The position numbers and the translations under genes are program-made. The notes beneath the pieces were generated by a model. The model worked only from the letters and a program-made list of their open reading frames with translations. It made no database searches and had not been told where the DNA came from. DNA of 64,000 nt from Pseudarthrobacter phenanthrenivorans (GTDB lineage Bacteria; Actinomycetota; Actinomycetes; Actinomycetales; Micrococcaceae): positions 1 through 64,000 of the forward strand of contig NZ_JWTB01000021.1 of NCBI RefSeq assembly GCF_000813845.1, in the 5' to 3' direction. Shown piece by piece: positions 1 to 64,000 of this stretch; the first letter of the stretch is position 1; every line of letters begins with the position of its first letter.

Positions 1-1
1 T

Positions 2-703
2 GAAGCTGCCGGAAGCACGGGCGAGATCGGGAAGGTCCCCACCCCGCGCGCGGACGTCCTAATCACAGTGCCGGTGTTCGCCCTGCTCGGCCTCACCGAC
101 GAACCCGCGGAACTGGACGGCTACGGCCCCATCCCCGCGTCGATGGCCCGGAAACTCGTCGCGGACGGGGCGGACTCGTTCCACCGGGTGCTGGTCGACC
201 CCCGCAACGGGGCACCCCTGGAGATCGGCCGTACCCGCTACCGGCTCACCCCGGCCATCAAACAATGGCTCAGGATTAGGGACCGGAAATGCACCTTCCC
301 CGGCTGCAGCAACCACACCCCGGACAACGACACCGACCACCTCACCGCCTGGCACCACGGCGGCGCAACGGATGTCAGCAACCTGGCACAGCTCTGCCCC
401 AAACACCACAGCCACTGGACCCCGGATCCGGCAACCCCGGACGAGCCCCCGGGCTGGACCTCACCCACCGGCCGCCACTACCAACCCGAAGGCCCCACCC
501 CCGAACCGACCCACTGGCCACCAGGCATCCTCCCGGCGGGTAGTGCTGCGCCGCCCGCGTGCTTCCACGGCGAACAAGTCAGCCCCGAAGACCTCCCGCC
601 GTGGGAACCGGACGACGACACCCCCATCGACCCCGACCACCTCCCACCGGACGACCCCGTGTGGGCGGAGTTCTACGGGAAGCCGTTCGTGCTGCCGGTC
701 TAA
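2..703 (+). CDS. DUF222/HNH endonuclease-like protein, 3' part
   Basis: The frame is open from the window edge and ends at a stop at 703, so only the C-terminal 233 residues are seen. It has the RADVLITVPVFALLGL type segment typical of the linker between the DUF222 helical domain and the HNH domain. An HNH zinc-finger nuclease core follows: CTFPGC, then a DTDHL motif, then LCPKHHSHW. The tail is Pro/Asp-rich. The family is abundant and multi-copy in Arthrobacter and related to the mycobacterial 13E12 repeat family; its role is unknown and mobility or defence have been suggested. An in-frame GTG at 68 exists, but the homologous reading continues upstream of it, so it is not the true start. Confidence 0.88.
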   Translation, partial: EAAGSTGEIGKVPTPRADVLITVPVFALLGLTDEPAELDGYGPIPASMARKLVADGADSFHRVLVDPRNGAPLEIGRTRYRLTPAIKQWLRIRDRKCTFPGCSNHTPDNDTDHLTAWHHGGATDVSNLAQLCPKHHSHWTPDPATPDEPPGWTSPTGRHYQPEGPTPEPTHWPPGILPAGSAAPPACFHGEQVSPEDLPPWEPDDDTPIDPDHLPPDDPVWAEFYGKPFVLPV

Positions 704-763
704 CCCGTGTTCCCGTCCGTCGCCGGATGGGTCGGCGCTGCCCTTTTGGCCCTGGGCCGGCAC

Positions 764-769
764 TAGGCT
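764..769 (+). promoter_or_regulatory. -10 box TAGGCT, leaderless ABC transporter gene
   Basis: TAGGCT lies 6 bases before the ATG at 776, which puts the predicted transcription start on the start codon. There is no purine-rich Shine-Dalgarno. No clear -35 is visible. Confidence 0.5.
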
Positions 770-775
770 GATTCC

Positions 776-2635
776 ATGTCCCAACCGCGCCATCCGGCGG
801 AACTGACCCCCAAACGCGATCCCCAAAAACGGCTCGCCCTGCGTCCGTATGCCCGAGCCGTGGCCCAGGTCCTTCGAGTGAGTTTCCGGGCCTCCCCGGG
901 CGCCGTGATCATGAAGGTGCTCGGATCCCTGATCTCGGCCGTGCTGCCGCTGGTCACCACCTATTTCGCGTCCCTCACCACCACAGCCCTGGCAGCGGCC
1001 TATGCAGGCGACGCCGCCGCCGGCCGCCTCGCCGTCATCTACGTGATTGTCACCGCCGCCCTCGGTCTCTTCTGGGGCGCCTTCAACAGTGTGGACCGCT
1101 ACATCCAGCAACTGATGAGCTTCAAGGTAGGCGCCATCGTGGGGGACCAGATGTATGAGCGCTTCCTGGCCCTTGAATTCTGGCGCTACGACGACAAGGA
1201 GACGGTCGACCTCTACGACCGCGCCAAGCGGTTCTCCGACTCGTACGCCCGCGTCCTGGACCGGATCGCCGCAATCTTCACCCAGCTCGTGTCGGTCATC
1301 CTGGCGGTTGGTGCCCTGCTGCTGGTCAGCTGGTGGATTGCCGTCATCGTCCTGGTGGCCATCGTGCCCAGCGTGTATCTGCAGTTCAAGCTGTCCCGCG
1401 AACAGATCGCCCACTGGAACACGCAGGTTGACTCCCGCCGCCAGCGCCGCATGATCGAAACCAACCTCCTCCGCCCCCAGCACATTGCCGAGATGCGGCT
1501 CTACGGGATCGTTGGCTTCCTAATGGACCTGCGCTCCCGGCTCCGCGACGCGGACGAACGGCGCCGCCTGGATTACCAGCGCCGCTACATCCCCCGGCAA
1601 TTGGCCGCGGACGCCCTGCAGTACGGCGCGGAGGTGGTGTCGCTGATCTGGGTGGTGGGCCAGATCATCGCCCGGGCAGCCCCGGTGGGCCAGTTCCTCT
1701 ACGTCCAGCAAATCGTCAGCCGCGCGCTGTCCACCGCCAACAACCTGGTGTCGTCACTCAGCTCGATCGACGAGGACCTGGCCAACCTGAAGGACTACGA
1801 GCTCTTCATGGCGATGCCCGTGCACGCGGAACATGCCCCGCCCCTCCTTGGCGCGCCCGAAGAGGTCGAGCTGAAGGACATCCGCTTCACCTATACCGGC
1901 AGCGACATCGAGGTGATCAGGGGCGTCAGCCTCACCATCCGCCAGGGCCAGCACATCGCCATCGTGGGGGAGAACGGTGCTGGCAAGTCCACCTTGATCC
2001 GGATCCTCGCCGGCCTCTACCGTCCCGATTCGGGCAAGGTGCTGCTCGACGGCGTGGACCTCGCCGCCGTCGACGTCACCTCCTGGCACCGGCACCTTGC
2101 CGTGCTCAGCCAGGAGTTCCTGAAGTACGAGTTCGCCACCGCCGCGGACAACATCTACTTCGGCGACGTGCAGAATCCGCGCAACGATGACCGCGTGCGG
2201 AAAGCTGCCGCCGATGCAGAGGCCCTGGAGTTCATCAACAAGCTGCCCAACGGCCTGGACAACCACGTCAGCAACTGGATGGAGGATCCCCGCGGCCGGA
2301 AGGGCAGCGGCCTGAGCGGAGGCCAGTGGCAGCGGCTGGCCATGGCCCGGAACTTTTACCGGGATGCGTCCTTCATGGTGATGGACGAGCCCACCTCGGC
2401 CATTGATGCACTGGCCGAGCACAGGATCTTTACCCGCCTCTTCGCGGACCGCAGCAGCACCATCATTGCCATCAGCCACCGCCTGGCCACCATCGAGAAG
2501 GCCGACATTGTGTACATGCTGGAGGACGGGCAGATCGTGGAGCAGGGCACCCACAAGGAACTGGTGGCCTTGCGAGGACGCTACTTCCGGATGTTCGAAT
2601 CCCAGCTCACCGTGGAGGAACCAACAGGAACCTAG
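776..2635 (+). CDS. ABC transporter, fused permease and ATPase (exporter half-transporter)
   Basis: This 619-residue half-transporter would work as a homodimer in the membrane to export an unknown substrate. An N-terminal membrane domain with about five to six hydrophobic helices (roughly residues 40-330) precedes a nucleotide-binding domain. Visible motifs are Walker A GENGAGKST near 397-405, signature LSGGQ near 512, Walker B FMVMDEPTSAID near 532 and the H-loop ISHRL near 566, so the ATPase looks active. The ATG at 776 is supported by a -10 box six bases upstream. The stop codon overlaps the stop of the convergent gene by four bases. Substrate cannot be predicted: similar proteins are annotated as multidrug, lipid or peptide exporters. 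Confidence 0.9.
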   Translation: MSQPRHPAELTPKRDPQKRLALRPYARAVAQVLRVSFRASPGAVIMKVLGSLISAVLPLVTTYFASLTTTALAAAYAGDAAAGRLAVIYVIVTAALGLFWGAFNSVDRYIQQLMSFKVGAIVGDQMYERFLALEFWRYDDKETVDLYDRAKRFSDSYARVLDRIAAIFTQLVSVILAVGALLLVSWWIAVIVLVAIVPSVYLQFKLSREQIAHWNTQVDSRRQRRMIETNLLRPQHIAEMRLYGIVGFLMDLRSRLRDADERRRLDYQRRYIPRQLAADALQYGAEVVSLIWVVGQIIARAAPVGQFLYVQQIVSRALSTANNLVSSLSSIDEDLANLKDYELFMAMPVHAEHAPPLLGAPEEVELKDIRFTYTGSDIEVIRGVSLTIRQGQHIAIVGENGAGKSTLIRILAGLYRPDSGKVLLDGVDLAAVDVTSWHRHLAVLSQEFLKYEFATAADNIYFGDVQNPRNDDRVRKAAADAEALEFINKLPNGLDNHVSNWMEDPRGRKGSGLSGGQWQRLAMARNFYRDASFMVMDEPTSAIDALAEHRIFTRLFADRSSTIIAISHRLATIEKADIVYMLEDGQIVEQGTHKELVALRGRYFRMFESQLTVEEPTGT

Positions 2636-3237
2636 GCCTCCACCACGGTTGTCCGGACCCTCGCCACGCTGGGCCGCGGCGGAACGCTGCTGAACCCGAA
2701 CGTGACCGGAGGGCGGATGGGAGCGAGCGCGCCGGCGTCGGATCCTTCCCAGCGGACGACGGCGGAGGTCACATGGTGCAGGTCGGTCACCCCATAGAAC
2801 TCCGTCCTTCCACTGCCGGCAGTGCCGTAGGTGCGGGCGCCCGGGGCCGCCAGGGCGGCCAGCGGACTCACCGCGGAGAGCCAGCGCGGATGGACGGCAA
2901 GGCGCCGGGGCACTGCCCGCAGCGCCGAACCCAGGTACGTCCTCGCTCCGGTGACGGCCTGGATCTCCAGCGGGCCGGCGTCGACCGTCAGCCTTCGGTC
3001 CGCCAGCGACGCCCGGACGTCCAGCACCCGGACCTCGTCAAAGCTGTAGGTCGCGGAAATGAACCCGGCCACGTCCGTCCGCGGCGCCAGCAGCAGCCGG
3101 TGCCCCGAGGGCTGCTGCACCATCACATCGGCGAATGTCCCGAACGGGGAGTCCTGCCAGAGGCCCACCACGGCGCGCAGCCCCGAGGCGGTGCCGATGC
3201 CGGCTATGTGCCCGTCGAAGATCCAGTGTCTGCCCAT
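2632..3237 (-). CDS. Conserved hypothetical protein, 201 aa
   Basis: A 201-residue soluble protein with no signal peptide or membrane segment and no motif that I recognise. It reads as a beta-rich protein with many short hydrophobic strands; a segment near the N-terminus reads WIFDGHIAGIGTASGLRAVV, and the middle has repeated R/V/L-rich strands. It is convergent with the ABC exporter and their stop codons overlap by four bases. The start at 3237 sits 6 bases after a TACAGT box on the minus strand, divergent from the guaB3 promoter, so the two genes share a 70-bp promoter region. Function unknown. Confidence 0.75.
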   Translation of the reverse strand: MGRHWIFDGHIAGIGTASGLRAVVGLWQDSPFGTFADVMVQQPSGHRLLLAPRTDVAGFISATYSFDEVRVLDVRASLADRRLTVDAGPLEIQAVTGARTYLGSALRAVPRRLAVHPRWLSAVSPLAALAAPGARTYGTAGSGRTEFYGVTDLHHVTSAVVRWEGSDAGALAPIRPPVTFGFSSVPPRPSVARVRTTVVEA

Positions 3238-3243
3238 CCCGCC

Positions 3244-3249
3244 ACTGTA
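3244..3249 (-). promoter_or_regulatory. -10 box TACAGT (minus strand), leaderless
   Basis: Read on the minus strand, TACAGT lies 6 bases before the ATG at 3237. No Shine-Dalgarno is visible between them. Confidence 0.45.
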
Positions 3250-3295
3250 TCCAACCGCCCCGGCCCGGCTGGGCGGGTGGGATGCGGCGCTGGGA

Positions 3296-3301
3296 TAACC
3301 T
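3296..3301 (+). promoter_or_regulatory. -10 box TAACCT, leaderless guaB3
   Basis: TAACCT lies 6 bases before the GTG at 3308, the spacing expected if transcription starts at the start codon. No ribosome-binding site precedes the GTG. Confidence 0.5.
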
Positions 3302-3307
3302 AGAGCA

Positions 3308-4444
3308 GTGACTTATGAGATCGAGATCGGCCGTGGCAAGCGTGGGCGTCGTGCCTACTCCCTGGATGACATAGCAATCGTCCCCAACCGTCGCACCCGC
3401 GACCCCAAGGATGTCTCCGTCTCCTGGCAGATCGACGCGTACCAGTTCAGCATGCCGGTGATTGCCGCCCCGATGGACTCGGCCATGTCGCCGCAGACCG
3501 CCATTGCGCTGGGAAAGCTCGGCGGCCTGGGCGTCCTTGACCTGGAGGGCCTCTGGACCCGCTATGAGGATCCGCAGTCCGTCCTGGACGAGATCGCTTC
3601 CCTCGAGGATGAGACCAACAGTCCCGCCGTGACCGGCCGGATGCAGGAGCTGTACCAGGCCCCCATCCAGCCCGAACTCATCACGTCCCGCCTCGCCGAG
3701 ATCCGTGAAGCCGGCGTCACCGTTGCCGGTTCGCTGACCCCGCAGCGCACCCAGGAGCACTACAAGACCGTGGTGGCTGCCGGCGTCGACATCTTCGTCA
3801 TCCGGGGCACCACCGTGTCCGCCGAGCACGTGTCCAAGGACCACGAACCGCTGAACCTCAAGCAGTTCATCTATGAGCTCGACGTTCCCGTGATCGTGGG
3901 CGGCGCCGCCGGCTACACCCCGGCGCTGCACCTGATGCGCACCGGCGCGGCCGGCGTGCTGGTGGGCTTCGGCGGCGGTGCGACCACCACCACCCGCCGC
4001 GCGCTGGGCATCCACTCGCCGATGGCCTCCGCCATCTCCGACGTCGCCGCCGCCCGCCGCGACTACATGGACGAGTCCGGCGGCCGGTACGTCCATGTGA
4101 TTGCCGACGGCGGCATGGGCACCTCGGGCGACATCGTCAAGGCCATCGCCATGGGCGCCGACGCCGTCATGCTGGGGAGCGCCCTGGCGAGGGCAGAGGA
4201 AGCCCCGGGCAAGGGCTGGCACTGGGGCCAGGAAGCGCACCACACGGAACTTCCGCGCGGTGACCGCGCCAACGTGGGCACCGTAGGGCCGCTGGAGGAA
4301 GTCCTCTTCGGACCCGGCCACCACACCAACGGCACGTCCAACCTCATCGGTGCGCTGCGCCGCTCCATGGCGACCACGGGCTATTCGGACCTGAAGGAAT
4401 TCCAGCGGGTCGACGTCGTGGTGTCGCCCTACGCCGGGAACTGA
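3308..4444 (+). CDS. guaB3: GuaB3 family IMP dehydrogenase-related protein
   Basis: A 378-residue TIM-barrel protein of the IMPDH/GMP reductase superfamily, without the CBS pair that brings true IMPDH to about 490-500 residues. The N-terminus (MTYEIEIGRGKRGRRAYSL, IAIVPNRRTRD) and the long RRDYMDESGGRYVHV and SDLKEFQRV segments match actinobacterial GuaB3, such as mycobacterial guaB3. The active-site loop reads GFGGGATTTTR (residues 220-230), with Ala225 where IMPDH and GMP reductase have the catalytic Cys. The flavin-like and phosphate-binding glycines (ADGGMGTSGD) are kept. It is therefore probably not a classical IMPDH. The start is a GTG after a -10 box. guaA lies 4 kb downstream. Confidence 0.93.
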   Translation: MTYEIEIGRGKRGRRAYSLDDIAIVPNRRTRDPKDVSVSWQIDAYQFSMPVIAAPMDSAMSPQTAIALGKLGGLGVLDLEGLWTRYEDPQSVLDEIASLEDETNSPAVTGRMQELYQAPIQPELITSRLAEIREAGVTVAGSLTPQRTQEHYKTVVAAGVDIFVIRGTTVSAEHVSKDHEPLNLKQFIYELDVPVIVGGAAGYTPALHLMRTGAAGVLVGFGGGATTTTRRALGIHSPMASAISDVAAARRDYMDESGGRYVHVIADGGMGTSGDIVKAIAMGADAVMLGSALARAEEAPGKGWHWGQEAHHTELPRGDRANVGTVGPLEEVLFGPGHHTNGTSNLIGALRRSMATTGYSDLKEFQRVDVVVSPYAGN

Positions 4445-4545
4445 CGCGGCCGGCAGGGCGGCGTGGACCGCGGCCGCCCTGCCCAAAGCACGCCACGAGC
4501 AAGTAGTGTGGGTTTACTACCGGCACGAGGCACTGGAGGCGTTCA

Positions 4546-6285
4546 ATGAAGAGTGTTCCTGCAAACGGCGGGGTCCTTGGCCCGGAAGCCAGGGAAACGG
4601 CCATCCAGCGGTTGCGTGCCACAACTGAACCCGGCCAGGAACTGGACATCCTGATCGTCGGCGGCGGGATCGTCGGTACCGGAGCGGCGCTGGACGCTGT
4701 CACCCGGGGCCTGAGCGTTGGCATCGTGGAGGCCAGCGACTGGGCAGCCGGAACCTCGTCACGGTCTTCCAAACTTATCCACGGCGGCCTGCGCTACCTC
4801 GAAATGCTGGACTTCGCCCTGGTCAAAGAGGCTCTGCAGGAACGCGGCCTCCTGCTGTCCGAGATCGCCCCGCACCTGGCACGGCCGGTGCCGTTCCTGT
4901 ACCCGCTGACCAAGCCCTTCATCGAGCGGCCCTACGTGGGGGCCGGCATCGCTTTGTATGACGCCATGTCCATTTCCAGCGGACACAGCCGGGGCGTGCC
5001 CTTCCACAAACACCTGAGCCGCCGGGGAACTCTCCGGGCCGCCCCCAGTCTCAAGAACGATGCGTTCGTCGGCTCCATCCGGTACTACGACGGCCAGGTC
5101 GATGACGCCAAATACTGCGCCAACCTGGTCCGCACGGCCGCGTACTACGGCGCCCATGCCGTGAACCAGATGAAGGTGGTGGACTTCCTCCGCGAAGGCG
5201 AGCGGGTGGTCGGCGCCAAAGTCGAAAACCGCGAGGACGGCACCCAGTTCAGCATCCGAGCCAAGCAGGTCATTAACGCGACCGGCGTCTGGACCGACGA
5301 AACCCAGGCCATGGTCACCGACCGGGGCCAGTTGAAGGTCCGCGCCTCCAAGGGCATCCACCTGGTGGTTCCCCGCGACCGTTTCCAGTCCACGGTGGGG
5401 CTGATCCTGCGCACTGAGAAGTCGGTGCTGTTCGTCATTCCCTGGGGCCGGCACTGGATCATCGGCACCACCGACACCGACTGGCACCTGGACAAGGCGC
5501 ACCCCGCCGCCTCCAGCAAGGACATCGACTATGTGCTGGAGCACGTCAACCAGGTGCTGAAGCGGCCGCTGACCCGGGAAGACGTTGAAGGGGTATACGC
5601 GGGCCTGCGCCCGCTGCTGGCCGGCGAAAACGACTCCACCGCCAAGCTGTCCCGCGAGCATGTGGTGGCGCACCCGGTTCCGGGCCTCGTGGTGGTGGCC
5701 GGCGGCAAATGGACCACCTACCGTGTCATGGCCAAGGACGCGGTGGATGAGGCCACCCGCACCATGGACGAGCGGGTGCCGCCCAGCTGCACGGAGACCA
5801 TCCCGCTGCTGGGTGCCAGTGGGTTCCGCGCAGCCTGGAACCGCCGCAACCGCACCGCCGAGGAATCCGGCGTCCACGTGGCGCGGATCGAGCACCTGCT
5901 CAACCGCTACGGGTCCATGACACCGGAGGTCCTGGCCATCATTGCGCAGAACCCCGAACTCGCGGAGCCCCTGCCGGGCGCGGACGACTACCTCCAGGCT
6001 GAGGCCGTCTACGCGGCCACCCACGAGGGGGCCCGCCACGTGCAGGACGTCCTCACCCGGCGCACGCGCATCTCCATCGAGGCGTGGGACCGCGGTGTGT
6101 CCGCTGCCCCCGTTGTCGCTAAACTGATGGGTGACGTCCTTGGCTGGAGTGACGCGCAGCGTGAAAACGAGGTCCGCCACTACATTGCCCGTGTGGAAGC
6201 AGAACGCCTTAGCCAGCAACAGCCGGACGACGAATCCGCGGACGCCGCCCGCTTGGGCGCTGAAGACATCGTGCCCTTGCGCTGA
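4546..6285 (+). CDS. glpD: Aerobic glycerol-3-phosphate dehydrogenase
   Basis: A 579-residue FAD enzyme that oxidises sn-glycerol 3-phosphate to dihydroxyacetone phosphate at the inner face of the membrane and passes electrons to quinone. The FAD-binding Rossmann motif VGGGIVGTGAALDA is near residues 36-49, followed by SSRSSKLIHGGLRYLE, a GlpD hallmark. The C-terminal DAO_C helical domain covers roughly the last 130 residues. The length is usual for the family. The ATG is preceded by GGAGG at a good distance. No glpF or glpK is in the window, so glycerol uptake must be encoded elsewhere. The EIIA gene follows after 40 bases and may be co-transcribed. Confidence 0.96.
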   Translation: MKSVPANGGVLGPEARETAIQRLRATTEPGQELDILIVGGGIVGTGAALDAVTRGLSVGIVEASDWAAGTSSRSSKLIHGGLRYLEMLDFALVKEALQERGLLLSEIAPHLARPVPFLYPLTKPFIERPYVGAGIALYDAMSISSGHSRGVPFHKHLSRRGTLRAAPSLKNDAFVGSIRYYDGQVDDAKYCANLVRTAAYYGAHAVNQMKVVDFLREGERVVGAKVENREDGTQFSIRAKQVINATGVWTDETQAMVTDRGQLKVRASKGIHLVVPRDRFQSTVGLILRTEKSVLFVIPWGRHWIIGTTDTDWHLDKAHPAASSKDIDYVLEHVNQVLKRPLTREDVEGVYAGLRPLLAGENDSTAKLSREHVVAHPVPGLVVVAGGKWTTYRVMAKDAVDEATRTMDERVPPSCTETIPLLGASGFRAAWNRRNRTAEESGVHVARIEHLLNRYGSMTPEVLAIIAQNPELAEPLPGADDYLQAEAVYAATHEGARHVQDVLTRRTRISIEAWDRGVSAAPVVAKLMGDVLGWSDAQRENEVRHYIARVEAERLSQQQPDDESADAARLGAEDIVPLR

Positions 6286-6325
6286 GGGGCCGCTTGCCCC
6301 GCATTGCTGACTGAAGGGATACGCC

Positions 6326-6814
6326 TTGGCGGAACCACTGGACCCGTACGACGCCCACCTCACCACTCCCGACATGGTGATCCTGGAGATGGAGGCGAAG
6401 GACAAGACGGACGCCACCAACCAGTTGGCAGAGCGGCTGTACGCTGCCGGGCGGATTTCGGATCTTGACGGGTTCCTCAAGAACGTCAACGCCCGGGAGC
6501 ACCAGCTGGCAACGGGGCTTCCCGGCGGCGTCGGACTGCCGCACGCGCGCAGCGAATTCGTGTCCCAAACCTCCATCGCCGTCGGCATCGCAAAATACGG
6601 TCATGCGCTGGACTTCGGTGCCGCCGACGGACCCGCCACGGTCATCCTGCTCATTGCCACACCGGCCAGCTCGTTTTCGGACCACCTGGAAGTGCTGGCC
6701 ACGCTGGCCCGTTCGCTTTCAAAGGAGTCCTTCCGCGAATCCCTGCGGCGTGCCTATGACGCCGAAGTCATCGCCGAGCTGATTAACTCCAGCCTCGTGT
6801 TCTTCGACCATTAG
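6326..6814 (+). CDS. PTS EIIA domain protein (fructose/mannitol family), standalone
   Basis: A 162-residue single-domain protein of the PTS EIIA-2 family. The phosphoryl-accepting histidine is His73 in the motif GLPHAR, where the residue would receive phosphate from HPr. The N-terminal MVILEMEAKDKTDATNQL region and the ATPASSFSDHLEVLATLA segment are typical. The start is TTG at 6326, with GAAGGGA nine bases upstream. No EIIB, EIIC, HPr or EI gene is in the window, so it may be a regulatory EIIA or work with a transporter elsewhere. It sits 40 bases after glpD on the same strand and may be in its operon. Confidence 0.9.
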   Translation: MAEPLDPYDAHLTTPDMVILEMEAKDKTDATNQLAERLYAAGRISDLDGFLKNVNAREHQLATGLPGGVGLPHARSEFVSQTSIAVGIAKYGHALDFGAADGPATVILLIATPASSFSDHLEVLATLARSLSKESFRESLRRAYDAEVIAELINSSLVFFDH

Positions 6815-6875
6815 CCCGGGCCGCGGCCCAGGCTGGTCCGTCCCTGGCGTTTAGTTGTTCTACAGAAGTACGAAG

Positions 6876-6881
6876 TACGGT
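6876..6881 (+). promoter_or_regulatory. -10 box TACGGT, leaderless SURF1 gene
   Basis: TACGGT lies 6 bases before the GTG at 6888. A TTGTTC resembling a -35 lies 15 bases upstream of it, which is a little short. Confidence 0.5.
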
Positions 6882-6887
6882 TAAGAC

Positions 6888-7778
6888 GTGTGGAAAACAG
6901 CCCTTAAGCCCCGATGGATCGCCGGTTTTGTCTTGGCGATCGTCCTCTCCGGGGTCTTCGTGCTGCTGAGCCAGTGGCAGTTCGGCCGATCCACGCAGCC
7001 CGAGGTGCCGGTCAACCCCGCGTCCGAGCAGATCCAGCCGCTCACCGCCACGCTCCAGCCGGGGGAGTTCTTCCACGGCAGTGTGGCGGACCAGATGGTC
7101 ACCGCCCAGGGAACGTACAGCCCCGACAAGCAGGTGCTGGTCCCTGGCCGCCTGCATGACGGAAAGAGCGGCTACTGGGTGGTCGCGGCGTTCGCCGTCA
7201 ACGGCGCCCCCACGCTCTCGGGCGCGGCGGCATCACCCCAGACGTGGATTCCCGTGGCCCGCGGGTGGGTGGCGCAACCCCAGGATGCGGCCGCACCGCC
7301 GTCGGGCCTGGTGGAACTGACCGGCCGCCTGCTGCCCTCCGAAGCGCCGGTGGCCGGGAAAGCGGCCAAGCCGGGTGAGGCGACGGCCGTTTCCGTGGCG
7401 GAACTCATCAACTACTGGGACGTGAGCAGCTACCCCGGGTTCGTATCAGCCACGGCCGAGGTGGTGGCGGGCCAGGACGTCAGTGCCGCGGCAGCGCCCG
7501 GAAAACTCCTGCCGCTGAACATCGGGCCGCAGCCGCCGGGGCAGCACATCAACTGGCTTAATCTCTTCTACTCGATCGAATGGGTGGTCTTCGCTGGATT
7601 CGCCTTCTTCATCTGGTGGCGGCTGGTCAAGGACGACTACCACCGCGACCTGGAGGAAGCACTCGAGGCTGACGGCGCGGCCGGCCCCGAAGACCCCCAG
7701 CACAACCCGCACCAGCTTCCACAGCAGCCTGGACAGCACCCGCAGCCTGGCCAGCACGAACAAAAGGTACAGCCATGA
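6888..7778 (+). CDS. SURF1 family cytochrome oxidase assembly protein
   Basis: A 296-residue membrane protein with the SURF1 plan: one N-terminal helix (about residues 9-29, followed by LSQWQFGR), a large extracytoplasmic domain, and a second helix near residues 226-246 (FYSIEWVVFAGFAFFIWW). The segment PVARGWVAQP and the glycine/proline-rich ends also fit. The family assists haem a insertion into the aa3-type cytochrome c oxidase. The C-terminus has a His/Pro/Gln-rich tail. The GTG start follows a -10 box directly. Its stop overlaps the next start by four bases (ATGA), so the DUF3817 gene is coupled. No cox genes are in the window. Confidence 0.9.
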   Translation: MWKTALKPRWIAGFVLAIVLSGVFVLLSQWQFGRSTQPEVPVNPASEQIQPLTATLQPGEFFHGSVADQMVTAQGTYSPDKQVLVPGRLHDGKSGYWVVAAFAVNGAPTLSGAAASPQTWIPVARGWVAQPQDAAAPPSGLVELTGRLLPSEAPVAGKAAKPGEATAVSVAELINYWDVSSYPGFVSATAEVVAGQDVSAAAAPGKLLPLNIGPQPPGQHINWLNLFYSIEWVVFAGFAFFIWWRLVKDDYHRDLEEALEADGAAGPEDPQHNPHQLPQQPGQHPQPGQHEQKVQP

Positions 7779-8281
7779 TTGATCCGAAACCTGCCACCCC
7801 GTCCGCCCAGACCCCGGGTGGCAAGACGTCCAGGAAGCGCCGCTTCGGCGGAACGGAAGCGCAGATCCGGTCGGCCCTGAAGTTCTACAAGGTCATGGCC
7901 TACCTCACGGGCACCATGCTGCTCCTGCTGTGCGCCGAACTCGTGGTGCGCTACGGCTTCGGGCAGTACCTGTTCGCCGGCGGCACCAATGCCGTGACCG
8001 GCCAGCCGTTCGGATTCGGGTTCGCCGATGCCGAGCCCGCCGGTGTACTCAACGGCGTCAATATCTCCGTCACCGTGCTGATCGTGCACGGCTGGATGTA
8101 TGTGGTCTACCTGATTTCCAACTTCCGGCTCTGGTCGCTGATGCGCTGGCCGTTCCTGAAGCTGGTCCTGCTGGCCCTTGGCGGCGTGGTGCCGTTCCTG
8201 TCCTTCATCGTCGAGAAGAAGTTCCACGCGGAGGTGGAGGCCGAACTGGCCGCCAACCCGCAGGCGCCGCAGCGCTATTGA
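7775..8281 (+). CDS. DUF3817 membrane protein
   Basis: A 168-residue protein with three predicted membrane segments (about residues 34-54, 91-113 and 126-146) after a basic, proline-rich N-terminus. The pattern of KVMAYLTGTMLLLLCAELV, HGWMYVVYLISNF, and PFLSFIVEKKFHAEV is that of actinobacterial DUF3817 integral membrane proteins, whose function is not known. Its start overlaps the SURF1 stop by four bases, so the two are translationally coupled. The gene order SURF1-DUF3817-guaA is seen in related actinobacteria as far as I recall; what links it to guaA is unclear. Confidence 0.88.
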   Translation: MIDPKPATPSAQTPGGKTSRKRRFGGTEAQIRSALKFYKVMAYLTGTMLLLLCAELVVRYGFGQYLFAGGTNAVTGQPFGFGFADAEPAGVLNGVNISVTVLIVHGWMYVVYLISNFRLWSLMRWPFLKLVLLALGGVVPFLSFIVEKKFHAEVEAELAANPQAPQRY

Positions 8282-8436
8282 ACTCCCGCACAGCCCCAAC
8301 CCGCCGCGCAGCCAACCCGCTGCAGACCCAAGCGGCCGGCCAGCCGCAGCCGGCGTGCCCGGCCGGCCAGCCGCCGTCGGACGTTTGCTCCGTCACAGCG
8401 GGCCGTCCCAAGATGCGCCGGTGCAACGGCGCCAAG

Positions 8437-8442
8437 TAGGCT
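8437..8442 (+). promoter_or_regulatory. -10 box TAGGCT, leaderless guaA
   Basis: TAGGCT lies 6 bases before the GTG at 8449. The region 8282-8436 otherwise holds only GC-rich sequence with CAGCCGG-type repeats. Confidence 0.5.
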
Positions 8443-8448
8443 ATTACG

Positions 8449-10038
8449 GTGACTACTCCCACTGCATCCCAAACTTCCCAGAAGCCGGTGCTGGTTGTTG
8501 ATTACGGTGCCCAGTACGCGCAGCTGATTGCCCGCCGCGTCAGGGAAGCGAATGTGTATTCGGAAGTGGTTCCGCATACCTACTCCACCGAGCAGCTCCT
8601 GGCCAAGAACCCCGCCGCCATCATCCTTTCCGGCGGACCTTCCAGCGTTTATGCCGACGGCGCCCCCAGCGTGGGTGCCGACCTCTTCGAAGCGGGCGTC
8701 CCCGTCTTTGGCATCTGCTACGGCTTCCAGGCCATGGCCAACGCCCTGGGCGGCACGGTGGACAAGACCGGGCTGCGGGAGTACGGATCGACGGAAACCA
8801 CCATCCTGGGCGAGGGGCGCTCCGTGCTGGAGGGCATGCCCCAGCACCAGAAGACCTGGATGAGCCACGGCGACTCCGTCCACCGGGCGCCGGAAGGCTT
8901 CGAAGTCCTGGCCACGACGGCGGGCGCGGAAGTGGCCGCTTTCGCCAACGAGGAAAAGGGCCTGTTCGGTGTGCAGTGGCACCCTGAGGTCAAGCACTCC
9001 GCCTACGGCCAGCAGGTGCTCGAGAACTTCCTGTTCAACTGCGCCAAGATCGAGCCCAACTGGACCACCGGCAACATCCTCGAAGAGCAGGTGGAGCGCA
9101 TCCGCCAGCAGATCGGGGATGCCCGGGTCATCTGCGGCCTTTCCGGCGGTGTCGATTCCGCCGTGGCGGCAGCCCTGGTCCAGCGCGCTGTGGGCGACCA
9201 GCTCACCTGCGTGTTCGTTGACCACGGCCTCCTGCGCGAAGGCGAAGCCGAACAGGTGGAACGCGACTTCGTGGCTGCCACCGGCGTGAAGCTGTATGTG
9301 GCCAACGAACAGGAACGCTTCCTGTCCGCGCTGGCCGGCGTCAGCGACCCCGAGACCAAGCGCAAGATCATCGGCCGCGAGTTCATCCGCGCCTTCGAGG
9401 AAGCCGAACTGGCCATCATCGCCGAGGCAGCTGCGCACGGCGAAAAGATCAAATTCCTGGTCCAGGGCACCCTGTACCCGGACGTCGTCGAATCGGGCGG
9501 CGGTGAAGGTGCCGCGAACATCAAGAGCCACCACAATGTGGGCGGGCTGCCCGAGGACCTGCAGTTCGAGCTCGTCGAGCCGCTGCGCGCCCTGTTCAAG
9601 GACGAGGTCCGCGCAGTGGGCGCCCAGCTTGGCCTGCCGCAGGAAATCGTCGGCCGCCAGCCCTTCCCGGGCCCGGGCCTGGGCATCCGGATCGTCGGCG
9701 AGGTCACCAAGGACCGGCTGGACCTGCTGCGCAAGGCGGACGCCATTGCCCGCGCCGAGCTGACCGCAGCCGGCCTGGACAACGACGTATGGCAGATGCC
9801 GGTCGTCCTGCTCGCCGACGTCCGCAGCGTGGGCGTCATGGGCGATGGCCGCACCTATGGCCACCCCATCGTGCTCCGTCCCGTCTCCTCCGAGGACGCC
9901 ATGACCGCCGACTGGTCGCGGCTTCCGTACGACCTCCTGGCCAGGATTTCCAACCGGATCACCAACGAGGTGGACGGCGTCAACCGGGTGGTGCTGGACG
10001 TGACCAGCAAGCCGCCGGGAACCATCGAATGGGAATAG
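8449..10038 (+). CDS. guaA: GMP synthase (glutamine-hydrolysing)
   Basis: A 529-residue bifunctional cytosolic enzyme that converts XMP to GMP with ATP and glutamine. The N-terminal class I glutamine amidotransferase has nucleophile Cys90 in [10 protein letters not shown] and the His178/Glu180 pair in VQWHPEV. The ATP-pyrophosphatase P-loop SGGVDS is at residues 232-237. The C-terminal dimerisation domain includes [17 protein letters not shown]-like sequence (here [17 protein letters not shown]). It ends in KPPGTIEWE, the universal GuaA terminus. The length is normal for the family. A GTG start follows a -10 box with no Shine-Dalgarno, and a textbook terminator follows the stop. Confidence 0.97.
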
Positions 10039-10045
10039 CACTGTG

Positions 10046-10086
10046 AGTGGCCGGCCTCCGCCAGCGGGGGCCGGCCACTGCTTTTT
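10046..10086 (+). terminator. Rho-independent terminator of guaA
   Basis: Perfect 11-bp stem AGTGGCCGGCC (10046-10056) with its complement at 10069-10079, a 12-base loop, then CTTTTT. It starts 8 bases after the guaA stop. Confidence 0.85.
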
Positions 10087-10155
10087 CCCGGTGAAAACCT
10101 CCGCAAATTCCCTTGCCCCAGTGTTGCGGTCTCTCAAGTCCGGCGTCGAAGCGGC

Positions 10156-10161
10156 TACTCT
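10156..10161 (+). promoter_or_regulatory. -10 box TACTCT before the helicase-like gene
   Basis: TACTCT lies 7 bases before the ATG at 10169, which supports that start over an upstream GTG inside the guaA terminator. Confidence 0.4.
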
Positions 10162-10168
10162 CGAAGCT

Positions 10169-13100
10169 ATGCCGGTATGGTCCAGGGCGTCACGTGCAAA
10201 CGCAGAAAAGAAGGCAGAAGTGTCAGTTGGTCAAGGCCACCCGGAAGGCTCGGAAGAGCTTCGTAAATGGCTGTCCGGGCTCAAACCGGTCACCGGCGCG
10301 GACACGATGCTGCGCTTTACCAAGACCCCCGAAGGTTCCATCGACCTCACCTCGGCCCACCCCTCCGGGCTTGCCCAGCTCATGGCCGGGCGCCGTACCC
10401 GACTGTCCACGCTGATCCGGGACCGGCAGCAGTATGTCGTGGCGGCACGGGCATCGCGGAACATCCGGTCCAAGATCTTTGAACTTGCCAACGACCGCGG
10501 CATCGATGCCGGCTACCTGTCCGCAGGCACCGTGGTGTGGACGTCCGCCGTCGGGGGCAAACCTCAGCGCGTATCCGCCCCGGTGATGCTGACCGCCATC
10601 TCCCTCACCGTCCGCCCGGGCGAGGACGACTTCGAACTTCAGCTCACCGAGCAGGCACACATCAACCCCGCGCTGGTGCGGCACCTGAAGAACATCCACG
10701 GCATTGTCTTCGACGTCAACGCCGTCACCCGCCTTGCCTACAGCACGGCGCGGTTCGACCCCCAGCCCGTCCTGGACCGGCTGGCCACCCTGATCCGGCC
10801 CATCCACGGGGCCGAAACCCAGCACAACCTGCTGGTTTCCACCTTCGCGGACCTCTCCGGCAACCTCGACGATCCCTGGATCAACGACTCGCATCCCATC
10901 GTCTCCGCCCTCGCCACCGCGGCCGGCGGCGAAATGGTGGACGTGCAGGACCCGGACCCGTCCCGCTTCCCGCACCTGGACAACAGGCACCCAAAGGATG
11001 AGCTCCTCCTCCTGGACGCCGACGCGGACCAGCAGTATGTGATTGATGCTGCCCGTGCCGGCGACTCCCTGGTGGTCAGCACCCCGCCAGGTACCGGCCA
11101 GACCCAGACCGCCATCAACACCATCGGCGCATTGGTGGACGCCGGGAAGACCGTGCTGGTGGTGGGGGACCGCCGCGCCAGCCTGAACGAAGTATCCGGA
11201 CACCTGGAGACCCTGGGGCTGGAGTCCATCCTGTTCCAGCTCTCCGGCAACGTTTCCGCCCAGCAGCTGAAGGGCCAACTGGTCCGGGCCATCGTCCGCA
11301 ACGAAAAGTCGCTGGAGCCGCAGCTCGGGAACCTGCATGCCACCCTGACCGAGCACCGGCATGCGCTCATGGACCATGTGGCGTCGCTCCACAACGTCCG
11401 GGAGCGGTGGGGCTGCTCGCCGTACCAGGCCATGCAGTCACTGGCCGAGCTCACGTCCATCCATCCCGCGCCGGCAACCACCGTCCGGCTCAAGCGGAGC
11501 GTCCTGGACAACATCCGTGACCGTGAGGAGCTGGCCGGCAGGCTTCGGCGCGCCGCGGAATTGGGCAGTTTCAGCAAAGCGGCCACCACCAGCCCCTGGC
11601 ACGGTGCCCGGCTGCTGACCCGCAAGGAAACGGAGGAAGCCCAGGACCTGGTCCGGTCCGTGGCGAAAAGCCTTCCTGCCCTGCGCGACCGTATGCAGGC
11701 AGTGGCCGAGCATGCGGAGATCCGCCTGGGCGAGTCGTTCGCCGAGTGGGGTGAGCAGCTGGAACTGCTCGTGGCCGTTCGCGGCAGCCTGGACAAATTC
11801 ACCCCGGACATCTTCGACCGGCCGGTCACGGACCTGATCTCCGCCACGGCCCCGTCCGCCTGGCGCCGCGAACGCGGCATCGAATTGACGGCCATGCAGC
11901 GCTCCCGGCTTCGCCGGGTGGCGAAGGAATACGTCCGCCCCGGCGTGCACATCGCGGACCTGCACTCGTCGCTGGTCCTGGTCCAGGAGCAGCGGGCCCT
12001 GTGGGCAGGGTACGCCACCACCCAGCGGCACCCCGCGGTTCCATCCGGCCTGGCCGAAATGAACGCCATGTACCGGTCCCTGGACCGCGAGCTGGCGCAG
12101 CTCGGCGAGGCCCTGCGGCACACGGAAGACGGCGGATCCCTGGCAACCGTTCCCTACGCCCGGCTGATGGAGCGGCTGGAGCGGCTGGTGGCGGATACCG
12201 ACACCCTCAAGACCCTGCCCGAGCGGACGCTCCTTATCGAGAACATGCGCGAACACGGACTCGGTGAACTGCTCGATGACCTCGCGGAGCGGGAAGTTCC
12301 GGAAGGATCCGTCGCCGCAGAACTCGAACTTGCCTGGTGGCAGTCCGCCCTCGAAGCCATGATCAGCGGCGACGACTACCTGGCCATGTCCGACGGCGAG
12401 GCCCTGCGCCAGCTCGAGGCCGAGTACCGGCTGGCCGACAACGCCCACATCGCCAGCGGTGCCGCCCGGCTTCGGTGGGACCTGGCTGAACGGTGGCGCA
12501 GTGCCATTGCCGCCCAGCCCCGCCAGGCGGACCTCCTGCGCAGCCTGCTGAAGGACGGACGGGTCTCGTTGCCGGCCCTCACCGCGCAGGCACCTGACCT
12601 GATCGGCAGCCTGGTTCCGGTCTGGTCCGTCAGCCCGTACCTGATGACGGGCCTGCTGCCCGCGGAGCAGCACTTCGATGCCGTCGTGATCCTCGACGCC
12701 GAGGCGACCTCCCTGCAGGCAGTCCTGCCCTCGATTGCCCGCGCCCGGCAGGTCATCGCCTTCGGCGATTCCCGCATCGCCACGCCACGGACATTCACGG
12801 TTGGGGTGGAACGGCTCGCGCCCGGCGAATCGGCGCACCACCGTGTGGAGAGCGCTTTCACCGCGCTCTCCGCCGTGCTGCCGGTGTGGCGGCTCAACGT
12901 GGTGTACCGCGCGGTGGACGAAGACCTTGTCCTCCAACTAAGCAAGAACATCTACGACGGTGGCCTGCGCCGGCTGCCGGAAGGCCAGTCCGCGACCGGG
13001 CTGGACCGCTCCCTGTTGGTGGAGTACCTTCCTGACGGCACGGGGCTTCCCAGCGCCGACCACGAAGGCGTGGAATCCGTGGTGGCCGAGGTCAACCGCG

Positions 13101-14581
13101 TCGTGGAACTGGTTTTCGAGCACGCGCGCATGCGCCCGCGGACGTCCCTCGCCGTGGTTACCGCCAGCCTGCGCCACGCCGCGCGGATCGGCGAGTCCAT
13201 CCGGCTCCAGCTGTCCAACCAGCCGGGCCTGGCCGGATTCTTCGGCGCCGGCCCGGAGTCCTTCCGGGTGGTCGACCTGGAAAGGGCTCAGGGACTGGTC
13301 CGCGACCACGTCATTTTCTCGCCGGGATTCGGGCGGACCCCGCACGGCCGGGCGCTGCACAACTTCGGGCCGCTCTCCGCGGAAGGAGGCAGGGAGAAAT
13401 TCGCGCTGGCCATGACCCGCGCACGCCGTTCCATGCACGTGCTGACCTGCTTCCGTCCCGAGGACCTGGACCACACCCGGCTCACCCACGGCGCGGTGGA
13501 CCTGTACACGCTGCTGGACCGGGAGATTTCCGGCAACACCGACCTGGGTACCCCCGCGTCCCGGGCGGCCGCCAGCGAACAGGCACTGGGGGCAGATCCG
13601 TTGGTCGCGGACTTGGGCGACCGGCTGCGGGCCCGCGGGGCGAGGGTCTGGCACCAGTACGACGGCGCCATCGACGTTGTTGCCGCCGCCGACCCCCTCA
13701 ACACCATGGGCCAGGACGAGTCCGACCTTCCACGGCCCGTAGCCATTGAGTCCGACGGCACTGCGCAGTACCGCACCATGAGCGTGCGTGAACGGAGCCG
13801 GCTGCGGCCTCAACTGCTGGAGCGGCTGGGGTGGCGCTATATGCCGCTCTGGACCATCGAGGTCTTCACCGATCCTTCGTCCTGCGCGGACCGTATCGCC
13901 GGCTACCTTGGGCTGGAAAAGATGGTGTTGCCGGCCAGGACCACGCCCTCTGCAGGATTCCTTGACGATGACTTCGACCAGGCGTTCCATGGAATGGCCG
14001 CTTCTGCGCCGGGTGGTGTTTCCTACCTGCCCAGCGACGACCGCGGCGATGACAGCGGAAACCGGCAGGACGCCGGCGGGAACGGGCACCAGGCAGGAAC
14101 GGACGCCGCCGGCACCGGTTTCGGCCGGAACGGGCAGGGACGCCGCGCCAGTGCCCCGGACAACAGGGAAACGGCCTCCACGGCCGGTGACTCCCCAACA
14201 GGAAACAGCGGGCCGGAGGGAGACCTGGCCGTGAACGGGATCAGCGGAGGACACGTGCGCGAGGAAGATCCGCGCCGCAACGGCAACGGGATGAACGGCA
14301 ACGCTGTGGACGGCAGCGGGATGAACGGCAACGCTGTGGACGAAAACAGCGTAAACGGCAACGCTGCGAACGACAGCGGGACCGCGGAACCTGAAACCCA
14401 GGGTGACGCAGCTGGCGCCGCGAAGCCGGCTTCGGACGGGCCTGCCGCCCGGACGACGAAGGCCGGCACCGGGGACCTCCTTCCGACCAAGGCCGCCGAG
14501 GACGACGCCCGCAGCTGGGGTGACCGGGACGATGACCACGACGCCTGGTTGAAGGAACAGCGGCCGCCGCACTGGGGCTAA
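10169..14581 (+). CDS. Large SF1 helicase-like protein with altered ATPase motifs
   Basis: A 1470-residue protein with the layout of DNA2/COG1112-type SF1 helicases. The Walker A equivalent (residues 304-314) reads STPPGTGQTQT: Gln311 replaces the essential Lys, and the first Gly is Thr. The Walker B equivalent reads VILDAEAT (Asp843, Ala844) instead of a DE pair. Motif III reads GDSRI, without the usual Gln. Motif VI is well kept, ALAMTRARRSM (1080-1090), as is the VDLERAQGLVRDHVIFS region. Residues about 1130-1260 resemble the restriction-endonuclease-fold domain at the end of such helicases, with Asp1169 and Glu1194 as possible catalytic acids and RERSRLRPQLLERLGW. The last 200 residues are Gly/Asn/Asp-rich and disordered, with 10-residue repeats. 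It probably kept the fold but lost or changed ATP hydrolysis. Start by -10 box; a GTG at 10220 with AAGAAGG upstream is an alternative. Confidence 0.8.
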   Translation: MPVWSRASRANAEKKAEVSVGQGHPEGSEELRKWLSGLKPVTGADTMLRFTKTPEGSIDLTSAHPSGLAQLMAGRRTRLSTLIRDRQQYVVAARASRNIRSKIFELANDRGIDAGYLSAGTVVWTSAVGGKPQRVSAPVMLTAISLTVRPGEDDFELQLTEQAHINPALVRHLKNIHGIVFDVNAVTRLAYSTARFDPQPVLDRLATLIRPIHGAETQHNLLVSTFADLSGNLDDPWINDSHPIVSALATAAGGEMVDVQDPDPSRFPHLDNRHPKDELLLLDADADQQYVIDAARAGDSLVVSTPPGTGQTQTAINTIGALVDAGKTVLVVGDRRASLNEVSGHLETLGLESILFQLSGNVSAQQLKGQLVRAIVRNEKSLEPQLGNLHATLTEHRHALMDHVASLHNVRERWGCSPYQAMQSLAELTSIHPAPATTVRLKRSVLDNIRDREELAGRLRRAAELGSFSKAATTSPWHGARLLTRKETEEAQDLVRSVAKSLPALRDRMQAVAEHAEIRLGESFAEWGEQLELLVAVRGSLDKFTPDIFDRPVTDLISATAPSAWRRERGIELTAMQRSRLRRVAKEYVRPGVHIADLHSSLVLVQEQRALWAGYATTQRHPAVPSGLAEMNAMYRSLDRELAQLGEALRHTEDGGSLATVPYARLMERLERLVADTDTLKTLPERTLLIENMREHGLGELLDDLAEREVPEGSVAAELELAWWQSALEAMISGDDYLAMSDGEALRQLEAEYRLADNAHIASGAARLRWDLAERWRSAIAAQPRQADLLRSLLKDGRVSLPALTAQAPDLIGSLVPVWSVSPYLMTGLLPAEQHFDAVVILDAEATSLQAVLPSIARARQVIAFGDSRIATPRTFTVGVERLAPGESAHHRVESAFTALSAVLPVWRLNVVYRAVDEDLVLQLSKNIYDGGLRRLPEGQSATGLDRSLLVEYLPDGTGLPSADHEGVESVVAEVNRVVELVFEHARMRPRTSLAVVTASLRHAARIGESIRLQLSNQPGLAGFFGAGPESFRVVDLERAQGLVRDHVIFSPGFGRTPHGRALHNFGPLSAEGGREKFALAMTRARRSMHVLTCFRPEDLDHTRLTHGAVDLYTLLDREISGNTDLGTPASRAAASEQALGADPLVADLGDRLRARGARVWHQYDGAIDVVAAADPLNTMGQDESDLPRPVAIESDGTAQYRTMSVRERSRLRPQLLERLGWRYMPLWTIEVFTDPSSCADRIAGYLGLEKMVLPARTTPSAGFLDDDFDQAFHGMAASAPGGVSYLPSDDRGDDSGNRQDAGGNGHQAGTDAAGTGFGRNGQGRRASAPDNRETASTAGDSPTGNSGPEGDLAVNGISGGHVREEDPRRNGNGMNGNAVDGSGMNGNAVDENSVNGNAANDSGTAEPETQGDAAGAAKPASDGPAARTTKAGTGDLLPTKAAEDDARSWGDRDDDHDAWLKEQRPPHWG
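14288..14377 (+). repeat. Three 30-bp tandem repeats in the helicase-like gene
   Basis: Copies at 14288-14317, 14318-14347 and 14348-14377. The first two share 24 consecutive identical bases; the third is diverged. They encode GMNGNAVDGS, GMNGNAVDEN and SVNGNAANDS in the disordered C-terminal tail. Confidence 0.85.
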
Positions 14582-14622
14582 GGGCCTGCGGCGCCCGGAC
14601 GGGTGGCGCCTGGTCCCGCTGC

Positions 14623-14654
14623 GGGGTTCCGCTGGTGAGGGGTTCCACTGGTGA
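14623..14654. repeat. Two 16-bp tandem repeats between convergent genes
   Basis: GGGGTTCCGCTGGTGA (14623-14638) is followed at once by GGGGTTCCACTGGTGA (14639-14654), one mismatch, then a decayed third copy. They lie in the 87-bp gap after the helicase-like gene. Confidence 0.75.
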
Positions 14655-14668
14655 GGGTTCCCGAGGGT

Positions 14669-15397
14669 TTAGGGCGGGCTGACCAGGACGAAGAACAGCC
14701 TGCCCTGGGTGGAGGCACCGGCCAGGCGGGAGGATTGCTCCGCGGTGGCTGCCACGACGAGCAGTCCGTCCGTTTCCGTGGTGCCCAGCCACTGGCCGCT
14801 CTGCCCACCCTTGTTGGATGTCCACAGCACCGGGACGGCAGAGGCGAGAACCTCGGATGGCCCCTGCTGGTCGAAGCCGTTGGCTGATGTCAGTACGACG
14901 TTGACCAACTGGCCGGGGGAGACCAGCTGGATGGATGACGCATCCGCCATGCGCAGGGGAACGGCGGCCGAGCCGGGTGGCGCACCAGCGAGGAGCCCGG
15001 GGCCCAGGAGCTGGGCATCGGTGAGGAGCTGTCCTTTGCGCATTGGGGAAGCAAGCTGCTTCCCGGTGGCGGCTGCGTCGTCGCGGAGGAATCCTGGGGC
15101 CATCATCCCCGGCGGCACCTGGACACGGGCCAGGTCGGTTGCCGTCATTGCGGTGCCGGCAGGGAGGTCCCTGGCAGCGGCAAGGGCCGTGACGGTCGAT
15201 AGCGGGGCAGGAGTGAGCTGCTGCACCGTGATGGCCGCCGCCGCGCAGAAGAGCAGGGCTGCAGCGAGGCGTCGGTTGCGGCTTAGCCAGCCGGCAAACC
15301 GGGAGCGGAACGAACGGTATCCGGGACGGCGTCCCGGGGAACTGGTGCCCGCGGGCCACCCCGGGCCGTTGCGGTGAGGGCGGGAAAGTATCGGCAT
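14669..15397 (-). CDS. SAF-domain membrane-anchored protein (CpaB/RcpC-like)
   Basis: A 242-residue protein with a basic, proline-rich N-terminus, one membrane segment (about residues 43-60, LAAALLFCAAAAITV), and then a SAF domain: VTALAAARDLPAGTAMTATDL, a GQLLTDAQLLGPG segment, and a VSPGQLVNVVLTS strand. SAF domains of this sort occur in CpaB/RcpC proteins of Flp (tad) pilus assembly, where they sit outside the membrane. No pilus genes are in the window, so the role here is open. The ATG at 15397 lies 6 bases after a TAGCGT box. It is convergent with the helicase-like gene. Confidence 0.82.
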   Translation of the reverse strand: MPILSRPHRNGPGWPAGTSSPGRRPGYRSFRSRFAGWLSRNRRLAAALLFCAAAAITVQQLTPAPLSTVTALAAARDLPAGTAMTATDLARVQVPPGMMAPGFLRDDAAATGKQLASPMRKGQLLTDAQLLGPGLLAGAPPGSAAVPLRMADASSIQLVSPGQLVNVVLTSANGFDQQGPSEVLASAVPVLWTSNKGGQSGQWLGTTETDGLLVVAATAEQSSRLAGASTQGRLFFVLVSPP

Positions 15398-15403
15398 GCG
15401 CCC

Positions 15404-15409
15404 ACGCTA
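15404..15409 (-). promoter_or_regulatory. -10 box TAGCGT (minus strand), leaderless SAF gene
   Basis: On the minus strand TAGCGT is 6 bases upstream of the ATG at 15397; no Shine-Dalgarno is present. Confidence 0.45.
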
Positions 15410-15510
15410 AGGGGCGGGGCGGCACGCCAGGGAGGCTGAACTGCGCCTATGTGGACAAAGGCGGCCGGGCGCAGGAAGGCGCCGGCCGCCGTCGTCATGG
15501 CGTGGAAGTC

Positions 15511-15783
15511 CTAGCTGGCGGCTGCTGCGGGCGCGGAAGCGGCAGGTGCGGGAGCCGGTGCAGCCGGCGCCGCGGAGGGTGCGGGGGAGACGGAGCTGCC
15601 CTTGGAGTCGCGGGAATCAGTGCGGTAAAAGCCCGAGCCCTTGAAGACGACGCCGACGCTGTTGAACTTCTTGCGCAGCGTTCCCCCGCATTCCGGGCAT
15701 GACGTCAGGCTGCTGTCCGAGAACGACTGGACAATGTCGAAGGCGTGGCCGCAATCCTTGCAGGCGTAAGCATATGTAGGCAC
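15511..15783 (-). CDS. FmdB family zinc ribbon protein
   Basis: A 90-residue protein starting MPTYAYACKDCGHAF, with a zinc ribbon formed by Cys8, Cys11, Cys29 and Cys32 (CKDC...CPEC), and a basic strand LRKKFNSVGVVFKGSGFYRTD. These are the marks of the FmdB/regulatory CxxC-CxxC family, small proteins thought to bind nucleic acid or act as transcriptional or translational regulators; function is not settled. The C-terminal third is an Ala/Pro-rich low-complexity tail. The GTG start is preceded by a strong GGAGGAG. Confidence 0.92.
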   Translation of the reverse strand: MPTYAYACKDCGHAFDIVQSFSDSSLTSCPECGGTLRKKFNSVGVVFKGSGFYRTDSRDSKGSSVSPAPSAAPAAPAPAPAASAPAAAAS

Positions 15784-15895
15784 TGGTGCTCCTCCTCTTG
15801 GGCAAACGAGAGGTCCCGTGCTGCCAACTGGTAAACCATTAGCAGTCGCAGGGCCTGAGTGCTAATTCTATCATCTGGGTCCGGCAGCCCCGGGC

Positions 15896-16516
15896 TCAGG
15901 CGCCGCCCGCCAGGGGCCGGTATCCGGAGGGCATGAGCACCGCCGGGACCGGCCGGTCGAACTCCTCTGCGGGAATCCGGCCGGCGGGCAGCAATTCTTC
16001 GTCATAAATAACCGCGGCGAGCGGAATTTCCTTCCCCGCCGTAGCAAGATGCCCCAGGAATTTGTCGTAGTACCCGCCGCCCTGGCCAATCCTGTTTCCC
16101 GCGAGGTCCACGGCTGTGGCCGGAATGAAGAGCATCGCCGCGCCTCCGGCCGTCTCCGGGCCGTGGCGGACTCCCGCGGGTTCCAGGATCGGCGCATATT
16201 TGCTGCGCTCGAATCCTGTCCCGGGCGTCCAGTACACCCAGCTCATTTCCCGTCCCGGCTCACAGACGGGGAGCAGGACGCTGTGGCCGCTTCGGTGCAG
16301 CGCGGCAATCAACGGCAAGGTGGGCGGTTCCTGTCCCACGCCGAGGTACACGCAGGCAGTTCCCGGGCTGCCGCCGGCGACCCTGCCCGCCCAGGCTTCC
16401 CCGTGGATGGCCAGGGCGGAACCAGCGGCCTCCAGCTGCGCCGGTGACAGGCCTGCCCGCCGCCTCCGGTGGGCGGCGCGGATATCGTCCTTGACTGCGT
16501 TGGTCTCCTGAAGCAT
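15896..16516 (-). CDS. 5-formyltetrahydrofolate cyclo-ligase
   Basis: A 206-residue cytosolic enzyme that uses ATP to turn 5-formyl-THF into 5,10-methenyl-THF. The family signature GQGGGYYDKFL is present near residues 142-152, with the upstream FIPATAVDLAGNRIG strand and the N-terminal basic helix KDDIRAAHRRRRAGLSP that binds substrate phosphate. The length is typical. The ATG is preceded by AGGAAGGA. It is divergent from galU, with about 100 bp between them. Confidence 0.93.
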   Translation of the reverse strand: MLQETNAVKDDIRAAHRRRRAGLSPAQLEAAGSALAIHGEAWAGRVAGGSPGTACVYLGVGQEPPTLPLIAALHRSGHSVLLPVCEPGREMSWVYWTPGTGFERSKYAPILEPAGVRHGPETAGGAAMLFIPATAVDLAGNRIGQGGGYYDKFLGHLATAGKEIPLAAVIYDEELLPAGRIPAEEFDRPVPAVLMPSGYRPLAGGA

Positions 16517-16608
16517 GGTGTCCTTCCTGGGTGGCCCGCGATGCCGTGGCTTCGCGGTCCGGGCGCGGGGCCGCCGCGCCGGTGGTTACTGAAACGCCTG
16601 ACTGACGC

Positions 16609-16614
16609 TAGATT
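16609..16614 (+). promoter_or_regulatory. -10 box TAGATT, leaderless galU
   Basis: TAGATT lies 6 bases before the GTG at 16621. A TTACTG stands 17 bases upstream as a poor -35. Confidence 0.5.
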
Positions 16615-16620
16615 AGACCG

Positions 16621-17526
16621 GTGAACACCAGTAACCCCAGAGTCCGCAAAGCCGTCATTCCCGCAGCGGGCCTGGGCACCAGGTTCCTGCCTGCCACCAA
16701 GGCGATGCCCAAGGAAATGCTGCCCGTCGTGGACAAGCCTGCCATCCAGTATGTGGTGGAGGAAGCCGTGCACGTGGGCCTCAACGACATCCTGATGATT
16801 ACAGGCCGTAACAAGCGCGCCCTTGAAGACCATTTCGACCGGGTTCCCTCCCTCGAATCGACCCTTGAGGACAAAGGGGACACGGAGAAGCTGGCGTCCA
16901 TCCAGGCGGCAAGCCAGCTGGGTGACATCCACTACGTCCGGCAGGGCGACCCCCATGGCCTGGGCCACGCAGTGCTCCGGGCAAAGCAGCACGTGGGCAA
17001 CGAGGCCTTCGCGGTCCTGCTGGGGGATGACCTCATTGACGCCCGCGACGAACTCCTCAGCACCATGATTGACGTGCAGGCGAAAACGGGCGGCTCCGTC
17101 GTCGCGCTCATCGAAGTTGAACCCTCGCAGATCAGCGCGTACGGCTGTGCGGACGTCCAGGCGATCGACGGCGGGGACTACGTCCGCGTCAACAGGCTCG
17201 TCGAAAAACCTTCGCCCGAGGAAGCGCCCTCCAACCTTGCCCTGATCGGGCGGTACGTCCTGCACCCGGCGGTCTTCGACGTCCTCGAACACACCAAGCC
17301 GGGACGCGGCGGCGAAATCCAGCTGACGGACGCCCTGCAGGAACTGGCGTCCGGCGACGCCGAGGGCCACGGCGTGTACGGGGTTGTGTTCCGCGGCCGC
17401 CGCTACGACACGGGGGACAAACTCAGCTACCTCAAGGCCTGCGTCCAGCTCGCCATTGACAGCGAAGACCTGGGTCCCGGCCTGCGGGAATGGCTGCCGG
17501 GCTTCACCGCCGGCCTCTCCCGGTAG
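16621..17526 (+). CDS. galU: UTP--glucose-1-phosphate uridylyltransferase
   Basis: A 301-residue nucleotidyltransferase making UDP-glucose from UTP and glucose 1-phosphate, the precursor for cell-wall sugars, trehalose and exopolysaccharide. The N-terminal signature AAGLGTRFLPATKAMPKEML contains the nucleotide-binding loop and the catalytic basic residues. The conserved YVVEEAV, GDDLID and VEKPSPEEAPSNLALIGRYV segments are also present. The length is normal. The start is GTG directly after a -10 box. The GNAT gene starts 4 bases after its stop and must be co-transcribed. galE, its pathway partner, is at 60 kb. Confidence 0.96.
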   Translation: MNTSNPRVRKAVIPAAGLGTRFLPATKAMPKEMLPVVDKPAIQYVVEEAVHVGLNDILMITGRNKRALEDHFDRVPSLESTLEDKGDTEKLASIQAASQLGDIHYVRQGDPHGLGHAVLRAKQHVGNEAFAVLLGDDLIDARDELLSTMIDVQAKTGGSVVALIEVEPSQISAYGCADVQAIDGGDYVRVNRLVEKPSPEEAPSNLALIGRYVLHPAVFDVLEHTKPGRGGEIQLTDALQELASGDAEGHGVYGVVFRGRRYDTGDKLSYLKACVQLAIDSEDLGPGLREWLPGFTAGLSR

Positions 17527-17530
17527 CGCC

Positions 17531-18193
17531 ATGCAGAGCGGTCCCATTTGGCCGGTCACCCTCGAATGCGGCGACCTGGTCCTTCGGCCTATCCGTTACC
17601 GCGACAAGAAGGAGTGGACGGAAGTCCGGTCGCGGAACAGTGCGTGGCTGGCGCCCTGGGAGGCCTCCAACCCGGATCCGGCCGGCGGGCTGCCCGATTA
17701 CCGGCACATGGTGCGCTCGCTGAAGATGCAGGCCGCCCAGGCCACGGCGCTTCCCTTTCTGATCACCGAGTGGACGCCGGGCCTCAGGAACCCCGCGATT
17801 GTGGGGCAGCTGACCGTGTCCTCGATTGTCTGGGGTTCGGCCATGATGGCCACCCTCGGGTATTGGGTGGACCAGGAGCGGGCGGGGCGGGGGATAGCCC
17901 CCACCTCCGTGGCCCTGGTGACGGACCACTGCTTCCGGACCCTGGGCCTGCACCGGTTGGAAATCAACATCCGGCCGGAGAACGGACCGAGCCTCCGGGT
18001 GGTGGAGAAGCTGGGGTTCCGGGACGAGGGGTACCGGCCGCGGTTCCTGCACATCAACGGCGAATGGGCGGACCACCGGTCTTTCGCCCTCACATCGGAA
18101 GAGGTCCCGGAAGGCCTCCTGGGCCCATGGTTGGCGTCGCGCCGTTCACAAAACCCGCCGTTTGCCTCCGGGGGCACGACACACCCTTGGTAA
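17531..18193 (+). CDS. GNAT family acetyltransferase, RimJ/RimL-like
   Basis: A 220-residue GNAT protein. The acetyl-CoA binding motif A is seen as GYWVDQERAGRGIAPTSVAL (a V-x-x-x-x-R-G-x-G/A loop), followed by the RimJ/RimL hallmark LGLHRLEINIRPENGPSLRVVEKLGF. The N-terminal LECGDLVLRPIRYRDKKEWTEVRSRNSAWLAPW also fits. Such enzymes acetylate N-terminal amino groups of ribosomal or other proteins, but the target cannot be told. It starts 4 bases after galU; no separate ribosome site is clear, so translation is probably coupled. A longer reading upstream overlaps galU and is not used. Confidence 0.9.
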   Translation: MQSGPIWPVTLECGDLVLRPIRYRDKKEWTEVRSRNSAWLAPWEASNPDPAGGLPDYRHMVRSLKMQAAQATALPFLITEWTPGLRNPAIVGQLTVSSIVWGSAMMATLGYWVDQERAGRGIAPTSVALVTDHCFRTLGLHRLEINIRPENGPSLRVVEKLGFRDEGYRPRFLHINGEWADHRSFALTSEEVPEGLLGPWLASRRSQNPPFASGGTTHPW

Positions 18194-18219
18194 TGCGGCC
18201 TGAGCAGGCATGATGCTCA

Positions 18220-18225
18220 TACGGT
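18220..18225 (+). promoter_or_regulatory. -10 box TACGGT before the 18.2 kb membrane protein
   Basis: TACGGT ends 7 bases before the GTG at 18233. A TTG at 18227 would be just one base after this box, so the GTG is the better start. Confidence 0.45.
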
Positions 18226-18232
18226 TTTGAGT

Positions 18233-19159
18233 GTGGACTTCCCCCTTAGCAGCTCAGTGATCCTCGTGGTTGCCGTCGCGCTCTGGATTGTATGGGTTGC
18301 CCCTTACGTCCTCCGGAACCGCCGGCACCAGTTCCAGCCCGCCGTCGACTTCCTGGCAGACACCCCCGCCGATGACAGGCCGGACCCGCCCGCCGGCCTG
18401 GTATTGAATGTCGCCGCCCAGCAGGAGAAAGCCATGGAACCCAGGAAGAGTGCAGGATCCGCTGCCGGAACTGCAAACACGCCGGCTCCGGCCAAGCTCC
18501 GCATCCGTTATGGCCGGACCGCCCTGGCGCTTGCGGGGCTGTTGTCCCTTCTCACCGCATTCATCTCGGGTGTGCTGCTGCCCTTCGGCGTCGGTTCGCC
18601 CGCCCTTCCGGTCACCTGCGCCCTGTTGACCGTGGGGTCGGTGGCCCTGTTGCGCTGGCTCGCCGTCCGGGACCGCAAAGCGAAGGTCAACGCGGCATTC
18701 CAATCTGCCATGAGCGCGCCTGCACCCCGCCGTGACGAAGCTGTTGCCGTTCCGCCCAAGCCTGAGGCAGCACCGGCCCGTCCGGAAAGCCCGCTCTTCG
18801 ATGCCGAGGCCGGGCAGGCCAAGGTCAAGCCGCTTACTGCCGTGGAACTGCGTGAAGCCGCCCTCGCCGTCGCTGTGGCCGCGGGCGATACGAGTGCGGC
18901 TGCGGCTGCCTCCGGCACCCCGTGGGAGCCCGTGGAGGTGCCCAAGCCCGTCTACGTGGAGGCAGCTAAGGCTGAACGTCCCCAGCCGGAGCCGCTCGAA
19001 CTTCCCGAGGCGCCTAAAGCCGTCGGCAAACCCTCACTGAAGAAGGGGGCCGCCGCGCCGGCGGCAGAGGCAGCGGCTGCAGCGGAAGCACAGCAGCTGT
19101 CCAAGGCCCAGAAGGCCCTGAGTAATCTGGACGACGTTCTGCAGCGCCGCCGGGCATAA
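18233..19159 (+). CDS. Conserved actinobacterial membrane protein
   Basis: A 308-residue protein with one N-terminal membrane segment (about residues 8-24, VILVVAVALWIVWVAPYV), a linker, and a pair of membrane helices near residues 98-146. The rest, about half the protein, is Ala/Pro/Glu-rich and probably cytoplasmic and disordered, ending in a coiled-coil-like LSKAQKALSNLDDVLQRRRA. I know of similar proteins of unknown function in Micrococcaceae. It follows the GNAT gene after 39 bases but has its own -10 box, which fixes the GTG start. Confidence 0.75.
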   Translation: MDFPLSSSVILVVAVALWIVWVAPYVLRNRRHQFQPAVDFLADTPADDRPDPPAGLVLNVAAQQEKAMEPRKSAGSAAGTANTPAPAKLRIRYGRTALALAGLLSLLTAFISGVLLPFGVGSPALPVTCALLTVGSVALLRWLAVRDRKAKVNAAFQSAMSAPAPRRDEAVAVPPKPEAAPARPESPLFDAEAGQAKVKPLTAVELREAALAVAVAAGDTSAAAAASGTPWEPVEVPKPVYVEAAKAERPQPEPLELPEAPKAVGKPSLKKGAAAPAAEAAAAAEAQQLSKAQKALSNLDDVLQRRRA

Positions 19160-19207
19160 GGCCCGACGGCGGCACCCGGCGAGGGCGCGAACGTCCAGGC
19201 GGCGCGG

Positions 19208-19256
19208 ATTGGCGTTGGGCCGCGGAGCGGCGTGGGGCCGTGAATTGGCGTTGGGC
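19208..19256. repeat. 13-bp direct repeat pair downstream of the 18.2 kb gene
   Basis: ATTGGCGTTGGGC occurs at 19208-19220 and exactly again at 19244-19256, 36 bases apart, with similar GCGTGGGGCC sequence between. It lies in the non-coding gap before the tRNA. Confidence 0.7.
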
Positions 19257-19326
19257 AAGGATTATTTGTAGCCTAGGGACACCGGTTCCGCACCAGCGGT
19301 TTTTCCCGCAGGAGCGGCCACGATCG

Positions 19327-19399
19327 GGGGCTATAGCTCAGTTGGTAGAGCGCTTCGTTCGCATCGAAGAGGTCAGGAGTTCGAATCTCCTTAGCTCCA
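19327..19399 (+). tRNA. tRNA-Ala (anticodon CGC)
   Basis: A complete cloverleaf of 73 bases: acceptor GGGGCTA paired with TAGCTCC, D-stem GCTC/GAGC, anticodon stem CTTCG/CGAAG with loop TTCGCAT, variable AGGTC, and T-stem AGGAG/CTCCT with loop TTCGAAT. The anticodon is CGC, reading GCG. The third acceptor pair is G3-U70, the identity element for alanyl-tRNA synthetase. CCA is not encoded. Confidence 0.97.
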
Positions 19400-19612
19400 C
19401 AAATCATCACAGCGCCAGAATGAGCGCAGCCCCGCAGGCATCGCAGCTCCAAATGAGCACCGCCGCACAAGCCTCCCCGGTACTTACTCTGCAGGTCCCC
19501 GCCCCGTTGGCATCCCGCCCTGGCAACATCTGCACCTATAGATCCTGTTGTGCGCCGCCGGTCTTAGGCCTAGCTTGAAGGAAATATTGGTCGGGAAACG
19601 TCAGGAGCCCGG

Positions 19613-22090
19613 GTGGACGACAAGACTGTAGGCAACATGGCGGAATTCGGGGTCCGGGACCGTGCGCTGGCCGGCGGCAAGGGCGCCAACCTCGGTGAAC
19701 TCGTGCGGGCAGGTTTTCCGGTTCCGCAGGGGTTTGTCGTGACGACGGCGGCCTACCGCACAATGCTCGCGGAGTCCGGATTGCGGGAATCGTTGGCGGC
19801 CCTGGTTGAGGCAGATGCCCCCGGCTCTGAGATGCGGCAGCTGTTCAGCGCAACCAGAATCCGCGGGGAACTCCGCGAAAATATCGCCGCTGCATACGCT
19901 GCCCTCGGCAGCGGTCCCGTTGCGGTGCGGTCCAGCGCCACGGCGGAGGACCTGCCAGGCGCAGCCTTCGCAGGCCAGCAGGACACGTACCTCAATGTTG
20001 TCGGCGAGCACGCTGTGTTGCAGGCTGTGGTCGATTGCTGGGCCTCCCTGTGGACGGAACGCGCCATCTCGTACCGGCGGCGCCAGGGCATCGACCCTGC
20101 GGTCGTGGCCATGGCCGTTGTGGTGCAGGAGATGGTCCAGGCAGATACCGCCGGCGTCATGTTCAGCGCCAACCCGGTGACCGGGGAACGCCGCGAGGTT
20201 GTCATCGATGCCGGGCAGGGCCTGGGCGAGGCAATCGTTTCAGGCGAGGTCCCTCCCGACCGTTATGTCCTTGACCCTGCGGGCAGATTACGCTCCTTCA
20301 GCCCCGGCGGCAGCGGATTGGCCGCCCACAGTCCCGGGCTTGAGGGCCCGGAGGCCATGGCCGGCGGGACGCCGCAGCCCCGGCTGGAACTCAGCCAGGA
20401 GCAGTTGGCCGAACTGGTGCGGTTGGCCGTGCGGGCACAGGAACATTTCGGCAGGCCGCAGGATATGGAGTGGGCAATAGCCCGCGGACGCGCCTATCTC
20501 GTGCAGGCCAGGCCCATCACGGCCCTGCCGCCGCAGCCATTTCCGCTCAACCGGTTTCAACGGCTGGTTGGTCCGTTCTTCCTGGAGATGTTCCAGGTCC
20601 GACCCTATCCGCTCGATGTGTCCGGTTGGATGCAGCGCGGAATCCTGGCCATGCTCCACGGCATGGCCGGAAGCGTTGGCATTGCGTTCCCGCCGCTGCA
20701 AGAACTGTTGCCTGAGGAGGACGGGGTAGTGGTCCGGCTGGTGCCGCCGGTACCCAGGCCCACGTTTCGTACGCTGGCCGCGCCGTATTCCCTGGTCCGG
20801 CGGGCCAAACGATACAGCCCGGCCCGCTGGACAGGTGATCCCCGGTTCAGCGCCTTCCTTGCTGACGTTGACCGGCTCAACATGCAGGAACCCGGTTCCT
20901 TACCCTGGAAGGCCGTGGTGACCCTCGCCGAAGAGGCCTTCGCCACCATGCGCGGGATCACGGAACTCAGGATCTCCTACCTTCCCGGGGTGCTTCTCTC
21001 CCAGCTGAAGTTGAGGTCGATGCTCTTCTTGCTGGGCAGGCGCAGGCTTGCACCGGCACTGATCGCGGGCGCACAGACCCGCACCAGCCAGGCCAACAAA
21101 GCACTTGAACAGCTGGCTGCCCAGGTGCAGTCAAATCCGGACCTGGCCGGGCTCTTCACCCACCTGAACCCGGACGAACTGCTGGACGCCCTCACGCAGC
21201 GGGATGAGTTCGCCGACTTCCGTGCGGCCTTCAAGCGGTTCCTCGCGGAATATGGCCACCGCGAGACCATGAGTGTGGTCCTCAGCAGCCCGCCAACCTG
21301 GTCCGAGGCCCCCGAGGTCGTGCTGGGACTGGTTAGATCCATGACGGGCCGGCGGCCGCCGGCAACCGACCAGACCGGTGAAGCACTCGAAGACCTAATG
21401 CGGCATCCGGCGATGCGAATCCACCAGTTGCGCCGGCGGATGGCGGCCGCCGTCGAATCCGCAAAGGCGGGGATGGCATTCCGGGAAGACAGCCACTTCT
21501 ACGCCACCATGGTCCTTCCGCCGCTGCGCCGGGCACTGTTGGACCTGGGCAGGCGACTCGCGCGGGCGGGGGTCCTGGCCAGGCCGGAAGACGTCTACCA
21601 CCTGCGCTTCGAGGAGCTGGAGGCGATGGTCGACGGCGACGCGCTTTCCGCGGCCGAGAGGGAAAGGTACCGCCGGATCGTGCAGGCCAGGGCAGCCAAG
21701 CGGAAAGAGCTGGAGGGAATTCCGCTGCTTGAGCCCAGTGCTTTGTTCACCACGCCGAAAGGTACTGAAGGCGCCCTGGTGAGCGGAATCCCGGCCAGCC
21801 GGGGGCAGGCCAAGGGCATGGTGCGCATCATCCACGGCCCGGATGAGTTTGGCTCGCTGCTCAGCGGCGAGATCCTCGTTTGCCCCTATACCAACCCGTC
21901 CTGGACACCGTTGTTCCAGCGGGCTGCAGCCGTGGTCGTGGACCTCGGCGGCCTAGGGTCCCATGCAGCCATTGTCGCCCGGGAGTACGGCATCCCCGCC
22001 GTCATGGGTACGGGCTCCGGCACGAGGACGCTGAAGGACGGTCAGATGGTGGTCGTGGACGGCACGGCAGGACTGGTGTCCGCTGCGTGA
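19613..22090 (+). CDS. PEP synthase-like, rifampicin phosphotransferase-architecture protein
   Basis: An 825-residue protein. The N-terminal ~310 residues are the ATP-grasp domain of PEP synthase: LAGGKGANLGEL, VAVRSSATAEDLPGAAFAGQQDTYL, and VMFSANPVTGERR. The C-terminal swivelling domain carries the phospho-histidine His784 in LGSHAAIVAREYGIPAV. The protein ends 41 residues later, so the PEP/pyruvate barrel of true PEP synthase and PPDK is absent. The helical middle (about 320-700) includes PEDVYHLRFEELE. This order and length match rifampicin phosphotransferase (Rph), which inactivates rifamycins with ATP. The middle domain is divergent, so the substrate is uncertain. GTG start with AGGAG upstream. 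No rifamycin-associated element was seen. A tRNA gene lies 200 bp upstream. Confidence 0.83.
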   Translation: MDDKTVGNMAEFGVRDRALAGGKGANLGELVRAGFPVPQGFVVTTAAYRTMLAESGLRESLAALVEADAPGSEMRQLFSATRIRGELRENIAAAYAALGSGPVAVRSSATAEDLPGAAFAGQQDTYLNVVGEHAVLQAVVDCWASLWTERAISYRRRQGIDPAVVAMAVVVQEMVQADTAGVMFSANPVTGERREVVIDAGQGLGEAIVSGEVPPDRYVLDPAGRLRSFSPGGSGLAAHSPGLEGPEAMAGGTPQPRLELSQEQLAELVRLAVRAQEHFGRPQDMEWAIARGRAYLVQARPITALPPQPFPLNRFQRLVGPFFLEMFQVRPYPLDVSGWMQRGILAMLHGMAGSVGIAFPPLQELLPEEDGVVVRLVPPVPRPTFRTLAAPYSLVRRAKRYSPARWTGDPRFSAFLADVDRLNMQEPGSLPWKAVVTLAEEAFATMRGITELRISYLPGVLLSQLKLRSMLFLLGRRRLAPALIAGAQTRTSQANKALEQLAAQVQSNPDLAGLFTHLNPDELLDALTQRDEFADFRAAFKRFLAEYGHRETMSVVLSSPPTWSEAPEVVLGLVRSMTGRRPPATDQTGEALEDLMRHPAMRIHQLRRRMAAAVESAKAGMAFREDSHFYATMVLPPLRRALLDLGRRLARAGVLARPEDVYHLRFEELEAMVDGDALSAAERERYRRIVQARAAKRKELEGIPLLEPSALFTTPKGTEGALVSGIPASRGQAKGMVRIIHGPDEFGSLLSGEILVCPYTNPSWTPLFQRAAAVVVDLGGLGSHAAIVAREYGIPAVMGTGSGTRTLKDGQMVVVDGTAGLVSAA

Positions 22091-22192
22091 GCCAGGGCCA
22101 GCAGCGCCGTGCGGACCGGCTTATGACGTCGAGCCGCAGTATCTTCGGGCGAAACGCTGGCCGATGCCCAGTTCATTCCGGCCGGCCGGGCC

Positions 22193-22198
22193 TAGAGT
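22193..22198 (+). promoter_or_regulatory. -10 box TAGAGT before a small membrane protein
   Basis: TAGAGT lies 7 bases before the ATG at 22206. Confidence 0.4.
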
Positions 22199-22205
22199 TG
22201 GCCCC

Positions 22206-22358
22206 ATGGGAATCATCATCGGACTTCTTGTCATCTGGCTCATCCTGTCCATCGTCGGCTTTGTGGTGAAGGGTCTTCTCTGGCTCGCCCTTATTGGCCT
22301 CGTCCTTTTTGTCGCCACCGGCGTCTGGGGCTGGCTGAAGCGCAGAACCAACGCCTGA
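22206..22358 (+). CDS. Small hydrophobic membrane protein, 50 aa
   Basis: A 50-residue protein that is almost all membrane: two hydrophobic stretches (about residues 2-20 and 22-41, WLALIGLVLFVATGVWGW) followed by a basic KRRTNA tail, so the C-terminus should face the cytoplasm. Small proteins of this kind, with the MGIIIGLLVIWLILSIVGF beginning, are common in actinobacteria and have no known function. An upstream in-frame start at 22164 would add a hydrophilic 14 residues, but the ATG at 22206 fits the -10 box spacing. Confidence 0.7.
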   Translation: MGIIIGLLVIWLILSIVGFVVKGLLWLALIGLVLFVATGVWGWLKRRTNA

Positions 22359-22461
22359 TCCACACCCCCGCCGGACCGCCCGTCGTTAACCCGGCGGACG
22401 TCCGGCTTCATACCTCCAAAGGACCCTGTCCTTTACCGCCTCGAACCGCCACGCTGGTTGC

Positions 22462-23223
22462 ATGAGCCGTAGGGATGATGATGGCGGTTGGAAGCCGGCG
22501 GTTCCGCCCGTGAGGCTGCACCTTGCGGCCCACGAAGCGCTGGACCCGGACCGTCCCTGGATCCGCACCGTCCGTATCGTCATCGGACTCTTCGTGCTCG
22601 CTGCACTCGTCCAAAAGACCATCGATGCGACCCTGCCCGGCAACGATGTGGACATCCCGCAGCTGTATTCGGAATTCACGGTGCAGGGGAACCTCGTCTT
22701 CGGGCTGGTCATGGTCGTGTCAGGGGCAAGGCCCAGGAACCGCCTTCCCGCCTGGTGGGACCACCTGTTCGGTGCGCTGGTCCTCTATCTTGTGATGACG
22801 GGGATCATTTATGTGTTGCTCGTGGCTCCTCCTGAAGAGCCATGGTGGAGCCTGGATCTGTACTGGCCGCAGCTGGTCCACCACCGGCTGGCCCCGCTGG
22901 CGGCGGTGCTCGACTGGCTGCTTGTCACGAGAACGGCCCGGGGTTCCTGGTGGCGCCCGCTTGCCTGGCTCGGCTACCCGGCCGCTTTCCTGGCCTTCTC
23001 GTGGGTCCGGGGCGGATTCGACGGCTGGTACGTCTACGACTTCCTTGATCCAACGCTCGACGGCGGCTGGCCGGGAGTGCTCGGCGCAACCACCCAGGTG
23101 CTTGCCGCGTTCCTGGTGGTTGCCGTTCTTGTGCATGCTGCGGGCAACGCGCGGTCCCGGCTGGCGGCCGGAGGTCCGGCCAGTCGTGGAGGCCTCGCAG
23201 GCAGCCCCGGTATGGCCGCCTGA
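22462..23223 (+). CDS. Pr6Pr family membrane protein
   Basis: A 253-residue protein with six predicted membrane helices between residues about 36 and 235. The segments TVQGNLVFGLVMV, GIIYVLLVAPPEEPWW, HHRLAPLAAVLDWLLV and FDGWYVYDFLDP match the Pr6Pr/FAR-17a-like group of integral membrane proteins, whose function in bacteria is not known. The N-terminus is short and polar. The start ATG has no Shine-Dalgarno, and a CACGCT six bases upstream is a weak -10 candidate. Convergent with corA. Confidence 0.85.
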   Translation: MSRRDDDGGWKPAVPPVRLHLAAHEALDPDRPWIRTVRIVIGLFVLAALVQKTIDATLPGNDVDIPQLYSEFTVQGNLVFGLVMVVSGARPRNRLPAWWDHLFGALVLYLVMTGIIYVLLVAPPEEPWWSLDLYWPQLVHHRLAPLAAVLDWLLVTRTARGSWWRPLAWLGYPAAFLAFSWVRGGFDGWYVYDFLDPTLDGGWPGVLGATTQVLAAFLVVAVLVHAAGNARSRLAAGGPASRGGLAGSPGMAA

Positions 23224-23254
23224 CCATTCGTCGCAGGCCCGGGGCGGTGTCCGG

Positions 23255-24250
23255 CTAGAGCCAGCCCTTCTTCTTGAAGATCCCGTACATCAGCGCTCCT
23301 GCAGCCACCATGAGGAGCAGCGCGAACGGATACCCGAAAAGCCAGTGGAGCTCGGGCATGTTGTCGAAGTTCATCCCGTAGATCCCGGCCACGAATGACG
23401 GTGCGAACAGGATCGCCGCCCACGAAGAAATTTTCTTGACCTGCTCGTTCTGCTCGGCGCTGGCTTCATTTTGCCGGTTTGCGGTCAGCGTTCCGTCCAG
23501 GGTGAGGGCGTTCTGCAGCAGGTCGCGGAATGAATCCGCCCGGGAGATCACCCGCTCCACATGGTCCTCCACGTCACGCAGGTTGTGCTGCAGTTCCGTT
23601 TCCACCTGGTACTTCTTGAAACCCCGCTTCAGCTGGTCCAGCATCTCCGGGAGGGGGTGGATGGCGCGCTGGAACTGGATGACTTCGCGTGCCAGTTCGT
23701 AGATGCGCCGGGACACGGAGGAATCGCCGCTGAACAGCTGGTCCTCGATCTCGTCAATGTCATTTTCCAGGCCGGCCACCACGGGCGCGTAGTCGTCCAC
23801 CACCCGGTCCAGCAGCGCGTAGAGTACCGCTTCGGGCCCATGCTTGAGGAGGTCCGGCCGCGCCTCCAGCCGCTGCCGGACCCGGGCTACGCCTGCAGTC
23901 TCGGCATGCCTCACCGTCACCACGAAGTTCCTGCCCGTGAAGACGTGCAGTTCGCCGAATTCCACGGTTTCGTCCGCATCCATGTACCGGGCAGGCCTGA
24001 GGACGGTGAACAGGTTGTCATCGTAACGCTCCAGCTTTGGCCGCTGGTGGGCAGAGACCGCATCTTCCACGGCAAGGGCGTGGAGCCCGAACTCGCTGGC
24101 CACGGCTGCCATCTCCTCCGCGGTTGGCCGGTAGAGACCGATCCACGCCATACCGCCATGCTGCGCCAGGGTCTCAAAGGTCTGTTCCAGGCTTTCCGGT
24201 TCGGCGTGCCGGACGCCGTTGACGTAGACGGCGTTATCGATGATGGTCAT
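23255..24250 (-). CDS. corA: Magnesium/cobalt transporter CorA
   Basis: A 331-residue channel-type divalent cation transporter that would form a pentamer. The selectivity-filter motif YGMNF is at residues 291-295, between two C-terminal membrane helices (about 273-290 and 305-325). The large cytoplasmic N-domain contains HVFTGRNFVVTVRH and a long helix with PLPEMLDQLKRGFKK. The tail is basic (KKKGWL), as usual. The ATG directly abuts the stop of the Lrp/AsnC gene, so the two are one operon and probably coupled. Whether it carries Mg, Co or Ni cannot be said from sequence. Confidence 0.95.
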   Translation of the reverse strand: MTIIDNAVYVNGVRHAEPESLEQTFETLAQHGGMAWIGLYRPTAEEMAAVASEFGLHALAVEDAVSAHQRPKLERYDDNLFTVLRPARYMDADETVEFGELHVFTGRNFVVTVRHAETAGVARVRQRLEARPDLLKHGPEAVLYALLDRVVDDYAPVVAGLENDIDEIEDQLFSGDSSVSRRIYELAREVIQFQRAIHPLPEMLDQLKRGFKKYQVETELQHNLRDVEDHVERVISRADSFRDLLQNALTLDGTLTANRQNEASAEQNEQVKKISSWAAILFAPSFVAGIYGMNFDNMPELHWLFGYPFALLLMVAAGALMYGIFKKKGWL

Positions 24251-24754
24251 TCAGGAAATCCTAGCCGCCGGAGCGGCGGCGCTGCTGAGGCCGCTGATGA
24301 GGGGCTCGGTCCGGTAGGGGATATGGGTGTGCAGGGCCAGCACGGTCTCGGTCCGGATGACGCCCTTGATCCTCAGGACCTGCCGCAGGGACGACTGGAG
24401 GTTATGGGTGTCGGTGGCCACCACGCGGCACCAGACATCGCCGCGGCCGGAGATCTCATGGACTTCCAGGACCTGGGGGATGAGCCGCAGCGCCGCCACG
24501 ACGCCGTCGAGTTCACGGTGCGAAACCTCGATGGTCACGAAGGCCACCACGTCGTAGCCCACCGCCTCCAGGTCAACCTCCCGGCCGCCGGGTCGCAGCA
24601 CCCCGGCACGCAACAGGCGCCGGACACGAGATTGCGCCGTGTTTCTCGCAATGCCCAGGGCCTCGCTGAGTTCGCCAATCTGGATGCGGGGATCCCTGAT
24701 CAAGGCCAGCAGGATCTTCAGGTCGGTGGGGTCCAACTTGTTCATGATCATCAC
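24251..24754 (-). CDS. Lrp/AsnC family regulator, upstream of corA
   Basis: A 167-residue regulator: N-terminal winged helix-turn-helix (residues about 5-60, LDPTDLKILLALIRDPR, IARNTAQSRVRRLLRAGVL) and a C-terminal RAM ligand-binding domain (about 68-145, VVAFVTIEVSHREL, SGRGDVWCRVVATD). Such proteins form octamers and usually sense amino acids. A perfect palindrome lies just 14 bases upstream of its start, which suggests autoregulation. It is coupled to corA on one side and divergent from an MFS gene on the other, both likely targets. Two ATG codons plus a third nearby make the exact start uncertain by three residues. Confidence 0.93.
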   Translation of the reverse strand: MMIMNKLDPTDLKILLALIRDPRIQIGELSEALGIARNTAQSRVRRLLRAGVLRPGGREVDLEAVGYDVVAFVTIEVSHRELDGVVAALRLIPQVLEVHEISGRGDVWCRVVATDTHNLQSSLRQVLRIKGVIRTETVLALHTHIPYRTEPLISGLSSAAAPAARIS

Positions 24755-24767
24755 TCTCGGTCATCCC

Positions 24768-24788
24768 AATCATCAATAGTTGATGATT
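24768..24788. promoter_or_regulatory. Perfect 9-3-9 palindrome, probable AsnC/Lrp operator
   Basis: The arms AATCATCAA (24768-24776) and TTGATGATT (24780-24788) are exact complements around TAG. The site is AT-rich in a GC-rich region and lies in the divergent gap between the regulator and the MFS gene, 14 bases from the regulator start. Confidence 0.7.
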
Positions 24789-24913
24789 CTGCTCAATTAT
24801 CCCTCTAAAAATCGATGGATAGCGCAGGCGTGCCCCACTCTTGAACCATCACAGTTGTATCCGCGCCGGGCTCCCACAAGGACCACCCGCCGCGGCGATC
24901 CTAAGGCGGCATC

Positions 24914-26167
24914 TTGACGGTCTTCAGTGAACTGCGCATGCGCCCGGCAACGGCTCCGCCGAGCGGGTGGAACGCGTCCACCACGGCGCGCCTTGTCATA
25001 TCCGGGGCGGTCATCTTCATGCTCCTGGTGGGCGCAAACCTTGCCACGCCGCTGTACCCGCTGCTGCAGGCCAACCTTGGACTGTCCAGCCTGGACGTTA
25101 CCGCCGCCTTCGCCAGCTATGTCCTGGCCTTGGTGGGGACACTCCTGCTGGCCGGCCACTGGTCGGACCACATCGGCCGCCGGGCAGCCCTCCTGGTCGC
25201 CGTTCTGACCGGGCTGGCCGGCGGCTGGATCTTCGCCGGGGCGGGAACGCTGGCCGCACTGTGCGCGGGCCGGGCGCTGCAGGGAATGGCGGTCGCGCTC
25301 GCCACGGGCGCCAGCGCCGCCGCGCTGCGGGAACTGCTGCCCTCCCGGCCGGAGTGGGCGTCACGCTTCACCCTGCTGGCTTCTTCCGGGGGAGTTGCGG
25401 CCGGACCGGTCATCGGCGGGCTGCTGTCACTGCTTCCCGGCGCCACCACGGCTCCGTACCTGGTCCATTCGCTGCTGCTGGCCGGTCTCCTGGTGCCCCT
25501 GTACCTGATCCGCGCCCGCCCGGCGATCATGCTGCCCTCCACGCCTCGGCCGCTGCACGCCCTTGCCCCGCGCCGCCCCTCCGTGTCCCGGCAGTCGAGG
25601 GGCGCTTTCTGGCTGGCGTCCGGCGTCGGATTCCTGAGTTTTGCGGTCTTCGGCTTCTCGCTTTCGCTGGCCCCCGGCTACTTCGCACAGGTCCTGGGCA
25701 CGGACTCCCGTCCACTGATCGGGGTGCTGGCAGGCCTCCCGCTTGCGTCGTCGGCCCTGAGCCAGCTGGTGAGCGTACGCGGCCGCCTGGCCGTACCTGC
25801 AGGGCTCGCCGTCCTGGGCGTTTCCGTGCTCCTGCTGGGCGCCGCAGGCGCCTGGCACAGCCCCCTCCTGCTGGTCAGCGCTGCCGTCGCCGCAGGCCTG
25901 GGGCAGGGGACCGCCTTCCGGACGGTCTTCAACGATGTAGCGGGAAAGGTGGAACCGGCACGCCACGCGCAGATCATCAGCACCGTGTACGTCATCACGT
26001 ACCTTGGCAGCGCCGTTCCGGTCCTGGGCCTGGGCTGGGCCAGCGCGGTGTGGGGCATGGCGGAAGCCGTGCAGGCCTTCGTCCTGCTGTGCGGCTCTGC
26101 GGCGCTGCTCCTGGCGGCCGCCACCCTCGCACCGTCCATCAGGACGGCAAGCCACCTGTCCGCCTGA
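24914..26167 (+). CDS. MFS transporter divergent from the Lrp gene
   Basis: A 417-residue major facilitator protein with 12 predicted helices. The motif A between helices 2 and 3 is visible as GHWSDHIGRRAAL. Helices are marked by ATPLYPLLQANLGLSSLDVT and FASYVLALVGTLLLA at the N-terminal end. Substrate unknown; the family here is often annotated as drug or amino-acid efflux. The start is TTG at 24914 with AAGG upstream; an in-frame ATG at 24938 is the alternative and would leave a better-looking N-terminus. It is divergent from the Lrp/AsnC regulator with the palindrome between, so it is a likely target. Confidence 0.88.
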   Translation: MTVFSELRMRPATAPPSGWNASTTARLVISGAVIFMLLVGANLATPLYPLLQANLGLSSLDVTAAFASYVLALVGTLLLAGHWSDHIGRRAALLVAVLTGLAGGWIFAGAGTLAALCAGRALQGMAVALATGASAAALRELLPSRPEWASRFTLLASSGGVAAGPVIGGLLSLLPGATTAPYLVHSLLLAGLLVPLYLIRARPAIMLPSTPRPLHALAPRRPSVSRQSRGAFWLASGVGFLSFAVFGFSLSLAPGYFAQVLGTDSRPLIGVLAGLPLASSALSQLVSVRGRLAVPAGLAVLGVSVLLLGAAGAWHSPLLLVSAAVAAGLGQGTAFRTVFNDVAGKVEPARHAQIISTVYVITYLGSAVPVLGLGWASAVWGMAEAVQAFVLLCGSAALLLAAATLAPSIRTASHLSA

Positions 26168-26181
26168 GGTGGATGGCCGGG

Positions 26182-26700
26182 CTACTCGGGAAGCGGCCCG
26201 TGGTTGCCCTGGATGTGTTCGAAGACGAGCGTTGTTTCGGTATGGCCCACCACGGGGTCCGTGGCCAGGTTGTCCAGGACCCAGTCACGCAGGTCCTCGG
26301 TGCTTCCGACGGCGATGTGCAGCAGGTAGTCCACGGAACCTGAGGTGTGGAACGTCGAGAGCACGGCCGGCAGATGCGGCACGCGGGCGGTGAAGCGGTC
26401 GATCTGGTCCCGGTCGTGGGCCCGGAGCCGCACCGCCACCAGCGCCTGCACGGACCTGCCGATGGCCGACAGGCTCAGCTTGGCCTCGTAGCCCTGCACA
26501 ATGCCCCGTTCGGACAATGCGCGCGTCCGCATCAAGGCCGTGGACGGCGCGATCCCCACCATTTCGGCAAGCTGCTTGTTGGAAATCCTGGCGTCTGCCA
26601 CCAGGGCCGCCAGCAGCCGCTCATCAATGGCATCCAGCGGTTCAAGATGTGCCCCGGCCCTGATGTTCCTGGGATTCGTACTCACTGCGGTTCCTTCCAC
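26182..26700 (-). CDS. Lrp/AsnC family regulator, second
   Basis: A 172-residue regulator with an N-terminal HTH (about residues 22-70, LDAIDERLLAALVADARISNK... LAEMVGIAPSTALMRTRAL) and a C-terminal RAM domain (SVQALVAVRLRAHDRDQ, TSGSVDYLLHIAV). It is convergent with the MFS gene, 14 bases between stops, and 102 bases from the end of the ynfM-like gene. It is distinct from the first Lrp protein, as the recognition helices differ. Two starts are possible: GTG at 26700 with GGAGGAG upstream, or GTG at 26685 with GGAAGGAA upstream. Targets are unknown. Confidence 0.9.
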   Translation of the reverse strand: MEGTAVSTNPRNIRAGAHLEPLDAIDERLLAALVADARISNKQLAEMVGIAPSTALMRTRALSERGIVQGYEAKLSLSAIGRSVQALVAVRLRAHDRDQIDRFTARVPHLPAVLSTFHTSGSVDYLLHIAVGSTEDLRDWVLDNLATDPVVGHTETTLVFEHIQGNHGPLPE

Positions 26701-26801
26701 GCGCTCCTCCGTTCATCCTAGACCGCAGAATGCCCGCCCTCAGTGCTTCCACCACGGGTCCCGCCGAATATCTGGACCGTTCTGCCGTCCCCGGCGGGCG
26801 C

Positions 26802-28052
26802 TTAATTCGCAGCCGGGTTCCGCTCAGGCAGGGACCCCCGACGGGGATGGACGACGGCGACAGTAACGGCAGTCAGGCACGCCAGGGCCATGACGGCCCC
26901 CGCGAGGGCCGTCCAGCCCCACGCCTGGAACACCAGGCCGCCCGCCCAGCCCAGGAGGCTGGATCCCAGGTAGTAGGCCAGGTTGTACAGCGAGGCGGCC
27001 TGGGCGCGGCCGGCGCTCGCTATGGCACCAGTCCAGCCGGAGCCGATGCTGTGGGCGGCGAAGAAGCCGCCGGTGAACACCACCAGACCAGCCAGGATCA
27101 GCACCAGCGATGGAGTGAGGGTGAGCGCCAGTCCGGCAAGGGCGAGGCCGAGCCCGGCGAGGAGGACATTCCGGCGCCCGTACCTGGACGTCATGCCTGC
27201 CGCCCACCGGGACGAGAATGTTCCGGACAGGTAGGCCAGGAAGATCAGGCTGATGACAGTGGCCGGCAGCCCGAACGGGGCCGCAGACAGCCGGAAGCCC
27301 AAATAGTTGTAAACGGCCACGAACCCGCCCATCATCAGGAAGGCCTGGGCGTACAAGGCCAGCAGCCGGACATTGCGCAGGTGCCCCGCAAGGGTCCGCA
27401 GGGCGTTGCGGAGGCCGGCGGCCGGGGCCGGGACAAACCCCTGCGCCCGGGGCACCAGGACAAGGAAGACGACGGCGGCAACGGTCGCCAGCAGGGATAC
27501 GGCCAGGGCCGCCGGGCGCCAGCCCCACAGTTCCCCGGCCGGGCCTGCCACGAGCCGTCCGGACAGTCCTCCCAGCGTGGTGCCTGCAACGTAGCTTCCG
27601 GCTGCCAGGGCCGCATGTGCTTTGCTGACCTCCTCGTTGAGGTAGGCAATGGCAATGGCCGGGATGCCGCCCAGGGCCATGCCTTCCAGCAGCCGGAGGC
27701 ACAGCAGCATGGCAAAGTTGGCGGACAACGGCACCAGCAGTCCCAGGATGGTGGCCGCGGTGATGCCCCACATCATGGCTTTGACCCGGCCGATCCGGTC
27801 CGCCAGGAAGGACCAGGGAATGACGGTGGCGGCCAGGCCGATGGTGGCCAGGGATATGGTGAGTGCCGCCTCCGCGGCGCCGATGTGCAGGTCCGCCGCA
27901 AGGAGGGGAAGGACTGCCTGGGTGGAATAGAGCTGGGCGAACGTGGCCACCCCGGCGCAGGACAGGCCCGCGAGAATCCGGCCATAAGCCCTTGATCCCT
28001 TCACATGGCCGTTCCAGTTTCGCGGCGCGTCGACGCTGGGACTCTGTGGCAT
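26802..28052 (-). CDS. MFS transporter, YnfM-like
   Basis: A 416-residue MFS exporter. It matches E. coli YnfM along its length: CAGVATFAQLYSTQAVLPLLA, motif A ADRIGRVKAM, the IAYLNEEV segment, GGFVAVYNYLGFRLSAAPF and FFAAHSIGSGWTG. The same reading frame stays open for another 103 codons upstream, into the neighbouring LysR gene, but the ATG at 28052 gives the family's N-terminus and lies 6 bases after a TACGCT -10 box. It is divergent from a LysR gene, exactly the arrangement of ynfM-ynfL. The substrate is unknown, though arabinose and drugs have been discussed for relatives. Confidence 0.9.
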   Translation of the reverse strand: MPQSPSVDAPRNWNGHVKGSRAYGRILAGLSCAGVATFAQLYSTQAVLPLLAADLHIGAAEAALTISLATIGLAATVIPWSFLADRIGRVKAMMWGITAATILGLLVPLSANFAMLLCLRLLEGMALGGIPAIAIAYLNEEVSKAHAALAAGSYVAGTTLGGLSGRLVAGPAGELWGWRPAALAVSLLATVAAVVFLVLVPRAQGFVPAPAAGLRNALRTLAGHLRNVRLLALYAQAFLMMGGFVAVYNYLGFRLSAAPFGLPATVISLIFLAYLSGTFSSRWAAGMTSRYGRRNVLLAGLGLALAGLALTLTPSLVLILAGLVVFTGGFFAAHSIGSGWTGAIASAGRAQAASLYNLAYYLGSSLLGWAGGLVFQAWGWTALAGAVMALACLTAVTVAVVHPRRGSLPERNPAAN

Positions 28053-28058
28053 CCAGCC

Positions 28059-28064
28059 AGCGTA
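28059..28064 (-). promoter_or_regulatory. -10 box TACGCT (minus strand) of the ynfM-like gene
   Basis: On the minus strand TACGCT is 6 bases before the ATG at 28052. The ATGCAT palindrome begins 15 bases upstream, over the -35 position. Confidence 0.45.
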
Positions 28065-28078
28065 GCCAATGGAAATAA

Positions 28079-28093
28079 ATGCATCCAATGCAT
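28079..28093. promoter_or_regulatory. ATGCAT-CCA-ATGCAT palindrome, likely LysR site
   Basis: Two ATGCAT hexamers (28079-28084, 28088-28093) separated by CCA form a perfect inverted repeat of 15 bases in the 94-bp gap between the divergent MFS and LysR genes. It overlaps the expected -35 of the MFS gene. Confidence 0.55.
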
Positions 28094-28146
28094 CTTTAAT
28101 GTCAAAGTGATAGCAGGATTGGATTGTTTGCGGGGAGGAGCTGCGC

Positions 28147-29121
28147 ATGGAACCGGACCGGAAACAGCTCGCGCAGCTGCTGCCGTTGCTGCCGGTGCTG
28201 GCGGAGTTGGGCCGCACCGAGCACGTCACGGAGACTGCGGAAATCCTGGGCGTCCCCCAATCATCGGTGAGCAGGGCGCTCGCCCGGGCGAGCGCCGCCG
28301 TCGGCACCGAACTTGTGGTCAAGGACGGCCGCGGCGTCCGCCTCACGCCTGCTGCACGCACCCTGCTGCCCTACGTCGAGCAGGCGCTCGCAGAATTCCA
28401 GGCCGGGCTGGATGTGGTCCGGAATGAATCCGAGGTGGTCCGGGGCACCGTCTCCGTGTCATTCCAGCACACCTTCGGCGAGGCCACCCTGCCGCTGCTC
28501 ATCAGCGCCTTCCGCGGACGCCACCCCGGCGCCGGGTTCCGGCTCAGCCAGGGCGCCCGCAGCCAGTGCCTGGACGAACTGGCTGCGGGCGAAGCGGACC
28601 TGGCCCTGACGGCGCCGGTGGCTCCTGCCGGGAGGAACCTCGATTCGGCGCCCCTGTACCGCGAGCCGCTCCGGCTGGTGGTGCATCATGCCCACCCGCT
28701 TGCGCGGCAGCCCGCGGCCCGCCTGGCGGACATCCGGGGCGAGCCGTTCGTTGCGCTCGGTCCCGGGTACGGGCTGCGGTCCTTGACCGATGCCTTGTTT
28801 AGGGAGGCGGGATACCGGCCCAGGATTGCCTTCGAAAGCCAGGATTCGCACACGGTGCGCGGCCTGGTGTCCGCGGGCCTCGGCGTCAGCATCCTGCCAC
28901 CCGGTGGTGACGCGCCGGGCCGGATACTGCGCCCCGAAACGGGGGATTTGGGATGGGTGGAAGTTCCGCTGGAATCAGCGCTGGCATTCCGGGAAGTGGG
29001 TGTCAGCTGGCGGCGGCGGAAGCCCGATAGCGAACCCCTTCCGGCCCGGCTTTTCCGGGAACTGGTGGTTGGCCAGGGGCCCGCCCTGGTCGCCGGACTG
29101 GCCAGGAAGGCAAGTGGCTGA
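28147..29121 (+). CDS. LysR family transcriptional regulator, YnfL-like
   Basis: A 324-residue LysR-type protein. The winged HTH covers residues about 15-75 (HVTETAEILGVPQSSVSRALARASAAVGTELVV), and the effector domain (about 95-300) has GTVSVSFQHTFGEATLPLLISAF and the VSAGLGVSILPP loop near the end. The start ATG has a strong GGGAGGAG. It is divergent from the YnfM-like exporter, the usual arrangement for a LysR regulator and its target, and the gap holds the ATGCAT palindrome. The effector is unknown. Confidence 0.92.
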   Translation: MEPDRKQLAQLLPLLPVLAELGRTEHVTETAEILGVPQSSVSRALARASAAVGTELVVKDGRGVRLTPAARTLLPYVEQALAEFQAGLDVVRNESEVVRGTVSVSFQHTFGEATLPLLISAFRGRHPGAGFRLSQGARSQCLDELAAGEADLALTAPVAPAGRNLDSAPLYREPLRLVVHHAHPLARQPAARLADIRGEPFVALGPGYGLRSLTDALFREAGYRPRIAFESQDSHTVRGLVSAGLGVSILPPGGDAPGRILRPETGDLGWVEVPLESALAFREVGVSWRRRKPDSEPLPARLFRELVVGQGPALVAGLARKASG

Positions 29122-29228
29122 CCGCTGCCGCTGCGCACCGGGCGCGGGGTGCAGGCAGGCCTCCTGACCGGAGGCGGCAGCAACCGCCGGGCCCGTGCGA
29201 CGTATGCGCCCGTCCCGCCGCGCCCCAG

Positions 29229-29234
29229 TACCCT
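29229..29234 (+). promoter_or_regulatory. -10 box TACCCT, leaderless sugar-kinase gene
   Basis: TACCCT lies 6 bases before the GTG at 29241. Confidence 0.45.
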
Positions 29235-29240
29235 TGTGAC

Positions 29241-30236
29241 GTGACCAACACGCAGAACCCCTCCGCCAGCCCCGTCCACCAACCGGCAGGCCCGCCGTCC
29301 GATGCTCCGCAGCGTGAATCCCTGCACGGCAACCCGCAGCCAGGCGGTGCGCTGCAGGGCGTGACGATCGGGCTGGACATCGGCGGCACCAAGACCCATG
29401 GCGTCCGTTTTGAAGACGGCCGGCCGGTTGCCGATGACTCGTCGGGGAGTTCGAACGTCCAGAACGTCAGCAGGGAGCAGGCGGCCCACAACCTGGCCGA
29501 TCTGTTCGCCAGGATCGGCGGGGGTCGCGTTGACAGGGTGTACGCGGGGTCCGGCGGGATCGATACCGACGAGGACGCCGCAGCACTGGCTGCCCTGATC
29601 CAGCCGTTGGTGCCGGAGGCCCGGGTCACCGTTGTCCATGATTCCCGACTCCTGCTCGCGGCCGGCCGCGCAACTGCCGGAGTGGCGGTCATTGCGGGGA
29701 CCGGCTCAGCCGCCTGGGGACGGAATTCCGACGGCGGCGAGGCCAGGGCCGGCGGCTGGGGATACCTCCTGGGGGATGAAGGCAGCGGTTATTGGCTGGG
29801 CAGGGAAGCGGTCCGGCACAGCCTGCGCAGGATGAACCAGGGCCTCCCCATCGACCAGCTCACGGCAGCCCTCTTGGCATCGTGCGGCCTGGACCACCCC
29901 AACAAGCTGATTGCGCTGTTCCATTCACCCGACACAGGGCGGCGGTTCTGGGCCCAGCAGGCGCGGCACGTCATGGAGGCGGCCGCGTCGGGACACCGGG
30001 ACAGCGGGGCCTTGCTGGACCAGGCCGGGAAGGACCTGGCCGACCTTGCCGCGCAGGTCCTGGGCCAGCTGCAGATCCAGGGCCCTGTGATCCTGGGCGG
30101 CGGGCTGGGCATGAACGTGGCGCCCGTCCAGGAGTCGTTCCGCCGGAACCTTGGCGCCAAGGGAATCACTGATGTCCGGGTGCTGGACCAGGAACCGGTG
30201 TTCGGCGTCCTGCAGCTCCTGGCTGAGCCCGCCTGA
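29241..30236 (+). CDS. BadF/BadG/BcrA/BcrD-type ATPase, N-acetylglucosamine kinase-like
   Basis: A 331-residue ASKHA-fold protein. Phosphate 1 motif GLDIGGTKTHG is near residues 43-53, phosphate 2 VIAGTGSAAWGRN near 152-164, and a GWGYLLGDEGSGYWLGREAV segment follows, which is typical of N-acetylglucosamine kinases in this superfamily. The first 35 residues are a polar, proline-rich extension, so a later start is possible, but the GTG at 29241 fits the -10 spacing. Substrate is inferred, not proven; another amino sugar or a hexose is possible. It is convergent with the pirin gene. Confidence 0.85.
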   Translation: MTNTQNPSASPVHQPAGPPSDAPQRESLHGNPQPGGALQGVTIGLDIGGTKTHGVRFEDGRPVADDSSGSSNVQNVSREQAAHNLADLFARIGGGRVDRVYAGSGGIDTDEDAAALAALIQPLVPEARVTVVHDSRLLLAAGRATAGVAVIAGTGSAAWGRNSDGGEARAGGWGYLLGDEGSGYWLGREAVRHSLRRMNQGLPIDQLTAALLASCGLDHPNKLIALFHSPDTGRRFWAQQARHVMEAAASGHRDSGALLDQAGKDLADLAAQVLGQLQIQGPVILGGGLGMNVAPVQESFRRNLGAKGITDVRVLDQEPVFGVLQLLAEPA

Positions 30237-30246
30237 CAAAAGACGG

Positions 30247-31263
30247 CTAGCCGAAGGAACGCTTACGGGGCGTCAGACGGACGCCGGGAAGCGGGGGAGC
30301 AGGGATCCGTCCGGCCTCCGGCCCGGCATCCGGGCCGTGGCCGGGCACCAGGCCATAGCGGGAGGCACCTCTTGCCGCGTCCGGCAGGCCGGCCTGGGCT
30401 TCCCAGTCCTCCCGGGCCTGTTCCACTTCGTCATGCGTACGGCCTACGAAGTTCCACCACATCAACAATTCCTCGCCGAACGGTTCACCGCCGATAAGCA
30501 GGAACCGCGTTCCGGGCTGCGCCTGGAGCCGCAGCTCGCTGCGGCCGGTGCCCAGGTAGCCCAGCGGTCCCGCCGGAAGCTCCTGCCCGTCCACCGCCAG
30601 GCCGCCGTCGAGCACCAAAATGCCATGCTCAAAGGCGGGGTCCAGCGGCAGCACCGCCTCCCCTTCGCAGGACACATCCGCACCGACAATCGGCGAATAC
30701 ATCGTTGCTGGGGACTGCACCCCGGCAAGTTCACCCACCATCACCGTGGCGGTAAAACCCGGCCCTGTGGCGTGCGGCAGTTCCCTATGCTGTTCGAACG
30801 CCGGTTCCCGGTGCCGGTCCCCGTCCGGGAGGGCAACCCAGAGCTGGAGGCCGCGCTGGATCGGCAGCTCCCCGCCGGCGGGAAGCACCGCGAACTCGGA
30901 GTGCGACACCCCGTGCCCCGCGGTCATGATGTTCAGTTCCCCGGGACGCACCACCACGTCGCTGCCCACGCTGTCCCGGTGGCGGATGTTCCCCGCCAGC
31001 GGCCACGTCACGGTCTGCAGCCCGATATGCGGATGGGGAAGCACGGACATTGCGGTCCGGTCAGGGCCGAAGCTGTCCAGGAAGCACCACGCGCCGATCG
31101 TGGGCAGACCGCGCTGGGGCAGGGTGCGCTTGACATTCATGGCACGGACCCCGCCCAGCGGAACCTCGCGTTCGGGCCACAGCTGCAGGCAGGGCCCCGG
31201 CGTTCCTTCGGCAGTGGCGGGCGGGCAGACTTCCTGCTGTGGTGAAACTTCCAAGTTGGTCAC
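30247..31263 (-). CDS. Pirin family protein
   Basis: A 338-residue bicupin protein. The N-terminal cupin has the metal-binding cluster of pirins: PHPHIGLQTVTWPLAGNIRHRDS, GELNIMTAGHGVSHSE, supplying His, His, His and Glu to iron. The C-terminal half includes a GLAVDGQELPAG region and GEPFGEELLMWWNFVGRTHDE, another pirin mark. Bacterial pirins are reported as quercetin dioxygenases or as metabolic regulators; here the role is unknown. The GTG start lies 6 bases after a TAAAGT box, although GGAGG lies too close to act well as a ribosome site. Confidence 0.93.
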   Translation of the reverse strand: MTNLEVSPQQEVCPPATAEGTPGPCLQLWPEREVPLGGVRAMNVKRTLPQRGLPTIGAWCFLDSFGPDRTAMSVLPHPHIGLQTVTWPLAGNIRHRDSVGSDVVVRPGELNIMTAGHGVSHSEFAVLPAGGELPIQRGLQLWVALPDGDRHREPAFEQHRELPHATGPGFTATVMVGELAGVQSPATMYSPIVGADVSCEGEAVLPLDPAFEHGILVLDGGLAVDGQELPAGPLGYLGTGRSELRLQAQPGTRFLLIGGEPFGEELLMWWNFVGRTHDEVEQAREDWEAQAGLPDAARGASRYGLVPGHGPDAGPEAGRIPAPPLPGVRLTPRKRSFG

Positions 31264-31269
31264 GCCTCC

Positions 31270-31275
31270 ACTTTA
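31270..31275 (-). promoter_or_regulatory. -10 box TAAAGT (minus strand), leaderless pirin
   Basis: On the minus strand TAAAGT is 6 bases before the GTG at 31263. Confidence 0.45.
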
Positions 31276-31483
31276 AGCGCCAGCCGGTCCGCTGTCCGTG
31301 CGGCGGCGACCCATCCGCGCACGGGAGGGTACCGAATGGTCACAGTAGGGATTCCTTTGCGGAGATTAGGGCCTGATCTGCTGAAGCCGGCCCCCGTTTG
31401 GGCTACCGTAACTAACAGCTTGCTGATGGCAATGTCGCGGTGCTGGCAGCAGCCCGTCCGAGAGAAACAGGTAAGTCCGCACC

Positions 31484-32584
31484 ATGGACCAGGCGATGAT
31501 CGAGTTCCAGAGCGTTACCAAGCAGTACCCGGGCGGCCAGCCGGCGGTGGATGGGTTGTCCATGTCCATCACCAAAGGCACTGTCACCGTCTTCGTAGGC
31601 CCGTCAGGATGCGGAAAAACCACGTCCCTGCGGATGATCAACCGGATGGTGGAGCCAACCTCGGGCACCATCACGGTCGATGGCCGTGATGTCACCTCGG
31701 TTCCCGCAGCGGAGCTGCGCCGGTCCATGGGCTACGTCATGCAGTCAGCAGGCCTGCTGCCGCACAGGTCGGTCCTGGACAATATCGCCACTGTTCCCCG
31801 GCTGAACGGCGTCTCAAAAGCGGACGCCCGCCGTCGCGCGGAGGAACTCCTGGACGTCGTGGGACTGGCACACTCCCTGGGCAGGCGCTACCCCTCACAG
31901 CTCTCCGGGGGCCAGCAGCAGCGCGTGGGCGTGGCCCGCGCACTCGCCGCGGACCCGCCCGTACTCCTCATGGATGAGCCCTTCAGCGCCGTGGACCCGG
32001 TGGTCCGCGACGAACTGCAGCAGGAACTCCTGCGCCTGCAAAAAGACCTGGCCAAGACCATCGTGTTCGTCACCCACGACATTGACGAGGCCACCATCCT
32101 CGGCGACAAGGTTGCCGTTTTCGCCACCGGCGGCAAGCTGGCCCAGTACGCCACGCCGGAGGAAATCCTGCGGGCGCCGGCGAACAACTTCGTGGCATCG
32201 TTCGTGGGACGTGACCGCGGCTTCCGCCATTTGGGCTTCACCGCGGCCGACGGCGTGGCAATCCATCCGGTGCCCACGATTGTCCGCTCGGCCGGAGGCT
32301 ACCAGTCCGATTCGAGCGCAGCCGGAGGCTGGCAGCTGGTGGTGGACGGAGACCTGCGTCCGCTGGGCTGGTCAGCGCCGGGCACCGAAACCGAGCTCGT
32401 TCCCGGCGGTTCCCTGTTCCGCCCGGGTGAAAGCCTCAGGCGCGCCCTGGACGCTGCCCTGTCCTCGCCGTCGGGCCTTGGCGTTGCCGTTGATCCGGAC
32501 GGCAAAGTCCTCGGCGTGGTCCGTGGCGGGGAAGTCCTGGCACTGATCGAGGAAGCGCGCCAGGTGCGGCAGGCTGCCCTCTGA
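31484..32584 (+). CDS. Osmoprotectant ABC transporter, ATP-binding subunit
   Basis: A 366-residue ATPase of the OpuCA/ProV type. Walker A is VGPSGCGKTTSLRMINRM, the Q-loop YVMQSAGLLPHRSV, the signature SGGQQQRVGVARAL, and Walker B LLMDEPFSAVDP. The C-terminal part after residue about 240 is a degenerate CBS-type regulatory region. It is the first gene of a four-gene operon whose joints overlap (1, 4 and 4 bases), so subunits are coupled. The system would import glycine betaine, carnitine or choline under osmotic stress; the exact substrate is not visible. ATG start with AGGTAAG upstream. A TACCGT box at 31404-31409 is a weak promoter candidate. Confidence 0.9.
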   Translation: MDQAMIEFQSVTKQYPGGQPAVDGLSMSITKGTVTVFVGPSGCGKTTSLRMINRMVEPTSGTITVDGRDVTSVPAAELRRSMGYVMQSAGLLPHRSVLDNIATVPRLNGVSKADARRRAEELLDVVGLAHSLGRRYPSQLSGGQQQRVGVARALAADPPVLLMDEPFSAVDPVVRDELQQELLRLQKDLAKTIVFVTHDIDEATILGDKVAVFATGGKLAQYATPEEILRAPANNFVASFVGRDRGFRHLGFTAADGVAIHPVPTIVRSAGGYQSDSSAAGGWQLVVDGDLRPLGWSAPGTETELVPGGSLFRPGESLRRALDAALSSPSGLGVAVDPDGKVLGVVRGGEVLALIEEARQVRQAAL

Positions 32585-33300
32585 TGGAATGGTTTTTGGC
32601 CAACACCGGCATGATCCTCGAACGCGGCGGACAGCACCTGGTCCTGGCGCTGGTCCCCATGGTCCTGGGCCTGGTGATTTCCATCCCGCTGGCGCAGCTG
32701 GCCCGGCAGAACGGAGCGCTTCGTTCAGCGGTGCTGACGGCCTCGTCCCTCCTGTACACCATCCCGTCGCTCGCGCTGTTCATCATTTTGCCCACCATCC
32801 TGGGCACCCGGATCCTGGACCCGCTCAACGTGGTGGTGGCGCTGACCATCTACGCTGTGGCGCTGTTGGTCCGCGCCGCCCTCGACGCCTTCGATTCGGT
32901 TGACGCGGACGTCAGCCAGGCCGCCCAGGCCATGGGCTTCAAGCCACTGGCCAGGTTCCTGCAGGTGGACCTGCCGCTCTCCCTCCCGGTCATGTTCGCC
33001 GGCCTGCGGGTCGTGTCCGTGAGCAATATTTCGCTGGTCAGCGTTGCCGCCCTGCTGGGGGTCGGCAACCTGGGCATGCTCTTCACCGACGGCCTGCAGC
33101 GCGACTTCGTCACCGAGGTGGTGGTGGGAATCGTTGCCATCCTGGTCCTGGCGCTGGTAATGGACGCCGTCCTGGTGCTGCTGGAACGCGTGCTCACCCC
33201 CTGGGAGCGTGCCGGCAAGCGGCGCGGCCACACGGCAGCGGACCACGGACCGCACCCCGCCAGTGCGCCGGCCACGTCCACGGCAGGGGAGGCGGCATGA
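32584..33300 (+). CDS. Osmoprotectant ABC transporter, permease 1
   Basis: A 238-residue inner-membrane subunit with five to six helices. The BPD_transp_1 EAA loop is seen as ALDAFDSVDADVSQAAQAMGFKP, where the coupling helix contacts the ATPase. The beginning, WFLANTGMILERGGQHLVLALVPMVLGLV, is that of OpuCB-type permeases. Its ATG overlaps the ATPase stop by one base (TGATG). The C-terminal tail is basic and His/Pro-rich and lies outside the family core. It pairs with permease 2 as a heterodimer. Confidence 0.9.
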   Translation: MEWFLANTGMILERGGQHLVLALVPMVLGLVISIPLAQLARQNGALRSAVLTASSLLYTIPSLALFIILPTILGTRILDPLNVVVALTIYAVALLVRAALDAFDSVDADVSQAAQAMGFKPLARFLQVDLPLSLPVMFAGLRVVSVSNISLVSVAALLGVGNLGMLFTDGLQRDFVTEVVVGIVAILVLALVMDAVLVLLERVLTPWERAGKRRGHTAADHGPHPASAPATSTAGEAA

Positions 33301-34043
33301 GCAACGTCTTCGCCGACACGTTCGCCTGGCTCGCCGATCCGCTCCACTGGTCCGGAAGCATGGGCATTCCGGTCCGGCTTGCCGAGCACCTGCAGTACAC
33401 CGGCCTGGTCATGCTCATTGCCACGGCCATCGCCGTTCCGGTCGGGTTGTTTGTCGGCCACACCGGGCGGGGCCGGGTGGCGGTCGTCGCCGTGGCCGGG
33501 GCCCTGCGCGCTTTGCCCACCCTTGGCCTGCTCATACTCTTCGTGCTGCTCGCCGGCATCGGGCTGATGCCGCCCATCTGGGCCCTGGTGATCCTCACCG
33601 TCCCGCCGCTCCTGGCAGGCACCTACGCCGGCATTTCCAGCGTGGACAGGAACGTCGTGGACGCTGCCCGTGCCGTGGGGATGACCGAACTGCAGGTCCT
33701 GTTCCGGGCGGAACTGCCCAACGCCCTCACCGTCATGTTCGGCGGCTTCCGGACCGGCGTGCTCCAGGTCATCGCCACCGTCTCCGTGGTGGCCTACATC
33801 AACCTGGGCGGCCTCGGCCGCTACCTCTTCGACGGACTCGTCCTCAGCGATTTCCCGCAGATGCTGGGAGGGTCCCTGCTCATCGCGGTGCTCGCAATCG
33901 CCGTCGACCTCGTCCTGTCCCTGGTCCAGAGGCTGTTCCTGTCACCAGGAGCCTCAAAGCAGTCCCGCCGCAGCCAGGAGGCTGCGGTTGATCTCACAGA
34001 CCCCGTTGTTGCGGAGACTGTCGTACAAGGAGGTAAGTCATGA
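33297..34043 (+). CDS. Osmoprotectant ABC transporter, permease 2
   Basis: A 248-residue OpuCD-type permease with the EAA loop in VDRNVVDAARAVGMTELQVLF. It starts with a hydrophilic SNVFADTFAWLADPLHWSG segment followed by HLQYTGLVMLIATAIAV. The start overlaps the previous stop by four bases. About five helices are predicted. The last 30 residues are basic and polar, with a QSRRSQEAAVDL tail. It acts with the other permease as the translocation channel. Confidence 0.9.
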   Translation: MSNVFADTFAWLADPLHWSGSMGIPVRLAEHLQYTGLVMLIATAIAVPVGLFVGHTGRGRVAVVAVAGALRALPTLGLLILFVLLAGIGLMPPIWALVILTVPPLLAGTYAGISSVDRNVVDAARAVGMTELQVLFRAELPNALTVMFGGFRTGVLQVIATVSVVAYINLGGLGRYLFDGLVLSDFPQMLGGSLLIAVLAIAVDLVLSLVQRLFLSPGASKQSRRSQEAAVDLTDPVVAETVVQGGKS

Positions 34044-35002
34044 AAGATAGCCGTCCCCAGCGCCTCGGCAGGCGGGCATTCGGCGGCCTGGCCGCCGGGC
34101 TTGGCCTGGCAGTGGCATTGTCCGCCTGTGGCGGATCGTCCGATCCTTTGAAGAACGCGCCTGCGTCCAGCGGCGGCGCATCCGGCGGTGCGACCTCCCT
34201 GGTGGTGGGCTCCGCCGACTTCCCGGAAAGCCAGATCATCGCCGAGCTGTACGCCGGCGCCCTGAACGCCAACGGGATCACCGCGACCACCAAGCCGAAC
34301 ATCGGCTCCCGCGAGGTCTACTTCAAGGCCGTCCAGGATGGTTCCGTGGACGTGGTGCCGGACTACAGCGGCAACCTGCTGCTGTACGTGGACAAGGAAG
34401 CGAAAGAGGTCTCGGCCGGCGACATCGCCAAGGCCCTGCCGGGCAAGCTCCCTGACGGCCTGGCCGTACTGGACGTGTCCAAAGCCGAGGACAAGGACGC
34501 CATGGTGGTCACCAAGGCGACCGCGGAGAAGTACCAGCTAAAGTCCATCGAGGACCTCGCCAAGGTCTGCAGCGACATTGTCGTGGGGGCCCCGGCCACC
34601 TTCGCTGAGCGCGCGTACGGCCTTCCGGGGCTGAAGAAGAACTACAACTGCGTGCCCAAGAAGCTGGAACCGTTCAGCGACGGCGGCGGCCCGGTAACGC
34701 TCAAGGCCCTGCTCGAGGACCAGGTGCAGGTGGCCGATATCTACACCACCACCCCGTCCATCGCGGACAACGACCTCGTGGTGCTGGACGACCCCAAGAA
34801 CAACTTCATCGCCCAGCAGGTGCTGCCGCTGTACAACAAGGCCAAGATGACCGACAAGGCCAAGGAAGCGCTGAACTCGGTGTCCAGCATCCTCACCACG
34901 GATGACCTCATCAACCTCAACCGTGCGGTCAGCGGCAGCCAGAAGCAGGATGCCAAGACGGCGGCGACTGCCTGGCTCAAGGAAAAGGGCATCGTCAAGT
35001 AG
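34040..35002 (+). CDS. Osmoprotectant ABC transporter, substrate-binding lipoprotein
   Basis: A 320-residue lipoprotein of the OpuCC/OsmF family. A lipobox LSACG follows a basic and hydrophobic N-terminus (RRAFGGLAAGLGLAVALSACG), so Cys31 or nearby would be lipidated and the protein tethered outside. The OsmF core is seen in LVVGSADFPESQIIAELYAGAL and SREVYFKAVQDGSVDVVPDYSGNLL, with DVVPDYSG the ligand pocket strand. Its start overlaps permease 2 by four bases. A strong hairpin follows the stop by 42 bases. Confidence 0.92.
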   Translation: MKDSRPQRLGRRAFGGLAAGLGLAVALSACGGSSDPLKNAPASSGGASGGATSLVVGSADFPESQIIAELYAGALNANGITATTKPNIGSREVYFKAVQDGSVDVVPDYSGNLLLYVDKEAKEVSAGDIAKALPGKLPDGLAVLDVSKAEDKDAMVVTKATAEKYQLKSIEDLAKVCSDIVVGAPATFAERAYGLPGLKKNYNCVPKKLEPFSDGGGPVTLKALLEDQVQVADIYTTTPSIADNDLVVLDDPKNNFIAQQVLPLYNKAKMTDKAKEALNSVSSILTTDDLINLNRAVSGSQKQDAKTAATAWLKEKGIVK

Positions 35003-35044
35003 GCGTTGCCTCCCCGCCACGGCGGGCGGCTGAGGGGTGACCAC

Positions 35045-35086
35045 GACGGCGGCTGCCGGACTTGCGAAGGTCCGGCAGCCGCCGTC
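35045..35086 (+). terminator. 17-bp perfect hairpin after the osmoprotectant operon
   Basis: Left arm 35045-35061 (starting GACGGCGGCTGCC) and right arm 35070-35086 pair without mismatch around an 8-base loop. No T-run follows, so it is either a hairpin-only terminator or a 3'-end stabiliser. Confidence 0.6.
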
Positions 35087-35141
35087 GGCGTGTGGTGGAC
35101 GTCTCAACGGCGATGCATCCTTCCTGTGGCATATTTGAGGG

Positions 35142-36362
35142 ATGGCAGAATTCAGGCAGTCCACGAAGCTCAACAACGTCCTTTACGACATCCGTGGACC
35201 GATCCTGCAGGCAGCCCAGCAGATGGAGGCAGAGGGCCACCGGATCCTCAAGCTGAACATCGGGAACCCGGCGCCGTTTGGCTTCGAAGCGCCCGACGCC
35301 ATCCTGGTGGACATGATCCGCCACCTGCCGCACGCCCAGGGGTACAGCGATTCCCGCGGCATTTTTTCCGCGCGCACCGCCGTGTCGCAGTACTACCAGA
35401 CCCGCGACATCCAGAACATCCACGTTGACGACATCTACCTGGGCAACGGCGTCAGCGAGCTGATCACCATGTCCCTGATGGCGCTGCTGGATTCGGGGGA
35501 CGAAGTCCTCATTCCCACCCCGGACTACCCGCTGTGGACCGCCTCCGTGGCGCTGGCCGGCGGGAAGCCCGTCCACTACCTCTGTGACGAGGACTCCGGC
35601 TGGCAGCCCGACCTTGAGGACATGGAAGCCAAGATCACGCCCCGCACCAAGGGGATCGTGGTCATCAACCCCAACAACCCCACCGGCGCCGTCTACCCCG
35701 AGGAAACGCTCAAGCGCATTGTTGCCCTTGCGGAAAAGCATGGCCTGGTGATCTTCGCCGACGAGATCTACGAGAAGATCCTGTACGAAGACGCCGTCCA
35801 TGTGAACCTCGCCAAGCTCACCGGTGACCACGTCCTGTGCCTGACGTTCAGCGGTTTGTCCAAGGCCTACCGCGTCTGCGGCTACCGGGCCGGGTGGATG
35901 GCGATCTCCGGACCGAAGAAGGACGCCGCGGACTACCTTGAAGGCATCAACCTGCTCGCGAACATGCGGCTGTGTGCGAACGTTCCCGCCCAGCACGCCA
36001 TCCAGACCGCCCTGGGCGGCTACCAGAGCATCAACGACCTGATCCTTCCCGGCGGCCGGCTCCTGGAGCAGCGCAACAAGGCGTACGACATGCTGAACGC
36101 CATTCCCGGGGTTAGCACGCAGCAGGCCCGAGGTGCCCTGTACCTGTTCCCGAAACTGGACCCTGAGGTGTACCACATCCGGGATGACGAGAAGTTCGTC
36201 CTGGACCTGCTGAAGGAAGAGAAGATCCTGGTGTCGCACGGCAGGGCTTTCAACTGGGTGCGCCCGGACCACTTCCGCATGGTGACGCTGCCCAACGTCA
36301 AGGACATCGAGGAAGCCATCGGCCGGATGGGGGACTTCCTAAGCAGGTACCAGGGGAACTAG
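35142..36362 (+). CDS. alaA: Pyridoxal-phosphate aminotransferase, AlaA-like
   Basis: A 406-residue class I/II aminotransferase. The lysine that forms the Schiff base with PLP is Lys241 in FSGLSKAYRVCGYRAGW. The PLP ring site includes PDYPLW, and NPNNPTGAV and ADEIYEKILYE supply the Asn and Asp/Tyr contacts. The N-terminal FRQSTKLNNVLYDIRGPIL and the length match E. coli AlaA and mycobacterial homologues, which interconvert alanine and pyruvate with glutamate/2-oxoglutarate. Aspartate or other transaminase activity cannot be excluded. The ATG is preceded by TTGAGGG. Confidence 0.9.
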   Translation: MAEFRQSTKLNNVLYDIRGPILQAAQQMEAEGHRILKLNIGNPAPFGFEAPDAILVDMIRHLPHAQGYSDSRGIFSARTAVSQYYQTRDIQNIHVDDIYLGNGVSELITMSLMALLDSGDEVLIPTPDYPLWTASVALAGGKPVHYLCDEDSGWQPDLEDMEAKITPRTKGIVVINPNNPTGAVYPEETLKRIVALAEKHGLVIFADEIYEKILYEDAVHVNLAKLTGDHVLCLTFSGLSKAYRVCGYRAGWMAISGPKKDAADYLEGINLLANMRLCANVPAQHAIQTALGGYQSINDLILPGGRLLEQRNKAYDMLNAIPGVSTQQARGALYLFPKLDPEVYHIRDDEKFVLDLLKEEKILVSHGRAFNWVRPDHFRMVTLPNVKDIEEAIGRMGDFLSRYQGN

Positions 36363-36413
36363 CCTGTGCACACGGGCCTGCCGGTCCGTACAGCGCTTGC
36401 GGAAAGGAACCCC

Positions 36414-37268
36414 ATGGCCCGCGTCGTCGACTTCGACCAGCATCCTGCCCAAACCCTGCGGGCAGGGGAGGGGTTCTCCCTCGCTGACGTGGATCCCGAT
36501 GCGACCCCCGGCTACAGCGGCAACAAGGACGACGGCAAGCTCCTGCTCGCCGGGATGGACGATGAGCTCTCCCGGCTGCAGGAAAAGCTCTTCGCCGAAT
36601 CCCGCTTCGGCGGGACCAAACGGATCCTGCTGGTCCTCCAGGCGATGGACACCGCCGGCAAGGGGGGCATCGTCAGCCACGTGATGGCCGCCATGAACCC
36701 GCAGGGCGTGCAGTTCAAGGCGTTCAAGGCCCCCACCGATGAGGAAAAGTCGTACGACTTCCTGTGGCGCATCGAGAAGGAAGTGCCGGCTGCCGGGATG
36801 GTGGGGGTCTTCGACCGCTCCCATTACGAGGACGTCCTGATTCACCGGGTCCACAACTGGGCCACCCCGGACGAGATCAAGCGGCGCTACGTGGCCATCA
36901 ACGAGTTCGAGGCCAGGCTGACCGACTCCGGCACCAAGATCGTCAAAGTGATGCTCCACATCAGCGGGGACGAGCAGAAGGAACGGCTGCTGGCCCGGCT
37001 GGACAACCCGGCCAAGCACTGGAAGTACAGCCATGGTGACCTGGACGAGCGTGCTTTCTGGGATGACTACATGGATGCCTACCAGGCAGCGATCGAGGAA
37101 ACCAGCACGCCGGCCGCGCCCTGGCATGTGGTTCCCGCCAACAAGAAGTGGTTCGCCCGGATCGCCGTCCAACAGCTCCTGCTGGGCGCGCTCTCCGGGA
37201 TGAACCTGAAATGGCCCAAGGCTGAGTTCGATGTGGCCGCCGAACGGGAGCTCGTGGCGCGTTCCTGA
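36414..37268 (+). CDS. Polyphosphate kinase 2 family protein
   Basis: A 284-residue PPK2 protein, a P-loop kinase that moves phosphate between polyphosphate and nucleotides. Walker A is LQAMDTAGKGG (about residues 82-92), the lid-region motif is VGVFDRSHYEDVLIHRVHNW, and PANKKWFARIAVQQLLL closes the domain. The ATG at 36414 follows GGAAAGGA at the right distance; an in-frame start at 36366 would overlap no gene but has no ribosome site. Direction (AMP/ADP phosphorylation or polyP synthesis) cannot be told from motif alone. It follows alaA after 51 bases. Confidence 0.92.
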   Translation: MARVVDFDQHPAQTLRAGEGFSLADVDPDATPGYSGNKDDGKLLLAGMDDELSRLQEKLFAESRFGGTKRILLVLQAMDTAGKGGIVSHVMAAMNPQGVQFKAFKAPTDEEKSYDFLWRIEKEVPAAGMVGVFDRSHYEDVLIHRVHNWATPDEIKRRYVAINEFEARLTDSGTKIVKVMLHISGDEQKERLLARLDNPAKHWKYSHGDLDERAFWDDYMDAYQAAIEETSTPAAPWHVVPANKKWFARIAVQQLLLGALSGMNLKWPKAEFDVAAERELVARS

Positions 37269-37269
37269 G

Positions 37270-37313
37270 ACCTGCGTTCCTGACACCTGCGTCCCTTACA
37301 CCTGCGTCCAGCG
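37270..37313. repeat. 15-bp tandem repeats just after the PPK2 gene
   Basis: ACCTGCGTTCCTGAC (37270-37284), ACCTGCGTCCCTTAC (37285-37299) and ACCTGCGTCCAGCG (37300-37313) follow one another. A related GCGTTCCTGAG sits in the last codons of the PPK2 gene. Confidence 0.75.
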
Positions 37314-37351
37314 TGGTGGGCAGGTTGCAGGGGACAGCGGCATTCCGCAGC

Positions 37352-37409
37352 GTTGGGTCCCTACAGCGTTTGGTCCCTACAGCGGTTGGTCCCTACAGCG
37401 GTTGGTCCC
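37352..37409. repeat. 16-bp tandem repeats at the 3' end of xseB
   Basis: Three copies of GKTKGGTCCCTACAGC-type sequence (37352-37367, 37368-37383, 37384-37399) and a fourth cut copy GGTTGGTCCC. The last copies overlap the xseB stop codon. Confidence 0.8.
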
Positions 37410-37611
37410 GGGCGGCCGCGAGCCGCTTCCGTGCGCCTTCCAGCCACTCTTCGCAGCGCGCCGCCAGTGCCTCGCCGCGTTCCCACAGGGCAAGGGACTC
37501 CTCCAGGCTCGCCCCGCCGGCCTCCAGCCTGCCCACGACTGCGATCAGCTGTTCCCGCGCTTCCTCGTAGCTGAGGGCTGCGACGTCGGATTCAGGTTTT
37601 GGTTCGCTCAT
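37393..37611 (-). CDS. xseB: Exodeoxyribonuclease VII small subunit
   Basis: A 72-residue helical hairpin protein. [41 protein letters not shown] is the XseB core that binds XseA in many copies. The start overlaps the xseA stop by four bases, so the pair is coupled. The final codons (RDQPL) and stop fall in the 16-bp repeat tract, which suggests the C-terminus was shaped by repeat change. Confidence 0.93.
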
Positions 37612-38990
37612 GCCTTCTCTTCCAATTCGTGGTTCGGGTTTCGTGGGTGCACTGCACCGGTGGACTGCGCAGGGACGGGGGATTGGGCGGGACCGGGGGA
37701 TTGGGCGGGACCGGTGGAGGTGGCGCCGAAGCGCCCCTCCGCCACCCGGATCGACAGGGCCGCGCCGGCCGGTGCCTCGGCGGGCCGTCGGACAACGGCA
37801 TGGCCTGCCTGGGCGATCCGGGCGGCCTGGTCTCCGGCCAGTTCGACGACGGCGTACCCCCTGTCCAGGGTCTTCTGCGGTGACAGTGCGCGCACCTGGG
37901 CCTTGAGGTGCTCCAGTTGGTCCGCCGCCCGCACCACCGTGGAACTCACGGCCGCGGAGGACCGGCGCAGCAGGCGCTCGATCTCCTCGGCCCGGCCGGA
38001 CACCATTCCCTCCGGCGCCGCCATGACGGGACGCGAGTGCAGTGCCGACAGCCGGTCCGCTTCCCGGTCCACCAACCGTTCCATGCAGCGCCTCAGCTGT
38101 TCCCGCGCCGTGCGCACGCCGGCGAGTTCCTCGGAGACTTCGGGGACGATCCGCTTGGCGGCGTCGGTAGGGGTCGAAGCACGGAGGTCCGCCACATAGT
38201 CCAGCAGCGGCCGGTCCGCCTCATGCCCGATGGCACTTACCACCGGCGTGGCGGCAGCGGCCACGGCACGGATGACTTCCTCGCTGTTGAACGGCAGGAG
38301 ATCCTCCAGTGCGCCGCCGCCCCGGGCGATGACGATGACATCCACCTCCGGCCGGGCGTCCAGCTCACGCAGCGCGCGGACCACCTGCGCTACGGCGGTG
38401 TTCCCCTGGACAGCAACCTCGCGGATCTCGAACTCAACCGCAGGCCACCGCAGGGCCGCATTCCGAAGGATGTCCTTCTTGGCGTCCGAGTCGCGCCCGG
38501 TGATCAGGCCAATGCGGTGCGGCAGCAGGGGCAGTGGCTTCTTTCGGGAGTCGGCGAACAGACCCTCGGCAGCCAGGGCCTGGCGGAGCCGTTCAATCCT
38601 GGCCAGCAGGTCACCCAGTCCCACCGGACGGATGTCCCGCACCAGCATGTTGAGCCTGCCGGTCTTCAGCCAGAACTCCGGTTTCAGCAGGGCCACCACG
38701 CGTGAACCGCGCTCCAGCGGAAGATTCTGCCGTTCCAGCACCTTGGTCCACACTGAAGCCGGGAGGGAGACCTCCGCGTCGACGTCGCGGAGCGTGAGGT
38801 AGGCGTTGGTCCCACGCCGGTTCAGCTCGATGACCTGGCCTTCCACCCACGCCGAGGGGGTGCGGTCGATATGGGCTTTCAGCTTCTGCGACAACAGCTG
38901 CAGCGGCCACGGGTTGTCCGGACTGGTTTCCGCTGCGGTGGCGGGCAGCGTCGTGGCGCCGGTACCAGGAAGGGACGACTGGTCAGACAT
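37608..38990 (-). CDS. xseA: Exodeoxyribonuclease VII large subunit
   Basis: A 460-residue nuclease subunit that degrades single-stranded DNA in both directions with XseB. The N-terminal OB fold (about residues 28-125, [22 protein letters not shown]) precedes the catalytic domain with [25 protein letters not shown], the [14 protein letters not shown] loop and [27 protein letters not shown]. The C-terminus has short repeats [18 protein letters not shown], encoded by 18-bp repeats at about 37675-37709. It overlaps xseB by four bases. Confidence 0.94.
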
Positions 38991-39151
38991 GCGGACGCCG
39001 TTGGGGAGCTGGTGCTGCGGGCATGCGGTCCTTCAGTTGTTAGGGGCGGTCAATCAACCTTATCCGCAAGCAGTATCACCGGGCACTGACAGCGGCTGTC
39101 CCCAGACCCTGCCTAGGATGGGTTAAGGCCCCCCAACCCGAAGGACCTGTT

Positions 39152-40003
39152 GTGCGTACTTTTGTCTCTGCCGTTGCCACCGTGCTGGGCATCCTCCTGG
39201 CCGCCGTTGCCGTTCCCGCCATCTGGGTGGACCGGAATATTGTCCAGGAAGACGGGTTCGTCCATCTAGCAGCTCCGCTTGGCAAGGACCCGGACTTCCA
39301 GAAAAGGTTGGCTGCGGCGGCAGTGGGCACGATCGATACGGGAGCCGTTCCCGGGTTTCTCTCCGACCTGATCCAGCCAATGATTGAGCAGGCGGCTGAG
39401 TCGCTGACCGGGCTTCCCGGCTATCCGGCGGCCTGGGAGGAGACCCTGCGCAGAAGCCACCGGCTGAGTTTCGCCAGCCCCGCTGCCGGACCGCAGGGAA
39501 GTGCGTCCGCGTCCACCCTGACCCTCGACGTCGCACCCCTGGTTGCCCTCGGCTCCGAGGAAATCTCGCGAACCACCCGGCTCCCGCTCGACCCGCCCGC
39601 ACAGACCCTCATCAACGTTGGCCAGCCAGTGCAGAAGGAATGGACGGAGCGGCTCGCGACGTACGCTCCCATGGGCTATGTGGCCGCCATCGGCTCGGCC
39701 GTCGCGTTCCTGCTGGCGCTCGTGGCAGCACGCCGCCGCTGGACTGTCCTGCTGGCCGCCGGGCTTGGCAGCCTGGTATTGGCCGCGGTGTGGGCAGCGG
39801 GCCTGCAGCTGGGTACCGCGCGGGCCCAGGCTGCAGACACAGGCAACGCGGTGGCCAACATGTTCCGGGACGAATTCCTCGCCGCGGCAGGCGCGGACTT
39901 CCAGACGTGGATTACCACGGCCGCTGTGGCCGGCGGTGTCCTGGCGGCAGCCGGCGTTGTGACGTTGTTCGCATCCCGGAAACGGCCGCGGACCAGCCGG
40001 TAA
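39152..40003 (+). CDS. Membrane protein, four helices, unknown function
   Basis: A 283-residue protein with an N-terminal membrane segment (about residues 5-24), a ~150-residue extracytoplasmic loop, then a helix pair (about 177-218) and a last helix (about 259-278) with a short basic tail. It resembles actinobacterial conserved membrane proteins without an assigned function. The GTG at 39152 is preceded by GAAGGA. It shares a promoter region with xseA, which runs the other way, and runs into ispH 9 bases on. Confidence 0.75.
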   Translation: MRTFVSAVATVLGILLAAVAVPAIWVDRNIVQEDGFVHLAAPLGKDPDFQKRLAAAAVGTIDTGAVPGFLSDLIQPMIEQAAESLTGLPGYPAAWEETLRRSHRLSFASPAAGPQGSASASTLTLDVAPLVALGSEEISRTTRLPLDPPAQTLINVGQPVQKEWTERLATYAPMGYVAAIGSAVAFLLALVAARRRWTVLLAAGLGSLVLAAVWAAGLQLGTARAQAADTGNAVANMFRDEFLAAAGADFQTWITTAAVAGGVLAAAGVVTLFASRKRPRTSR

Positions 40004-40006
40004 CAT
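40001..40006 (+). promoter_or_regulatory. -10 box TAACAT overlapping the upstream stop, ispH
   Basis: TAACAT begins at the TAA stop of the preceding gene and lies 6 bases before the ispH ATG. GGAGGG sits in the same gap, so ispH may be read from its own leaderless RNA or from the operon. Confidence 0.4.
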
Positions 40007-40012
40007 GGAGGG

Positions 40013-41092
40013 ATGACCACCTCGGCCGTATCCCTTTCGATGCCCACCATTCCGCGCAGGCGCCGTTCGCCTGGGGAAGTAGCAGCTGCAGCCCCGGTGA
40101 ACGGCACCAAGAGGGTGCTCCTGGCTGCGCCCCGCGGCTACTGTGCGGGCGTCGACCGGGCGGTGATCGCCGTCGAGAAGGCCCTGGAACACTATGGACC
40201 GCCGGTGTATGTCCGCAAGCAGATTGTCCACAACGTTCATGTGGTCACCTCCCTGGAGGAAAAGGGCGCCATCTTCGTTGACGAGACCGACGAAGTACCC
40301 GAGGGCGCGCTGGTGATCTTCTCCGCCCACGGCGTGTCCCCGGCTGTGGTTGAGTCCGCGGAAAACCGTGGCCTGCGCACCATTGATGCCACCTGTCCGC
40401 TGGTCACCAAGGTCCACAAGGAGGCCGTCCGCTTCGCCAAGGACGACTTCGACATCCTCCTGATCGGCCACGACGGGCACGAAGAAGTGGAAGGCACCTC
40501 CGGTGAGGCGCCGGAGCACATCCAGATCATCAACGGACCCCACGAGGTGGACAAGGTCACCGTCCGCGACCCCGAGAAGGTCATCTGGCTCTCCCAAACC
40601 ACGCTGAGCGTGGACGAGACCATGGAGACCGTCCGGCTGCTCAAGGAACGGTTCCCCACGCTTCAGGATCCGCCCAGCGATGACATCTGCTACGCCACCA
40701 CCAACCGCCAGGTGGCCATCAAGAAGATCGCCCCCAAGGCCGACCTCGTGATTGTCGTGGGCTCAGCCAACTCCTCCAACTCCGTGCGGCTGGTGGAGGT
40801 GGCCCTGGAATACGGCGCCAAGGCCTCCTACCGGGTGGACTTCGCCAACGAAGTGGACGAAGCATGGTTTGAAGGCGTTGCCACCGTTGGAGTCACGTCC
40901 GGCGCTTCCGTGCCCGAAGTGCTGGTCCAGGACGTGCTGAGGCTCCTGTCCGACTACGGCTACGGCACGGTGGAGGAAGTCGTCACCGCCGAAGAAGATC
41001 TCCTGTTCTCGCTGCCCAAGGAACTGCGCGCAACGCTGAAGGAAGCCGGCGACGTCAGCCGGGCCCTCGGCGGACGCCGCTCCCGAAGCTGA
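40013..41092 (+). CDS. ispH: 4-hydroxy-3-methylbut-2-enyl diphosphate reductase
   Basis: A 359-residue Fe-S enzyme of the non-mevalonate (MEP) pathway, making IPP and DMAPP. The three cysteines that hold the [4Fe-4S] cluster are Cys44 ([11 protein letters not shown]), Cys128 ([12 protein letters not shown]) and Cys226 ([11 protein letters not shown]). [18 protein letters not shown] and AHGVSP also match. The extra 30 residues at the N-terminus are basic and likely not part of the fold. IPP/DMAPP supply quinones, carotenoids and lipid carrier. It ends ahead of a repeat tract and a strong hairpin. Confidence 0.96.
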
Positions 41093-41103
41093 CACCACTC
41101 CTG

Positions 41104-41155
41104 CGGCCGATACTGCATCGCGGCCGACACCAAGTCCTGTGCCGACACCAAATCC
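41104..41155. repeat. 18-bp degenerate tandem repeats after ispH
   Basis: CGGCCGATACTGCATCG (41104 on), GGCCGACACCAAGTCC (41122 on) and TGCCGACACCAAATCC (41140 on) repeat every 18 bases, with the last two nearly alike. Confidence 0.6.
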
Positions 41156-41184
41156 GCGGTCAGGGCCGGTGTTCGCCGCAAGCC

Positions 41185-41224
41185 GCGAAGGGCCGGGCAG
41201 TTAATCAACTGCCCGGCCCTTCGC
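41185..41224. terminator. 18-bp perfect bidirectional hairpin between ispH and rmuC
   Basis: GCGAAGGGCCGGGCAGTT (41185-41202) pairs exactly with 41207-41224 around a 4-base loop AATC. It lies between convergent genes. No T-run is seen on either side. Confidence 0.75.
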
Positions 41225-41240
41225 GCATCCCTGACCCGTG

Positions 41241-42473
41241 TCAGGCTGCTTCGTCGTTACCCTGCAGTTCAGGCGCCGCCAGGGCGCGGGGCGTCACCTC
41301 CACAACGGGCGGTGTCACCAGGCCGGACTCCTCAAGGCTGTTCAGCTTCCGGGCCGTCGGCAGGACACGTGCTTCCAGGGTGCCCACCATGGCGTTGTAG
41401 CGGTCCACCGATGTCTTCAGCGAGGAACCCAGCTTGCTGACGTTCTCACCCAGGGTTCCCATCCGGTCGTACAGCTGCCGCGCCAGCTCGAACAGCTCGC
41501 GGGCACTGTCCGTCAGCACGTCCTGGCGCCACGTAAACGCCACGGACTTCAGCACGGCCAGCAGGGTACCCGGCGACGCAAGGACCACGTTCCTGGACAG
41601 GGCATGGTCCAGGAGCCCGGCGTCCGCCTCCAGCGCGGCAGCCAGGATCGACTCGGCCGGAATGAAGCAGACCACCAATTCCGGCGAGTTGCCGGGGATG
41701 TCCCAGTATTTCTTGTTGCCGAGCGCGTCCACGTGGGCCCGGAGCGCCTTGGCATGGGCAGCCAGCAGCGCCTGCCGGTTCCGGCCGTCGGCAGCCGTCT
41801 GCGATCCTGCCTGCAGGCCCCCCAAACGGGGATCAATTGCGCCGAGTTCCTGGGCCTCAAGGTAGGACGACAACGGGACCTTTGCATCCACCACCAGTTG
41901 TTTCTGGCCCGGCAGCTGCACCACAAGGTCAGGGCGGACAGCGGTCTCGTGGCCGGCGCTGTGCACCTGCTCCACGAAATCCACGTGCCGCAGCATCCCC
42001 GCAGCTTCCACCACGCGCCGCAACTGCACCTCACCCCACTGGCCCCGGGCACTGTTGGAGCGCAGGGCGGATTCAAGGGCGTGCGTGGACCTGATCAGCT
42101 GTTCATCCGAAAGCCGGGCCTCCTGCAGCTGCTGGGCCAGCTGGCCGTACTGTTCCACCCGGTCCCGCTCCAGCAATGCCACCTGGTGCTGGACCGCGGA
42201 AAGCTTTTCCGCCACGGGGGCCAGGGCGCGCAGGACGCTGCCGTCCTGGTTCCTTGCCTCGCCCAGCTCCCGGTTCTGTGCCGCCAAAAGCCGCCGTTCG
42301 GCGTCGGCCGCTGCCAATTGCGCCGTGACCTCCGAAAGCCGGGATGAGACGGCGTCGAAGTCCGCTTCCACTGCGTGTGTGTTCCGCCGCAGCGAAAAAT
42401 AGGTGGCCGCCGCGCCGGCAAGCGCACCGAGCAGCAGCATGAGAAGGGCCAGAATCAAGGCAAAAGCATCCAT
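41241..42473 (-). CDS. rmuC: DNA recombination protein RmuC family
   Basis: A 410-residue protein with an N-terminal membrane anchor (about residues 2-22, AFALILALLMLLLGALAGA), a coiled coil (to about residue 125) and the RmuC domain: NSARGQWGEVQLRRVVEAAGML, RPDLVVQLPGQKQLVVDAKVPLSSYLEA and WDIPGNSPELVVCFIPAESILAAALE. RmuC restricts inversion at short inverted repeats. The ATG at 42473 has GAAGG just upstream; an earlier in-frame ATG at 42518 lacks it and precedes the membrane anchor oddly. Conserved residues of the nuclease-like fold are present. Confidence 0.92.
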   Translation of the reverse strand: MDAFALILALLMLLLGALAGAAATYFSLRRNTHAVEADFDAVSSRLSEVTAQLAAADAERRLLAAQNRELGEARNQDGSVLRALAPVAEKLSAVQHQVALLERDRVEQYGQLAQQLQEARLSDEQLIRSTHALESALRSNSARGQWGEVQLRRVVEAAGMLRHVDFVEQVHSAGHETAVRPDLVVQLPGQKQLVVDAKVPLSSYLEAQELGAIDPRLGGLQAGSQTAADGRNRQALLAAHAKALRAHVDALGNKKYWDIPGNSPELVVCFIPAESILAAALEADAGLLDHALSRNVVLASPGTLLAVLKSVAFTWRQDVLTDSARELFELARQLYDRMGTLGENVSKLGSSLKTSVDRYNAMVGTLEARVLPTARKLNSLEESGLVTPPVVEVTPRALAAPELQGNDEAA

Positions 42474-42549
42474 GCCTTCACTGTTGCACGGGCCTCTGAC
42501 AATCATGGGCAGTGACATCCGCCGGTACTGGCCGCCGGGGCCCTGCGGG

Positions 42550-42555
42550 TAGAAT
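42550..42555 (+). promoter_or_regulatory. -10 box TAGAAT, ychF
   Basis: TAGAAT ends 8 bases before the GTG at 42564, which supports that start rather than the ATG at 42558. Confidence 0.5.
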
Positions 42556-42563
42556 CAATGCTC

Positions 42564-43649
42564 GTGGCTCTTACTATTGGCATCGTCGGACTGCCCAACG
42601 TCGGCAAATCAACCCTCTTCAATGCGCTCACCCGCAACCAGGTCCTGGCCGCGAACTATCCGTTCGCCACCATCGAACCCAACGTGGGCGTCGTGAACCT
42701 TCCGGACGCCCGGCTGCAGCAGCTTGCCGGAATCTTCGGCTCCCAGCGCATCCTGCCCGCAGCCGTGTCCTTCGTCGACATCGCCGGCATCGTCAAGGGC
42801 GCATCCGAGGGGGAGGGGCTGGGGAACCAGTTCCTGGCCAACATCCGCGAAGCTGAGGCCATCGCAGAAGTGGTCCGTGTGTTCGACGACCCCGACGTCG
42901 TGCACGTTGACGGGAAAGTTGACCCGCGCTCGGACATGGAAACCATCAACACCGAGCTGATCCTCGCCGACCTGCAGACCATCGAAAAAGCCATCCCGCG
43001 GATCGAAAAAGAGGTCAAGATCAAAAAGCGGGAAGCCGCTGAACTTGCCGCGATCAAGGCTGCCCAGGCGGTGCTGGAGCGCGGGGACACCATCTACTCC
43101 TCCATCAAGAGCGACAAACTGGAGATGGAACACCTCAAGGAGCTCGGCCTGCTGACGGCCAAGCCGTTCATCTACGTGTTCAATGCCGACGAAGGCATCC
43201 TGGGCAGCCCCGAAAAACAGGAAGAGCTGCGCGCCATGGTGGCGCCGGCCGACTGCATCTTCCTCGATGCCAAGCTCGAGGCGGACCTCGTTGAACTTGA
43301 CGAGGAAGAAGCCCGGGAAATGCTGGAAATGAACGGCCAGGACGAGTCCGGCCTGGACCAGCTGGCACGCGTGGGCTTCCACACCCTGGGGCTGCAGACC
43401 TACCTGACGGCCGGCCCCAAGGAAGCCCGCGCCTGGACCATCCGGCAGGGAGACACCGCACCCCAGGCCGCCGGCGTGATCCACTCCGACTTCCAGCGCG
43501 GCTTCATCAAGGCCGAAGTCGTCTCCTTCGAGGACCTCATCGAAGCAGGATCCATGGCCGAGGCAAAGTCCCGCGGCAAGGTCCGGATCGAAGGCAAGGA
43601 ATACGTCATGGCCGACGGCGACGTCGTGGAGTTCCGCTTCAACGTCTAG
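42564..43649 (+). CDS. ychF: Redox-regulated ATPase YchF
   Basis: A 361-residue Obg-type P-loop protein. G1 is GLPNVGKSTLF at residues 8-18, G3 is VDIAGIVKGAS (DxAG), and G4 is NADE instead of NKxD, which is the mark of YchF and explains its preference for ATP over GTP. The coiled-coil insertion follows (EKEVKIKKREAAELAAIKAA). The C-terminal TGS domain includes YLTAGPKEARAWTIRQG and ends DVVEFRFNV. The GTG start gives MALTIGIVGLPNVGK, the family N-terminus. It associates with ribosomes in other bacteria and takes part in stress response. Confidence 0.96.
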   Translation: MALTIGIVGLPNVGKSTLFNALTRNQVLAANYPFATIEPNVGVVNLPDARLQQLAGIFGSQRILPAAVSFVDIAGIVKGASEGEGLGNQFLANIREAEAIAEVVRVFDDPDVVHVDGKVDPRSDMETINTELILADLQTIEKAIPRIEKEVKIKKREAAELAAIKAAQAVLERGDTIYSSIKSDKLEMEHLKELGLLTAKPFIYVFNADEGILGSPEKQEELRAMVAPADCIFLDAKLEADLVELDEEEAREMLEMNGQDESGLDQLARVGFHTLGLQTYLTAGPKEARAWTIRQGDTAPQAAGVIHSDFQRGFIKAEVVSFEDLIEAGSMAEAKSRGKVRIEGKEYVMADGDVVEFRFNV

Positions 43650-43670
43650 TTCCCGGGGAGCAGACCCGAG

Positions 43671-43715
43671 GCGTTGGCCGCCAGGAGCAGTGTTCCTGGC
43701 GGCCAACGCTTTTTT
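43671..43715 (+). terminator. Intrinsic terminator of ychF
   Basis: A 16-bp perfect stem GCGTTGGCCGCCAGGA (43671-43686) with complement at 43694-43709, 7-base loop, and TTTTTT. It lies just before the convergent DUF3090 stop. Confidence 0.88.
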
Positions 43716-43718
43716 GCA

Positions 43719-44273
43719 TCAAGCCTCGGGGAGCGTGCAGGTGTGCCCTTCGGGGTCCAACGGGTAGCCGCAGAGGGGGCACGCCGGACGGCCGGCACCC
43801 ACGATTTCCCGGGTGCGCTTGGCGAAGGCGCGGGCGGTGCCCACCGGCATCCGCACCAGCAGCATCTCGTGGCCGGCGCCCCCGTCGCCGTCAAGCGGTT
43901 CATCGTCGTCGTCTGCGTCGGCATCAGTGAGGGGGCGGGCCTCAATAATGACCTGGGCCGTGGTTGGGTCCCAGCCCAGGCTCATTGCGCCGGCGCGGAA
44001 CTGCTCCTGGACGGCCTCAAGCTGGTCATTGTCGACAAGTTCAAGGGGAGTACCCGCAGGAACGCTGAAGGGGTTGCCCTCGACGGTCATGAGCTGGTCG
44101 AGAATTTCATCGATCTTCTCCGCGAGCAAAGCCGACTGCTGCTTCTCCAGGGCAATACTCACCACCTGCGTCCCCGCACGCACCTGCAGGTAGAACGTGC
44201 GCGCCCCCGGCAGGCCGATGGTGCCGATGACGACCCGGTCAGGCCAGTCAAACTCGTGAACACGTGTGGACAT
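43719..44273 (-). CDS. DUF3090 family protein
   Basis: A 184-residue actinobacterial protein. STRVHEFDWPDRVVIGTIGLPGARTFYLQV and HEMLLVRMPVGTARAFAKRTREIVGAGRP are typical for the family, whose role is not established. The C-terminus has a zinc-finger-like cluster CPLCGYPLDPEGHTC (three Cys and a His). A run of Asp (about 121-131) lies in the middle. The ATG lies 6 bases after TAGAAT on the minus strand. It is divergent from the photolyase gene; the two starts are 72 bases apart. Confidence 0.92.
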   Translation of the reverse strand: MSTRVHEFDWPDRVVIGTIGLPGARTFYLQVRAGTQVVSIALEKQQSALLAEKIDEILDQLMTVEGNPFSVPAGTPLELVDNDQLEAVQEQFRAGAMSLGWDPTTAQVIIEARPLTDADADDDDEPLDGDGGAGHEMLLVRMPVGTARAFAKRTREIVGAGRPACPLCGYPLDPEGHTCTLPEA

Positions 44274-44279
44274 CTCAGT

Positions 44280-44285
44280 ATTCTA
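44280..44285 (-). promoter_or_regulatory. -10 box TAGAAT (minus strand), leaderless DUF3090
   Basis: On the minus strand TAGAAT is 6 bases before the ATG at 44273. It shares a short divergent region with the photolyase box. Confidence 0.5.
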
Positions 44286-44333
44286 GGCACATGAGGTTCA
44301 GGCCAGGGTGGTGTGGGCGCTGACGGTACGCCG

Positions 44334-44339
44334 TATCGT
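44334..44339 (+). promoter_or_regulatory. -10 box TATCGT, leaderless photolyase gene
   Basis: TATCGT lies 6 bases before the ATG at 44346, which supports that start over a GTG at 44313. Confidence 0.45.
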
Positions 44340-44345
44340 GGGATC

Positions 44346-45965
44346 ATGAGCGCCCGACCCCACCTGCGCCTGGTGCTGCCCCACCAGCTCTTTGAGCAGC
44401 AATGGAAAGGGGCGGGACCGGACACGGTATTTGTCCTGATCGAGCACGACCTCTACTTCCGCCAGTACTCCTTCCACGCCCACAAGCTGGTCCTGCACCG
44501 GGCGTCCATGGCCCGGTATGCGGACCGGCTGCGCGCGGACGGACGCGAGGTGACCGTCCTGCACAGCGACCGCAACCGGGCGTCCCGCGTGCAGTTGGCA
44601 GAGGTGGTCCGGCGCCGTCGGCCCGGGCAGGTGACATGGTTCGACGTCGTCGATGACTGGCTGGAGCGGGACCTGGTGGCCGGCCTGGCCGACGGCGGCT
44701 ACGGGATGCGCCCAGGGGATGTTTTGGAGACGCCGAATTTCCTGACGTCCCGCGCGCAGATCGAGGAGTGGTTTTCGCATAACCCGCCCCGGATGCAGGA
44801 CTTCTACGCATGGCAACGCCGGCGGCTGGGCATCCTGGTCGGGAAGGACGGCGGACCCGTCGGGGGCAAATGGTCATTCGACGAGGACAACCGAAAGAAG
44901 CTTCCCCGCGGGTACGTCCCGCCGACCATCTCCCGTTTCAGGAACCACCCGGTCCATCAGGGGGAGGCGTTGTTCCCGGTCGAAGCGCTGACGGGGAAAG
45001 CAGGCCCGGCGGCAGGCACTCCTGCCGAAAAACGGTCCCGCGATGTCGAGCTCGCCATTGACTGGGTGGCAGGCGAATTCCCCGACGCCCCCGGCGACCC
45101 GCGGCTCTTCGCCTGGCCTACCACTGCCGGGGAGGCCCGGGAACATTTGCAGGAATTCGTTGCGGACCGGCTGCCGGGGTTCGGGCCCTACGAAGACGCC
45201 ATTTCCGCGGAACACCCGTTCATTCACCATGGACTGCTGACACCCGTCCTGAACGTTGGCCTGCTGGATCCGCGCGAAGTCCTGCGCGCCGTCCTGGAGG
45301 CTGCGGGTGGAACCATCCCGCTTGCTTCCCTTGAAGGCTTCGTGCGGCAGGTCATTGGCTGGCGGGAGTATATGCGCGCCACCTACCTGCTGCGCGGCCG
45401 GCACATGCGCACCGCCAACCTGCTCAGCCACCGGAACGGGCTGGGGCCCGGATGGTGGGATGCGGGAACGGGGCTGGCACCCGTGGACCTGGTCATTTCC
45501 CGGGTCCTGGCCACCGGATACGCCCACCACACTGAGCGGCTCATGGTCCTCGGCAATGCCATGTCCCTGCTCCGTATCCACCCCGACGACGTGTACGAGT
45601 GGTTCATGGAAATGTTTGTCGACGCCTACGACTGGGTCATGGTCCCCAATGTCTACGCCATGAGCCAGTTCGCCGCAGGCACCGGCATCACCACCAAGCC
45701 CTACGTTTCAGGCAGCAACTACCTGCGAAAGATGTCGGACCTGCCGGCGGGGGACTGGGCGGCGGATTGGGACGCACTGTACTGGGCGTTCATCGATGAC
45801 CACCGCCCGGTCTTCGAGCGGAATCTGCGAACGCGGATGGCCGTTTCACTGCTGGACAGGATGGAGCCTGAAACCCGGGACGGCCACCGGCGGCGGGCCG
45901 GGGCACTGCTTGACGGGAAGGACGGGCGCCGGCTGCTGTGGACACCGCCGGCCGAACGGGCCTGA
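44346..45965 (+). CDS. Photolyase/cryptochrome of the Fe-S type, without any cysteine
   Basis: A 539-residue flavoprotein of the PhrB/CryB (FeS-BCP) class, whose known members repair (6-4) lesions or sense light. The N-terminal LRLVLPHQLFEQQW and HKLVLHRASMARYADRL match the antenna-pocket domain. The FAD domain has LEGFVRQVIGWREYMR, YAHHTERLMVLGNAM, DAYDWVMVPNVYAMSQFA and KPYVSGSNYLRKMSD. The class ligates a [4Fe-4S] cluster by four Cys, but here the equivalent regions read TGLAPVDLVI (375-383) and SDLPAGDWAADWDALYW (464-480), and there is no Cys in the entire protein. It is thus a cluster-free member. No signal peptide is seen. Downstream is a 100-bp gap before the peptide ABC genes. Confidence 0.88.
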   Translation: MSARPHLRLVLPHQLFEQQWKGAGPDTVFVLIEHDLYFRQYSFHAHKLVLHRASMARYADRLRADGREVTVLHSDRNRASRVQLAEVVRRRRPGQVTWFDVVDDWLERDLVAGLADGGYGMRPGDVLETPNFLTSRAQIEEWFSHNPPRMQDFYAWQRRRLGILVGKDGGPVGGKWSFDEDNRKKLPRGYVPPTISRFRNHPVHQGEALFPVEALTGKAGPAAGTPAEKRSRDVELAIDWVAGEFPDAPGDPRLFAWPTTAGEAREHLQEFVADRLPGFGPYEDAISAEHPFIHHGLLTPVLNVGLLDPREVLRAVLEAAGGTIPLASLEGFVRQVIGWREYMRATYLLRGRHMRTANLLSHRNGLGPGWWDAGTGLAPVDLVISRVLATGYAHHTERLMVLGNAMSLLRIHPDDVYEWFMEMFVDAYDWVMVPNVYAMSQFAAGTGITTKPYVSGSNYLRKMSDLPAGDWAADWDALYWAFIDDHRPVFERNLRTRMAVSLLDRMEPETRDGHRRRAGALLDGKDGRRLLWTPPAERA

Positions 45966-46066
45966 GCCCTCCGGGTCCGCAGCAGGGCGCCGGTACGGCT
46001 TATCCTGAAACTGTAGGGCGCCACTCCGGCGGCCCGGGTCCCTGAGGGAAATCACAAGGAGGCGGC

Positions 46067-47845
46067 ATGCCGGTCCGGCGCCTGTTGCAATTGCTCACCG
46101 CCGCATTGTCGGCTGCCCTTGTCCTCGCCGGCTGTTCCGGCGGCAGCGCCCCGTCCGTGGTGGTCGGTGAGGCAAAACGCGGCGGAAGCGTCACGGTCGC
46201 GGAGGTCAACGCCTTTTCCTCCTTCAACCCTTACAGCGCCAACGGCAACACCGACATCAACTCGAAGATCGGCGCCATGACGCACTCCGGCTTCTACTAC
46301 CTCGATGACAGTTCGAAAGTGGTCCGGAACGACAAGTTCGGCCACTTCGAGAAGGTCTCCGACCAGCCGCTGAAGGTGAAGTACACGGTCAATGAAGGTG
46401 TCAAGTGGTCGGACGGCGCACCCATTGGCGCCGCCGACCTCCTCCTGAGCTGGGCGGCCGGCTCCGGCTACTTCGACGACGTCGATCCGGCGGCCGGCAA
46501 AGGCACAAGGTACTTTGCAGCGGCCTCCGGCACTATGGGCCTGGCGGGCACGAAGTTTCCGGAGATCGGCGCGGACAACCGTTCCATCACCATTGAATAC
46601 GCCGAACCCTACGCTGACTGGGAAGTGGCGTTCGACGTCGGACTCCCGGCCCACGTGGTCGCTGCCAAGAGCGGCCTCACGGACGAAGCGGACCTTGTGG
46701 ACCTCCTCAAGGACACGCCGCGCGGCAACCCGGAGAAACCGGCCTCCCATCCAGCCTTGAAGAAGGTGAGCGATTTCTGGAACACCGGATTCGACACCAA
46801 AGCCGTTCCGGACGATCCAGCCCTCTACCTTTCCAGCGGCCCCTACATCGTGCGCGACATCGTCCCCGAAGTTTCCATGAAGCTTGTCCGCAACCGCGAC
46901 TACGTCTGGGGCGCCGAACCGTGGCTGGACGAAATCAACGTCCGGTTCACGGGATCCGTGCCCGCTGCCGTCGATGCGCTCAGGAACGGCAAGGCGGACA
47001 TCATCTCGCCCCAGCCCTCGGCGGCCACGGACAGCCTCCTCACGGGCTTGTCCGGCCAAGGGATCACCGTTGAGCGGTACAAGCAATCCGGCTACGACCA
47101 CCTCGACCTGAACTTCTCTGGACCGTTCGCGGAGAAGGACGTCCGGGAGGCCTTCCTCAAAACGGTGCCGCGGCAGGCCATCGTTGATGCCGTGCTGGGA
47201 ACGCAGGGACCGGACAACAAGCCACTGGACTCCCACGTGTTCCTGCCCGGACAGCCAAAGTACGCGGACACGGTCAAAAACAACGGGTCCTCGGACTACG
47301 CAGAAGTGGACATCGATGCGGCCAGGAAACTGCTGAAAGGCGCCACTCCCACTGTCCGGATCCTCTACAACCGGGACAACCCCAACCGGGCCAAGGCATT
47401 CGCGCTCATTCGGGACTCCGCCGGCCAGGCCGGATTCAACGTGGTCGACGGCGGGCAGGCAAGTGCGGACTGGGCAGCAACGCTGAGCCGCGGCGGCTAT
47501 GACGCGTCCCTGTCCGGATGGATCGGCACAGAGGCAGGCGTCAGCCGGGTGCCCCAGATCTTCCGCACCGGCGCGGGCAGCAACTTCACCGGATATTCCG
47601 ACGGCGACGCGGACAAGGTCATGGAGCAACTTGTTGTCACCACGGACCTGGGCAAACAGGACGAACTCCTGGCCGACATCGACAAGCACGTCTGGGAGGA
47701 CGCCTACGGCCTCCCGCTCTACCAGACACTGGGGACGACGGCCTTCAACTCCCGGGTGGCCGGCGTCAAAACCAGTCCCGGCGCGCTGGGCGTGTGGTGG
47801 AATGTCTGGGAGTGGCGGCTGTCCGCCGCAGCCGCGCCGGCTTAG
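46067..47845 (+). CDS. ABC transporter family 5 solute-binding lipoprotein, first
   Basis: A 592-residue binding protein of the DppA/OppA family. A lipobox LVLAGCSGG follows the basic N-terminus, so it is tethered to the outer face of the membrane. SBP_bac_5 segments are seen: KYTVNEGVKWSDGAPIGAADLLLSW, and VREAFLKTVPRQAIVDAVLG. The ATG is preceded by a perfect AAGGAGG. It lies 265 bp before the peptide operon on the same strand but has its own likely promoter (TATCCT at 46001-46006). It differs from the second binding protein in sequence, so the two may give the same transporter different specificities. Confidence 0.88.
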   Translation: MPVRRLLQLLTAALSAALVLAGCSGGSAPSVVVGEAKRGGSVTVAEVNAFSSFNPYSANGNTDINSKIGAMTHSGFYYLDDSSKVVRNDKFGHFEKVSDQPLKVKYTVNEGVKWSDGAPIGAADLLLSWAAGSGYFDDVDPAAGKGTRYFAAASGTMGLAGTKFPEIGADNRSITIEYAEPYADWEVAFDVGLPAHVVAAKSGLTDEADLVDLLKDTPRGNPEKPASHPALKKVSDFWNTGFDTKAVPDDPALYLSSGPYIVRDIVPEVSMKLVRNRDYVWGAEPWLDEINVRFTGSVPAAVDALRNGKADIISPQPSAATDSLLTGLSGQGITVERYKQSGYDHLDLNFSGPFAEKDVREAFLKTVPRQAIVDAVLGTQGPDNKPLDSHVFLPGQPKYADTVKNNGSSDYAEVDIDAARKLLKGATPTVRILYNRDNPNRAKAFALIRDSAGQAGFNVVDGGQASADWAATLSRGGYDASLSGWIGTEAGVSRVPQIFRTGAGSNFTGYSDGDADKVMEQLVVTTDLGKQDELLADIDKHVWEDAYGLPLYQTLGTTAFNSRVAGVKTSPGALGVWWNVWEWRLSAAAAPA

Positions 47846-47997
47846 GTCTTTCGGCCCTTGCGGGGCCTTCACGTTGCCGATTCGCCGTCTGCCCTACCGG
47901 CGAGTAGCATGTGACGTGCATAACTACCAGTCAAGTACCGGCGTATTTGAGCGCGCCGGTCACGGTTTGGCAACGGAGTACCAGTATCTGGACTTCG

Positions 47998-48021
47998 TGC
48001 GGTTAGGCTAACTCGTATTAT
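47998..48021 (+). promoter_or_regulatory. Promoter with TATTAT -10 and DtxR/IdeR-like core
   Basis: The 11-bp inverted repeat GTTAGGCTAAC (48002-48012) matches exactly the centre of the DtxR/IdeR iron box (TTAGGTTAGGCTAACCTAA) but the flanks are poor (13 of 19 in total). It lies just upstream of TATTAT (48016-48021), where a bound repressor would block RNA polymerase. The start codon is 90 bases downstream. Confidence 0.45.
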
Positions 48022-48110
48022 GTAGGTTTCGTCACAGCGGTGAGCTGCGTCCGGCCTACGGGGAAGCACAAGATTCCCCTATATCTCTCCCACAACTCAT
48101 AGGAGGCGGA

Positions 48111-49796
48111 ATGCGTTTTAGGCGCACTTCCAAAGCACTGGGCATCGTGGCAATCGCCGCGCTTGCCCTGACCGGGTGCGGCGCCGGCGGCGGCAGCACT
48201 GACGGGTCCAGCACTGCTGCCGGCGATCCGAACAAGGTCATTACCGCCTACAGCAACGAGCCACAAAACCCGTTGCTGCCGGCGAACACCAATGAGGTTT
48301 ACGGCGGCCGCGTGGTCGAGCTCCTCTTCGAAGGCCTGCGCACCTACGATGCCAGCGGCAAGCCGGTCAACGCCCTGGCCGAGTCCATCGAGTCTTCCGA
48401 CGCCCAGAATTGGACCATCAAGGTCAAGCAGGGCCAGAAGTTCACCAACGGTGAGGCCATCACGGCCAAGACCTTTGTGGACTCGTGGAACTTCGCCGCC
48501 AACTCCAAGAACCTGCAGAACAACGGCTTCTTCTTCGAATCCATCGCCGGGTACGAGGATGTCTCCGCTGTGAACCAGGAGAAGGGCGCGGACGGCAAGA
48601 CCACCACCACGCCTGCACCCAAGGCCGACACCATGTCCGGTCTGGCAGCAACCGATGATTCCACCATCACGGTCAAGCTCGCCCAGCCTGAAGCCGACTG
48701 GTCCCTGCGCCTTGGCTACTCCGCCTTCTTCCCGCTTCCTTCCGCCGCACTGGCTGACCCCAAGACCTTCGGTGAGAACCCGGTCGGCAACGGCCCGTAC
48801 AAGTTCGAGAAGCAGGGTTCCTGGGTACACGACCAGTCCATTTCCCTGGTCAAGAACGCCGATTACAAGGGACCGCGCGAGGCCAAGAACGGTGGCGTGA
48901 CCTTCAAGTTCTACACCGATCCGGGCCCCGCATACACCGACCTCCAGTCGGACAACCTGGACATCACGGACGTTCTTCCGTCGAACGCCCTGAAGACCTA
49001 TGTCTCCGATTTCCCGGACCGCAACTCCACCAAGCCGGTTGCCACCAACTCCACGCTGAACATCCCGCCGTACAACCCGAACTTCCAGGGTGAAGCCGGC
49101 AAGCTGCGCCGCCAGGCACTTTCCTACGCCATCAACCGCGAGGAAATCGCCAAGGTTGTCTTCAACGGCACCCGTACCCCGGCCAAGGCATTCGTTCCGC
49201 CGGTCATCGACGGCTTCAAGGAAGGCCTGAAGGGCAGCGAAGTCCTCAAGTTCGACGCCGCCAAGGCCAAGGACCTGTGGACACAGGCTGAGAAGATCAA
49301 GCCGTACGACGCCTCCAAGCCGCTCCAGATCGCCTCCAATACCGATGGCGGCAACAAGGAATGGATTGACGCCGTAGCCAACGGCTTCAAGAACAACCTC
49401 GGCATCCAGGCTGAAATCCAGCCTTTCGCCAAGTTCGCTGAAGTCCTGAACCTCCGCAAGTCCCAGCAGCTGCCGGGCCTGACCCGCGCAGGCTGGCAGG
49501 GTGACTACCCGTCGCTCTACAACTTCCTGGGACCGGTGTGGGCAACCAACGCCTCCTCCAACTACGAGAAGTACTCGAACCCTGAGTTCGACAACCTCCT
49601 CAAGGAGGGCCTGGCCGCGAAGAGCACCGACGAGGCCAACGACAAGTTCAACCAGGCCCAGGAAGTCCTGTTCCAGGACCTGCCCGGCCTGCCGCTCTGG
49701 GATCAGGCACGCCCGATCGTGTGGAGCAACAACATCGTGAAGGCCGAGACCGGCTGGAACGGCGGCATCCTGTACTACGGCATCACCGCCAAGTAG
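48111..49796 (+). CDS. Peptide ABC transporter, solute-binding lipoprotein, second
   Basis: A 561-residue DppA/OppA-type binding protein. The lipobox LALTGCGAG directs lipidation at Cys23. The N-terminal lobe has PLLPANTNEVYGGRVVELLFEGLRTYDA and KQGQKFTNGEAITAKTFVDSW. The protein is followed by permeases after a stem-loop, and is the probable first gene of the operon, with AGGAGGCGG upstream of the start. It should bind di- or oligopeptides, but other solutes are possible for this family. Compared with neighbours, it has many AAC/AAG codons, usual for a highly expressed gene. Confidence 0.92.
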   Translation: MRFRRTSKALGIVAIAALALTGCGAGGGSTDGSSTAAGDPNKVITAYSNEPQNPLLPANTNEVYGGRVVELLFEGLRTYDASGKPVNALAESIESSDAQNWTIKVKQGQKFTNGEAITAKTFVDSWNFAANSKNLQNNGFFFESIAGYEDVSAVNQEKGADGKTTTTPAPKADTMSGLAATDDSTITVKLAQPEADWSLRLGYSAFFPLPSAALADPKTFGENPVGNGPYKFEKQGSWVHDQSISLVKNADYKGPREAKNGGVTFKFYTDPGPAYTDLQSDNLDITDVLPSNALKTYVSDFPDRNSTKPVATNSTLNIPPYNPNFQGEAGKLRRQALSYAINREEIAKVVFNGTRTPAKAFVPPVIDGFKEGLKGSEVLKFDAAKAKDLWTQAEKIKPYDASKPLQIASNTDGGNKEWIDAVANGFKNNLGIQAEIQPFAKFAEVLNLRKSQQLPGLTRAGWQGDYPSLYNFLGPVWATNASSNYEKYSNPEFDNLLKEGLAAKSTDEANDKFNQAQEVLFQDLPGLPLWDQARPIVWSNNIVKAETGWNGGILYYGITAK

Positions 49797-49823
49797 TCCC
49801 AGATCTAACTTGCCGTCAGGCTG

Positions 49824-49854
49824 ATGGGGGTTCCGGTTGCGTCCGGGCCCCCAT
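49824..49854 (+). other. Stem-loop between binding-protein and permease genes
   Basis: ATGGGGG (49824-49830) pairs with CCCCCAT (49848-49854), and an inner CCGG/CCGG pair leaves a 6-base loop. With no T-run it may act as a partial terminator or RNA processing signal that raises binding-protein levels. Confidence 0.55.
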
Positions 49855-49921
49855 TGGCTTGCAAGCGGCAGGAAGGCATTCATGAACGCGTTTTCTTCCT
49901 TACCGGAAGGCAGGTGATCCT

Positions 49922-50851
49922 GTGATCCGGTTTATTCTGCGCCGACTCCTTCAGGTGATCCCTGTCTTCCTCGGCACTACCCTCCTGGTGTACTACATGG
50001 TGTTCGCCCTCCCCGGCGATCCCATCGCGGCACTCTTCGGCGACCGGCAGCCCCCGCAGGCGGTCATCGACACCCTCCGCAGCCAGTACAACCTGGACCA
50101 GCCCTTCTGGGTCCAGTACGGGCTGTTCCTCAAGAACCTCTTCACTTTCAACCTGGGCAATGACTTCACCGGGCAGCCCATCGCGGCAAGCCTTGCCCGT
50201 GTCTTCCCGGTGACGGCGATGCTCGCCATCGAGGCGCTGGCCATCCAGGCCGTCTTTGGTGTTGCTTTCGGTGTTTTCGCGGGCCTGCGCCGCGGCGGCT
50301 GGTTCGACTCCACCGTCCTGGTGGCCTCCTTGGTGGTCATCGCAGTCCCCACCTTCGTCCTGGGCTTCGTTTTCCAGCTGGTCTTCGGCGTGCAGCTCGG
50401 CTGGGCCAAACCCACGGTGGGTGCCAACGCCAACTGGGGCACCCTGCTGCTGCCCGCCGTCGTCCTTGGCCTCGTGTCCTTTGCCTATGTCCTGCGCCTG
50501 ACCAGGGCATCGGTCAGCGAAAACATGAACGCTGACTACGTGCGGACCGCCACGGCAAAGGGCCTGTCCCGGCCGCGGGTGGTCGTAGCGCACATCCTGC
50601 GCAACTCGCTGATCCCGGTGGTGACCTACCTGGGCGCCAACCTTGGCGGCCTGATGGGTGGTGCCATCGTCACAGAAGGCATCTTCAACGTTCCCGGCGT
50701 CGGCAACAAGCTCTACCAGGCTGTCCTTCGCAGTGAAGGCCCCACCATCGTTTCCATCGTCAGCGTGCTGGTGCTGGTGTTCGTGGTGGCCAACCTGCTT
50801 GTCGATCTCCTGTACGCCTGGCTTGACCCGAGGATCCGCTATGACCAGTAA
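49922..50851 (+). CDS. Peptide ABC transporter permease, DppB-like
   Basis: A 309-residue permease with six helices. MIRFILRRLLQVIPVFLGTTLLVYYMVFALPGDP is the family N-terminus, and the EAA loop is seen in YVRTATAKGLSRPRVVVAHILRNSLIPVVTYLG. It forms the translocation path with DppC. The GTG at 49922 follows GGAAGGCAGG. The next gene overlaps by 11 bases, so it is coupled. Confidence 0.93.
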   Translation: MIRFILRRLLQVIPVFLGTTLLVYYMVFALPGDPIAALFGDRQPPQAVIDTLRSQYNLDQPFWVQYGLFLKNLFTFNLGNDFTGQPIAASLARVFPVTAMLAIEALAIQAVFGVAFGVFAGLRRGGWFDSTVLVASLVVIAVPTFVLGFVFQLVFGVQLGWAKPTVGANANWGTLLLPAVVLGLVSFAYVLRLTRASVSENMNADYVRTATAKGLSRPRVVVAHILRNSLIPVVTYLGANLGGLMGGAIVTEGIFNVPGVGNKLYQAVLRSEGPTIVSIVSVLVLVFVVANLLVDLLYAWLDPRIRYDQ

Positions 50852-51785
50852 TAACAGCCACTTTGTGGCCCCCATCGACGAGACACCGCTGCAGGCAACG
50901 GACGCCGTCAAGACAGACCAGGCCCCGCTCAGCCTGTGGGCCGACGCCTGGCGGAAGCTCCGCCGTCGTCCGCTGTTCATCATCTCGGCACTGCTGATCC
51001 TTGCCCTGATCGTGATTGCGCTGTTCCCGGGCCTCTTCACGTCCACGCCGCCCAACGAGGGCTGCGAGCTTGCCAACTCCGAAGGCGGCCCCACCGCCGG
51101 GCACCCGTTCGGCTTCACCTTCCAGGGCTGCGACGTCTACTCCAGGGTCATCCACGGCACCCAGGCCTCCCTTTCCGTGGGCCTGCTCTCGGTGCTGTGC
51201 GTGCTGGTCATCGGCGTGACGCTCGGTGCCCTCGCCGGCTACTACGGCGGCTGGATCGATGCCGTGCTGGCCCGCCTGGGTGACATCTTCTTCGCCCTGC
51301 CCCTGGTGCTGGGCGCCCTGGTGATCACGCAGCTGCCGCTGTTCCGCGAGAACAAGAGTGTCTGGACCGTGGTGTTCGTCATCTCGCTCCTGGCATGGCC
51401 GCAAATGGCAAGAATTACCCGCGGCGCCGTCATTGAGGTCCGCAACGCGGACTTCGTCACGGCCGCCCGCGCACTGGGCGTCTCGAAGTTCGGCGCCCTG
51501 ATCCGCCACGTCCTTCCCAATGCGCTGGCTCCGATCATCGTGCTGGCCACCCTGGAACTTGGCGTATTCATCGTGGCCGAGGCCACCCTGTCCTTCCTGG
51601 GCATCGGCCTGCCCCAAAGCATCATGTCCTGGGGCAACGACATTGCAGGTGCGCAGGCGTCGATCAGGACGCGTCCGGAAATCATGCTTTACCCGGCCGC
51701 CGCGCTCTCCATCACCGTGTTGAGCTTCATCATGCTGGGCGACGCCGTGCGCGATGCCCTCGACCCGAAGAGCCGTCAGCGATGA
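50841..51785 (+). CDS. Peptide ABC transporter permease, DppC-like
   Basis: A 314-residue permease. The N-terminal cytoplasmic segment (to about residue 45) precedes RRPLFIISALLILALIVIALF and a loop with two Cys (GCELANSEGGPTAGHPFG, FQGCDVY) before the other five helices. The EAA loop is in DFVTAARALGVSKFGALIRHVLPNAL. Loop cysteines are common in this DppC group. The start ATG lies 11 bases inside dppB. Its stop overlaps the ATPase start. Confidence 0.93.
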   Translation: MTSNNSHFVAPIDETPLQATDAVKTDQAPLSLWADAWRKLRRRPLFIISALLILALIVIALFPGLFTSTPPNEGCELANSEGGPTAGHPFGFTFQGCDVYSRVIHGTQASLSVGLLSVLCVLVIGVTLGALAGYYGGWIDAVLARLGDIFFALPLVLGALVITQLPLFRENKSVWTVVFVISLLAWPQMARITRGAVIEVRNADFVTAARALGVSKFGALIRHVLPNALAPIIVLATLELGVFIVAEATLSFLGIGLPQSIMSWGNDIAGAQASIRTRPEIMLYPAAALSITVLSFIMLGDAVRDALDPKSRQR

Positions 51786-53503
51786 GAGATAAAGAGATGA
51801 CAACTCCAGACGTCCGCATTGATGAAGCCGGCACCACCGGCATCAGGCCGCTGCTCGAAATCCGTGACCTGGCCATCACCTTCAAAACCGGCGGCGGTGA
51901 CGTCCAGGCGGTGCGGAACGCCCACCTGACCATCATGCCCGGTGAAACAGTGGCTATTGTTGGCGAATCAGGTTCGGGCAAGTCCACCACCGCGCTGGCC
52001 GCCATCGGCCTCTTGCCCAACAACGGCAGGGTGTCCGGCGGGCAGATCCTGCTTGATGGCGAGGACATCGCCCACGCGAGCGAGCAGCGGATGATCGAAC
52101 TGCGCGGCAACACCATCGGCATGGTCCCGCAGGACCCGATGTCCAACCTGAACCCCGTGTGGAAGATCGGCTACCAGGTCAAGGAGACCTTGCGCGCCAA
52201 CGGGCGGCCCAGCGGACCGGATGACATCGCCAAGGTGCTGTCCGAAGCTGGACTGCCGGACGCCAAGCGCCGGGCAGGCCAGTACCCGCACGAGTTCTCC
52301 GGCGGCATGCGCCAGCGCGCGCTGATCGCCATCGGCCTGTCCTGCCAGCCGCGCCTGCTGATCGCTGACGAACCGACGTCGGCCCTTGACGTCACGGTGC
52401 AGCGGCAGATCCTGGACCACCTGGAAAAGATGACCGACGAACTGGGCACCTCGGTCCTGCTGATCACCCACGACCTGGGCCTGGCCGCAGAGCGGGCGGA
52501 CAAGGTCGTGGTGATGTACCAGGGCCGGGTGGTCGAAGCGGGACCGTCACTGGAACTGCTCCGCAACCCCCAGCACCCCTACACCAAGCGGTTGGTCGAG
52601 TCTGCCCCGTCCCTGGCCAGCCGCCGCATCCAGGTGGCCAAGGAACAGGGCGTGGAGACGGCGGATCTGCTGGCACCCGCCGCGGAGGCAGTGAAGTCCG
52701 AAACCTTCCTGCAGATCCAGGACCTGCGGAAGGTGTACAAGCTCCGCCAGGGGCTGGGCAAAGCCGCGGACTTCGCGGCCGTCGACGGTGTGAGCTTCGA
52801 TGTCCGGCGCGGAACCACGACGGCGATCGTGGGGGAGTCGGGGTCCGGCAAGTCCACCGTGGCCAAGATGGTGCTGCAGCTGGAAAAGCCGACGGAGGGC
52901 AGGATCCTGTTCGACGGCGTCGACACCTCTGCGCTCAAGCCTGCCGAGCTGTTCAAGTTCCGCCGACGCGTCCAGCCGATCTTCCAGGACCCGTACGGTT
53001 CCCTCGACCCGATGTACAACATCTACCGCACCATCGAGGAGCCGCTCCGGGTCCACAAGATCGGAGACCAAGCCAGCCGGGAGAAGAAGGTCCGCACGCT
53101 GCTGGACCAGGTGGCTCTGCCCCAGTCCGCCATGCAGCGGTACCCGAACGAGCTCTCCGGCGGCCAGCGGCAGCGCGTGGCCATCGCCCGGGCGCTGGCA
53201 CTGGACCCCGAGGTCATCATCTGTGATGAGGCCGTGTCCGCGCTGGACGTGCTGGTGCAGGCCCAGGTGCTGAACCTGCTCGCCGACCTGCAGGCCAACC
53301 TTGGGCTCACCTACCTCTTCATCACCCACGACCTTGCGGTGGTGCGGCAGATTGCCGACCACGTGTGCGTGATGGAGAAGGGCCGGCTGGTGGAGACCGG
53401 GTCCACGGACGAAGTCTTCGAGTCGCCCCGGCAGGATTACACCAAGGCACTGCTCAACGCCATCCCCGGCGCCAAGCTGATGCTTCCGCCCGAAGTGGCG
53501 TAG
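51782..53503 (+). CDS. Peptide ABC transporter ATPase, DppD-DppF fusion
   Basis: A 573-residue protein that fuses two ABC ATPases, normally separate DppD and DppF subunits. The first (about residues 20-270) has Walker A GESGSGKSTTAL, signature SGGMRQRALIAIGL and Walker B LLIADEPTSALD. The second (about 305-560) has GESGSGKSTVAKM, SGGQRQRVAIARAL and VIICDEAVSALD. Each has an oligopeptide C-terminal region (PQHPYTKRLVESAPSL, PRQDYTKALLNAIPG). Fusion keeps both halves in equal amounts. The ATG at 51782 overlaps the dppC stop; an ATG at 51797 is the other possible start. Confidence 0.94.
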   Translation: MRDKEMTTPDVRIDEAGTTGIRPLLEIRDLAITFKTGGGDVQAVRNAHLTIMPGETVAIVGESGSGKSTTALAAIGLLPNNGRVSGGQILLDGEDIAHASEQRMIELRGNTIGMVPQDPMSNLNPVWKIGYQVKETLRANGRPSGPDDIAKVLSEAGLPDAKRRAGQYPHEFSGGMRQRALIAIGLSCQPRLLIADEPTSALDVTVQRQILDHLEKMTDELGTSVLLITHDLGLAAERADKVVVMYQGRVVEAGPSLELLRNPQHPYTKRLVESAPSLASRRIQVAKEQGVETADLLAPAAEAVKSETFLQIQDLRKVYKLRQGLGKAADFAAVDGVSFDVRRGTTTAIVGESGSGKSTVAKMVLQLEKPTEGRILFDGVDTSALKPAELFKFRRRVQPIFQDPYGSLDPMYNIYRTIEEPLRVHKIGDQASREKKVRTLLDQVALPQSAMQRYPNELSGGQRQRVAIARALALDPEVIICDEAVSALDVLVQAQVLNLLADLQANLGLTYLFITHDLAVVRQIADHVCVMEKGRLVETGSTDEVFESPRQDYTKALLNAIPGAKLMLPPEVA

Positions 53504-53523
53504 CGGTCATCGCCTGACAAAAG

Positions 53524-53562
53524 GCTGGAGCCGGGACCTGCGGGTCCCGGCTCCAGCGTTTT
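53524..53562 (+). terminator. Intrinsic terminator of the peptide operon
   Basis: A 15-bp perfect stem GCTGGAGCCGGGACC (53524-53538) with complement at 53543-53557, loop TGCG, then GTTTT. Confidence 0.85.
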
Positions 53563-53610
53563 AAGTGCTGACTGCGTACTGCACCGCTGCACCGCTGCAC
53601 CCAGGTTGGG

Positions 53611-54510
53611 TCAGTCCTGGTAACCGCCGTTGCCCCCGGCCACCGCGGCAAGGGGGCCCTGCCCAGCCGAGGTCTTCCGGTCCAGTCCGAGTTCACGCAG
53701 CCTGCCGGCGAGGATCCCGCCGAGGGCCGCCCGGCCGGCCGTGTTCATATGCACCGAATCGGCCAGGTCTTTCGTTAGTCCGTATCGGGTGAGCCAGTCG
53801 CCGACCGAAACAAAGGGCAGCCCGTGGGCGCCGGCCACCGACCCCAGCAAGGCATCCACTTCGCTCCGGCGGCCGCCGCCGTTGTCCGCTCCGCGCGCCA
53901 GGGTGCCGATCATCGCCATCCGCGTTCCGGGATAGCGGGCCTTCAGTTCGGCGATGAGCCGTTCCGCGTTTTCCGTAATGCGGGCATTGCTTGCGCCGCT
54001 GGCGGCGTCGTTTCCGCCGCCCTCGATGACGATCAGTGCCGGGGCGCCGGAGGGAAGCAGCCAGTCGCCGCGCTGCAGGGCATCGATGTAGTTGCCCGTG
54101 GCGCCGTTCGCTGCGACGTAGCCGGTCCCCCCGCGGCCGCAGAAGTACACGTTGTAGCCAGCCGAAGCCAGGCCGAGGCGGGGCCACCCGTCCGCGGGTT
54201 CCGACTGCGAATCGCCAATCAGCAGCACGGTCCGGTTGATATCCGGCACCACTGCTTCCATCCTGCCGTTGCCGGGGTTCCGGATCCGGGACGTGGCCGC
54301 TGCGGCAGTCACCGCCCCTCCGCCGCCGGGTTGCCCGCCTGCTGCCTGGGCATTGCCGGCCTGTCCGCCCGTCCACGGGCTCCCGTACGGGGACGCGCCG
54401 GTCCCCGCACACCCCGATACTCCCAGCACTGCCGACGCGGCGAGAAGGCCCGACAGCGCGGCGGCGGCAATCCGGGCGGAAGCCCGCGGATTCGCCTTGG
54501 CTGGGGGCAT
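53611..54510 (-). CDS. SGNH/GDSL-type hydrolase, lipoprotein
   Basis: A 299-residue exported esterase-like protein. The signal sequence ends in a lipobox GVSGCAG, so it is likely lipid-anchored. After a Gly/Ala/Gln-rich linker, the SGNH blocks appear: I, LLIGDSQSE with nucleophile Ser; II, GRGGTGY; III, VIEGGGNDA with the Asn; V, DSVHMN with Asp and His. All catalytic residues are therefore present. Substrate is unknown; the family hydrolyses carbohydrate acetyl groups or lipids in other bacteria. The start has GGAGA upstream. It is convergent with the peptide operon. Confidence 0.88.
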   Translation of the reverse strand: MPPAKANPRASARIAAAALSGLLAASAVLGVSGCAGTGASPYGSPWTGGQAGNAQAAGGQPGGGGAVTAAAATSRIRNPGNGRMEAVVPDINRTVLLIGDSQSEPADGWPRLGLASAGYNVYFCGRGGTGYVAANGATGNYIDALQRGDWLLPSGAPALIVIEGGGNDAASGASNARITENAERLIAELKARYPGTRMAMIGTLARGADNGGGRRSEVDALLGSVAGAHGLPFVSVGDWLTRYGLTKDLADSVHMNTAGRAALGGILAGRLRELGLDRKTSAGQGPLAAVAGGNGGYQD

Positions 54511-54779
54511 CGTTGTCTCCGGCTTGCTCAGGGGTGGACGCTGTGTCCCGCCATCATGCCACGCGCGCAGGGAAAAGAGTGAAATTCATCACATGACGGG
54601 CCGGCCGCCCCTGATCGCCGCGTTCCGCCGCCGGGCCATCCCGCTGGATTTTAGGCCTATAAATGGCACAGCGGCTAGAATGGTGGAAGGCGCCCTGTGC
54701 AAAGGGCCGAATCCGTCGTGCGTTCCAGTTGGAAATGTCGCGATACAACAGCTGACTCCACTGAATCGAGCCATTACGC

Positions 54780-56708
54780 ATGTCTGAAACCACCACCAAC
54801 ACCGCGGTAGCCACTGCATCGCGCAGTGACCTGCGCAACGTCGCGATTGTGGCCCACGTTGACCACGGCAAGACCACCCTGGTCGACGCCATGCTCAAGC
54901 AGACCAACTCCTTTGCCGAGCACAACCACCTCGAGGACCGCGTGATGGACTCCGGTGACCTGGAGCGCGAAAAGGGCATCACCATCCTGGCCAAGAACAC
55001 CACCGTGGCCTACAACGGTCCGTCTTCCAACGGCGAGACCATCACCATCAACGTCATTGACACCCCCGGCCACGCCGACTTCGGCGGCGAGGTTGAGCGC
55101 GGCCTATCCATGGTGGACGGCGTTGTGCTCCTCGTCGACTCCTCCGAGGGCCCGCTGCCCCAGACCCGCTTCGTGCTCCGCAAGGCCCTCGCCGCGCACC
55201 TGCCCGTCATCCTGCTGGTCAACAAGACCGACCGCCCCGACGCCCGCATCGACGAAGTGGTGCACGAGTCCATGGACCTGCTCCTGGGCCTGGCGTCCGA
55301 CCTTGCCGACGAAGTGCCGGACCTGGACCTGGACAAGGTCCTGGAAGTACCCGTTGTCTACGCCGCCGCCAAGGTTGGCCGCGCCTCCCTGGAGCAGCCG
55401 GCCAACGGCTCCGCCCCGGACAACGAAGACCTTGAACCGCTGTTCAAGACCATCATCGAGCACATCCCGGCTCCCACCTACAACCCCGAGGGTGTCCTGC
55501 AGGCGCACGTCACCAACCTTGACGCCTCCCCGTTCCTGGGCCGCCTTGCCCTGCTCCGCATCTACAACGGCACGCTCCGCAAGGGCCAGCAGGTCGCCTG
55601 GGCCCGCCACAATGGTGAGCTGAAGACCGTCAAGATCACGGAACTGCTTGCCACCAAGGCACTGGAGCGCGTTCCGGCCGAATCCGCCGGTCCCGGCGAG
55701 ATTGTCGCCGTCGCCGGTATCGAGGACATCACCATTGGTGAAACCCTCACCGACGTCGAGAACCCGCAGCCGCTGCCGCTGATCACCGTGGACGACCCCG
55801 CGATCTCCATGACCATCGGTATCAACACCTCCCCGCTGGCCGGCAAGGTCAAGGGCGCCAAGGTCACCGCCCGCCAGGTGAAGGACCGCCTGGACAAGGA
55901 ACTGATCGGTAACGTCTCCATCAAGGTTCTCCCCACCGAGCGTCCCGACGCCTGGGAAGTCCAGGGCCGTGGCGAGCTGGCGCTGGCCATCCTCGTGGAG
56001 CAGATGCGCCGTGAAGGCTTCGAACTGACCGTCGGCAAGCCCCAGGTGGTCACCAAGACCATCGACGGCAAGATCCATGAGCCCATGGAGCACATGACCA
56101 TCGACGTGCCCGAGGAATACCTGGGCGCCGTCACCCAGCTCATGGCCGCCCGCAAGGGCCGGATGACCAACATGGCCAACCACGGCACCGGCTGGTGCCG
56201 CATGGAGTTCATCGTTCCGGCCCGTGGCCTCATCGGCTTCCGCACCCGGTTCCTCACCGACACCCGCGGTGCAGGCATCGCAGCCTCCATCTCCGAAGGC
56301 TACGAGCCGTGGGCCGGCCCCATCGAGTACCGCACCAACGGTTCCATGATCGCCGACCGCGCCGGTGTTGTTACCCCGTTCGCCATGATCAACCTGCAGG
56401 AACGCGGCTCCTTCTTCGTGAAGCCGACGTCCGAGGTCTACGAGGGCATGATCGTGGGCGAGAACTCCCGCGCGGACGACATGGACGTCAACATCACCAA
56501 GGAAAAGAAGCTCACCAACATGCGTGCAGCTTCCTCCGACAGCTTCGAGAACCTGACCCCGCCGCGCGAGCTCACCCTCGAAGAATCCCTGGAATTCGCC
56601 CGTGAGGACGAATGCGTCGAGGTGACCCCGGAGGCGATCCGCATCCGCAAGGTCATCCTGGACACCAACGAGCGCGCGAAGGCCAACCGCGCCCGCGCCA
56701 AGGCATAA
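54780..56708 (+). CDS. typA: Translational GTPase TypA/BipA
   Basis: A 642-residue GTPase of the elongation factor class that binds ribosomes and matters at low temperature or under stress. G1 is AHVDHGKTTL, G3 is DTPGHADF, and G4 is NKTDR. The C-terminal domain includes MTNMANHGTGWCRMEFIVPARGLIGFRTRFLT, unique to TypA, and NSRADDMDVNITKEKKLTNMRA. The start is ATG. The 269-bp leader has TATAAA (54660-54665) and TAGAAT (54678-54683) as -10 candidates but no good -35. A perfect hairpin with a UUCG loop follows the gene. Confidence 0.97.
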   Translation: MSETTTNTAVATASRSDLRNVAIVAHVDHGKTTLVDAMLKQTNSFAEHNHLEDRVMDSGDLEREKGITILAKNTTVAYNGPSSNGETITINVIDTPGHADFGGEVERGLSMVDGVVLLVDSSEGPLPQTRFVLRKALAAHLPVILLVNKTDRPDARIDEVVHESMDLLLGLASDLADEVPDLDLDKVLEVPVVYAAAKVGRASLEQPANGSAPDNEDLEPLFKTIIEHIPAPTYNPEGVLQAHVTNLDASPFLGRLALLRIYNGTLRKGQQVAWARHNGELKTVKITELLATKALERVPAESAGPGEIVAVAGIEDITIGETLTDVENPQPLPLITVDDPAISMTIGINTSPLAGKVKGAKVTARQVKDRLDKELIGNVSIKVLPTERPDAWEVQGRGELALAILVEQMRREGFELTVGKPQVVTKTIDGKIHEPMEHMTIDVPEEYLGAVTQLMAARKGRMTNMANHGTGWCRMEFIVPARGLIGFRTRFLTDTRGAGIAASISEGYEPWAGPIEYRTNGSMIADRAGVVTPFAMINLQERGSFFVKPTSEVYEGMIVGENSRADDMDVNITKEKKLTNMRAASSDSFENLTPPRELTLEESLEFAREDECVEVTPEAIRIRKVILDTNERAKANRARAKA

Positions 56709-56725
56709 CAACGCCCTGAACACAC

Positions 56726-56764
56726 GGAATGCCACCGGCTTCGGCCGGTGGCATTCCGCGTTTA
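56726..56764 (+). terminator. Intrinsic terminator of typA, UUCG tetraloop
   Basis: CGGAATGCCACCGGC (56726-56740) pairs with 56745-56759 around TTCG closed by C-G, then CGTTTA. 15 bp without mismatch. Confidence 0.8.
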
Positions 56765-56827
56765 AGTTCGCGGCTGCGCGGTGAAACGCAGTCAGGCCGG
56801 GCAGCGGCAGTCCCGGCGCGGTGGGCC

Positions 56828-57070
56828 CTACACCGGGCGCGCCGCGCGGCGCGGGGGAGCGGGCGGGACTTCCTTGGCAGCCACAACACGCCCGAGCGGA
56901 ATGACGACGTCGGCCTGCCGGGTCCGGACGGTGCAGGAACCGGCGTCACACGCCAGCAGATGGCCCAGGGCGTCCGTGAAGCCCTCGTCAAGGCGGTAGC
57001 GCACCACCACCCGGGTTCCGGGCGCGGCCGACGACAGGAACAGGACGGGCGCGGGGACGGGCTGACTCAC
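56828..57070 (-). CDS. Small SH3-like domain protein beside fdxA
   Basis: An 80-residue protein reading GTRVVVRYRLDEGFTDALGHLLACDAG, then TVRTRQADVVIPLGRVVAAKEVPPAPPRRA. This matches the SH3-like N-terminal part found ahead of a GNAT domain in actinobacterial proteins such as mycobacterial Rv0428c; only that part exists here. It may be a stand-alone form or act with a separate acetyltransferase. The GTG start lies 6 bases after TAGTAT. It is divergent from fdxA, with 137 bp between them. Function unknown. Confidence 0.78.
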   Translation of the reverse strand: MSQPVPAPVLFLSSAAPGTRVVVRYRLDEGFTDALGHLLACDAGSCTVRTRQADVVIPLGRVVAAKEVPPAPPRRAARPV

Positions 57071-57076
57071 CAGTTC

Positions 57077-57082
57077 ATACTA
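57077..57082 (-). promoter_or_regulatory. -10 box TAGTAT (minus strand), leaderless
   Basis: On the minus strand TAGTAT is 6 bases before the GTG at 57070. Confidence 0.5.
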
Positions 57083-57207
57083 GGGACCTCGGCTAGGTTC
57101 GCGGTAACGGGCTGGGAGATAATAGGCTCAGATGTCAACAGTCCGGCCATGCCGCCGGATGCAAGAGCCGGCGGGACGCCGGAACCCAACGTGGAGAGGC
57201 CAGGGAC

Positions 57208-57534
57208 GTGACGTACGTAATCGCGCAGCCGTGTGTGGATGTTAAGGACAAGGCATGCATTGAGGAATGCCCGGTCGATTGCATCTATGAAGGCGAGCGT
57301 TCGCTGTACATCCATCCGGACGAGTGCGTCGACTGCGGCGCCTGCGAACCGGTCTGCCCCGTGGAGGCCATCTACTACGAGGATGACACCCCGGAGGAAT
57401 GGGCCGACTACTACAAGGCCAACGTCGAGTTCTTCGACGACCTCGGTTCCCCCGGCGGCGCGGCCAAGATCGGCAACACGGGCAAGGACCACCCGATGAT
57501 CGCCGCCCTGCCGCCGCAGAACCAAGACCACTGA
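57208..57534 (+). CDS. fdxA: 7Fe ferredoxin FdxA
   Basis: A 108-residue ferredoxin carrying one [3Fe-4S] and one [4Fe-4S] cluster. The cysteines are 9, 17, 21, 25, 40, 43, 46 and 50, with the second group CVDCGACEPVCP the classical [4Fe-4S] motif. IYEGERSLYIHPDEC links the clusters. The acidic C-terminal part (EWADYYKANVEFFDDLG) is usual for the actinobacterial type. The GTG has GAGAGGCCAGGGA upstream. It is followed by dapC after 11 bases, so the two are one operon. Its redox partner is not known. Confidence 0.95.
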   Translation: MTYVIAQPCVDVKDKACIEECPVDCIYEGERSLYIHPDECVDCGACEPVCPVEAIYYEDDTPEEWADYYKANVEFFDDLGSPGGAAKIGNTGKDHPMIAALPPQNQDH

Positions 57535-57545
57535 CCGGACGGAAA

Positions 57546-58697
57546 GTGACCGCAGCAGTGAATTCCTTTGGCCTGGACCTGCCCGACTACCCCTGGGAGG
57601 CCATGGCACCGTACCTGGCCAGGGCGTCGGAGCACCCCGGCGGAGCCGTAAACCTCTCCATCGGGACGCCCGTTGATCCCACGCCGCAACTGGTGCAGGA
57701 CGCCCTGAAAGCGGCTGCGGATGCTCCCGGTTATCCCACCGTGCACGGCACCCCGGCGCTCCGCGAGGCCATTGCCGGCTGGTTCGAGCGGCGGCGCGGC
57801 GTGTCCGGCCTGGATCCCCGGAACATCATGCCCACCGTGGGGTCCAAGGAACTCGTTGCGTGGCTCCCGCTGCTGCTGGGCCTCAAGCCCGGAGACGTCG
57901 TCGTCCGTCCAAAGGTGGCCTACCCGACGTACGACATCGGCGCCACCCTTGCCGGCGTCACGTCCGTGGCCACGGACAACCTGGACGAACTCGATGACGC
58001 CACGCGTTCACGCGTCCGCCTTATCTGGGTCAATTCGCCCGGCAACCCCACCGGCAGCGTCCGCGATGCCGCATCACTCAAGTCACTGGTGGACCAGGCG
58101 CGTGACCTCGGCGCCGTGGTGGCCTCGGATGAATGCTACGCAGAGCTCGGCTGGGGCAGCTGGGACGTCCAGCGCGGCGGCCAGCGGGTCCCCAGCATCC
58201 TTGATCCCCGCGTGGCCGGCGGATCACACCAGGGCCTGCTGGCCGTGTACTCGCTGAGCAAGCAGTCCAACCTCGCCGGCTACCGCGCCGCCTTCGTGGC
58301 CGGCGATCCTGACCTGATGCCCAACCTGGTCAACAGCCGCAAGCACGCCGGCATGATCGTCCCCTACCCGGTCCAGGAAGCCATGCGGGTGGCTTTGGGC
58401 GACGACACCCACGTCGAAGCCCAGAAGGACCTCTACCGGGGCCGGCGGGAACGGCTGGTTCCAGCGCTGCTGGACTTCGGCCTGGAGATCAAGGATTCCG
58501 ACGCCGGCCTCTACCTGTGGTCGACGGCGGGCGAGGACACCTGGGAAACTGTGGCGCGCCTGGCGGGCCTCGGGATCGTGGTGGGCCCCGGTGTCTTCTA
58601 CGGCGACGCCGGCAACGGCTATGTCCGGGTGGCGCTGACCGGATCCGATGAACGCATCGATGCTGCGGTTGAACGGCTTGCGGGATCCGCTTCCTGA
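57546..58697 (+). CDS. dapC: Succinyldiaminopimelate aminotransferase
   Basis: A 383-residue class I PLP enzyme converting N-succinyl-2-amino-6-ketopimelate to N-succinyl-LL-diaminopimelate in lysine and peptidoglycan synthesis. The PLP-binding lysine is Lys239 in YSLSKQSNLAGYRAAF. GYPTVHGTPALREAI, WVNSPGNPTGSV and SDECYAELGWG match actinobacterial DapC, and the fdxA-dapC gene order is the actinobacterial one. dapD, the previous step, lies 6 kb away. The GTG at 57546 follows GGACGGAAA; an in-frame reading upstream overlaps fdxA and is not used. Confidence 0.93.
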   Translation: MTAAVNSFGLDLPDYPWEAMAPYLARASEHPGGAVNLSIGTPVDPTPQLVQDALKAAADAPGYPTVHGTPALREAIAGWFERRRGVSGLDPRNIMPTVGSKELVAWLPLLLGLKPGDVVVRPKVAYPTYDIGATLAGVTSVATDNLDELDDATRSRVRLIWVNSPGNPTGSVRDAASLKSLVDQARDLGAVVASDECYAELGWGSWDVQRGGQRVPSILDPRVAGGSHQGLLAVYSLSKQSNLAGYRAAFVAGDPDLMPNLVNSRKHAGMIVPYPVQEAMRVALGDDTHVEAQKDLYRGRRERLVPALLDFGLEIKDSDAGLYLWSTAGEDTWETVARLAGLGIVVGPGVFYGDAGNGYVRVALTGSDERIDAAVERLAGSAS

Positions 58698-58935
58698 GGA
58701 CACGTAACAATAGTGTGACTCGCCCCACATCCGGCGTGTTTTAGGCGGGATTGGAAGCCCCCGGATTAGTGACACCCGGCAAGGAGCGGTACTTTTTAAG
58801 TGACGATCAATGGTGGCTTTCTACAAGAAGGCAGCCCGGGTGTTGGAACCTGTCTCCTCAGGCTTCGGGCGCGGCTCACCTGATATTGGATCAAGCTTTC
58901 GACAGAGGCCGAAGACGCCTCATGAAGGGGACTCC
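58698..58935 (+). other. Leader region of gltA
   Basis: 238 bp without a gene. It keeps an open frame in phase with gltA from an ATG at 58810 (42 extra codons), without a ribosome site. I see no riboswitch-like structure that I can name. TTTTAGG and TTTTTAAG runs at 58740 and 58793 could hold promoter elements. Confidence 0.35.
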
Positions 58936-60222
58936 ATGACTGAGACCAACAATGCTGCGACCCTGCTCCATGCAGGTGGGGAGCTGAAGCTCCCGCGCAT
59001 CCAGGTTGTTGAAGGGAACGAAGGTTACGACGTCTCCAAGCTGCTGAAGCAGACTGGTGCTGTCACGTTCGACCCCGGCTTCATGAACACCGCAGCAACC
59101 ACCTCGGCGATCACCTACATCGACGGCGATGCGGGCATCCTGCGCTACCGCGGATACCCCATCGAGCAGCTGGCGCAGCACTCCAGCTTCCTCGAGGTGT
59201 CCTACCTGCTGATCTACGGCAACCTGCCCACGCCCACCGAGCTGGACGAGTTCGACCAGAAGATCCGCCGCCACACCCTGCTCCACGAGGAGCTCAAGGG
59301 CTTCTTCGGCGGCTTCCCGCGCGACGCGCACCCCATGCCGGTGCTGTCCTCGGCCGTGTCCGCGCTGTCCACGTTCTACCAGGACTCGCTGGATCCGTTC
59401 AACGCCGAGCAGGTGGAGGTGTCCACCATCCGCCTGATGGCCAAGCTGCCGGTCATCGCCGCGTACGCGCACAAGAAGTCCATCGGCCAGCCCATGCTGT
59501 ACCCGGACAACTCCATGAACCTGGTGGAGAACTTCCTGCGCCTGAGCTTCGGCCTGCCCGCCGAGCAGTACGAGCTGGATCCGGTCATCGTCAAGGCCCT
59601 GGACCTGCTGCTCATCCTGCACGCGGACCACGAGCAGAACTGCTCCACCTCCACGGTCCGCCTGGTGGGTTCCTCCAACGCCAACCTCTTCGCCTCTGTT
59701 TCGGCCGGCATCAACGCCCTCTTCGGCCCCGCCCACGGCGGCGCCAACGAGGCCGTGCTGAAGATGCTCCGCCAGATCCAGGCCGAGGGCCTCAAGCCCG
59801 AGGACTACATGGAGAAGGTCAAGAACAAGGAGGACGGCGTCCGCCTCATGGGCTTCGGGCACCGCGTCTACAAGAACTACGACCCGCGCGCCAAGATCGT
59901 CAAGGCCACGGCCCACGAGATCCTCAGCAAGCTCGGCGGCAACGACGAACTCCTGGACATCGCCATGCGCCTGGAAGAGAAGGCGCTGAGCGATGACTAC
60001 TTCATCCAGCGCAAGCTCTACCCGAACGTGGACTTCTACACCGGCCTGATCTACAAGGCCATGGGCTTCCCGGAGAAGATGTTCACCGTGCTGTTCGCCA
60101 TCGGCCGCCTCCCGGGCTGGATTGCCCAGTGGCGCGAGATGATCAGCGATCCGAACACCAAGATCGGCCGCCCCCGCCAGCTGTACATCGGCGAACCGGA
60201 GCGGGACTACCCCGTCCGCTGA
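58936..60222 (+). CDS. gltA: Citrate synthase
   Basis: A 428-residue type II hexameric citrate synthase joining oxaloacetate and acetyl-CoA in the TCA cycle. The catalytic residues are His267 (FGPAHGGANE), His309 (FGHRVYKNYDPRA) and Asp366 (VDFYTGLIY), and the HADHEQNCSTSTVRLVG segment is conserved. The ATG is preceded by GAAGGGG at good spacing. The N-terminus (MTETNNAATLLHAGGELKLPR) is typical for Micrococcaceae. The gene has high-expression codon use and is followed by a strong terminator. Confidence 0.97.
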   Translation: MTETNNAATLLHAGGELKLPRIQVVEGNEGYDVSKLLKQTGAVTFDPGFMNTAATTSAITYIDGDAGILRYRGYPIEQLAQHSSFLEVSYLLIYGNLPTPTELDEFDQKIRRHTLLHEELKGFFGGFPRDAHPMPVLSSAVSALSTFYQDSLDPFNAEQVEVSTIRLMAKLPVIAAYAHKKSIGQPMLYPDNSMNLVENFLRLSFGLPAEQYELDPVIVKALDLLLILHADHEQNCSTSTVRLVGSSNANLFASVSAGINALFGPAHGGANEAVLKMLRQIQAEGLKPEDYMEKVKNKEDGVRLMGFGHRVYKNYDPRAKIVKATAHEILSKLGGNDELLDIAMRLEEKALSDDYFIQRKLYPNVDFYTGLIYKAMGFPEKMFTVLFAIGRLPGWIAQWREMISDPNTKIGRPRQLYIGEPERDYPVR

Positions 60223-60248
60223 CACGACGCTTCAGGGCCATGACGACG

Positions 60249-60283
60249 ACGGCCGCCCACCTTCCACAGGTGGGCGGCCGTTT
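60249..60283 (+). terminator. Intrinsic terminator of gltA
   Basis: ACGGCCGCCCACCT (60249-60262) pairs with 60268-60281 across a 5-base loop; TTT closes the stem but the T-run is short. Confidence 0.75.
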
Positions 60284-60311
60284 CGCGTTGAGACACCATC
60301 GACTGCCGCAT

Positions 60312-60343
60312 ACTTGTCGTTTTGGGGCTCCATAACGACAAGT
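60312..60343. repeat. 32-bp palindromic element between gltA and galE
   Basis: Perfect 10-bp arms ACTTGTCGTT (60312-60321) and AACGACAAGT (60334-60343) flank a 12-base spacer that itself is nearly palindromic (TGGGGCTCCA). It is AT-richer than its surroundings and lies between the gltA terminator and the galE stop. Confidence 0.7.
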
Positions 60344-60370
60344 GGTCAGCAATCGATGGGGAGGGCAGGG

Positions 60371-61384
60371 TCAGGAAGCGTAGCCCTGGGGGTTGTTCTT
60401 CTGCCAGCGCCAGTGGTCCTCGCACATCTGGTCCACGGTCTTGGTGGTGGACCAGCTCAGGTCCGCCAGGGCCGAGGTGGCGTCCGCCCAGAATGCGGGA
60501 AGGTCTCCGGCGCGGCGGCCGGTGATCTCGTAGGGGATCGGTTTGCCCACGGCCTTCTCGAAGGAACGCAGGACCTCAAGGACGGAGGAGCCCTTGCCCG
60601 AGCCCAGGTTCCAGCGGAACACGCCGGTCCGGCCCGCGATGTGGTTCAGCGCCGCGACATGCCCTTCCGCCAGGTCCACCACGTGGATGTAGTCGCGCAG
60701 GCAGGTGCCGTCCGGGGTGTCGTAGTCGCCGCCGAACACCATGAGCTTCTCGCGCCGGCCCACGGCAACCTGGGCGATGAACGGCACCAGGTTGTTGGGG
60801 ATGCCCTGCGGGTCTTCGCCGATCCGTCCTGAGGGGTGGGCGCCCACCGGGTTGAAGTAGCGCAGCAGTGCTATGTGCCAGCGGGGATCGGCTGCGCCGA
60901 GGTCGGAGAGGATGTCCTCGATCTGTTCCTTGGTGCGGCCGTAGGGGTTGTTGGCGCCGATCTCCATCTTTTCCACATAGGGGATGGGGTTGTGCTCGCC
61001 ATAGACCGTGGCCGATGAGCTGAAGACGATGGAACGTACCTCGTGCCGGTCCATGACCCGGATCAGGTTCAGGGTGCCTACAAGGTTGTTGTAGTAGTAC
61101 TTCAGCGGCTCCTGCACCGATTCCCCCACGGCCTTGAGCCCGGCGAAGTGGATGACGGCGTCGATGCCCGCGCCGTCAAACACCTTTTCGACGGCGGCCT
61201 CGTCCACCAGGTCCACGTGGTGGAACTCCGCGGTCTTGCCGCTGAGTTCCGCCACGCGGCGCAGCGACTCCTCGCTGGAGTTGACCAGGTTGTCGATGAC
61301 GACCACGTCGTGGCCGGCTTCCTGCAGGGAAAGAACAGTGTGGGAACCGATGTACCCGGTGCCCCCCGTTACCAAGATTTTCAT
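60371..61384 (-). CDS. galE: UDP-glucose 4-epimerase
   Basis: A 337-residue SDR enzyme that interconverts UDP-glucose and UDP-galactose. The NAD-binding motif GGTGYIGSH is at residues 7-15, the catalytic Ser in FSSSATVYG (about residue 123) and the Tyr/Lys pair in NPYGRTKEQ (about 147-151). LRYFNPVGAHPSGRIGEDP is the galE signature. The length is typical. The ATG lies 6 bases after a TAGCGT box on the minus strand. It is divergent from the TetR gene; the link with galU (16.6 kb) is metabolic only. Confidence 0.96.
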   Translation of the reverse strand: MKILVTGGTGYIGSHTVLSLQEAGHDVVVIDNLVNSSEESLRRVAELSGKTAEFHHVDLVDEAAVEKVFDGAGIDAVIHFAGLKAVGESVQEPLKYYYNNLVGTLNLIRVMDRHEVRSIVFSSSATVYGEHNPIPYVEKMEIGANNPYGRTKEQIEDILSDLGAADPRWHIALLRYFNPVGAHPSGRIGEDPQGIPNNLVPFIAQVAVGRREKLMVFGGDYDTPDGTCLRDYIHVVDLAEGHVAALNHIAGRTGVFRWNLGSGKGSSVLEVLRSFEKAVGKPIPYEITGRRAGDLPAFWADATSALADLSWSTTKTVDQMCEDHWRWQKNNPQGYAS

Positions 61385-61390
61385 GCCTCA

Positions 61391-61396
61391 ACGCTA
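61391..61396 (-). promoter_or_regulatory. -10 box TAGCGT (minus strand), leaderless galE
   Basis: On the minus strand TAGCGT is 6 bases before the ATG at 61384. Confidence 0.5.
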
Positions 61397-61479
61397 TCCC
61401 ACGGGAAGCGGTCCCCGCCCCTGTGTCCCGGATGGTGGCGGCCCGGTGCGGCAGTGGAAGCACAAGTGTGCTAATAAGA

Positions 61480-62091
61480 ATGGTGCCCAAAATAGTAGAC
61501 GCCGGTGCCAGGCGGCAGGATGTGGTCCAGGCGGTCCTCCGCATTATCGCTGTTGACGGGTTGGAGCGGGCCTCCCTGCGGGAAGTGGCCGATGAGGCAG
61601 GGCTGGCCGTGGGGTCGGTCCGGCATTACTTCGCGGGCAGCGAGGAACTCCTGGCGTTCACGTTCGGCACGGTGGTGGACCGGGTGGTTGGCCGGCTGGA
61701 GGCCCTGTTGCCGCCGGTGCAGGAGGCCGTCCGGGACAGCCCTGGGCAGCGCGAGGCGGTGTTAACCCTCCTGGGCGGCATGCTCCCCCTTGACGAGGAA
61801 TCAGCGGTGGAGGCCTGCGCCTGGCTGGCCTTCAAGAACGCGGCACGCATCAGGCCGTTCCTTGCCGCGGAAGCCGACCGCAGCCACCGGGAGGTCGCCG
61901 CCATCGTGGGCGCGGTGGTTGCCTCCGTGCTGCCCGGTGATGAGCCGCAGGAGAACCTGGTGGTGGAAGCCGAGCGGCTCCTGGCCACGCTGGACGGGCT
62001 GTGCATGCATGCCCTGCTGCAACCTGGCTGGATGACGGCCCGCATGTGCCGGGACGTCCTTGAACGGCACCTGGACGGCCTGCCGCGGTAA
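61480..62091 (+). CDS. TetR/AcrR family regulator
   Basis: A 203-residue regulator. The N-terminal HTH is seen in RRQDVVQAVLRIIAVDGLERASLREVADEAGLAVGSVRHYF, with GSVRHYF the TetR recognition helix. The C-terminal half is helical and would bind an unknown ligand. It is divergent from galE with 95 bp between the starts; a CACAAGTGTG palindrome (61461-61470) lies just upstream and could be its operator. The ATG at 61480 is chosen, as the earlier frame from 61423 adds an unlike N-terminus; a GTG at 61483 is also possible. Confidence 0.87.
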   Translation: MVPKIVDAGARRQDVVQAVLRIIAVDGLERASLREVADEAGLAVGSVRHYFAGSEELLAFTFGTVVDRVVGRLEALLPPVQEAVRDSPGQREAVLTLLGGMLPLDEESAVEACAWLAFKNAARIRPFLAAEADRSHREVAAIVGAVVASVLPGDEPQENLVVEAERLLATLDGLCMHALLQPGWMTARMCRDVLERHLDGLPR

Positions 62092-62215
62092 GCAACTGAT
62101 CCGTCCTTCCCCCGGTCCTGGCACTACCGCGGATAGGCTGCGGGAATAGACTGATAGCCGGTATGCCGGACGGGCGCGTGGCGCCCGGCAGAAGTGGGCC
62201 AGGGAAGGACTTTGG

Positions 62216-62827
62216 ATGCAGTACGCAGGCGGTTCAGGATGGCAGATCACCACCGATACGTCCGGACCGATGATGATTGCGCTCTACGTCCGGGACGCCG
62301 CCGGCCTCAATGGTGTGGGCCGCCCCGTACTTTCGCATACGGCGCCCAAGATCCGGCCGGCCGACCACACCCACCTGACCTCCGACGTCGGTGGCCTCAG
62401 CGCGCTGAAGACTGAATGGGAGGCATGGTGGGAGCAGCTGGTCAAGGCCCACCCGCATATGGCGCCGGAGCTTTCACCGCCCAGTTTCGAGGCCTTCGGC
62501 AACTCGCCGGCACTTCAGCGGGTGCTCCAGGCCCACTTCGGTGCAGCCTTGACCTGGGCCAGGGAACGCCGGAGCGAGTACGCCGAACTTGAAGCCGAAC
62601 GCGTGGCCACCGGAACTGACCAGTTGCTGGGCGAGATGGTGGACGACAGGCTGATGGAAGTGGGCCGGGACTCGCGCGACTTCACGCTGACCATCATCGA
62701 GCTGCCGCTGGATGAGCAGCGTGCCTGGTACCTGGAGCCGGACAAGATCATCATGAGCCAGGAGCTTATGGGCCAGCCCGAACTGTTCCGCAGCTATGTC
62801 CAGCCGGTGCTGGAGATCCTGGTCTAG
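62216..62827 (+). CDS. Conserved hypothetical protein, 203 aa
   Basis: A 203-residue soluble protein without signal, membrane segment or motif that I recognise. It begins MQYAGGSGWQITTDTSGPM, has a Trp-rich stretch EWEAWWEQLVKAHP, and a helical middle ALTWARERRSEYAELEAERVAT. The end contains AWYLEPDKIIMSQELM. The start has a clear GGGAAGGA. It is common, as far as I can tell, in Micrococcaceae near dapD and this lysozyme-like gene. It is convergent with the next gene, with a hairpin between. Confidence 0.7.
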   Translation: MQYAGGSGWQITTDTSGPMMIALYVRDAAGLNGVGRPVLSHTAPKIRPADHTHLTSDVGGLSALKTEWEAWWEQLVKAHPHMAPELSPPSFEAFGNSPALQRVLQAHFGAALTWARERRSEYAELEAERVATGTDQLLGEMVDDRLMEVGRDSRDFTLTIIELPLDEQRAWYLEPDKIIMSQELMGQPELFRSYVQPVLEILV

Positions 62828-62840
62828 CGCCCCGCACGGC

Positions 62841-62876
62841 AGGACGACGGCGGCACTCAGCTCCCGCCGTCGTCCT
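62841..62876. terminator. 13-bp hairpin at a convergent gene end
   Basis: AGGACGACGGCGG (62841-62853) pairs with 62864-62876 around a 10-base loop. It serves both convergent genes and overlaps the last codons of the minus-strand gene. Confidence 0.7.
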
Positions 62877-63729
62877 TGCGCACGGTGATGCGCACCTGGC
62901 CGCTGGCCGCGCCGGACTCCTGCCAGCCGTCCTCGCCCGTCCTGCGCCAGGTGTGGCCGGCGGCCTCCACCTGGGTCACTGACAAGTCCTTGGCGTTGGC
63001 TACCGCCCACTGGGCAACCGACCATGCAAACGCCCCGTCTGCGTCCACCACCAGGGCGGTGCCGTCCACCCGCGCGTCCACGCCGCCGTACGCCTGCTCA
63101 AGCTCGGTGGCAACGGTTGTGGTGTTCCCGCCGGCCATGGCGGAGCGAAGCGTGCACTGGACTCCGGCCGGGGTCTGCCCGGTAAGCCCGGACGCGAACG
63201 CGCGTCCCATGTCTTCGTGCTGGGCGTACGCCTTGGGGTAGGCGGACCGCTGTACCCGCTGGGCGGCGTCGGTGATGTCCAGCGTCTCATAGCCCGGGAT
63301 CTTCACCAGCGCGTCATAGAAGGCGTTGACGGCATAGTAGGGATCCATGATCTGCTCCTCGGTGCCCCAGCCCTGGGACGGGCGCTGCTGGAACAGGCCG
63401 CGCGAGTCAGGGCCCGCCTGGTCACCGTGCTCGATGTTGCGCAGCTTGGATTCCTGCATGGCGGTGGCCAGGGCGATGGTGGCCGCACGCGGGGGGAGGC
63501 CCCGCCGCACGGCTGTGGCCGTGATCAGGGCTGCGTTGGCTGCCTGGTCCGGTGCCAGTTCCCCGCTCCGACCGGCCGCCGAAGCAGTGCAGCGTTCCGA
63601 AACCAGCGTTTCGGAACGCTGCACGAAGTACACGGCTGTGTAGATTCCGCCTGCCAGCAGGGCAAGGGTGAGCAGCAGCACCGCCAGGCGGCGCAGGCCG
63701 CGCCTGCGCGCCACAGACAGAGGTGCCAC
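62857..63729 (-). CDS. Membrane-anchored lysozyme-fold (transglycosylase-like) protein
   Basis: A 290-residue protein with an N-terminal anchor (about residues 15-33, LAVLLLTLALLAGGIYTAVYF) and an outer domain. LATAMQESKLRNIEHGD and SRGLFQQRPSQGWGTEEQIMDP, with the Glu in MQES, resemble the active-site region of lysozyme-like transglycosylases. The rest has no known domain. Such proteins are widespread in actinobacteria and often mis-annotated as transporters. A perfect 17-bp inverted repeat lies within codons about 35-48. The GTG start follows a TAGTCT by four bases, which is too close for a sure promoter. dapD ends 7 bases upstream, so the two may be one operon. Confidence 0.8.
   Translation of the reverse strand: MAPLSVARRRGLRRLAVLLLTLALLAGGIYTAVYFVQRSETLVSERCTASAAGRSGELAPDQAANAALITATAVRRGLPPRAATIALATAMQESKLRNIEHGDQAGPDSRGLFQQRPSQGWGTEEQIMDPYYAVNAFYDALVKIPGYETLDITDAAQRVQRSAYPKAYAQHEDMGRAFASGLTGQTPAGVQCTLRSAMAGGNTTTVATELEQAYGGVDARVDGTALVVDADGAFAWSVAQWAVANAKDLSVTQVEAAGHTWRRTGEDGWQESGAASGQVRITVRKDDGGS
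63587..63624. repeat. 17-bp perfect hairpin inside a coding region
   Basis: GTGCAGCGTTCCGAAAC (63587-63603) and its exact complement (63608-63624) flank the 4-base loop CAGC, within the 5' part of the lysozyme-like gene (minus strand), about 105 bases into the coding sequence. Confidence 0.9.
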
Positions 63730-63736
63730 GAAGAGA

Positions 63737-64000
63737 CTAGTTGGCGTGCAGGGCGTCGTTCAGTTCCACGGTCTGGCCCTTGCGGGGGAGAGCCTCCACC
63801 GCGCCCGTGGTGGAGTTGCGGCGGAACAGCAGGTTGGGGACGCCGGAGAGCTCTGCAGCCTTGACGATCCTGGTGGTGTCCTCGCCCACTTCGTCCTTGG
63901 GGCCCGGAACGCGGACGCGGGTGCCGGCCGTGACGTAGAGGCCGGCTTCCACTACCGAATCGTCACCGATGCTGATGCCTACGCCGGAGTTCGCGCCGAG
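63737..64000 (-). CDS. dapD: Tetrahydrodipicolinate N-succinyltransferase, 3' part
   Basis: The last 88 residues of DapD, cut by the window edge, on the minus strand. It carries succinyl-CoA:THDP succinylation in the lysine/DAP pathway, one step before DapC. The left-handed beta-helix end is seen in LGANSGVGISIGDDSVVEAG and LYVTAGTRVRVPG, and the final segment LLFRRNSTTGAVEALP ... LNDALHAN matches the actinobacterial DapD terminus. The stop TAG is at 63737. It lies 7 bases before the lysozyme-like gene. Confidence 0.93.
   Translation of the reverse strand, partial: LGANSGVGISIGDDSVVEAGLYVTAGTRVRVPGPKDEVGEDTTRIVKAAELSGVPNLLFRRNSTTGAVEALPRKGQTVELNDALHAN

Follow-up and report, generated by a model that had tools for sequence, protein, structure and literature searches.

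The gene downstream of guaA in the window, the whole 64,000-nucleotide stretch of Pseudarthrobacter phenanthrenivorans DNA that we analyzed, probably encodes a pseudohelicase, in which a UPF1-like SF1B fold without ATP hydrolysis is joined to a Vsr-type nuclease-like domain and would act as an ATP-free scaffold whose motor was lost in place. The phosphate-binding, Mg-binding and catalytic residues are replaced throughout the clade, and the rest of the protein is strongly conserved. Judging from its sequence, the protein is most likely an ATP-independent nucleic-acid-binding scaffold or nuclease that descends from a ProA/Hhe-like helicase-nuclease, where we infer both the loss of ATPase activity and the binding. 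The layout of the gene and its surroundings is given in Table 1.

Table 1. Position and state of the features of the putative pseudohelicase-nuclease gene, in window coordinates.
Feature	Coordinates	Strand	Details
Terminator-like hairpin, guaA-gene interval	10046..10079	+	GC-rich, 15-bp stem, T tail
Putative pseudohelicase-nuclease gene	10169..14581	+	1470 aa, downstream of guaA
N-terminal DUF4011-type region	10253..10996	+	approximately residues 29-276; Pfam match and conservation
Degenerate Walker A LVVSTPPGTGQTQTAI	11069..11116	+	residues 301-316; Lys replaced by Gln311, Thr312 kept
Mostly helical long segment between motifs I and II	11117..12631	+	approximately residues 317-821; model and conservation
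Degenerate Walker B FDAVVILDAEATS	12674..12712	+	residues 836-848; Asp replaced by Leu842, Glu by Asp843; ungapped alignment
Degenerate motif III GDSRI	12764..12778	+	residues 866-870; Gln replaced by Ile870
Motif IV YR	12905..12910	+	Tyr913-Arg914; Arg retained in 113/113 orthologs
Family signature TPHGRALH	13337..13360	+	residues 1057-1064
Motif VI TRAR	13415..13426	+	residues 1083-1086; Arg1084 and Arg1086 retained, 113/113
MTES_1575/Vsr-type nuclease-like domain	13613..13909	+	approximately residues 1149-1247; D1169, E1194, D1196; Pfam and conservation
Variable Gly/Asn-rich tail	13946..14578	+	residues 1260-1470; weak constraint by dN/dS

The motor motifs were compared across 113 close orthologs from Arthrobacter-like bacteria (104 distinct sequences; pairwise identity 79% at the median and 55% at the minimum). 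Residues 304-314 read STPPGTGQTQT, and the position of the Lys that an SF1B helicase carries in Walker A is occupied by Gln311 in every one of these orthologs. The Asp-Glu pair of Walker B is equally absent, since residue 842 is Leu, Ile or Val and residue 843 is Asp in 113/113. The register of this motif is set by relatives with intact motifs, which read FDVVVFDEASQ: F836 and the motif III Gly are spaced by exactly 31 residues, gap-free, in all relatives compared, and the intact FDVVVF-D-E-A-S lies ungapped over FDAVVI-L842-D843-A844-E845, so that Leu842 takes the place of Asp and Asp843 that of Glu, and Ala844 corresponds to the unaltered Ala in 'DEAS'. The Gln of motif III is replaced by Ile, Leu, Thr or Val (residue 870, 113/113). 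The motif IV and VI arginines typical of SF1B helicases (R914, R1084 and R1086) are invariant among the 113, as are T312, Q313, D843 and D1196, the P-loop residues G308, G310 and T314, and Q288 of the Q motif; 309 of the 1222 core columns do not vary at all. Since the Lys, Asp, Glu and motif III Gln are all substituted, it is very unlikely that the protein hydrolyzes ATP productively.

An earlier, sequence-only reading of this DNA had reported the exchange of the Walker A Lys for Gln311, a motif III of GDSRI without Gln, a 1470-residue frame without frameshift, and the retention of motif VI and a nuclease-like C-terminal domain, and all of these observations are borne out; the open reading frame contains no internal stop. 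Its description of Walker B as Asp843-Ala844 was right that the Asp-Glu pair is lost but set the register one position off. Fixation across the clade, which it had proposed as a check, holds for Gln311 and for the missing Walker B pair in 113/113 orthologs, with one exception seen in the same family, the locus L152 from a 2.0-Mb genome, whose P-loop has decayed further to AAPGTEPLRTA. The opposite case, in which close homologs carry Lys and the window protein a lone point change, did not occur.

That the helicase fold is kept, as also proposed earlier, is supported by an AlphaFold2 model (residues 50-1247, 34 rows in the alignment, pLDDT 87), which matches IGHMBP2 (Z 20.9, rmsd 4.8 over 480), Dna2 (Z 20.4), UPF1 (Z 19.6) and senataxin (Z 19.5). 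A search of the sequence against solved structures returned no match. The predicted architecture is an SF1B fold of the UPF1/IGHMBP2 kind joined to a nuclease-like domain of the Vsr/MTES_1575 type, and because this fold comes without its catalytic residues, the name 'ATP-dependent helicase' should not be applied to it. The best matches in family libraries are PDC-S37 (E 1e-109) and ProA (7e-103), and Hhe is matched as well (4e-48 in NCBIfam; 8e-40). The curated NCBIfam cut-offs for ProA and Hhe are missed by far (345.4 bits against 1500, and 163.9 against 2000), and by such thresholds the protein lies outside ProA/Hhe, as a divergent relative. Intact-motif relatives score much above the window protein with these models, reaching about 800 bits for ProA, and they also match Pfam AAA_11 and AAA_12. 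Neither of these Pfam families is matched by the two fully degenerate relatives tested, and the window protein matches AAA_11 only at E 0.04.

Outside the motor motifs, the DUF4011 (Pfam) match at residues 93-173 scores 22.3 bits vs a cut-off of 22.2, and the region around it carries the family-specific conserved residues H64, P65, G67, R84 and N166. Within the long segment between motifs I and II, W477, R578, L602 and G697 are kept in all or nearly all family members sampled. The signature TPHGRALH is mostly TPHGRVLH elsewhere in the order and is missing from Hhe-type relatives. In the variable tail, a 30-bp tandem repeat of 3.4 copies (14280-14381) encodes a Met-Asn-Gly-Asn-rich stretch. The nuclease-like domain matches MTES_1575 (Pfam) with E 1.3e-7 and 32.1 bits, under the curated cut-off of 38.2, with its key acids present. 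Asp1169 and Glu1194, the nuclease residues singled out earlier, are indeed present and mostly kept (E1194 in 112/113), but D1169 is Asn in 16 of the 113 orthologs, and D1196, found in all of them, is as constant or more so. Many sister families of the order have no nuclease acids. In Hhe-type relatives with intact ATPase motifs (L053-L058), VLLDG or VMLDG replaces IECDG, which means that the Glu of this motif (E1194) is not conserved even among intact relatives of that type. One ortholog, L061 (G030), has a frame break near residue 1144 that separates the helicase part from the nuclease part; as the genome is of lower quality, the break may have arisen in assembly, or the two parts may be naturally separate.

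Relatives display the motor in several states. The Walker A Lys is intact in six of those sampled (L166, L167, L196, L198, L200 and L210) and in the Hhe-type outgroup. In other relatives the PPGTG frame persists but the Lys is exchanged for Ala, Gly, His, Leu, Val or Arg. A further, large clade is without a P-loop (GADVAGT, RNGVSSA) and in most cases also without the nuclease acids and the Arg of motif VI: of the 26 rows that have no P-loop, 22 are missing the nuclease ExD and R1084 as well, a count that contains only three phylogenetically independent pairs. On a tree built with the motif columns removed, the Lys forms are basal and parsimony requires 4 changes between Lys and non-Lys; an alternative tree that unites all Lys-less rows in a single clade is not significantly worse (AU test, p 0.27). 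Motor loss in place is thus supported, and how many times it happened independently is uncertain. Conserved columns common to every state, among them H64, P65, G67, N166, W477, R578, L602 and G697, are located mainly outside the ATPase motifs. The definition of a pseudohelicase used for D. radiodurans PriA has a sequence half, active-helicase ancestry with clade-wide catalytic loss, and a biochemical half, absent ATPase activity with retained nucleic-acid binding. Ancestry is indicated here by the intact-Lys relatives and the Hhe-type outgroup and catalytic loss by all close orthologs, so that the sequence half applies.

The gene is widespread and under constraint. Its core, P-loop and nuclease regions included, evolves with a dN/dS of 0.03-0.12 in the nearer pairs (guaA, for comparison, 0.01-0.08), and the tail beyond residue 1260 is under far weaker constraint (mostly 0.25-0.75); in distant pairs synonymous sites are near saturation, hence dN/dS is only rough. 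Among relatives, all 59 of 59 genomes searched have an ortholog. Across the order it is present in 116 of the 119 genomes sampled (113/114 of good quality), and related sequences occur in 16/60 genomes class-wide, in a sample that includes members of the order, and in 4/60 phylum-wide.

Directly 5' of the gene lies guaA in all 80 named loci of the window's family, which come from Arthrobacter, Pseudarthrobacter, Paenarthrobacter and Sinomonas-like bacteria; among 60 loci of the order this adjacency occurs in 4 and is confined to that family. Other families have, downstream and on the opposite strand, a gene that we take to be 5-formyltetrahydrofolate cyclo-ligase-like (27/60 loci), and genes that we read as galU (15) or GNAT (19) also recur in these 60 order loci. 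Of the intact-Lys relatives, L198 and L200 lie upstream of the presumed galU, L200 with the presumed cyclo-ligase as well, and the gene order of the window matches the cyclo-ligase-galU-GNAT arrangement of the other families. These recurring neighbors across the order point to vertical inheritance at one chromosomal place, unlike a defense island. A mobile defense gene finds little support, with one distant match of 30% coverage in 50,697 phage records; plasmid matches are mostly distant DUF4011/DUF3320 proteins. A guaA operon as the functional link was rejected because the adjacency is family-confined and a terminator-like hairpin separates the two genes. This hairpin is one of 3 found vs 2.4 expected, and its stem is by far the longest; with its T tail, it suggests that guaA transcription may end there and that the pseudohelicase gene may have its own promoter. 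L120 and L106, whose records bear the titles Sporosarcina beigongshangi and Acidobacteria MAG, contain a guaA-linked ortholog of 62-68% identity, as is typical of Arthrobacter relatives, and these titles may reflect misclassification or contamination. The sole Rfam match in the window is a tRNA gene at 19327-19399.

We propose that the ancestor was an ATP-dependent helicase-nuclease resembling the ProA/Hhe antiphage proteins, and that it would have become a core gene of the order with its motor lost in place. The helicase domains could now form a static nucleic-acid clamp or a partner-binding scaffold that positions the C-terminal domain, which perhaps still cuts in the window's family and not in other families of the order. 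The earlier suggestion of DNA, RNA or partner binding that needs no ATP cycling is supported by the clade-wide motif loss and the low dN/dS of the core, and its alternative of another chemistry received no support. A counterpoint is that the altered P-loop is invariant in the clade, not drifting, and it may keep a ligand-related role. Mainly because of this invariance we retain a second explanation, in which the protein still binds a nucleotide, does not hydrolyze it, and is switched by it between an open and a closed clamp. The constancy of G308, G310, Q311, T312, Q313, T314, Q288 and the three arginines across 113 orthologs is more than a pocket without a role predicts. On the other side, Leu842 and Asp843 have replaced the Walker B Asp and Glu, neither the Lys nor the motif III Gln survives, and other lineages drop the pocket entirely; we regard such a switch as unlikely.

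The protein might instead be an active, ATP-free antiphage or foreign-DNA nuclease, like a pared-down ProA/Hhe protein. Its two best library matches are defense proteins and D1169, E1194 and D1196 are kept in most orthologs, but a near-universal core gene with stable neighbors is unlike defense genes, the score is far below the curated cut-off (345 vs 1500 bits), and the Asn at D1169 in some orthologs and the many sister families without nuclease acids also make this quite improbable. Continued ATP hydrolysis, with unusual residues substituting, has the retained fold, Thr312 and arginines in its favor, and Asp843 could in principle coordinate Mg from its shifted position; we nevertheless consider it highly improbable, since four catalytic positions are replaced together and the milder change of Lys to Arg alone abolishes the activity of E. 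coli PriA (PMC4504706). Although motif loss is frequent in pseudogenes, a decaying gene is ruled out by a dN/dS far below 1 and full-length open frames in nearly all orthologs, and a sequencing error or lone mutation by Gln311 in 113/113 records, so that neither is credible.

The preferred reading, a helicase fold that works without ATP, can be set beside several known systems. The window protein shares with ProA (NF058533), PDC-S37 and Hhe the order of a DUF4011 region, a split SF1 helicase and a putative MTES_1575/Vsr-type nuclease domain; it differs from them in being shorter, in falling below the NCBIfam cut-offs, in its lost ATPase motifs and in its own TPHGRVLH signature, and whereas those are scattered accessory genes, this is a core gene in a fixed place. 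Literature searches on ProA and PDC-S37 turned up no account of a mechanism. With UPF1, IGHMBP2 and Dna2 the protein shares the predicted fold (Z ~19-21), but its motifs I-III are disabled, its helical motif I-II segment is very long and it ends in a Vsr-type nuclease-like domain. PriA is an SF2 helicase. In Deinococcus radiodurans, PriA is a natural pseudohelicase by measurement that retains DNA binding, and it too is a bacterial helicase that has been retained although its Walker residues are gone from a whole clade (PMC4504706). It differs in being a replication-restart protein of an unrelated family with a known partner, and its loss of activity, which is only probable here, was measured. 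In RecC and AddB, dead SF1 helicase domains have been turned to reading nucleic acid next to a nuclease (PMC4824097), and in RecC the nuclease domain is inactivated too (PMC1185551); both are UvrD-like and subunits of break-processing complexes, a membership that we do not claim for the window protein, and the likeness concerns only the way they work. By analogy with D. radiodurans PriA, RecC and AddB, we infer an ATP-free scaffold.

Tentatively, we suggest that a defense-type helicase-nuclease was domesticated as an order-wide core nucleic-acid reader and that the motor was then taken apart at that place, perhaps more than once, which would leave a graded series from intact enzyme to inactive scaffold at one locus. 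Naturally dead helicases are known singly, whereas here a near-universal gene of an order spans the range from an intact motor to its complete loss, and comparison of its orthologs makes an ATP-free helicase role directly testable. For DUF4011, ProA or PDC-S37 matches in these bacteria, the score alone is insufficient to call an active helicase or a defense system.
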